From contig PWXV01000199.1 in the NCBI GenBank assembly GCA_003568415.1, positions 1-38,181 of the forward strand: DNA of 38,181 bases, in the 5' to 3' direction. Each line of letters begins with the position of its first letter. Positions within the stretch are counted from its first letter, which is position 1. Below are positions 1-38,181 of this stretch, piece by piece. Origin of the DNA: Ignavibacteriales bacterium (GTDB lineage Bacteria; Bacteroidota; Ignavibacteria; T3Sed10-11). The position numbers and the translations under genes were made by a program. The notes beneath the pieces are model-generated. The model did not search any database. It saw only the letters and a list, made by a program, of their open reading frames with translations, and was not told the DNA's origin.

Positions 1-51
1 ATAAATAAAATAAATTATTAAGTAAATCGATTTCGCTTCAATAAACACCTC

Positions 52-86
52 CCGCCCTGTCGATACTATTTTGGCAGGGCGGTTTT
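52..86 (+). terminator. Rho-independent terminator of a gene upstream of the window
   Basis: Perfect 8-bp stem CCGCCCTG...CAGGGCGG followed by TTTT. Confidence 0.7.
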
Positions 87-123
87 GTAAGAATACGTCA
101 ATGAACAGAAGAAGAGTGATGCT

Positions 124-1575
124 ATGAAAAAATATAAATCTATGAAAAGATTGATAATCGGGACGACCCTCCTGGTACTGCTAATAATGCCCAAATTAGA
201 AGCACAATTTCTCGAGGATGCGTTACGTCTTGATTACGGGATGCTCGGAAGTGGTGCCCGTTCACTCTCAATGGGTACCGCATATCTTGCAGTTGCCGAT
301 GACTTCAGTGCAACATTTTATAATCCTGCCGGTCTTGCACAAATGAGGCAGTTTGAAATCTCAGGCGGACTGCGTCACACAAATTTCCGCAACGACGCAT
401 TCTATCTCGGATCAACGAACGACTACAGAGCTTCTAAAACGAATTTAGATAATCTCGGAATTGTTATCCCCGTACCGACTATCCAGGGAAGTTTGACGTT
501 TGCGATCGGTTATAACAGGGTAAATGATTTAACCCAGGTTAGTTCGTTCGACGGATTCAATGAATCCGACTCGATCATTCCCGACCTCTTCTTAAGCAGA
601 GATGAAATGTCTTATTTCTTATTCTTATCAGATGAAACCGGAGCTACTCCCTTTATGGGTGATCTTCAACAATATGGTACCCAGGAGGAATTCGGTTCGA
701 TAAATAACTGGAGTTTTTCCGGCGGTATCGAGGTTGTACCTAACTTCTTTCTCGGCACGACGCTCAATTTAATTTCAGGTAGTTATCGTCATACATTTAC
801 GTTCGAAGAAGTAGATATATTCAACGTGTATGATACATTTCCGGATGACCTTGAATATCTGTTCGTCGAGGATAACATCGATGCACGGATATCAGGATTC
901 AATGCTATCTTTGGCGGATTATTTAAAGCCGGCAATATTATAAGGTTCGGAGCAACCATTCAAACACCGACACGATATTCTATTGAAGAAGATTACACAA
1001 CCTTTGGACAAAGTAGATTTACAACTCCGGATGAAGACGGATTTAACTCCTATGAAGATGAATTCGACGCATTTATTGATTACGATGTCTCTACACCATG
1101 GAAATTCGGTGTGGGGGCGGCAGTGAGTTTGGTTGGGTTAACCGTATCGGCAGCTGTAGACTATCAGGATTGGACGCAGCTTGAATTTCGAAATGCACCA
1201 AGTGAAGTAATGGCGATAAACCGAACGATACGTGAAAGATTAGAACCGACAACCAATTTACGCACAGGAGCAGAATTTAACCTCCCTATCATCCCGCTTG
1301 CCGTCCGCGGCGGATTCATTTATCAACCAACACCCTATAAAGACGCTCCGTCGGAACTTAACCGTAAATATTTAACCGGAGGTATCGGTGTTCGGGTCCA
1401 GGATGCAATTTATTTGGACCTTGCAATAACACGAGGTTTCTGGGAATCGGATCTTACTATCTATGATTACGATATATGGAACGAGAATCAGAACCGATGG
1501 CAGCCGGTTACCCGCATTGTGAATGAAGATATCACGAAAAATTCTGTTACTTTCTCTTTCCGTTACAGGTTTTAA
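124..1575 (+). CDS. PorV/FadL-like (OmpP1/UPF0164-type) outer membrane beta-barrel protein
   Basis: 483 aa; signal peptide; 'LGSGARSLSMGTAYLAVADDFSATFYNPAGLAQ' motif; C-terminal aromatic residue (FRYRF) typical of barrels. Confidence 0.8.
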   Translation: MKKYKSMKRLIIGTTLLVLLIMPKLEAQFLEDALRLDYGMLGSGARSLSMGTAYLAVADDFSATFYNPAGLAQMRQFEISGGLRHTNFRNDAFYLGSTNDYRASKTNLDNLGIVIPVPTIQGSLTFAIGYNRVNDLTQVSSFDGFNESDSIIPDLFLSRDEMSYFLFLSDETGATPFMGDLQQYGTQEEFGSINNWSFSGGIEVVPNFFLGTTLNLISGSYRHTFTFEEVDIFNVYDTFPDDLEYLFVEDNIDARISGFNAIFGGLFKAGNIIRFGATIQTPTRYSIEEDYTTFGQSRFTTPDEDGFNSYEDEFDAFIDYDVSTPWKFGVGAAVSLVGLTVSAAVDYQDWTQLEFRNAPSEVMAINRTIRERLEPTTNLRTGAEFNLPIIPLAVRGGFIYQPTPYKDAPSELNRKYLTGGIGVRVQDAIYLDLAITRGFWESDLTIYDYDIWNENQNRWQPVTRIVNEDITKNSVTFSFRYRF

Positions 1576-1588
1576 GCTACTATAACGA

Positions 1589-1618
1589 ACGGGCATCGGA
1601 TATAAATCCGGTGCCCGT
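1589..1618 (+). terminator. Probable terminator hairpin downstream of the OMP gene
   Basis: ACGGGCATCGGAT-ATAA-ATCCGGTGCCCGT, 13-bp stem with one G-U position; weak T tract. Confidence 0.5.
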
Positions 1619-1711
1619 ATTGAACTGTTTCCTACCTCCTATTATCTTGAATACCTCACTGCTTTTCAGTAAATTGAAATTTCAGCATTATCTTTCATCC
1701 AGAGAATTACT

Positions 1712-4126
1712 ATGTTTTCTAAAAAGAGAATATTTATTGGAATAACCGGCACGCTTATTGTCGTTCTGATAGCCGGATTTTTATTCGTCAGACATCTAAT
1801 TACCCGGTCATTTCCCGATTACGAAGCGTCTTATACGAGCACACAAATAAGTCAACCGATTTCGATCTATCGCGACGAATACGGCGTGCCGCGCATTGAA
1901 GCTGCAACTGAAGACGATGCATATTTTGCCGTCGGGGTCGCACACGCACAAGACCGGTTATGGCAGATGGAAATAACCAGACGCGCCGGCCTGGGACAAC
2001 TTGCAGAAATTTTAGGAAGAGATGTACTTGATATCGATAAATTATTCAGGACACTCGGTTTTGAAAACATCATTAACGAGACGCTTGAAGAAATACCCGA
2101 TGAATTTAAGAATATTCTTGAAAGATATGCTGCAGGTGTCAATTACGTGATTGAATCAACAAAAGGAAAATATCCGGTCGAATTCGATATACTTCAGTAT
2201 GAACCGGAGCCGTGGGAACCTGCGCATAGTTTAATTATCGGAAAGTTAATGGCCTGGGAATTGAATCTATCCTGGCGTACAAATATTGCATTGGGACAGG
2301 TAGTCGAACAGGTCGATTTTGAGCTTGCAATAGAAGCGATCCCCGGATATCCTCCCGATGCTCCTCTGACAATACCTGAAGAACTCCGCGACAGGAGGTT
2401 CACAGAAGCAATGCGTGAAATACGGAAAATTGATTCGAAGTATCGTACTCTTGCCGGGATTCAGGGAACACACATTGGCAGTAATAGCTGGGTTGTAAGC
2501 GGTAAGCATACCGCAAGCGGAAAACCGATGCTTGCAAACGACCCTCACCTCGGTTTAGCGGCTCCTTCCCGTTGGTATGAATTAAGCATGCATGCAGGTA
2601 ATGATCTTACAGTTGGTGGGATGACGCTTCCCGGTGCACCCGTAGTGGTGATAGGAAGGAACAACGCAATCGCCTGGGGATTAACCAATGTAATGGCAGA
2701 TGACGCCGATTTTTATTTGGAAGATATCGATACATCAGCAACACCCCGTTACCGGCTCGATAACGAATGGATTGATCTGCAGTTACGGCAGGAGGAAATA
2801 TTTATTAAAGATGAAAGTCCGGTGACGCTAAATATTTACTCAACACATCGTGGACCGCTGGTGCAATCGGTGCTTGGTGTCGAACCCGGGAAATGGGAGG
2901 ATCAGCCGGTCAGCATGCGCTGGACCGGATTCGAGGTAACGAATGAACTGGAAGCACTCTATGGTGTAAACAAAGCGACCACATACCAACAATTCCGTGA
3001 AAGCCTACGTAATTTTTCGGCACCGGGTCAGAATTTTATCTATGCTGATACAGCAGGTAATATCGGATATTTTGCGGCCGCCCGTTTACCTGTTCGCCCT
3101 CACGGCAACCCGATACTGCCGTTTGCCGGATGGGATAGCCAGTATGATTGGACGGGTTATGTTCCCTTTGATGAACTACCGGAGCTTTATAATCCGCCGA
3201 ATGGTATTATAGCGAATGCAAATAATAAGATTATTGACGATACCTATCCTCATTATATAGGCTCGCTGTGGGAACACCCGTCACGAATACAACGAATACT
3301 CGAAATGCTCGAAGACAATCAGACTTTCCTTGTAAGCGATTTTCAAAGAATGCAAAACGATTATATTTCACATCACGCCCGTGATATTGTCCCATATATC
3401 CTGCAGGCATATGAGGATATAACAATTGATGATGATGACATCAGCCGGACACTGAGTTACTTCAGAAACTGGGATTTTTATTTTGGAGTTGAGGATGTTC
3501 CAACTGCAATTTTCAATGTCTTCTGGATGAAAATGATAACCAATACTTTCGAGCCGCGTATGGGCGAAGCACTTTTCACTGAATACATTTCACTAGGCAA
3601 TATCCCGACCAGAGCACTCAGTGAATTATTAACCACTCCGGATTCAGAGTGGTTTGAGAACCCTGCGACGAGGCGACGTGAAAATCGCGATGAGGTGATC
3701 AGAAAGAGTCTTGATGATGCTCTACAATATTTGCGGGAAAAACTTGGCGATGATATGCGCACCTGGCGATGGGGCGCAATCCACACTGTTACCTTTGAAC
3801 ACATCTTTGGGAATCATTCTCCCATCGATAGAGTAGTCAATATCGGTCCTTTTCCGGTCGGTGGCTCTGCCACCACAGTTAATAAGGGTGAGTATTTTTT
3901 ATTTGATCCATATGAAACAATTGTCGGTGCTTCGATGCGATTCATTGTAGATATGGATGACCCGGCGATTGCATACACCGTTATACCGACCGGGCAATCG
4001 GGCCAACCACTCCATCGACATTATAAAGATCAAACTCAATTATGGCTTGATGGCCGGTATAAAACTACATCGCTTTTTCAAGAACCCGGTTTAGAATACA
4101 AACGGATGCACATACTTCCAGAATAA
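1712..4126 (+). CDS. Penicillin acylase family protein (Ntn hydrolase, S45)
   Basis: 804 aa; 'GSNSWVVSGKHTASGKPMLANDPHLGL' catalytic Ser context; 'NNAIAWGLTNVMADDADFYLE'. Confidence 0.92.
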   Translation: MFSKKRIFIGITGTLIVVLIAGFLFVRHLITRSFPDYEASYTSTQISQPISIYRDEYGVPRIEAATEDDAYFAVGVAHAQDRLWQMEITRRAGLGQLAEILGRDVLDIDKLFRTLGFENIINETLEEIPDEFKNILERYAAGVNYVIESTKGKYPVEFDILQYEPEPWEPAHSLIIGKLMAWELNLSWRTNIALGQVVEQVDFELAIEAIPGYPPDAPLTIPEELRDRRFTEAMREIRKIDSKYRTLAGIQGTHIGSNSWVVSGKHTASGKPMLANDPHLGLAAPSRWYELSMHAGNDLTVGGMTLPGAPVVVIGRNNAIAWGLTNVMADDADFYLEDIDTSATPRYRLDNEWIDLQLRQEEIFIKDESPVTLNIYSTHRGPLVQSVLGVEPGKWEDQPVSMRWTGFEVTNELEALYGVNKATTYQQFRESLRNFSAPGQNFIYADTAGNIGYFAAARLPVRPHGNPILPFAGWDSQYDWTGYVPFDELPELYNPPNGIIANANNKIIDDTYPHYIGSLWEHPSRIQRILEMLEDNQTFLVSDFQRMQNDYISHHARDIVPYILQAYEDITIDDDDISRTLSYFRNWDFYFGVEDVPTAIFNVFWMKMITNTFEPRMGEALFTEYISLGNIPTRALSELLTTPDSEWFENPATRRRENRDEVIRKSLDDALQYLREKLGDDMRTWRWGAIHTVTFEHIFGNHSPIDRVVNIGPFPVGGSATTVNKGEYFLFDPYETIVGASMRFIVDMDDPAIAYTVIPTGQSGQPLHRHYKDQTQLWLDGRYKTTSLFQEPGLEYKRMHILPE

Positions 4127-4141
4127 AACTGAGGCATAACC

Positions 4142-4909
4142 ATGGTCACTGAAACTATACCTGATATTGTCAACGAAAAATTAAAACAGGCACGAACTGT
4201 CGGAGCTTTTACCGGTGCCGGGATATCTGCCGAAAGTAATATACCTACATTTCGGGGAGACGAGGGATTGTGGACGAAGTTTAAACCTGAGGAGCTTGCA
4301 AATTTTAATGCATTTATGAAAAATCCTGATCTTGTGTGGGAATGGTATTCGGCACGGAAAAAAATAATCCACGAGGCACAACCGAATCCCGGTCATCGTG
4401 CCCTTGCAGAACTTGAAGAACTTGTCGATGAAGTAATAATTGTCACACAAAATATCGATAACCTGCACCGCCGGGCAGGCAGTACACGGGTACACGAACT
4501 CCATGGCAACATAGAACGAAATTATTGTATCAAATGCGGTGAAAATTACACAGACGATGCAATCCTGGCAGGTGAACTGCCACCGAAATGTTCAAAATGT
4601 GGTGGACTTGTTCGTCCCGATGTCGTGTGGTTCGGTGAATATTTACCGCAGGATGAATTCACAGCATCAGAGGAAGCTGCTCAACGGTCGGATGTGTTCT
4701 TCTCGCTCGGGACATCTGCAATTGTATATCCGGCAGCATCTATCCCGCAGCTTGCAAAATATGCCGGGGCATTTCTTATTGAAATTAATCCCGAAACTAC
4801 TCCCCTTTCAGATATCGCCGATGTAACTATTCTCGGTAAAACGGGAGCGATCTTACCGGAAATAGTCAACAATCTCAGATCAATTAAATCGGAGGGAAAA
4901 AACGATTGA
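4142..4909 (+). CDS. cobB: NAD-dependent protein deacylase, Sir2 family
   Basis: GAGISAESNIPTFRG, TQNIDNLHRRAG, ELHGN, four-Cys zinc site; WYSARK contains the Y-x-x-R of class III deacylases. Confidence 0.93.
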   Translation: MVTETIPDIVNEKLKQARTVGAFTGAGISAESNIPTFRGDEGLWTKFKPEELANFNAFMKNPDLVWEWYSARKKIIHEAQPNPGHRALAELEELVDEVIIVTQNIDNLHRRAGSTRVHELHGNIERNYCIKCGENYTDDAILAGELPPKCSKCGGLVRPDVVWFGEYLPQDEFTASEEAAQRSDVFFSLGTSAIVYPAASIPQLAKYAGAFLIEINPETTPLSDIADVTILGKTGAILPEIVNNLRSIKSEGKND

Positions 4910-6336
4910 AGAAATCCAAAAAAATCACCTTTACGCGCACAAAAATCGTATGCACTATCGGACCCGCAACAGAAACACCTGCGATGTTAAAAAAATTGAT
5001 CAAAGAAGGGATGAGTGCAGCACGGCTTAATTTTTCACACGGTTCGCACGAAGGCCATATAAAAATGGTAAAAAATATCAAAAAGGTTTCGGAGAAACTT
5101 CACACCCATATCCCCATCATACAAGATCTCCAGGGCCCGAAGATCCGTGTTGGCAATTTGGCGGAACCTGAAATAATGCTACGAAAAGGAAATAAGATCC
5201 GGATAACAACAAAAAACATTAAAGGAACTCCTGAGGTTATTCCGACTACCTATAAAAATTTACCGAAGGATGTCAAAAAGAATAGTACTATCCTTCTCGA
5301 TGACGGATTGATTCGATTAGTAGTAGAACGAATTGAGGGGAATGAAGTACTATGCAGAATTACAAACGGAGGCATACTGAGACCAAATAAAGGAATTAAC
5401 TTGCCGGGTGTTTCTATCAGTTCGCCATCACTGACCAGGAAAGACCGAGAAGACCTGAAATTAGGTTTAGCTCTCGGTGTAGATTATGTAGCGCTTTCAT
5501 TTGTTCGGTCACCCAATGATATTCGCCAGCTAAGGCGAGCTATGACACAATACGGGAAAGTAGTACCGATCATTGCAAAGATTGAAAAGAGTGAAGCTGT
5601 CGATGAAATTGAAGATGTTATACGGGAAGCGGATGCAATTATGGTAGCACGTGGCGATCTCGGTGTTGAAGTGCCGAGTGAGGATGTGCCGCTCATTCAG
5701 AAAATGATTATAAACAAATGTAATCGAATCGGTAAACCGGTAATCACCGCTACACAGATGCTGGAATCAATGATCAGTAACCCGACAGCTACCCGTGCCG
5801 AAACAAGTGACGTCGCAAATGCCGTCCTCGATGGCACCGATGCTGTTATGTTAAGTGGTGAAACTTCCATCGGAAAATTTCCGGTAGCTGCCGTTCAAAC
5901 TATGTCAAACGTTGTAAATAAGGTGGAAGATGCATTGAAATTCAGCTATAGACAGCATCGTGAATTGCAAAGCGAACTTGCTGCCGAAGCAATCGGCAGA
6001 GCTGCCTGCGTATTATCTGAGCAGGTCGGGGCGGCTGCAATTGTCCCGGTGACGCACGGAGGTACAACCGCACGAATACTGGCAAAGTATCGTCCCCGGG
6101 CAATAATTATGGCAGTGACGGCAAATCAAGAAACAGCACGCCGGTTAAATCTTGTATGGGGAGTACGTTCAATTTTAATCTCTCGATTGACCGATACCGA
6201 TACTACCCTTGAAAATATTGAACACGAAATTTCAGATTCCAAATTAGTGAAGAAAGGAAACTATGTTGTATATACAGCAGGTATGCCTATGCGGATAATG
6301 GGAAAAACTAATATGCTTAAGGTAAGTAAAATCTAA
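4906..6336 (+). CDS. pyk: Pyruvate kinase (TTG start)
   Basis: 476 aa; RTKIVCTIGPAT, MVARGDLGVEVP, TATQMLESMI; start overlaps the sir2 stop by 4 nt (TTGA). Confidence 0.96.
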   Translation: MKKSKKITFTRTKIVCTIGPATETPAMLKKLIKEGMSAARLNFSHGSHEGHIKMVKNIKKVSEKLHTHIPIIQDLQGPKIRVGNLAEPEIMLRKGNKIRITTKNIKGTPEVIPTTYKNLPKDVKKNSTILLDDGLIRLVVERIEGNEVLCRITNGGILRPNKGINLPGVSISSPSLTRKDREDLKLGLALGVDYVALSFVRSPNDIRQLRRAMTQYGKVVPIIAKIEKSEAVDEIEDVIREADAIMVARGDLGVEVPSEDVPLIQKMIINKCNRIGKPVITATQMLESMISNPTATRAETSDVANAVLDGTDAVMLSGETSIGKFPVAAVQTMSNVVNKVEDALKFSYRQHRELQSELAAEAIGRAACVLSEQVGAAAIVPVTHGGTTARILAKYRPRAIIMAVTANQETARRLNLVWGVRSILISRLTDTDTTLENIEHEISDSKLVKKGNYVVYTAGMPMRIMGKTNMLKVSKI

Positions 6337-6343
6337 CAATCTA

Positions 6344-6493
6344 TGAGCTTCGAAGCTGTCCAAAATGTTGATCGGGACTACTGTCATTCTGATCAGTCTT
6401 AGTACAAGAAGAATCTCGTTTAAAATCGGCAATACAATCTTTCGCTTCGCTGCCGATGACATGTAGCCGGGACTTTTTGGACAGCCCCGCTCA
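6344..6493. repeat. MITE-like palindromic element in a convergent intergenic gap
   Basis: Imperfect terminal inverted repeats TGAGC..GCTGTCCAAAA..CGGGACTACTGTCAT / ATGACATGTAGCCGGGAC..TTTTTGGACAGCCCC..GCTCA; TA dinucleotide on both sides; internal hairpin ATCGGCA..TGCCGAT. Confidence 0.6.
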
Positions 6494-6498
6494 TACAT

Positions 6499-6957
6499 CT
6501 ACTGTACGCGTATTTCAGGTTCTACATCAACACTCGCTTTAATAGAATTTGCGATCAAACATTTCTCATGTGCACTGTGCACTATTTCTTTTGCTTGCTC
6601 CACCGCCTCTTCCGATTCTACCGTTATTTCAGGTTTCAGTACGACATGGGTAAATCTGTAACTACCGTCAACAAACTCCAGCTTTCCCTCTGCTTTACTT
6701 TCGTACGATATAAACGGTAATTGCTTACGATAAGCAAACGCCAGAAATGTAGTCATTGTGCATGCCTCAACCGCCGCAACGAAGAGGTCTTCCGGTGTCC
6801 ATACCCCTTCTTCTCCCTTAAATTCAGGAGGACTTGCAACCCTGAAATCCGGCTTGCCCTCTGAATGTATCATGCCTGCACGCTCTTCAATCCATTTTAA
6901 ATTGGTTTGATATGTAAATGTTTTATATTTAGGTTTTGGCTCTTGTACATCATTCAT
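6499..6957 (-). CDS. OsmC family protein
   Basis: 152 aa; 'TPEDLFVAAVEACTMTTFLAFA' Cys motif and 'AHEKCLIANSI' second Cys. Confidence 0.88.
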   Translation of the reverse strand: MNDVQEPKPKYKTFTYQTNLKWIEERAGMIHSEGKPDFRVASPPEFKGEEGVWTPEDLFVAAVEACTMTTFLAFAYRKQLPFISYESKAEGKLEFVDGSYRFTHVVLKPEITVESEEAVEQAKEIVHSAHEKCLIANSIKASVDVEPEIRVQ

Positions 6958-6970
6958 AATAGAATCCTTA

Positions 6971-7312
6971 TTAATTGTTTACCGTCTGAAGATGCTCTTC
7001 GAGTTTCCCAGCCAGCATCTTTTTCGGGACAGCACCGATCACCGCATCTACCAGCTCGCCGTCTTTAAAGATACCAAGTGTTGGAATGCTCATAATTCCG
7101 TAACGGGCGGCAGTTTGACCATTCTCATCGGTATTCACTTTCACAAACTTGAATTTACCTTCATATTCCTGTGCCAGTTCTTCAATTACAGGGGCGACTA
7201 TACGACACGGTCCGCACCATGGCGCCCAGAAATCTACAAGGACAGGTATATTGGACTCAAGCACTTCATTTTGAAAGGTTGCATCTGTACCTTCAAATAC
7301 ATTCTTACTCAT
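6971..7312 (-). CDS. trxA: Thioredoxin
   Basis: 113 aa; [36 protein letters not shown]. Confidence 0.96.
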
Positions 7313-7325
7313 ATTATAACTCCTT

Positions 7326-7796
7326 TCAGTTATTACTATCTGCGGTTTGTTCGACTGTTTCCTTTATACGATCCGCCGGTTCAATCCTGTATGAATGGGA
7401 TAATTTGACCGTCGGCTCTACCATCGCTGAAACACCGCAGTATTTTGTTATTGATAATTCAATTGCTTTTTCAATATCTCTTTCATTCAGATCATCACCG
7501 TAAAAAACATACTCCATATGAACTTCCGTAAAAATCCGTGGATGTTCATCGCGTTCTTTTGCACGGAGATGAATCTCATAATGTTTTACATCAATCCGCT
7601 TTTTCTGCAAAATTGAAACAACATCACTGGAAGTACATCCGCCGACAGCAAACAATAACAGTTCCTTCGGACTTGCACCTGCTCCGTGTCCGCCGGCTTT
7701 TGGTTTTGTATCCATTATTACCCAGTGATTCGAATCAGATTTTGCCGCATAGGTATTTCCTTTAATCTGCACAACAGTTGCTTTTTTTTCAGTCAT
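7326..7796 (-). CDS. OsmC family protein
   Basis: 156 aa; '[28 protein letters not shown]' and '[12 protein letters not shown]'. Confidence 0.9.
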
Positions 7797-7847
7797 TTTA
7801 TCCTTCTAAATACTACTTATATATTCCTGTTTTTTACATTCATTATA

Positions 7848-7875
7848 TTAGATGCACGCTTTTGGGAAAGGATTC
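7848..7875 (-). promoter_or_regulatory. Candidate ECF sigma promoter of the OsmC-Trx-OsmC operon
   Basis: Minus strand GAATCCTTT-N10-TGCATCTAA, identical in sequence and spacing to the motif upstream of the sigma gene. Confidence 0.6.
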
Positions 7876-7902
7876 AGAAAATTCCGGTACTATAAGGCTA
7901 AT

Positions 7903-8160
7903 TTATTTTCCGGATTCCGGGGATTGACCTTTACGGATTATTTCATCAATAGACAGTTTAGCTGAACCTGATGGACGTGGGGATGGGTATTCCCTATAGA
8001 GGTCTATTGTTGTTTTTAAGCTTTTTAAGTAGGATGTACATTCGGGGCACTCATTAAGATGCAGTTTAATTGCTCTGCAATTCGGCGAATTTATATCCTC
8101 ATCGAGGTTATCACAAATATGCTCGTGGACCTCTTCACAAGTTACTGTCTGCTCTTTCAT
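7903..8160 (-). CDS. Zinc-finger (ZAS) anti-sigma factor
   Basis: 85 aa; H-x3-C-x2-C (HLNECPEC); no TM segment; start overlaps the sigma stop (ATGA). Confidence 0.8.
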   Translation of the reverse strand: MKEQTVTCEEVHEHICDNLDEDINSPNCRAIKLHLNECPECTSYLKSLKTTIDLYREYPSPRPSGSAKLSIDEIIRKGQSPESGK

Positions 8161-8717
8161 GATGCAACATACTCCGATAATTGTTCACGTAGTTCTTTCC
8201 GTGCACGGTGTAATCGTGATTTCACCGCGGGTACCGATATATCAAGTACCTGAGCCGTCTCTGCAGCCGTTAGCCCCTCGATATCACGCAATATGAATAC
8301 AATCCGATATTCAACGGGCAATTTCAGGATAGCCGTATCAAGCTGTTTCTGTAGTTCCTGAGACATAATCGTATCTAACGGTGTCGGGGTTCCCGCTGTC
8401 GTACTATTGGCCTGTTCTTGACTATCTTCAAGCTGAACCGACGCTTCATCAATCTTCCGCTGACGGTTTTGCATAAAGCAGTTATTCGTCACGATACTGT
8501 ACAACCAGGTACTGAATTTAGATTTTCCGTCAAATTGATGCAGTTTCCGGTAGACATTTACAAACGTATTCTGAAGTGCTTCTTCCGCTTTTTCACGATC
8601 GCGGCACACTTTGAATGCGAAACTGAATACGGTGCTTTCATACCGTCGCACCAATTCGCTGAACGCCTGCTTATCACCGTCAAGTATCTGACTAATAAGT
8701 GTATTTATCTCTCTCAT
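8157..8717 (-). CDS. ECF-type RNA polymerase sigma factor
   Basis: 186 aa; sigma2 'VFSFAFKVCRDREKAEEALQNTFVNVYRKL', sigma4 'LPVEYRIVFILRDIEGLTAAETAQVLDISVPAVKSRLHRARKELRE'. Confidence 0.95.
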   Translation of the reverse strand: MREINTLISQILDGDKQAFSELVRRYESTVFSFAFKVCRDREKAEEALQNTFVNVYRKLHQFDGKSKFSTWLYSIVTNNCFMQNRQRKIDEASVQLEDSQEQANSTTAGTPTPLDTIMSQELQKQLDTAILKLPVEYRIVFILRDIEGLTAAETAQVLDISVPAVKSRLHRARKELREQLSEYVAS

Positions 8718-8721
8718 CCGG

Positions 8722-8749
8722 TTAGATGCATACAGTTTATAAAGGATTC
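8722..8749 (-). promoter_or_regulatory. Candidate autoregulatory ECF sigma promoter
   Basis: Minus strand GAATCCTTT-N10-TGCATCTAA immediately upstream of the sigma ATG. Confidence 0.6.
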
Positions 8750-8860
8750 ATCTATAAGGTAGTGATTGTGGTAAATAATAGCAATTTTCATTGAATTTCA
8801 ATCCTGCGTTCATTATTTTTGTAAATATCCAACCAAAAACCAATATAGAGTAATGCTGCT

Positions 8861-10012
8861 ATGAAAAATAAACTTTCCGAAGAAGAACTCTTTACCTTAA
8901 TCAAATCTGTTTTTAATCCGCAGGAAACAGATAAAAAATTAGCAATCGTAACGGATGTTCCGAATGAGCGCAGAAGCGACCACGAAATGTGGCAGGAACG
9001 TCGCGGTATTGTCTATGAATGGTTTCAACAGATCTCAAACCTTCGAAACAAATTTAGCTTTGATGCTGTTGATCTCTACTTATACGAAAATGCTGAGAGC
9101 AATAACGCCGATCTTCCCGACACATTTTATAAAATTAACACCATCGAGGAGCCGGTAAATGCGAGTATGCTCTCTTCAATGGGTGAGGAAGTAGCACGGG
9201 ATACCATTCTTGAACAGTACCAAATACTATTCGTACCGACTGAATATTCGGCAACTGCTCCGCTTAAAATGCTCGGGAAAAAATTCCCGTTCAGGGCTGC
9301 AACAATGCCGGGGTTTTCCCGTGCTATGATCCCTGCACTGGGGCTTGATTACCAGAAAGTTCATGAGAGGGTCATGACTTTAAAAAACCGACTGGACAAA
9401 GCGGAGGGTGCTGTTATACAACTTGCAGCAGATGGTACTACCTACGAATTATTCCTTGATCTCCGGCACCGCAAAGCGCACGCGAGTTCAGGTTTAATAC
9501 GCGACAGAGGTACTGCCGGAAATCTACCATCCGGTGAAACCTACATTGTGCCGTATGAAGGGGAAAATACAGAGGATCCGAGTCGTACGTCGGGTACTTT
9601 ACCTGTTCGTTTCGGAAATGATCTTTTATTATTTCATATCCATAAAAACCGGACCTATGAAATCGAAGGGGCAGGTAAAACAGCAGCGGAACAACAGAAT
9701 TTTTTAAAGGAAGAACCAGCTTACGGAAATATCGCAGAGCTTGGACTGGGAATACTCGACAGTTTCGGCATAGATGCTGTCGGCAGTGTACTCCTGGACG
9801 AGAAACTCGGTTTGCACGTCGCATTCGGTCGCAGTGAACATTTCGGCGGCATTACCGGCCCACTATCATTTAACAATCCAAAGAATGTAATTCATATGGA
9901 TTATGTGTACGTACCATCACTACAACCGGATATTACCGTGAAAATTGCCCGGCTCCAGTACGAGTCAGGTGAAGAAGAAACGATCATGGAGAACGGAAAA
10001 TACATCGTATAA
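8861..10012 (+). CDS. M29-like aminopeptidase (thermophilic metalloprotease family)
   Basis: 383 aa; ligand-like positions in order: SGETYIVP (E), IAELGLG (E), LHVAFGRSEHFGG (H, H), IHMDYV (H, D). Confidence 0.72.
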   Translation: MKNKLSEEELFTLIKSVFNPQETDKKLAIVTDVPNERRSDHEMWQERRGIVYEWFQQISNLRNKFSFDAVDLYLYENAESNNADLPDTFYKINTIEEPVNASMLSSMGEEVARDTILEQYQILFVPTEYSATAPLKMLGKKFPFRAATMPGFSRAMIPALGLDYQKVHERVMTLKNRLDKAEGAVIQLAADGTTYELFLDLRHRKAHASSGLIRDRGTAGNLPSGETYIVPYEGENTEDPSRTSGTLPVRFGNDLLLFHIHKNRTYEIEGAGKTAAEQQNFLKEEPAYGNIAELGLGILDSFGIDAVGSVLLDEKLGLHVAFGRSEHFGGITGPLSFNNPKNVIHMDYVYVPSLQPDITVKIARLQYESGEEETIMENGKYIV

Positions 10013-10094
10013 TCAACCATATTGAATATTTTAAAAAATTTACGTATATAGTATCGCTGTAGTTCCCCACTAACCAAATGAAAGGTAAGAACGT

Positions 10095-10682
10095 ATGAAA
10101 AATAACACTCATATTGCAATTGTTCTGATAGTTCTTTTGTCAGGTATTTTTATCCTTGGATGCGAACGCGAGGAGGTCGTTGAAGCAGATCCCCACGATG
10201 CATTCTTCCAGAATATGACTGAGATGTGCGGTCAGATGTTTAGTGGAGAGGCCGTCTTCCCTGATGACCCGGATCATCCGCTTGTTGATACCGAATTGCG
10301 GATACATTTCTCATCCTGCGATGATGATATTATACGTATCGAGTTATATCGCGACGTTGATTACTGGCATGGGGCATGGGTTATCGAAAAACGCGAGGAA
10401 GGTTTACATCTGTATCACGACCATTTAGGTGACGAGCGCACTGAAGCAGACCTCGGTGAAGATGATGCCCACGGTTATGGTGGATATGCAGACGATCGGG
10501 GATCTGTTTTAGTACAATACTTTCCGGCTGATGATATCACCGCGGAAATGATCCCTGAGGCCGAGACAAATGTCTGGATGATGGAGATCAATCCGGAAAC
10601 CAATGAGTTCGTGTATTATTTAGAAAGACATGATGAACCACGATTCCGCGTTGTATTTGACTTGACTCAACCGATAGAGTAA
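10095..10682 (+). CDS. Uncharacterised lipoprotein
   Basis: 195 aa; lipobox FILGC; 'TEMCGQMFSGEAV', 'LHLYHDHLGDE', 'FRVVFDL' resemble a conserved uncharacterised secreted family. Confidence 0.7.
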   Translation: MKNNTHIAIVLIVLLSGIFILGCEREEVVEADPHDAFFQNMTEMCGQMFSGEAVFPDDPDHPLVDTELRIHFSSCDDDIIRIELYRDVDYWHGAWVIEKREEGLHLYHDHLGDERTEADLGEDDAHGYGGYADDRGSVLVQYFPADDITAEMIPEAETNVWMMEINPETNEFVYYLERHDEPRFRVVFDLTQPIE

Positions 10683-10707
10683 TTACAAATTTTTTTCTAC
10701 TATTCAA

Positions 10708-10744
10708 AACCCGGCACGGTCTCAGTTTACCTGCCGGGTTTTTT
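10708..10744 (+). terminator. Rho-independent terminator of the lipoprotein gene
   Basis: AACCCGGCA...TGCCGGGTT followed by TTTT (9-bp stem). Confidence 0.8.
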
Positions 10745-10753
10745 GTGTTAGGC

Positions 10754-11185
10754 ATGGAACAAAAAATTAAAATTCATAATCGACTTTCAATTCCCGAGCA
10801 TGAACTTCGATTTCGATTCGCACGGAGTGGTGGTCCGGGAGGTCAACACGTAAATAAAGCCGCTACCAAGGTAGAGCTTTTATTTGATATAAACAATTCA
10901 CCCTCCCTGAGTGATTCACAACGTGAAAGAATTGTGAAGAAATTAAAGAATCGAATTTCAACCGGAGGAATTTTACGAATTGAAGTGCAGGATACACGGA
11001 GTCAGGTTAAAAATCGTGAAATTGCCATTGAACGGTTCCGGGAGAATCTTGCCGAAGCACTAAAAACCCGCCGCCGGCGCGTATCGACATCACCTCCCGT
11101 ACAGGTACGGGAAAAACGGTTAAAGGAAAAGAAAAAACGAAGTGAGTTAAAAAAATTACGCCGTAAAGATGGTATGGATGATTAA
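10754..11185 (+). CDS. arfB: Peptidyl-tRNA hydrolase ArfB-like ribosome rescue factor
   Basis: SGGPGGQHVNKAATKVEL (GGQ) plus Arg/Lys-rich C-terminal tail; ATG at 10754 preferred over GTG at 10745. Confidence 0.92.
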   Translation: MEQKIKIHNRLSIPEHELRFRFARSGGPGGQHVNKAATKVELLFDINNSPSLSDSQRERIVKKLKNRISTGGILRIEVQDTRSQVKNREIAIERFRENLAEALKTRRRRVSTSPPVQVREKRLKEKKKRSELKKLRRKDGMDD

Positions 11186-11205
11186 CACCGTCGTATATTT
11201 TAACA

Positions 11206-12072
11206 CTAAACTTCTTTAGGACGTGCTACCATAATACCGGTCATCCGCTCATTCATTGTTAGATACATCATCAGGTTTTTATCGGTTACTTCAACCGATC
11301 TTCCTGCCATGGGGGCGTGGAGGACGTGAATATTTCCATTCCGTTTTGTTGCCAAAGCCGTATGTTGAATATCAAGTCCACGGATATTTGTCGTAAATGC
11401 AAGGATATCTCCTTCTTTCAGATTTTCTTCGTACATATGTACATTCCCCTTCGGGATGAAGGTATACTCTCGCTTGTTAATAATCTCTTCCTGACGCTGA
11501 ATCGCCTGGTAATACTCATCATTTGCCAGCTGCCAATAACTATCCCGGTTGGTAGACATAAAGTTTATAGTTTTTCGAAATGGCTCGGCACCACCGATAT
11601 CCTGATTCGCGTCCTCAACAATTCCTTTTTGAATATTATCATAAATCCAGTCGGAGAAATAATGTAATCTGCTGGGATAGCCGTCAATTTCACCGTTGCG
11701 GTAACGAATCATCTGCAATTCCCGTGTGTAATCATCAAATGCAGTTGTTCCTTTCTTAATACACCGGGCAAGCGCAAGTGAATTCTCGACCAGGGTGACA
11801 CAATCAAACACCTTAAGATTGATAACCAGCCGCTCTTCCTCTGGTTCTTCAAGTGTATGGGCTTCGTATGGCGCCCCCTTAAACATTTTACCGATTTCAG
11901 ATACCACTTCCCCTATCGGTAATCGTGCAAGATTTTTATCGGCTGCAATAGAAAACGTTTGTTCACATATTTCCCGGTGTGTATCGACGAAAGCATTAAG
12001 CGGATGAGGGGGTAAGAAATAGCCGCCGGCGATGAGTGCTGTTGTATTAATGACAAAAGTTCTTCTTTTCAT
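11206..12072 (-). CDS. DUF1460 domain-containing (N-acetylmuramoyl-L-alanine amidase-like) protein
   Basis: 'LKVFDCVTLVENSLALAR' Cys motif; Tat-like N-terminus MKRRTFVINTTALIAGGYF; ATG at 12072 preferred over TTG at 12090. Confidence 0.82.
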   Translation of the reverse strand: MKRRTFVINTTALIAGGYFLPPHPLNAFVDTHREICEQTFSIAADKNLARLPIGEVVSEIGKMFKGAPYEAHTLEEPEEERLVINLKVFDCVTLVENSLALARCIKKGTTAFDDYTRELQMIRYRNGEIDGYPSRLHYFSDWIYDNIQKGIVEDANQDIGGAEPFRKTINFMSTNRDSYWQLANDEYYQAIQRQEEIINKREYTFIPKGNVHMYEENLKEGDILAFTTNIRGLDIQHTALATKRNGNIHVLHAPMAGRSVEVTDKNLMMYLTMNERMTGIMVARPKEV

Positions 12073-12100
12073 AGTATTTCTCTCATACAATAATGAACAA

Positions 12101-12724
12101 TTAGTTACTATTAAAATTTACGTGTTCTATGACAGTCCCTTTAAATGCGGTAAATCCGTCCTCGGTATCCTTAATTAAATAATGTTCCGGATATCGTTTC
12201 AAAACCCGCAAGCTGAGTAAATCGCCGCCGGCCCCTATTGCATTAAATACAAAAGGTACAATAAGCCACCAACCGATTCCGAAAAACAGACCGATTACAC
12301 ATAACAGCGATATAATAATCAGTGGCGCAGCTGCTATTCGCCTGTATGCATGCACCGTTAGAAAACCCCGGGTTGTGGCATATACAACCGGACCAAGTTC
12401 CTTCATCCACTTTGCACCAAAACGAGGACGACCTCCGTAATGCATGATTACTAATGCATGGCAGAGTTCGTGAATTGTAATGGTGCTGAATAATAAAACG
12501 ACCTGAATAAAAACATATAATCCTATTGACAACGATGGGAATGGAGACATTTGCATGGTCACCCACACCATGATACCCGCAATTCCTGCTATGCTGATTA
12601 AATAGAAAAATATTTGACGACCGGGACTTATTGGAGAATGTAGTACCCAGTCATCAATCAGATCATAGATCGTCCAACTTCTTACTTCAACCATATTATC
12701 CGGAAGGGTTCTGTAAAAATGCAT
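12101..12724 (-). CDS. DUF3267 domain-containing putative integral-membrane zincin
   Basis: HELCHALV zinc motif among TM segments; AAGGAG Shine-Dalgarno upstream of the ATG at 12724. Confidence 0.78.
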   Translation of the reverse strand: MHFYRTLPDNMVEVRSWTIYDLIDDWVLHSPISPGRQIFFYLISIAGIAGIMVWVTMQMSPFPSLSIGLYVFIQVVLLFSTITIHELCHALVIMHYGGRPRFGAKWMKELGPVVYATTRGFLTVHAYRRIAAAPLIIISLLCVIGLFFGIGWWLIVPFVFNAIGAGGDLLSLRVLKRYPEHYLIKDTEDGFTAFKGTVIEHVNFNSN

Positions 12725-12731
12725 AGTCTCC

Positions 12732-13142
12732 TTATAAGCCACCCATTCCTAATATGGTGCTCCAGTATATTTTTTTTACCGGCACAACCGACAGACGGGA
12801 AATCCGAACCAACTCAAAATCTTTAAATGTTTTGTTTCCTTTTATATCGGCGAGGGGTACCGGATATGGTAATTTTCGAATAGGTTTTATTTTTATGACA
12901 ACTTGCTTATCGTCATCTGCATCCGGATCGGGATAGGGATTACTCATGACTTCCGCTATTCCGACAACTGCTCGCTCATTGCCCGTATGATAAACCAACA
13001 CTTTATCTCCCATCTTCATTTTCCTCAGGTATTTCAATGCCAGATTGTTCGAGACACCATCCCACACCGTTCGTCGATCTGCAACTAATTGATCAAATGA
13101 ATATTCTTCGGGTTCGGTCTTTAATAACCAGTATCCAGACAT
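12732..13142 (-). CDS. EVE domain-containing protein
   Basis: MSGYWLLKTEPEEYSFDQL...TVWDGVSNNLALKYLRKMKMGDKVLVYHTG. Confidence 0.93.
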   Translation of the reverse strand: MSGYWLLKTEPEEYSFDQLVADRRTVWDGVSNNLALKYLRKMKMGDKVLVYHTGNERAVVGIAEVMSNPYPDPDADDDKQVVIKIKPIRKLPYPVPLADIKGNKTFKDFELVRISRLSVVPVKKIYWSTILGMGGL

Positions 13143-13258
13143 GAGCACTTTCCACTGTTTATGCTTGGGAATGAAAATATCTTTGAGTACTTGCTAAGTA
13201 GTAATATAATAAATATTTTTAAGTTGAAAAAATTTTTTGATAAATAGAAGCTAATGCT

Positions 13259-14392
13259 ATGACAATTTTACTATGTCCGGATTCATTTAAAGATTGCCTG
13301 TCTGCAATCGATGTAACACAAGCACTTTTAAATGGCATCAAATCGATAAAATCTGATAGTAAGGTTATGCTTTTTCCAATGGCGGATGGCGGTGAGGGAA
13401 CATCGGATATTCTCAATTACCATCTGAGTGGTCGTTGGCAGCAGTGCGCAGTCCACGACCCGCTTCAACGGATCATTGATAGCCGATATTTACTACTGAA
13501 TGATCGAAATACAGCAATAATTGAACTGGCAAAAGCATCCGGTCTTGAGCTCCTGAAATCCACAGAGAGAAATCCTCTCCACACTACAACGCTCGGCACG
13601 GGCGAACTCATACGCGATGCACTCGATAACAATATCACTGAAATTATTTTAACCATCGGTGGGAGTGCAACCGTAGACGGTGGCACCGGTATTGCCGCTG
13701 CTTTAGGATTCAGGTTTATTGACAAAAATGGAAAAGAATTTACACCGGTCGGCGGAACATTACAAAATGTATCCCGGATTGATACTACTAACCTTCACCC
13801 GTCTTTCAATAAAATAAAATGGGTTATTGCGTCGGATGTTAAAAACGTCTTGAATGGCCCCGAAGGAGCAGCAGCTGTTTATGGCCCGCAAAAAGGTGCC
13901 GATGAAAACGCGGTTACTATACTTGCACAAGGACTCGAACACTTATCAAACTGCATAGAGGCTGACACGGGTTTCGCGGCTGATAACCACACCGGCACGG
14001 GCGCCGCAGGAGGTGCCGCACTTTTCCTTATGGCATACGGGAATGCCTCGTTGCAATCAGGGTTTGATATTATCGACGAGCTTACCCGGTTTCAATCTGC
14101 AGTTGCCTCTGCGTCACTCGTCATAACCGGTGAAGGGAAACTCGACTCACAAACACAATACGGAAAAGTAGTTTCATCGATTTCTCATCATACACGAAAA
14201 ATGAAAGTACCATTGATCGTTGTGTGCGGAGCAACAAGGGACGATCCGGAAACTATAGCAAAAAACTTAGAAATTCATCAACTTTATATAATTCGTAATC
14301 GTGCAAAAAACGACGAAGACTCAATGAAAAACGCTCACCAATATCTTGAAGAGATCGGCACAGAAATTGCACAAAAATTTTTTTCAGGTTAA
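13259..14392 (+). CDS. Glycerate kinase
   Basis: CPDSFKDCLSA, FPMADGGEGTSDIL, IGGSATVDGGTGIAAALGF, GEGKLDSQTQYGK. Confidence 0.95.
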   Translation: MTILLCPDSFKDCLSAIDVTQALLNGIKSIKSDSKVMLFPMADGGEGTSDILNYHLSGRWQQCAVHDPLQRIIDSRYLLLNDRNTAIIELAKASGLELLKSTERNPLHTTTLGTGELIRDALDNNITEIILTIGGSATVDGGTGIAAALGFRFIDKNGKEFTPVGGTLQNVSRIDTTNLHPSFNKIKWVIASDVKNVLNGPEGAAAVYGPQKGADENAVTILAQGLEHLSNCIEADTGFAADNHTGTGAAGGAALFLMAYGNASLQSGFDIIDELTRFQSAVASASLVITGEGKLDSQTQYGKVVSSISHHTRKMKVPLIVVCGATRDDPETIAKNLEIHQLYIIRNRAKNDEDSMKNAHQYLEEIGTEIAQKFFSG

Positions 14393-14424
14393 ATTATTGC
14401 AACCACAAAATCGAAGGTCAACGC

Positions 14425-14453
14425 TTGCGGTTTTATGAGTATTCTGCTATATT
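14425..14453 (+). promoter_or_regulatory. Candidate housekeeping promoter for the cold-shock gene
   Basis: TTGCGG-N17-TATATT; would give a leader of about 190 nt. Confidence 0.35.
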
Positions 14454-14650
14454 AAAAAGACAACTAACTGTACTCTGAACTTTGCTCTTTTTGTATGGAA
14501 TAATTGTTGCTACAACCATTAGAAACTTTCCGTAGAATGTTCCAATGGAGGCAGTCACAACCGTCATCGCGGTAATAGGAAAACTGCATTTGACAGCGAA
14601 AAGCAAACAAGGGTACGTATCATATGATTCCTTTGGGGAGGATAATCCTA

Positions 14651-14854
14651 ATGGAAGAAGGTACCGTAAAATGGTTCAATGCTTCCAAAGGCTACGGATT
14701 TATTCAACGAGAAGCAGGTGAAGACGTTTTTGTCCATTATAAATCAATTATTGCTGATGGATACAAAACACTCAATCAGGGAGAACGGGTACAATTTGAT
14801 GTTGAAGAGGGTCCAAAAGGCCTGCAAGCAAAGAACGTAAAGAAAATATCATAA
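14651..14854 (+). CDS. Cold shock protein (CspA family)
   Basis: [33 protein letters not shown]; Shine-Dalgarno GGGGAGGA at 14635-14642. Confidence 0.96.
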
Positions 14855-14860
14855 ATGAAT

Positions 14861-14886
14861 AACCCCGGCAGGCCCCTGTCGGGGTT
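14861..14886 (+). terminator. Terminator hairpin downstream of the cold-shock gene
   Basis: AACCCCGGCAGG-CCCC-TGTCGGGGTT. Confidence 0.65.
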
Positions 14887-15019
14887 CAAATAAACTGCTC
14901 TTGTGAGTAAAGTTGGAATAATATGTGGAACCTTCCTCACTACCACTGTTATTATCATAATCTACTGACATAATTAAAATGTTTGTATTTAGACAGAATC
15001 ACCTAAGTAGGAGTGACTT

Positions 15020-17167
15020 ATGAGCCCACTTGCGGCTATTACTTTTGCGCAAGCCACCGAAATCGCACGTGAAATAAAATCTATTGCATATAATTTATGG
15101 TGGACATGGAATGTCGATGCACGCGACCTCTTTCGTGAGTTATCACCACAAACATATTTTCGCTTTAATCATAACGTGATCGCAATGTTCGACGAGATAT
15201 CGGATCAGGAACTCGCGGCACGTTTGCTCGACCCGTTGCAAATGGAACGCGCCCAGAATGTTATTAATCAGTATAAAAAATATATGACTGAGAAAAATAC
15301 CTGGGCAAGCAAACATGCAAAAGAACTTGTGCAACAAGGACCGGTCGCATATTTTAGTGCAGAATTCGGTCTTCACGAAAGTTTGCCAATATATTCCGGT
15401 GGTCTCGGGATACTTGCCGGTGATCATACAAAATCCGCAAGCGATCTGGGAGTGCCCTTTGTTGGTGTAAGTTTATATTACCGGCAGGGGTACTTTGAAC
15501 AACAGATAGGACCCGACGGCTGGCAACAAGAGGAATATCCGAACACTGATCCGAAAAAGCTTCCCCTTGAACTCGTGACAAATGAAAGCGGTGAACCTAT
15601 TGTGGCATCAGTTAAGATAGGCCATAGCGATGTTTACTTTCAGGCTTATCGTATCAACCTTGGCAGAGTATCATTAATTTTGCTCGACACAAACCGCGAG
15701 GAAAATGAGTTACATTACCGTGAGATGACTTCACAGGTATACGGCGGTGATATAACTACCCGTATTTCACAAGAAATCGTCCTTGGTATAGGAGGTGTAC
15801 GGATGTTGCGTGCTATGGGAATTACTCCCGCCGTATATCATATGAACGAAGGCCACTCTGCCTTTCTCACACTTGAATTGCTCCGGGAGCTTGTTCGGGA
15901 AGAAGGTAAAACATCCGCCGAGGCAATTCGATGGGTACGCGAGCATACAGTTTTTACAACTCATACACCTGTTCCGGCGGGGCATGACCGGTTCAGTGAG
16001 GACCTTATCCGGTTTACGCTTCAAAAATTCTGTACTGAATGCTGGGACGATGCTTCAGAGATCATGCCTCTCGGTCGTGTTGATCCCGATAATAAGGAAG
16101 AACCGTTTTGTATGACCGTGCTCGCAATGAAAATGTCACGCTCGACTAATGGTGTCAGTGAATTACACGGAAAAGTAAGTCGTGAAATGTGGCGCGATAT
16201 GTTTCCAAGAAAAAAAGTTGATGAAATACCAATCGGTCATATTACCAATGGTGTCCATGTTCCCGGATGGACTTCATCAAGGGCATACCGATTCTGGCAA
16301 AATGTTCTCGATAAAAACTGGCCCGAACATCTTGATGATCCCGAATTCTGGCAACGCATTGAAGACCCGAACTATGTTTCAGACGAAGAGATATGGGCAC
16401 TGAGATATATATTGAGCCGTGAATTAGTTGAGTTTGTCCGTACGCGTCTACGACAGCAAAGCGCGAGATACGGAAGCAATCCACGCGATACGTTTGATAA
16501 AGTTCTTTCAAACGATGCCTTAACAATCGGGTTTGCACGAAGGTTTGCAACTTATAAACGCGCTCCCCTTTTCTTCAGCGATCCCGAACGTGCAAAAAGA
16601 ATATTACTCAATCCGGAGCGTCCGGTTCAGATCATCTATGCCGGCAAGGCGCATCCTCGAGATGATCAGGGTAAAAAATTCATTCAACAACTTGTTGGGT
16701 TTGCCCGTGACCCTGAATTATTCGGCAGAGTGGTATTTCTTGAAAATTATGATATCAATGCAGGCCGATTACTGGTATCGGGATCTGATATCTGGCTGAA
16801 TAACCCGCGGCGTCCTCTCGAAGCCAGTGGTACCAGCGGTCAAAAAACTGCAATTCACGGTGGTCTCAACGTTAGTATAATGGATGGTTGGTGGCGTGAG
16901 GCGTACAATGGTAAAAATGGTTGGGCTATTGGTGATGACAGCCATCCGGAATCCGTTGAAGAACAGGATAAACAAGATGCTGAAAACCTCTATGATGTCC
17001 TTGAAAACCAGGTGATACCCGAGTATTATAACAGGGAAGGAAATGGTCTCCCGAGGAAATGGCTGAAACGCGTGCGCAATGCAATGGCTACCCTTATTCC
17101 TCAATATAACACCGACCGGATGGTTGAAGAATACGTCCGTAAATATTATATAAAGAACCAGAAATAG
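15020..17167 (+). CDS. glgP: Alpha-glucan (glycogen/maltodextrin) phosphorylase
   Basis: 715 aa; AYFSAEFGLHESLPIYSGGLGILAGDH; EASGTSGQKTAIHGGLNVSIMDGWW. Confidence 0.95.
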   Translation: MSPLAAITFAQATEIAREIKSIAYNLWWTWNVDARDLFRELSPQTYFRFNHNVIAMFDEISDQELAARLLDPLQMERAQNVINQYKKYMTEKNTWASKHAKELVQQGPVAYFSAEFGLHESLPIYSGGLGILAGDHTKSASDLGVPFVGVSLYYRQGYFEQQIGPDGWQQEEYPNTDPKKLPLELVTNESGEPIVASVKIGHSDVYFQAYRINLGRVSLILLDTNREENELHYREMTSQVYGGDITTRISQEIVLGIGGVRMLRAMGITPAVYHMNEGHSAFLTLELLRELVREEGKTSAEAIRWVREHTVFTTHTPVPAGHDRFSEDLIRFTLQKFCTECWDDASEIMPLGRVDPDNKEEPFCMTVLAMKMSRSTNGVSELHGKVSREMWRDMFPRKKVDEIPIGHITNGVHVPGWTSSRAYRFWQNVLDKNWPEHLDDPEFWQRIEDPNYVSDEEIWALRYILSRELVEFVRTRLRQQSARYGSNPRDTFDKVLSNDALTIGFARRFATYKRAPLFFSDPERAKRILLNPERPVQIIYAGKAHPRDDQGKKFIQQLVGFARDPELFGRVVFLENYDINAGRLLVSGSDIWLNNPRRPLEASGTSGQKTAIHGGLNVSIMDGWWREAYNGKNGWAIGDDSHPESVEEQDKQDAENLYDVLENQVIPEYYNREGNGLPRKWLKRVRNAMATLIPQYNTDRMVEEYVRKYYIKNQK

Positions 17168-17268
17168 ACCGAACCACGGGTGTTAGCAACGTTACATAAA
17201 AGTTAGGTGGGAAACATATATAGTATGCAACACGCACACAATTATTTCCCGTGTCGTGTAAGTATGGT

Positions 17269-17394
17269 ATGAACTCATATAACAACGGCATCATTCAAGA
17301 ATAGAAAAATATTTTGTTCGCTACAGGTTCAACCGGTACTTTAATTGAACAGGGACTTGGTGTAGCGATACCCAACACTATACATGGTACCGGG
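17269..17394 (+). pseudogene. Possible remnant of a methylglyoxal-synthase-like gene
   Basis: One frame reads MNSYNNGIIQE*KNILFATGSTGTLIEQGLGVAIPNTIHGTG*; ATGSTGTLIE resembles the MgsA ATGTTGxLI core; internal stop and no following GGDQQ segment. Confidence 0.42.
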
Positions 17395-17485
17395 TAATGG
17401 TTACTACTTCAGGAACTATATCCCGTTGCTATATAGTTTGTTGTAATAGGGAAAACTTTGTGCAATCCTTGATATGGAGGAATCT

Positions 17486-18640
17486 ATGAATATGCTGACA
17501 TTTAATGATTTACAATCATTAGCTGATTTTGAAAACGACATGTCTATCTCAATATATATGCCAACAGTAAAAACCGGTTCTGAAACTCGAATGAATCCGG
17601 TTGTCTTTAAAAATCAGATAAAAAAGGTAGAAAACATTTTAAAGGAGAACGGGAAAAAAGTAAATGAAGTCAACGAATTCCTTGAACCAGCGATAAGACT
17701 TATTGAGGATACGGTGTTCTGGCAAAAACAACAGTATGGTTTAGCTGTATTTATAGGAAAGAACACATTTTCATACTACAATCTCCCGATTTCTGTCGAT
17801 GAGAGTGTGACAGTCAAACGCCGGTTTCACATAAAACCGCTGGTGCAATTGCTCACCGATAATGGAGAGTATTATGTACTGAGCCTGGATCTAAATAATA
17901 TAAAATTATATCATTGCACACGATTTACAATGGAGGAAATCGATTTGGGGGATTTCCCGACGAGTATAAAAGATGCATATGCAGATGTCGAATTCGAACG
18001 GAGGTTATCATTCCACACTGAAGCGCCCGGCAGATCCGGAAAGCGCGAAGCCCAGTTTTTCAGTCATGGTGCCGTGGGAGAAGAAGATGTAAAAAACACT
18101 ATCAAGCAATATCTTCGAGATGTGGCAAAGGCATTTTCAGAAGCGGTTACCCGGACCGATCTTCCGTTGATTCTATCCGGAGTAGACTATCTCATCGGTA
18201 TGTATCGCGAAATCAATGCCTATCCGTATTTGAACGATGAATGGATAAGCGGTAGTCCAAAACAAATAAAGAAAGATGAGCTGCACCGGATAGCATGGGA
18301 AATTGCATCATCGATATACAGAAAACAAATAGACGATGCAATTGAAATTTATAATAACAAACAAGGTACCGGCTATACATCCGACGCTATCGAGGAGATA
18401 GTTAAAGCTGCATACAACAAACGTATAGATTCATTATTCTTCGATGCAGCGGCATCACTATGGGGTACATTTGATTCGGATAAACAAGAAGTATATATTG
18501 TTGATTCACCCACACCAGAACACGATGAGTTGATAAATACTGCTGTGATACATACCCTGAAAAATAAAGGGAATGTTTATACAATTAACCAAGAGGATTT
18601 ACCGGGCAAACATCCGGTAAAGGCTATATTCAGATATTAA
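17486..18640 (+). CDS. Bacterial archaeo-eukaryotic release factor (baeRF)-like protein
   Basis: 'SFHTEAPGRSGKREAQFFSHGAVGEEDVKNTIKQYLRDV' and 'PLILSGVDYLIGMYREINAYPYL' match the baeRF pattern; GGAGG Shine-Dalgarno supports ATG at 17486. Confidence 0.75.
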   Translation: MNMLTFNDLQSLADFENDMSISIYMPTVKTGSETRMNPVVFKNQIKKVENILKENGKKVNEVNEFLEPAIRLIEDTVFWQKQQYGLAVFIGKNTFSYYNLPISVDESVTVKRRFHIKPLVQLLTDNGEYYVLSLDLNNIKLYHCTRFTMEEIDLGDFPTSIKDAYADVEFERRLSFHTEAPGRSGKREAQFFSHGAVGEEDVKNTIKQYLRDVAKAFSEAVTRTDLPLILSGVDYLIGMYREINAYPYLNDEWISGSPKQIKKDELHRIAWEIASSIYRKQIDDAIEIYNNKQGTGYTSDAIEEIVKAAYNKRIDSLFFDAAASLWGTFDSDKQEVYIVDSPTPEHDELINTAVIHTLKNKGNVYTINQEDLPGKHPVKAIFRY

Positions 18641-18655
18641 AATTAAAAAAGGTAT

Positions 18656-19117
18656 ATGACCTATAAAGAGGTGCCGGTTCCACACACGAAATCGATTGCT
18701 CTGATCGCCCATGATAATAAGAAAAAGGAATTATTGGATTGGGTTCGGCACAATAAAGAGAAACTTGAACAACATCGCCTCAGTGCAACCGGCACCACCG
18801 GCACGATGCTTGAGCGCGAACTATCTATACCGGTAAAAAAATTTCAAAGCGGTCCTCTCGGCGGAGATCAACAAATAGGGGCAAATATAGTTGACGGTGA
18901 TATAGATATGCTCATATTTTTCTGGGATCCGCTCGAACCACAACCCCATGAACCGGATGTTAAAGCATTATTACGCCTCACCGTCGTCTGGAATATACCG
19001 GTTGCTACGAACCGTTCTTCAGCCGATTTTCTCATCTCATCTCCTTTGCTGTCGGCAGACTATAGCCGTCTCATACCTGATTATGACACAATAAAACAGC
19101 GGCTTGAACCGGAATGA
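18656..19117 (+). CDS. mgsA: Methylglyoxal synthase
   Basis: [75 protein letters not shown]. Confidence 0.97.
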
Positions 19118-20112
19118 TTAAATCTCATTTTAGTAATTTATTTAATCCTGCGGTTTATCATGGCCAGGGGAAAAGAAAGAATTTTTTCGAAGGGTGGTTT
19201 TTTAAACTTGTTTCACCGGACGACAACCATGTATATTCAATAATTCCCGGTATATTTTTCGGCAGGAAACGAACTTCAGCACACGCCTTCATTCAGGTTA
19301 TGAACGGGAAAACGGGTAAAACAAACTATCACCGTTATACGACAAAAGAATTCACCTCTGCCCGCAATATTTTCGACATACAGATCGCAACTAATCGCTT
19401 CAAGCAAGACGAGATAATACTGGATATTGCAAATGAGGATCAAAAAATTCAAGGCGTTTTGCAATTTTCCAATCTGTCGCCCTGGCCCGTGACATTGCGT
19501 TCACCCGGTATCATGGGGTGGTATGCATATGTTCCCTTTATGGAATGCAATCATGGAGTTGTAAGTCTTGATCATACTATCGAAGGATCACTTAGTATTG
19601 ATTCAAAAAAAATAGATTTTACCGGTGGCAAAGGTTACATCGAAAAAGATTGGGGCAAATCATTTCCCGAAGCATGGATATGGATTCAAAGCAATCATTT
19701 CAATGTGCCGAATACTTCATTAACAGCCTCGGTCGCAAAAATACCCTGGCTGTTTAGTTCATTCAGAGGATTTATCGTCGGATTTTTATATAAAGGAAAA
19801 CTATTCCGGTTTGCAACATATACAGGTGCCAAAATTACCGGGCTTAAGCTGATGAAAGACTACGTGATGATGACGATTGAGGATAAACTCCATCGACTTT
19901 CAATTAAAACACAACGCGGAACCACCGGTATTCTGTATTCACCACACCGGACAGATATGCTGGAACGCACCGCAGAGTCACTCCAGGCAGTTACAGAAGT
20001 TCATTTGGAGCGCCTGGCACCGAACAATACAACGATATTTCAGGGGACCGGCTATCATACAGGCCTTGATATAAATGGAAATATCGATCTTATACTGGAT
20101 GGAGTTGAATAA
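19114..20112 (+). CDS. Tocopherol cyclase-like family protein
   Basis: [56 protein letters not shown] overlap with mgsA. Confidence 0.85.
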
Positions 20113-20118
20113 AAATGG

Positions 20119-20829
20119 TTATTTGGTTTTGCTGGTCAGCATTTTTGCAAAAGAGCGGGCAAGCATCAGGTCTTCTTTAGAAGTAATTTTGAAATTATTC
20201 GGTGCCCCATCAACATATCCTACCCTGATCCCGTGTTCTATTGCAATTGAGGCATCATCTGTCGCCGTTTTATTTTGATTCCATTTTGGAAGTATTTGGT
20301 TAATTGCTCTCCATTTAAATGCCTGGGGAGTTTGGATCATCAATAAATTATTCCTGTCTTCCAGCCTGCCGAGTGATAGTCGTTTACCTTTTCGCCGGAC
20401 AGTATCGTAGGGCTCAACCACCGGTACCACGGCTGTGAACCGATCTAGCCGTCTTATCACTCGCGTTATGAGTTCATTATCAACGAACGGTCGAACTGCA
20501 TCATGGATCAGGACCGCATCCGGTGGATTTTGTGCGAGAGACCATAATGCATTGCGGACTGAATCCCTTCTGGTTTCACCTCCTGCAATAACAGAAATTA
20601 CTTTTTTTATTTTGAACCGGCGTACCAGACGTTTTGTCTGGGGAATGTATTCGAACGGTACACACATTACAATATCGGTAACCAGCGAGCACTCCTGAAA
20701 TTGTCGGGCCGTCCAACAGATTATCGGTTCATTGGTCTTCCGACGGGGTAATGTGTGAAATTGCTTCGGCACATCGTCATTAAATCGCTTGCCCGTACCT
20801 CCACCGGTAATAATCGCCGTTATACGCAT
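20119..20829 (-). CDS. ispD: 2-C-methyl-D-erythritol 4-phosphate cytidylyltransferase
   Basis: IITGGGTGKRFNDDVPKQF; VLIHDAVRPFVDNELI; QTPQAFKW. Confidence 0.94.
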   Translation of the reverse strand: MRITAIITGGGTGKRFNDDVPKQFHTLPRRKTNEPIICWTARQFQECSLVTDIVMCVPFEYIPQTKRLVRRFKIKKVISVIAGGETRRDSVRNALWSLAQNPPDAVLIHDAVRPFVDNELITRVIRRLDRFTAVVPVVEPYDTVRRKGKRLSLGRLEDRNNLLMIQTPQAFKWRAINQILPKWNQNKTATDDASIAIEHGIRVGYVDGAPNNFKITSKEDLMLARSFAKMLTSKTK

Positions 20830-20845
20830 TTTGATCGTACTCGCA

Positions 20846-21883
20846 TTAAATAATTAACATTGCATCGCCATATGAATAAAAACGATATTTCTCTTTGATC
20901 GCCTTTTTATATGCCCGCATAATGAAATCGCGGTTTGCAAACGCTGCTACCATCATCAACAAGGTTGATTCAGGTAAGTGAAAATTAGTGATCAACCGGT
21001 CAACAATTCTAAATTCATACGGTGGAAATATAAACTTATCCGTCCAGCCGCGGTTGGGCTTTAGATGTCCGGTAGTGGTAACATTTGTTTCAAGGGCACG
21101 GGTTACGCTGGTTCCAGCCGCATAGACTAATTTACCCGAATCAATTGTTTTATTTACCGTTTCGACTGTTTGCATCGGGATCTCATAAAATTCAGAATCC
21201 ATCTTATGCTTCGTCAGGTCTTCTACTTCAACCGGTCGGAATGTTCCGAGTCCTATATGCAAGGTAATCGGAACAATCTTTACTCCCTTCCTTTTTAATC
21301 TATTCAAGAGCCGTTTGGTAAAGTGTAAACCTGCAGTCGGAGCAGCTACCGATCCCACATTTTCGGCATACACCGTTTGATATGTTTGCTTATCTTTTTC
21401 GGTCGCTTCACGCTTAATATACGGCGGTAACGGCATAGTACCGATGCGTTCGATAACTTTATAAAAATCGCCTTCGTAATGAAAGCGCACCGTTCGGCCC
21501 CGGGATGTTGTATTATCAATTACTTCACACCAGACCTTGCCATCATCAAAATACGTTTTATTTCCAATCCGCACTTTCCTGGCCGGATCGACAATGACAT
21601 CCCATATGTGCTCTTCGGGATTTAATTCCCGTAATAAAAACACTTCAATTCTGGCGTTTGTTTTTTCTTTTCTACCGATCAATCGAGCCGGGAAAACACG
21701 GGTATCGTTAACAACAAGACAATCACCTTTTTCAAAGAATTCAACTATTTCAGTAAATTTCTTTTCATCAATACTCTCATCAGCCCTATTTAAAACCATC
21801 AACCGTGCACTGTCACGCGGCGAAGCCGGATGTTTTGCAATAAGGTTTTTAGGTAACGGATATTTAAAATCCGATAATTTCAT
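20846..21883 (-). CDS. queA: S-adenosylmethionine:tRNA ribosyltransferase-isomerase
   Basis: MKLSDFKYPLPKNLIAKHPASPRDSARLMVL; SVAAPTAGLHFT; NFHLPESTLLMMVAAF. ORF extends to 21955 but the homologous start is at 21883. Confidence 0.95.
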   Translation of the reverse strand: MKLSDFKYPLPKNLIAKHPASPRDSARLMVLNRADESIDEKKFTEIVEFFEKGDCLVVNDTRVFPARLIGRKEKTNARIEVFLLRELNPEEHIWDVIVDPARKVRIGNKTYFDDGKVWCEVIDNTTSRGRTVRFHYEGDFYKVIERIGTMPLPPYIKREATEKDKQTYQTVYAENVGSVAAPTAGLHFTKRLLNRLKRKGVKIVPITLHIGLGTFRPVEVEDLTKHKMDSEFYEIPMQTVETVNKTIDSGKLVYAAGTSVTRALETNVTTTGHLKPNRGWTDKFIFPPYEFRIVDRLITNFHLPESTLLMMVAAFANRDFIMRAYKKAIKEKYRFYSYGDAMLII

Positions 21884-22005
21884 TGAGTGAATATCACCCA
21901 ACGTGTTTATGTTTGGATCGGATGTTTTCCATGCCTGAGATTTTCTCTTAGCCATTGACTGGTATCACCTTCTTTAATCTAAATGTAGTTTATAATTATA
22001 CAATT

Positions 22006-22041
22006 GAAACCGGAAACCGGTTATAAGCGGTTTCCGGTTTC
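22006..22041 (-). terminator. Terminator hairpin downstream of ppdK
   Basis: Perfect 14-bp stem GAAACCGGAAACCG...CGGTTTCCGGTTTC. Confidence 0.7.
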
Positions 22042-22061
22042 ATATGATGATTTATTGCTAT

Positions 22062-24896
22062 TTATTTCTTTCGTCCTGATGTCCCTTTTTTAGCTCGTTT
22101 TGCCGACTTTGTACGCTTGCGTGCTGCGGCTGCTTTTTGGGCCGCTTCTCTTCGTTTTGCTGCCTGTTCTTCTTTTTTGGCTAGCTTTTCACGAATAACA
22201 CCACGTGCTGCCGCAAGACGGGCTATCGGTACTCTGAACGGTGAACAACTGACGTAGTCGAAATTCAGTCGATGACAAAGCTCTACCGATTTCGGATCTC
22301 CGCCATGCTCACCACAGATACCTACCTTTAGCTTCGGCTTTACGGAGCGTCCCTTTTCGGTACCGATTCTCATTAATTCACCGACACTATCGATATCAAC
22401 TGTCGCAAACGGATCATTCTCGAGTATACTGTGATCATAGTAATACTGGAGGAAATTGCCTGCATCGTCACGGGACAATCCAAATACCGTTTGTGTCAGA
22501 TCGTTTGTGCCGTATGAGAAGAACTCCGCCTGTTCTGCAATTTCATCTGCAGTTAACGCAGCACGGGGGAGCTCAATCATAGTACCAACGAGGTAGTCGA
22601 TTTTCATATCATAGGATTCCATCACTTCATTCGCTACACGGTCGACAACTTCTCGTTGATTCTTGAGCTCATTACGATGGGCTACAAGCGGAATCATGAT
22701 TTCCGGTAATACGTTTATGCCCTCATTTTTTACCTCACAGGCAGCTTCAAGAATTGCGCGTGCCTGCATTTCGGTAATTTCAGGATACACTACACCGAGA
22801 CGACAACCACGATGTCCCAACATCGGATTGAATTCGTGCAGGCTTTCCAGTCTTCGTTTAACCTTCTCAACTGGTACCTGCATATAATCTGCCATTGCTG
22901 TAATGTCTTTTTCCTCATGGGGTAGAAACTCGTGTAATGGCGGATCGAGTGTACGAATCGTCACGGGATACCCGTCCATAGCCCGGAATATACCAATGAA
23001 GTCCTCACGCTGCATTGGAAGCAGTTTCATAATACCGTTCCGCCGTCCCTGCTCGGTATCGGAAAGGATCATTTCGCGAACTGCGGTAATACGTTCGCCG
23101 CCAAAGAACATATGTTCCGTCCGGCATAACCCGATTCCTTCTGCACCGAACTTTATTGCATTCGTCGCCTGATCCGGTTGATCGGCATTGGTTCTGATCC
23201 TCAGTTTTCGTTGTTCATCGGCCCAACGCATAACCGATTCATATTTCTGATAGACGTCCGATTGATCCGGATTCATCGTTTCGTCGAGCAATACCTGCAA
23301 CACTTCAGACGGTCGTGTATCAAGTTTCCCTTCCATAACCTCGCCGGTGGTACCATCAATCGATATCCAGTCACCCTGGAATAATGTTTTACCGTTGACC
23401 TCCATTTTTGCTTCACGGTAATTGATATCCAGCGCGCCGCATCCTGCAACACAGATCTTACCCATCTGGCGTGCAACCAAAGCTGCGTGTGAGGTCATTC
23501 CACCCCGTGCAGTCAGAATACCATCAGACGCTTCCATTCCTTTGATATCTTCCGGTGATGTTTCTACCCGTGTCAGGATCACGGGATCTCCGCTCTTTGC
23601 CATATCGACGGCATCGGATGCATGGAAGACTATCCGACCGCAGGCTGCACCGGGACCGGCATTTAATCCTTTTGCAAGGAGCTTACCATCTTCGATGACC
23701 TGTCGTTTCTGCTCCATATCAAATATTGGCCGCAAAAACTGGTTCAACTGTTCCGGTTCTATCCGCATCAACGCATCTTCTTTTTTGATCAGACGTTCTT
23801 CAACCATATCCACTGCAATTTTTATTGCAGCAAATCCGGTTCGTTTGCCTCCACGGGTTTGCAGCATATAGAGTTTCCCTTCCTGGATTGTAAACTCCAC
23901 ATCCTGCATCTCCCGATAATGACGCTCAAGTTTTTTTCTGATTTGAAGCAATTGTTTATAGACCTTTGGATCGATTGCTTCAAGCTCTTCGATTGGCAAC
24001 GGTGTTCGTGTACCGGCTACAACATCTTCACCTTGTGCGTTCATGAGAAATTCACCGTAGAATTTATTCTCTCCGGTAGCGGGATCGCGGGTGAATGCCA
24101 CGCCGGTACCGCTGTCCTCACCCATGTTACCGAAGACCATCGCCTGAATATTAACAGCCGTTCCCCACGATTGAGGAATTCCGTACATTCGCCGGTAGGC
24201 AACAGCACGTTCGTTCATCCACGAGTTAAACACCGATCCGATTGATCCCCACAATTGCTCCATTGGATCCTCGGGGAAATCCTGGCCGGTACGCCGTTTA
24301 ATTTCCTCTTTATACTCCTGCACTAACTCTTTGAGATGTTCTGTCGTTAACTCGGCATCGGTTTTCAATCCATGCGTCCATTTTTTCCGATCCAGAATTT
24401 CCTCGAACGGATCGGCAGCATTTTTATCTTCGGGTTTCATACCCATAACAACATCGCCATACATATGGATAAACCGGCGATAGGAATCGTATGCAAACCT
24501 CGGGTTATCGGTTTTTTCAATTAAGCCCTGAATGGTTTCATCATTCAATCCAAGATTTAATACTGTATCCATCATACCCGGCATCGAAGCGCGTGCTCCG
24601 GAACGGACCGACACAAGCAGCGGATTTTTCGGGTCTCCGAATTTCATCTTCATCGATTTTTCGACCTTCTTCAATGCTGCCTTAACTTCATTTTCAAGTC
24701 CGCGGGGATATGTTCTTTTTTTATCATAATAATATGTACAAACTTCTGTAGATATTGTGAATCCCGGTGGAACAGGAAGCTTCAGATTGGTCATTTCCAT
24801 TAAGTTGGCTCCTTTTCCTCCCAATAATCCGCGCATCTCACCGGAACCTTCTGCTTTTCCGTCACCAAAATAATATACGTACTTTTTCTTCGCCAT
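22062..24896 (-). CDS. ppdK: Pyruvate, phosphate dikinase with basic C-terminal tail
   Basis: 944 aa; [35 protein letters not shown]; Lys/Ala/Arg-rich tail after the canonical end. Confidence 0.96.
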
Positions 24897-24913
24897 TGTG
24901 TTCTTACCTCCGA

Positions 24914-25990
24914 CTAATTGATTGTGATTGATCGTTTATTTTTATTCATTGTACGGTGTACATAATTCTCGAGAACGTTTTTATCATAGCTTGAAACTGA
25001 AAATGCAATAGCAACCGCATACAGCGGTACAGCTTCGGTAAATAATTGCTTATATTGTCGTAAACGCACTGCATCTTTTTCGGTTGTCAGAATAATATCA
25101 GCATTGTGTTGTTTTGCCTCCTGCAGCACATAATGGATATCACGCTCACTAAAGCTGTGATGATCCGGAAACCAATGATAACCGGATATGGTCACGCCGA
25201 GATCATCAACGGTCTTATAAAATTCTCCGGGATGTGCTATACCCGAGAAAAGAAACGCCTTTTTCGTAGCAATATCTTTTATTGCAATGATTTTACCCTG
25301 CCTTACATCGAAAATATCTTCCGGTATGATTTCCGAACCGATGACCGGAGCATTTGTGTACCGGTGAACAAGCTTTTCAATGGATTTAACCATACCATCA
25401 TCCCGGTACTTTGTCACGATAACGATATCAGCCCGCTGCAATGACTGTAATCGTTCGCGTAATCTGCCTGCCGGGATGTGAGCACGCAGGTGATCAGTTT
25501 TCGATGCATTAATCAACACAATATCCAGATCACGATGCAGTGCCCGATGTTGAAATCCATCATCCATGATGATAACATTCACACCATAATCTTCGATTAA
25601 AAATTTACCGCCACGGTATCGCTTTTCGTGCACAGCCACGACCGCACCGGATACTTTATGCGCAAGCATTACGGGTTCATCTCCGCCGCGACCGGCATTT
25701 ACAAATACTTCCGAACCGTCAGAAACAACAACGTATCCTTTCGAGGAACGCCTGTATCCGCGACTGATAATCCCGACCTTATAGCCATCGTTTTGTAACA
25801 TCTTTGCAATAAAAGCAACAACCGGTGTTTTACCGGTACCGCCGGCTGTAATATTACCGACCGATATTACCGGTACCGACAATTTTTTCGATTGTATGAT
25901 CTTAATGTCAAAGAACAAATTTCTCAGGAACATTATTAATGCATATATGAAACTGAACGGATAAAGCAACCATCGCTGAATAGTTTCCAT
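24914..25990 (-). CDS. lpxK: Tetraacyldisaccharide 4'-kinase
   Basis: [46 protein letters not shown]. Confidence 0.95.
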
Positions 25991-26640
25991 TATGCACCAA
26001 TTATACCCGGTTTCATTCTTTCCTGGAAATCTTCCCGATATGCATCAAGTGCATCACCGCTTAAATCGGGATCAATCATTTCAGGAGCCTGGTATTTTAC
26101 GATAACCTTCGAAAATGGCAGCGGAACAGTAAATTTATCCCAGCTCTGTAAATGTGTTGTACTTGACACTTCAAATGTTACGGCAACAACCGGAACACCG
26201 GTTTTTTGGGCAGTTCGTAAGGCACCCATTTTCATTTCGTATCTCGGTCCCCGCGGTCCGTCAGGCGTCACCACAAGCGTATGGCCTGCCCGGACTAAAT
26301 TTTCCATTTCCTGCCTGGCTTCTTTTCCGCCTTTTGAACTACTGCCACGGATAACATTGTACTGCCATTGTTTTAAAATCTCCGATAACAAATCGCCGTC
26401 CTTACTCCGGCTAACGAGTGAACTATACTTCCGGTATTTATGAAAATACCATCCCATTAACATATCACCATGCCAGAATAAAAGTACAAACGGCTTTTGT
26501 TGTTCGGTCAGTGAATTAATGTAATCCCGACCGATAAATCTGACACGCCAGGTGGATGCAACAAGTCCGACCAGTGAGGTGAACGTCCACCCTAAACATT
26601 TCAATTTCCACGGCCCTAACCGATTCTTAATATATCCCAT
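25990..26640 (-). CDS. DUF374 lysophospholipid acyltransferase-like protein
   Basis: FWHGDMLMGWYFH; SRSKDGDLLSEIL; VVTPDGPRGPRYEMKMGAL. Confidence 0.88.
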   Translation of the reverse strand: MGYIKNRLGPWKLKCLGWTFTSLVGLVASTWRVRFIGRDYINSLTEQQKPFVLLFWHGDMLMGWYFHKYRKYSSLVSRSKDGDLLSEILKQWQYNVIRGSSSKGGKEARQEMENLVRAGHTLVVTPDGPRGPRYEMKMGALRTAQKTGVPVVAVTFEVSSTTHLQSWDKFTVPLPFSKVIVKYQAPEMIDPDLSGDALDAYREDFQERMKPGIIGA

Positions 26641-26655
26641 AACAATCAGATATAA

Positions 26656-27807
26656 TTACTGACTGTTCAACCCGGCTACTTCAAGCACCCGGTTTGCTGC
26701 CCGCCCGGATGCCCCCGGTTCCCCGAGCATTGATTTAATTGAAGCGAGCCGGTTTTTCATTGCATTTCGTTTTTGTTCATCCTCTAATAGTTCTTTTCCG
26801 TACCGATACAAGGTCTGTACATTTACGTCACCCTGACTGAGTTCCTTAACTACTTCCTCACCCGCGAGGATGTTAACGAGTGAAAAATGATTCAAGTTAA
26901 CAATCATCCTGCCTACAAAGAAATTAAATGCAGACGTTTTATACAAAACTACCATCGGTGTTTTAAAGCACGCAGCCTCCAGTGTTGCGGTACCTGATTT
27001 TACGTACGCAATCTCGGCGTGCTGCATAAGATTATACGTTTCACCCTGTAAGAGGGGAATATCTTCACTTCCTGCCGGCAGTAATCTTCTGATTGATTCA
27101 GTCGGTAAATTCGGTGATACACCTATTGCCGGTTGTATATCGAATTCATCTTTCAGGCGAAGCGCAGTTCGTGTCATCACGCTTGCGTGATTGACAATCT
27201 CACGCATACGACTTCCCGGAAACAACGCCAGTATCGTTTTATCCGGGTCGAGTCCTGAGGATCTGCAAAATTCCGCACGTTCACTTGTAATTTCAATGAG
27301 ATCAAGAATCGGATGACCGACGAATTCTGCATCAACATCGCGCTCCTGAAAAAATTGTTGTTCAAACGGTAAAATAACCAGCGCATGATCAACGTATTTT
27401 CGCATTTTTTTCAGACGATGTTTTCCCCAGGCCCACACCTGCGGTGCAATATAGTAAACGACCGGTATTCCCCGTTCCTTTGCATACCGTGCAATCCGCA
27501 AATTCATACCGGGAAAATCTATCAATACTACAACTTTCGGCTTCCGTGCGTCAAGCAATGCTTTGATCGTTCGTTCAACGGACCGGATCACTGTGATATT
27601 CCGTATCACCTCGCTGAACCCCATAAACGAGAGTTCATTTATGTGATATATAATCTGTACCCCCTGCTCCCGCATCCGTTCTCCTCCAATACCGAACAAT
27701 GATAATTCGGGGCGTACCTTTTTCATCGCTTTTACAAGGTTACTTCCATGCAGGTCACCTGACGCCTCACCCGCTACAATCATAATCTCTGAAGCTGCTT
27801 TATTCAT
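26656..27807 (-). CDS. lpxB: Lipid-A-disaccharide synthase
   Basis: IMIVAGEASGDLHGSNLV; YYIAPQVWAWGKHR; LALFPGSRMREI. Confidence 0.96.
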   Translation of the reverse strand: MNKAASEIMIVAGEASGDLHGSNLVKAMKKVRPELSLFGIGGERMREQGVQIIYHINELSFMGFSEVIRNITVIRSVERTIKALLDARKPKVVVLIDFPGMNLRIARYAKERGIPVVYYIAPQVWAWGKHRLKKMRKYVDHALVILPFEQQFFQERDVDAEFVGHPILDLIEITSERAEFCRSSGLDPDKTILALFPGSRMREIVNHASVMTRTALRLKDEFDIQPAIGVSPNLPTESIRRLLPAGSEDIPLLQGETYNLMQHAEIAYVKSGTATLEAACFKTPMVVLYKTSAFNFFVGRMIVNLNHFSLVNILAGEEVVKELSQGDVNVQTLYRYGKELLEDEQKRNAMKNRLASIKSMLGEPGASGRAANRVLEVAGLNSQ

Positions 27808-27812
27808 AGTGA

Positions 27813-28535
27813 TTATACATTTGCTTCGATACGAAACGCTTCCCGTCGTCGAATTTCAGCCCGATGCCGCGGATTGAGACGTTTTCGTTTTAATAATTCT
27901 TCTATTCGTTTCCGGACATCATGAAAATCCGAAAATTCAAAATAGCTTATATTGGAATCACGGCAATATTGTATTAATCTTCGTTTTGCAAACACCACGT
28001 CTGCATAGTCGGCTGCGCAGCGATCCGAAATTCCGTCGCCGACAATGACACGTAACTGATCATCTCCGGCATTATTTAAAACGTGTGTCCCTTTACAATT
28101 TGCCGCACGCTCACAATGCGGGTTCTTATACGGAAACTCCGGCAGCAACATATTATTTTCAATCCGAAGTTTGTTTGCGTATACCGGCAAATAATCGAGC
28201 TTATAGTTACGTAATATCCTGTCAATATAATAATCGAATCCGTCACTCAGGATTTCGACCTCAATAGTATGTTGCTCACAAAAAGCAACAAAAGCCGGGA
28301 AACCTGCATCAAGCTCTTGTTCATCAATCAGCGCGTTAAACCGATCAACATCGAGATCGTTTACATCTGCACACTCACGCCGGATACATTCATCGCCGCT
28401 GATCTCACCTTTCAGGTATAACGCAACGGCATCGCGAACTGCGTCGCCACCGAATGTTTTAAACAATACCATCCGTACATCACTTTTACAGACAGTCCCG
28501 TCAAAGTCGCAAAATATTTTCAAAGAACGTATCAT
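27813..28535 (-). CDS. HAD-superfamily phosphatase, MtnX-like
   Basis: FCDFDGTVCKSDV; VEILSDGFDYYIDRIL; VIVGDGISDRCAADYADVVFAK. Confidence 0.85.
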   Translation of the reverse strand: MIRSLKIFCDFDGTVCKSDVRMVLFKTFGGDAVRDAVALYLKGEISGDECIRRECADVNDLDVDRFNALIDEQELDAGFPAFVAFCEQHTIEVEILSDGFDYYIDRILRNYKLDYLPVYANKLRIENNMLLPEFPYKNPHCERAANCKGTHVLNNAGDDQLRVIVGDGISDRCAADYADVVFAKRRLIQYCRDSNISYFEFSDFHDVRKRIEELLKRKRLNPRHRAEIRRREAFRIEANV

Positions 28536-31500
28536 TAATTGACTGCCGCTGTTGAGTCATTAAACCGAACCGATACCAGTTTTGAAACACCGCTTTCTTC
28601 CATTGTCACACCATAGAGGGCAGCGGCGGCCTCCATCGTACGTTTATTATGTGTAACTACAATAAACTGCGTATTATCACTGAACTGGTCCAACATATTG
28701 GTAAACCGGTCGATGTTTGAATCGTCAAGCGGTGCGTCAACTTCATCAAGAATACAGAACGGACTCGGTTTAACCAGATAAATCGCGAACAAAAGCGCAA
28801 TCGCTGTGAGTGTTTTTTCTCCGCCGGAAAGCAATGATATCGATGTCGGTCGCTTTCCACGCGGTTTAGCGATTATTTCAATCTTTGCTTCAAGTAAATC
28901 TATATTTTTCGGCGATGTTTCGGATTCCGTTTCCGGATCAACTATACGCAGATCGCACTCATCACCTTCGTCGAATAAACTTTTAAACGTTTTTATAAAA
29001 TTTTCGCGGATCTGTTTAAAGGTGTCGAGAAATTTCTCCTGCGCTGTGGTATTGATCTCGTCAATAGTTTCGATCAGTGTTTTCTCCGATTCAAGCAGGT
29101 CCTCACTCTGACTTTTAAGAAATTTCAATCGCTCTAATTCATTCTCATATTCTTCGAACGCAGCAAAGTTTACGCTCCCAAGTTTCCGCAGACGGTTTTT
29201 TATCTCGTGGATTTTCTCACGCGGGCCGGCTATATCGAAGGAGTCATCATCCGGAAATGTTTTTAGCTCAAGGGTAAACTCGAGCTCTTCCGCAGCACGT
29301 TGCTCCATAGATTCAATCTTGAGTTTTAGTTCATTCAATTTCATCTCAAGCTCATGGGTAATTGAAACCGAATCATCCCGGATACGCCGATCATCCCGTA
29401 TTGCATCGGTGATATTCTGCACCTCGTTACGTTTAGCATGGTGTTCTTTTTCAATTTCTTCCCGCCTGGCTTCAATAGCTTTCAGGTCACCTCTCAGATG
29501 CTCAAGTTCGTGTTCTGTCTCGGTAATTTTTTGCCGCTCCGTTTTCAGCTCCTCCTCAGCGTGCGCTATTTCGTCTGTGCGCTGTTCAATAAGATCATTG
29601 AGTTCTGTTATCTTTGAGTCGGCAAATTCAATTTCACGTTCAAGCTTACTTCGTGCGTTTACCTTATCGAGTTTTCGAACGGATATCTGATTCACAATGC
29701 CCGCGCGTTGATTCCGTTCTTTTTCAAGATATTCCACCTCTTCCGACATCATACCGACACGATGTTCGGTTTCAGATCGTTTTCGCTCAAGTTCTTCAAG
29801 CTCAGGTTGAAATTCCTGAAGCGTTACCTGTAATTCATCAATTTCTTTTTGAAGCTTGTGAGATTCGGCTTCATTTCGTTCTATTGCTTCTTCGGCGCGT
29901 TTTTTCTCAAATTGCAATTGTGCAATCCGTATTTCTATTGTGGTGATATTCTTTTCAAGTGATTTTACCGTTTCGCTCTCGGTTTTCACATCGATCGTCT
30001 GAAACTCGTCATTTTTTATCCGTATCTCGCTCTCAAGGTGATCACGCGTTTCATCAAGTGCCGCAAGATCCCGGTTCAGCTCTTCGATTTGCTGACGTTT
30101 GCTGATCGAGCGCCCTTCATCCGAGCGGGTACTTCCTCCCCGTAAGATGCCGTCGGCAGATATTTTCTCGCCATCAAGTGTTACACATTCCCGTACTCCC
30201 GGCTGTCGGATCAGTTCGTTGCCGTCAACAAGTGAATCGACAATTACTGTTCCGTGTAAGATAAGATTCATTACAGGCGCAAGCTGTGCCGGTATGTCGA
30301 CGACATCTGCTGCCCATGAGAGGGCGGTTTCGGGTAATGCTGTTCGCCTTGATATATCTGAATATTCATTCGTGTTTACGCGATCGAGACAGAGAAAGGT
30401 AGCTTTTCCTTTACCATCCTGTTTCAATAATTCGATCGCTTTGCCGGCATCTTCCGAGGATTCGAGCACAATATACCCGGCTGCTTCACCAAGTACCGCT
30501 TCAACGGCAACCCTATACCGGGAATCAGTACGTATCATTTCACCAAGGGTAGTTACCTCGATTGAAGATGACGACCATTTGCGGTTTTGCAGAAGATATT
30601 GGGCACCTTCCGTCATGCCGTCATGAGATTCAATCAATCCTTTCAGAAATTGTAAGCGTGTTTGAGCCCGTTCTATCGAACTTTTGGTCTCATAGAGACC
30701 GGCCCGGAGACTATCGAGTTCCTGTAAAACTTCGCGGCGGCGATTCTCCGTTCGATATAGTTTAATTTCAGCTTCAACAAATTCTTCCCGAAATGCTTTA
30801 TGTTCTGTGGTAACCGAATCGATTTTCTTATTTATTTCCTGAATCTCATTCTTATAGTGAGTATTTTCTTCATCGGCGCGCTCAATTCTACCTTTTAAAT
30901 TATCTATCCGGGCTTTACTTCGTTCCTGTTCACGCCTGCTTTCTCCGATGCTGCGAACAATTTCTATTACACCGTCTTGTTCGGCGCGCAGATTCTTTTT
31001 CTTTTGATTAAGTGCTTCTTCAAACTCTTTTAGATCACGCTGCTTTTCGTTCAGCTCGGCATCCACAGTTTGGATCTCACTCTCTATTTTCTCGATCTGC
31101 CTCCGGTGTTTGGATTTAGCTTCATCAAGGCGGTGAATTTGATTGTAGGCTCCGATCTTTTCTTGCTCATACCGTTTGATATTATCGCGTAATGTTTTTG
31201 TCCGTTCGACGGCAATAATACGTTGCTCGTCGGTTTTATGGATTGTGTCCCTTAGGGTGTTATATTCTTTTAGCGCAGCATTCAACCCCGACTCTATACT
31301 GCTCATCTCATCGCGTAAGACCTCAAGTAATGCTTCACGACGTTTTAATTCTTCGTCTATACGGTTTTTATCATCGAGTGCCACTTTCAGTTTTTCATCA
31401 AGTGATGTATGTTGCGCCACGGCAGCAGCATATTCACGTTCGATAAGTCCGATCTCAATTTTTCTTAATTCATCTGCAAGTTCTTTGTGTTCTTCTGCTT

Positions 31501-32131
31501 TCCTAGCCTGTCGCTCAAGTGAGTTAACCGTCTTTTGCACCTCTTTTATGATATCATTCACACGCATAAGATCGGACTGCACATGTTCAAGACGGCGGTA
31601 CGCCTCTTTACGGCGATGTTTATAACGCGTAACACCGGCAGCTTCTTCAAACAAACGTCGCCGTTCGTCGGCTTTATCGCTTAGAATGGTTTCAACCATC
31701 TTGAGCTCAATAACCGAATATGCATTTGCTCCCATGCCGGTATCCATAAAGAGATCGATAATATCTTTGAGCCGGCACACTGTTCCGTTAAGAACATACT
31801 CACTTTCTCCGGAACGGTATAATCGACGCCCAATGGTAACCTCGGAATACTCAGTCGGCAGGATGCCTTTTGTATTTTCGATGGTTAATTGTACCTCTGC
31901 CATACTTAACGGTTTGCGCCGCTCAGTACCGTTAAATATTACATCTTCCATTTTATCACTCCGGAGGGTACTGGACCTTTGTTCACCCAGCACCCAGCGT
32001 ATCGCATCAACGATGTTCGTTTTACCACACCCGTTCGGTCCGACGATCGCAGTCATACCCGAATCGAAGGTCACCTGTACCTTATGAGCAAAAGATTTAA
32101 ATCCAAATAAATCGAGTTTTGATAAATACAT
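28535..32131 (-). CDS. smc: Chromosome segregation protein SMC
   Basis: [15 protein letters not shown]; Walker A [21 protein letters not shown]; coiled coils and hinge; [39 protein letters not shown]. Confidence 0.97.
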   Translation of the reverse strand: [1198 protein letters not shown]

Positions 32132-32138
32132 AAAACCC

Positions 32139-34826
32139 TTAAAACCGGAATCCCTCAAACATATGTATGAAAAAACTGATATATGAAAATGTTGCCTGTA
32201 AATATTCGCTTATAAGCAACATAATACCATTGAATGAGATCAAAATAAAAATGCCTAATATATAAACTCGGAACGGAATTACGTCATAAATTATCGAAAT
32301 ACCTTTTAATAGCCGGAACAAAACCCACAACATCAATAGTCCGATTAATATGAGTGCAGGTGCAACATAAAATTCCGTTTCAAGAACATTGTATAATATC
32401 ATCGCTAACGGTATAAATGCCACAAGGGGTAGCGCGGACCAAAACGTAATAACAAACGAGTGTGATAATAAGACCCGCGTTTTGATAAAAAATGAACACA
32501 ACTTAACAACAAGGGAGATGAGCACCATCATTAAAAGATACAATGCAGCAATAATCAGTATAATCTGCCAGGTGTTATTGACAGAATTTGCCAGTAAGGT
32601 TTTAGCACTATCGGTAATTAAAAAATGAGTAAAGAAATGATCGACGAGTTGATTTTGACTATAATGTTGTATAAAACTGGCAAAGATCATTCCCATCGTC
32701 AGTGAGATCAATAAGCCGAGATTAATGGTATGAAAGCCGGAGAGAACTCTTTGATCCCGGACATCCGCATAAAAATTATATGGCCGCAGCAGTGACCTGT
32801 TAACATTTTCTCTGAATCGCCTGCTTGAATTCAACATATACGCAAATCCGATCAGGACGAGAAATCCGCCGACAATATACTCAAAGGGTGTACGACTGGG
32901 CAATTCGCCGGCGGTAAGTGTCGGTGGCGGGTCACCCCGATACAATGCCCGAACCACTTCAAATCCTTTTCGCTGTTGCCTGTCAGCGCTGAGAATTCCG
33001 CTTGTGTGCAGAAAAAAATCAGAATCAGGGACGACCATTATCGGCCGCTCTGCCCGCCAATCGGTAAATGAATTTATTAATACCCCATCGATGTTATGTT
33101 CGCGCAACGTTTGCATCATCTGCAATAAATATCTTGCCTGGGCATTGTACGAAGCCGGATCATTATAACCACGTGTATTACCCGGTTCTACATAATAACC
33201 TAGTTTACCAATTAACAGCGGTTTATCAGGATAACGTTCCTTCCACTCTCTCACAGACTCAGGTACACCCTTTCGTAATCCCGGCGGGAAATTCATAACT
33301 GCAAGATCAAGATATTCTGTAGTCATATCATTTGCCGGAAATTGCGATGCCGCATAAACAGGCCTCTCATCCATTGACTGTACAAACTCACGTATATCCT
33401 GTACATACTGTTGCGTTCCCTGGTGCGGCATTTCCAGGTTATCGCCGATCCCCCATGCAAAAATCGAAGGATGGTGACGATCACGTTTAATCATCGACTC
33501 AAGATAGAATTTCGCAGTTTCACGAAATACTGGATTCTTTAATAATGAACCGGGAATATTAACCGCGGGCATTTCGATCATACATAGTATCCCGTAGCGA
33601 TCAAACAAATTCAGCAGGTATGGATGCGGAGGATGAAATGCAACGCGGACAAAATTAATATTCGCAATACTCATCAGTGCAACATCCCGTTCGAGTTTTT
33701 CATAACTCATTGCGTTACCGCTGTCGGGATGATATTCATGATACACTATTCCACGTGCGCGGAACGGTTCTCCGTTTAGATAAATTGCGCCGTCGCGAAT
33801 TTCGATATCCCGGAAACCATATATTACGTTTTTAATATCGTACTCTACACCGTTTCTGTATACAATAATCGAAACCGTATAGAGATCGGGTTGGCCCGGA
33901 CTCCACAAGCGGGGATTTCGGGCTATTACCCGAATTGTTTCATGTACCGTTCGTGCATTTTCGAACTCGACTGAAACTCTCTGGCTTTGTGCAAGCGTAA
34001 TGCCCCGCATCCGGTCAATAATTGTTACGGCAACCTGATATGTATCCTCGACGAACTCTTCTTCGTCTATATCCGGATCCGGATCAACCGATGTATAATT
34101 TTGCCTTTGCAGAGAGACATCAACATCCATCTCTGCAACGGTATATCCATCGAGAAAAGTTGTGTGAATTTGTTTATCGATAATTGAGGTAGCAGGTTTT
34201 CTCAAAATATAAATATCACGAAAGATTCCGCCATAATTCCTTGGTGTCCACATTTGCGGTTTAATAGGAAGAGTATCACGCGGTCTGAGGTAATTATTCA
34301 CAGATATTTGAATAATGTTTTCACCTTCCCGAAGTATGTCGGCCGAAACCGGTATAGTAAAACTCGTATACCCTCCACTTTGGCTGCCAACCGAAGTACC
34401 ATTAATGGTAATATCTGCAGTATAATTTATCCCATAGGCAACAAGTTCGAAGGAGGCATCGTCGAGTACTTCAGAAGGGATCGTGAATGTTCGTTCATAG
34501 TGAAACTGTCCAACACCATCATAGGCACTGGGAACTTCTATGGACTCATAGGCACCACCATTGACGGAGACTTGCCAGAGACCCGAAAGGTCTATCTTTT
34601 GACGGGTCGGGCTTTCTGTAAAGATACCGGCATCCTGTCCGGTTGCGGTTTGAAATCCACCGATAAGGAAGGATGAATCGGCTTTGACAGTGTTCACAGG
34701 GGTAAACACCCCAATCATGAAGAAAACCATCACGATCGTGAGATTGATAAATGACAGGATTGATGACCGATTCAAATGCTGATACCGGAAATTTAAAATG
34801 TTCCAAATTTGAGTAATTTTACACAT
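32139..34826 (-). CDS. GH2-like glycosidase-fold protein with C-terminal multi-TM domain; predicted pseudoenzyme
   Basis: GH2 sugar-binding, immunoglobulin-like and TIM-barrel signatures (FHYERTFTIP, GGIFRDIYI, HHPSIFAWGIGDN, PLLIGKLG); several C-terminal TM helices. Confidence 0.8.
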   Translation of the reverse strand: MCKITQIWNILNFRYQHLNRSSILSFINLTIVMVFFMIGVFTPVNTVKADSSFLIGGFQTATGQDAGIFTESPTRQKIDLSGLWQVSVNGGAYESIEVPSAYDGVGQFHYERTFTIPSEVLDDASFELVAYGINYTADITINGTSVGSQSGGYTSFTIPVSADILREGENIIQISVNNYLRPRDTLPIKPQMWTPRNYGGIFRDIYILRKPATSIIDKQIHTTFLDGYTVAEMDVDVSLQRQNYTSVDPDPDIDEEEFVEDTYQVAVTIIDRMRGITLAQSQRVSVEFENARTVHETIRVIARNPRLWSPGQPDLYTVSIIVYRNGVEYDIKNVIYGFRDIEIRDGAIYLNGEPFRARGIVYHEYHPDSGNAMSYEKLERDVALMSIANINFVRVAFHPPHPYLLNLFDRYGILCMIEMPAVNIPGSLLKNPVFRETAKFYLESMIKRDRHHPSIFAWGIGDNLEMPHQGTQQYVQDIREFVQSMDERPVYAASQFPANDMTTEYLDLAVMNFPPGLRKGVPESVREWKERYPDKPLLIGKLGYYVEPGNTRGYNDPASYNAQARYLLQMMQTLREHNIDGVLINSFTDWRAERPIMVVPDSDFFLHTSGILSADRQQRKGFEVVRALYRGDPPPTLTAGELPSRTPFEYIVGGFLVLIGFAYMLNSSRRFRENVNRSLLRPYNFYADVRDQRVLSGFHTINLGLLISLTMGMIFASFIQHYSQNQLVDHFFTHFLITDSAKTLLANSVNNTWQIILIIAALYLLMMVLISLVVKLCSFFIKTRVLLSHSFVITFWSALPLVAFIPLAMILYNVLETEFYVAPALILIGLLMLWVLFRLLKGISIIYDVIPFRVYILGIFILISFNGIMLLISEYLQATFSYISFFIHMFEGFRF

Positions 34827-34854
34827 TTATTAAATTTCATAAAACTAAAATATA

Positions 34855-34893
34855 ATAAAAAATCGGCCTGAAATCAATGAAAATTGCCGATTT
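34855..34893 (-). terminator. Terminator for the minus-strand gene ending at 34928
   Basis: Minus strand AAATCGGC...GCCGATTT followed by T-rich tract. Confidence 0.65.
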
Positions 34894-34927
34894 AAATGGT
34901 TGTTTTTAGTGAGTATGGAAATATTGA

Positions 34928-35515
34928 TTATGAACCGATCGTATGCCGGTACGAATGGGCGATGAGATAAAGTAGCTCAGCGTGCTGGATATTCATTAAA
35001 TCTCTTTCGATGGGTTGCCCCGTATTTTGAGTTTTTTCAACCAATTCATTAAATAACTCAGGATTCCAGCCATTTTGAGTCAGCAGGTATTGTTGAATAT
35101 TTTCGGGGGCATATTGTGTTACATAATCATATACCAGTGAAAATACAGGATGATCCCCTGTTTTCCGGAACCAGTAGTTTGAGTTCAACATATCAGGTTC
35201 ACGACGGTGAATAATAGCGTGAAAATAACTTCCTTCTGGTGTAGATATATTCTGTGCAATTTTGTGTGCTTCATTTTCACAATCATTCCAGATCAGCAGT
35301 CCGCTTACCACTGCTTTTGCACAGTTTTCATTTTTAACGGGTTCGGGTTGAAACAATTCAGCCAGATCAGCAGATACCAGCGTTTCCTCTGCTTCTCTGT
35401 TATATGGTTTAGAAAAAATCAATCCGGGATGATGATTGCGCAAATCACCAATAATATTTTTTATTTTCTTCGCTTTGATAGAACCGGAAAAATCGTTAAT
35501 CAATCGATCAATCAT
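34928..35515 (-). CDS. Conserved uncharacterised protein
   Basis: 195 aa; 'STPEGSYFHAIIHRREPDMLNSNYWFRKTGDHPVF' resembles a conserved motif I recall from unnamed bacterial proteins. Confidence 0.7.
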   Translation of the reverse strand: MIDRLINDFSGSIKAKKIKNIIGDLRNHHPGLIFSKPYNREAEETLVSADLAELFQPEPVKNENCAKAVVSGLLIWNDCENEAHKIAQNISTPEGSYFHAIIHRREPDMLNSNYWFRKTGDHPVFSLVYDYVTQYAPENIQQYLLTQNGWNPELFNELVEKTQNTGQPIERDLMNIQHAELLYLIAHSYRHTIGS

Positions 35516-35526
35516 ACGTAGATATT

Positions 35527-36447
35527 CTATGGTATTGTCAATCTATCATGTTTTAACTCATCAAATCTAAACATATCGTCTTCTCTAAAACCAATGCCGT
35601 CAAAAATCTGATTTACATATGTTATGGTTCCTGTTTCGCCATTAATTTCAAACACTCTCCAGGTATTGCCAATTTTTTCATCGGGTCCATCTTCTCCGGC
35701 AATATCGAATTCATATGCAACTCCATCGTCGGAGAAAACACGGACTTTTGCATTCGATCGTACCACAAGGGATGAATCACCTTCAACTTCATTTGCAGAA
35801 TAATTGTGAACACTGAACCGGTAGGTGCCGGGAAGAAGTTGTTTGATAGCTATGCTTTCAGGTCCATATCCTCCACGGCGGTCGCTTATCAGGCGTGCGA
35901 CAATATCGCCATCGACACTTTGACCGATTTTATTGTTCCAGTAAATGTGAAAACGCTCGTCATTCCCTTTCGGCCCGGTAAGATGCGCGTCAAGATCAGA
36001 TGGAGAACTTCCCCAGGTTAATACAACACGGAACTCATCATCCATGTCAGTAGGCGGTATTGATGCGGTTCCGATATTCAGGGTATCAGGCGGACCGATA
36101 CTCAAAAATGCAGTTGCGATAAGATCCAGATAACCTGTATGCGAATAAACCAACCGTAAGTTGGTACTTTGATCGATGGTAATTGTATCAGACCATTCAC
36201 CTTCAGCATTTGTAACCGGACTCGTAATATAATTTCCACTTCCAAAATCAGCACGGCTATCGTAGATCGAAACAGTTACATTTTTCAACGGATTGCCGGC
36301 ATCATCGGTTACTTTACCGTAGACATATTTGTCTATGGGTTCAGGAGGTTCAAACGTCTGCCGATCGTCACACGCTAAAAACCCCAAAAAAATGATTAAT
36401 CCCGCCGCTGCTATTATTGATCCTTTTCTCACATCCAACCCTTTCAT
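35527..36447 (-). CDS. Lipoprotein with carboxypeptidase-regulatory-like domain and DUF2135/YfaP-like domain
   Basis: Lipobox FLAC; 'VYGKVTDDAGNPLKNVTVSIYD'; 'VVLTWGSSPSDLDAHLTGPKG'; start ATG at 36447. Confidence 0.75.
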   Translation of the reverse strand: MKGLDVRKGSIIAAAGLIIFLGFLACDDRQTFEPPEPIDKYVYGKVTDDAGNPLKNVTVSIYDSRADFGSGNYITSPVTNAEGEWSDTITIDQSTNLRLVYSHTGYLDLIATAFLSIGPPDTLNIGTASIPPTDMDDEFRVVLTWGSSPSDLDAHLTGPKGNDERFHIYWNNKIGQSVDGDIVARLISDRRGGYGPESIAIKQLLPGTYRFSVHNYSANEVEGDSSLVVRSNAKVRVFSDDGVAYEFDIAGEDGPDEKIGNTWRVFEINGETGTITYVNQIFDGIGFREDDMFRFDELKHDRLTIP

Positions 36448-36487
36448 AATAATCATAAAAACAACATTAACTATGTAATATAGCAAA

Positions 36488-36528
36488 AAAAATGCTCCAT
36501 CTCAAGGACAGGTCATCGCAGCATTTTT
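36488..36528 (-). terminator. Terminator overlapping the 3' end of the GNAT-nitrilase gene
   Basis: Minus strand AAAAATGCT...AGCATTTTTTTT; the upstream arm lies in the last codons and the stop is in the loop. Confidence 0.65.
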
Positions 36529-38048
36529 ATCTCATACAGGTCACTCCGACGATCACGCAATTGTATGACGCTACCGGACCGTCTATGCCGTTTCAAGACC
36601 TCAAGATCAACATCCTGTACTATGACTGTTTCAACATTTGGATTGCACTCGTCGGCGATTCCATCCCGGGGAAACGAAAAATCAGAGGGTGTATATATGC
36701 CCGACTGGGCGTATTGGATATCCATATTCTGTACGTGCGGAAGATTGCCAACCGTACCTGCAATTACCGTGTAAATTTGATTTTCAATTGCCCGTGCCTG
36801 GGCGCAATATCGTACACGAAGATATCCCTGACGATCTTCAGTACAGAATGGTACGAAAATTATCCGCGCACCTCGTTCCGTTGCAATGCGGGCGACTTCG
36901 GGGAATTCGATATCGTAGCAAATCTGAATTGCTATTTTACCACAATCGGTGTCATAAACCTGCACTTTTTCACCGGCCTCTATTCCCCACCATCTCCGTT
37001 CATTTGGTGTAATATGAATTTTATACTGACGCTCGATCGTTCCGTCACGACGGAAAAGAAACGATATATTGTACAGTCGATTGTCTTCTTCAACGATGTG
37101 AGAACCACCGATAATATTCACATTTGACTTCACTGCAAGATCGGTAAATAAATTTAAATAATCGTCAGTATACTTTGAAAGCTCACGAATCGCCTGTTCG
37201 GGTCGTTTCTCTTCGATAAATGATAAGAGCTGTACCGTCAATAATTCCGGGAATACCGCAAAATCGGATTCATAACCACCGGCAACATCTGCAAAGTAGG
37301 AGCATGCATCAGCAAACTCTTTAAATGAGGATATTTTTCTCATCATATATTGAATAACACATATACGTACCGGGAACGAAGTTTTAAAATGACGTTTCGT
37401 TCGCGGTTCATATTCAACATTGTTCCACTCTGCTAGGATTGCAAATGTATGCGACTCTCTGTCACCGGGAAGGTAATTCGTAAGTACCCGTATCACATTA
37501 AATCCATTCTTCACCTGAAACGTTAATACAGGATCATAAATATTCTGAGCGAGCACTTCCTCAATGTATTCACGAACCGATAATTTATCGGCATATTTAT
37601 GGAAGTTTGGAATTCTGCCACCGATAATGATGCTTTTAAGGTTTAGTTCCCGCGCAAGTTGTTTACGGGCTTCATAAATCCTATGCCCGATTTTCATCTG
37701 CCGGTAATCGGGATGCACCATAACCTCCATACCATAAAGATTGTAACCTTCCGGATCATGATTGGTAATGTATCCGTTGTCTGTTATTTCAGACCAGGTA
37801 TGTTGATCGCTATAATCGTCAAAATCAACGATCAGACTTGAACTTGAGCCGATGATCTTCCCTTCATACTCGACACAAATTTGACCTTCGGGAAATATTC
37901 GATGATGATGTTCAAGTTGATCAGTTGTCCATGGCTTCATGTTTGGAAAACACATTACCTGGAGTTCAATGATCTCTTTAAAATCATCGGGACGAATATT
38001 CCGGACGACGATTTTTTTCTCAAACTTCTTCAGGTCAATTTTCGGCAT
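36513..38048 (-). CDS. GNAT acetyltransferase - carbon-nitrogen hydrolase fusion protein
   Basis: N-terminal GNAT (GMEVMVHPDYRQMKIGHRIYEAR); C-terminal nitrilase triad contexts FPELL, YKIHITPNE, CYDIEFPE. Confidence 0.92.
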   Translation of the reverse strand: MPKIDLKKFEKKIVVRNIRPDDFKEIIELQVMCFPNMKPWTTDQLEHHHRIFPEGQICVEYEGKIIGSSSSLIVDFDDYSDQHTWSEITDNGYITNHDPEGYNLYGMEVMVHPDYRQMKIGHRIYEARKQLARELNLKSIIIGGRIPNFHKYADKLSVREYIEEVLAQNIYDPVLTFQVKNGFNVIRVLTNYLPGDRESHTFAILAEWNNVEYEPRTKRHFKTSFPVRICVIQYMMRKISSFKEFADACSYFADVAGGYESDFAVFPELLTVQLLSFIEEKRPEQAIRELSKYTDDYLNLFTDLAVKSNVNIIGGSHIVEEDNRLYNISFLFRRDGTIERQYKIHITPNERRWWGIEAGEKVQVYDTDCGKIAIQICYDIEFPEVARIATERGARIIFVPFCTEDRQGYLRVRYCAQARAIENQIYTVIAGTVGNLPHVQNMDIQYAQSGIYTPSDFSFPRDGIADECNPNVETVIVQDVDLEVLKRHRRSGSVIQLRDRRSDLYEIKMLR

Positions 38049-38181
38049 AACACGTGTACCTTGCTACTGTTTTTATAAATTATTTTTAGATATACAAAAT
38101 TTTTTCATTTGAATCAATGATTCAGCCAGAGGATTGAATAGATAATGGCTTCAAATTAAGGTAGGTAAATTTTTGAAATCG

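Follow-up and report, generated by a model that had tools for sequence, protein, structure and literature searches.

The window analysed here, a stretch of 38,181 nucleotides from an Ignavibacteriales bacterium, encodes an 895-residue protein that probably carries a pseudo-GH2 head in the periplasm, mounted on a Yip1 membrane module and used for binding, sensing or scaffolding, not for hydrolysis. Judged by its relatives, the gene belongs to an old family of orthologues that most genomes sampled from the class carry and that extends to several further classes of the phylum. We propose that a secreted three-domain GH2-type head would lie in the periplasm and be joined, through a transmembrane helix and a basic cytoplasmic loop, to a Yip1-like membrane domain. 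The head would most likely bind something periplasmic, either a glycan or a protein, which may vary by lineage, and once bound it would position the membrane module and the conserved cytoplasmic loop, or signal to them. Homology alone would call this near-universal class protein a beta-galactosidase or a beta-glucuronidase, and it is very probably neither. A literature search for Yip1 together with glycoside hydrolases or smc returned nothing relevant and no description of the family. The retention of such a protein throughout the group, nearly always without its catalytic residues and mostly just in front of smc, suggests a non-enzymatic role in the envelope that is widespread.

Domain architecture and catalytic positions

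The reading frame is open over its whole length (Table 1). Its GH2 part passes the curated Pfam cut-offs for all three domains (Glyco_hydro_2_N, 43.6 bits; Glyco_hydro_2, 38.8 bits; Glyco_hydro_2_C, 97.1 bits, residues 341-629). It shares the three-domain core of GH2 proteins of the LacZ/beta-glucuronidase type (PF02837, PF00703, PF02836; e.g., 8dhe, 3k46 and E. coli LacZ) and can be aligned to them throughout, the best-aligning chains being 8dhe, 6xxw and 6ncy. A sequence-only reading of the window had described a GH2 architecture intact over about 600 aa with no frameshift, and had named an HMM alignment to Glyco_hydro_2_C as a check. The uninterrupted frame, the three domains and the match of 97 bits agree with that description, but the ~600 aa make up the GH2 part only, and a membrane domain of ~250 residues then follows; this domain, the smc linkage and the family-wide pattern had escaped that reading. 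The signal sequence is probably cleaved after VKA, ahead of DSS. An AlphaFold2 prediction from three sequences, the window protein, L033 and L034, had a mean pLDDT of 39, too low for a usable structure.

Table 1. Features of the gene and its downstream neighbour, in window coordinates.
Feature	Coordinates	Strand	Basis or remark
Pseudo-GH2/Yip1-like membrane protein, stop codon included	32139..34826	-	895 aa
Hydrophobic signal sequence, residues 1-50	34677..34826	-	hydropathy
GH2 jelly-roll (Glyco_hydro_2_N), residues 75-211	34194..34604	-	domain match and alignment to GH2 chains
GH2 Ig-like domain (Glyco_hydro_2), residues 212-339	33810..34193	-	domain match
GH2 TIM barrel without catalytic glutamates, residues 340-630	32937..33809	-	domain match and alignments
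Asn463, codon AAC, acid/base position	33438..33440	-	alignments and codon reading
Lys541, codon AAA, nucleophile position	33204..33206	-	alignments and codon reading
Predicted transmembrane helix 1 of six, following the GH2 domains, residues 647-666, out to in	32829..32888	-	hydropathy and positive-inside rule
Basic loop, predicted cytoplasmic, residues 667-698, RRFRExxxRxxxRPYNFFADIRDQRxxS	32733..32828	-	family alignments
Yip1-like domain, residues 699-895, five further predicted helices	32142..32732	-	orthologue matches and hydropathy
smc (SMC_N and SMC_hinge), directly downstream	28535..32131	-	domain matches; likely start MYLSKLDLFGFKSF, 7 nt past the stop codon

The window protein has lost the acid/base glutamate of the NE motif and the nucleophile glutamate as well. 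The acid/base Glu of E. coli LacZ chains aligns with N463 and the nucleophile Glu of 8dhe with K541, and in all 18 GH2 paralogues of the class that were aligned with it, both catalytic columns hold Glu. Reading of the codons, together with these alignments, confirmed the Asn and the Lys that the sequence-only reading had placed at the two positions. All five aligned members of the genus, the window's included, have the N/K dyad, which rules out a sequencing error. Orthologues share it within the genus; other families carry many different replacements. Around the dyad, the window protein has F397, H398, D462 and N585 where the paralogues have H, Y, N and W, respectively, and it still has the H363 and R394 of active GH2s. 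The Glu of the GDNLE motif (E465), named in the sequence-only reading as a possible refutation, was considered as a shifted catalytic residue and rejected: it sits two positions away from the catalytic column, and only the window's genus (f1) conserves it.

The window protein is thus a homologue of glycosidases in which the catalytic residues are gone and selection is purifying, the features by which pseudoglycosidases are recognised. Established examples are the chitinase-like YKL-39 from GH18, Klotho from GH1 and CyRPA from GH33 (PMC7828330), in which, as here, a glycosidase fold outlives catalysis; in those examples it is used for binding. They are, however, eukaryotic and belong to other GH families, whereas the present family is bacterial, belongs to GH2, has probably parted with catalysis many times over and occurs almost throughout its class. 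It differs from GH2 proteins in lacking, in all but one of its families, the Glu pair and the sugar-contacting residues, and in adding a C-terminal membrane domain; the words membrane and inactive are both absent from a survey of GH2 domains (PMC5145203).

Six membrane helices are predicted after the GH2 part, one ahead of the basic loop and five past it. If the head is placed outside and the loop inside, the charges obey the positive-inside rule; hydropathy suggests five helices past the loop, where Yip1 proteins have five segments preceded by a cytoplasmic region, both being predictions only. Nowhere is the protein more conserved than in the loop, which has 2.88 bits per column versus 1.79 in the barrel and 1.89 in the jelly roll. 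The window's own C-terminal domain has no match to Yip1 (PF04893), and we apply the label because those of 20/28 orthologues match at E<=1 (best 1.4e-7); a free-standing Yip1-only protein of one family (f10) exceeds the Pfam cut-off (31.4 vs 28.6 bits). Like the Yip1 family, whose clan also includes DUF1282, this is a predicted multi-span membrane domain. Unlike that family, it comes with a large, probably periplasmic GH2 head and with its own cytoplasmic motif, RRFRE...RPYNFFADIRDQR. Eukaryotic YIPF motifs such as D-[LF]-x-[GI]-P are absent from the orthologue alignment, read by eye against the motifs in PMC6682643; for prokaryotic Yip1 proteins, that review of 2019 reported no function. The family gives a way into the study of bacterial Yip1 domains and a conserved smc neighbour whose role is directly testable.

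Distribution of the family and loss of the active site

We searched for orthologues across the phylum, with a class sample of 98 genomes besides the window's. Orthologues combining GH2 and Yip1 parts are present in 85/98. The remaining 13 consist of one genome with the gene in two overlapping frames (G029), one with the gene divided between contigs (G056), six f10 genomes with the Yip1 part only and five f10 genomes with neither part. In G029, a single-contig genome, the two frames (L091, 5330-8057) correspond to the GH2 part and the Yip1 part, and either a real split or a frameshift may account for them. In the phylum-wide search with the Yip1 part, four families from other classes (f27, f30, f45 and f57) gave proteins of full length, and f34, f46, f48 and f49 gave shorter barrel-Yip1 proteins of 520-640 aa. 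These shorter proteins (L120-L124 and L140-L142) have a highly diverged barrel and a Yip1-like domain, lack the jelly roll and do not adjoin smc; the two that were scanned, L120 and L123, matched no Pfam family. The two named relatives are Bacteroidetes MAGs, and a study of Siberian soda lakes (PMC6704655) is the origin of the MAG names in the CSSed162cmB series.

Both glutamates are kept in a single family, f16, with 5 of 115 full-length sequences (L010-L014), the sole members with a complete GH2 active site. Other invariant or nearly invariant residues of active GH2s are retained there too, among them H363, H397, Y398, N462 and W585. Outside f16, the family-weighted retention is 6% for H at 363, 6% for H at 397, 19% for N at 462 and 28% for W at 585, and the structural positions W84, P99, N142, G200, W308, P313, G412, D589 and G610 are held at 99-100%. 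All other lineages sampled have lost one or both glutamates, with many different replacements. The acid/base Glu alone is kept in f25, f23 and part of f12, f18 and f3, and the nucleophile Glu alone in f9, f22, f30, most of f21 and parts of f14 and f45. Sugar-contacting residues disappear together with the dyad, and no set of replacements is common to the families. The fold has therefore been kept while the active site was lost repeatedly, which argues for a working role today that is not hydrolysis.

By parsimony, the pair taken as a unit requires at least 2 changes and the single positions 9 and 8, or 14 and 17 losses if regain is disallowed. A single basal loss of the dyad is rejected on these counts, because f16 has both glutamates and further lineages retain either one of them. 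In the GH2 tree, the members of the family form one clade apart from the GH2 paralogues (100/100), with f16 nested inside it and grouped with the window's larger clade (96/93). The Yip1 tree places f16 in the same larger group with weaker support (81). Acquisition of the f16 GH2 part by replacement was rejected on the strength of these two placements. Root-to-tip paths are shortest for the GH2 part of f16 (0.70-0.75 vs a median of 1.62), as expected if catalytic constraint continues there, and the outgroup of active GH2s could pull f16 rootward since f16 keeps GH2-like residues. The simplest and most likely reading is that the ancestor had a complete GH2 active site that was then lost repeatedly. 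At the level of sequence, f16 also shows that enzymatic activity would be compatible with the GH2-Yip1 architecture. Repeated catalytic loss alongside one lineage with the full site makes the family a natural series for the evolution of an enzyme into a binding or signalling protein.

The complete active site of f16 could be taken to mean that the family as a whole is still enzymatic, acting through other residues or in a non-hydrolytic reaction; an acidic residue at 418 and D589 indeed persist in nearly all members. Both, however, are also invariant in ordinary GH2s beside the Glu pair, and so are inherited, not new, and no new conserved acid appears at the barrel mouth across families. We therefore regard continued catalysis as very improbable.

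Selection on the barrel and its putative ligand

Where dS is reliable, dN/dS of the barrel is 0.074 in f4 (T/A dyad, dS 0.48) and 0.034 in f5 (D/Y dyad, dS 0.77); the remaining pairs, with saturated or high dS, point in the same direction. The barrel is under strong purifying selection, and values of 0.03-0.07 exclude decay. Although the absence of both catalytic residues is what a decaying pseudogene might display, the gene is uninterrupted in almost all genomes, its dN/dS is well below 0.1 where dS is reliable and it has been kept across the class, which leaves decay a negligible probability. The sequence-only reading had pictured a retained, non-catalytic protein that is not decaying, and the class-wide orthologues, the near-general catalytic loss and the low barrel dN/dS in lineages with a dead dyad bear it out.

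Conservation at the barrel mouth, whose segments were picked by eye from motif positions, bears on what the head may bind. In the window's genus the mouth is invariant at 0.75 of positions versus 0.48 for the rest of the barrel (p=6e-5), and in f16 at 0.82 versus 0.66; several families (f14, f17, f45 and f27) have no such excess. This suggests that the mouth may be used for a ligand in some lineages, the window's included. The ligand could be the sugar once cleaved by the enzymatic ancestor, making the protein a lectin-like glycan sensor, as the sequence-only reading had proposed. The invariant mouth in the window's genus fits this idea, and pseudoglycosidases that retain sugar binding are known (PMC7828330). 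However, substrate-contacting positions besides the two glutamates have also been replaced, differently in each lineage, and in the four families named above the mouth carries no extra conservation. We consider a lectin role possible but doubtful, and favour the broader reading of a head that probably binds a glycan or a protein according to lineage.

The smc neighbourhood

Directly behind the gene, in the same orientation, comes smc at 94 loci, which represent 22 families and several classes; the median gap is 11 nt and the gap is <=30 nt in 72/94, an arrangement in which the two may be co-transcribed. The next most conserved neighbour, a triosephosphate-isomerase-like gene, recurs in 8 families only. 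In f10 the lone Yip1 part still sits in front of smc: L092, L093 and L094 encode free-standing Yip1-like proteins of ~260-290 aa directly upstream of it, without a GH2 head. Four f10 relatives (G023, G058, G066 and G079) have smc with no detectable Yip1 gene before it. The gene lies away from smc in f6, f14, f15, f19, f23, f24 and most of f4. Overall, the linkage is of ancient origin without being obligatory. Loss of smc from these lineages was rejected as an explanation, as the members checked carry it at another place. As smc was found in 27/28 genomes checked, its co-occurrence with the gene says little. The linkage may be functional, or it may be frozen gene order.

Were it functional, the protein might act as an envelope-to-chromosome tether or sensor: the basic loop would anchor SMC (or DNA) to the membrane, and the head in the periplasm would convey the condition of the envelope. 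The breadth and tightness of the linkage, the far lower conservation of other neighbours, the persistence of the Yip1-only part before smc and the exceptional conservation of the predicted cytoplasmic loop would all fit such a role. However, as the unlinked families show, the two genes need not be linked; in several f10 genomes no partner of smc is detectable; co-occurrence says little when nearly all genomes checked have smc; and gene order by housekeeping genes can freeze without interaction. On balance we find a tether or sensor of this kind unlikely. Slightly less likely again is its extension to the whole phylum: a receptor or tether spanning the envelope, whose dead GH2 head in the periplasm and Yip1 module with its conserved basic loop would act with the co-encoded SMC to couple the state of the envelope to chromosome organisation.

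Directly upstream of the gene, the window encodes a 195-aa protein without a Pfam match (34928-35515, minus strand), which has a counterpart at the same place in L004-L007 of the same genus. Elsewhere in the window, a GNAT acetyltransferase is fused to a carbon-nitrogen hydrolase (36513-38048, minus strand), and two OsmC-like proteins, recognised by eye, lie close together on the same strand (6499-6957 and 7326-7796, both minus).
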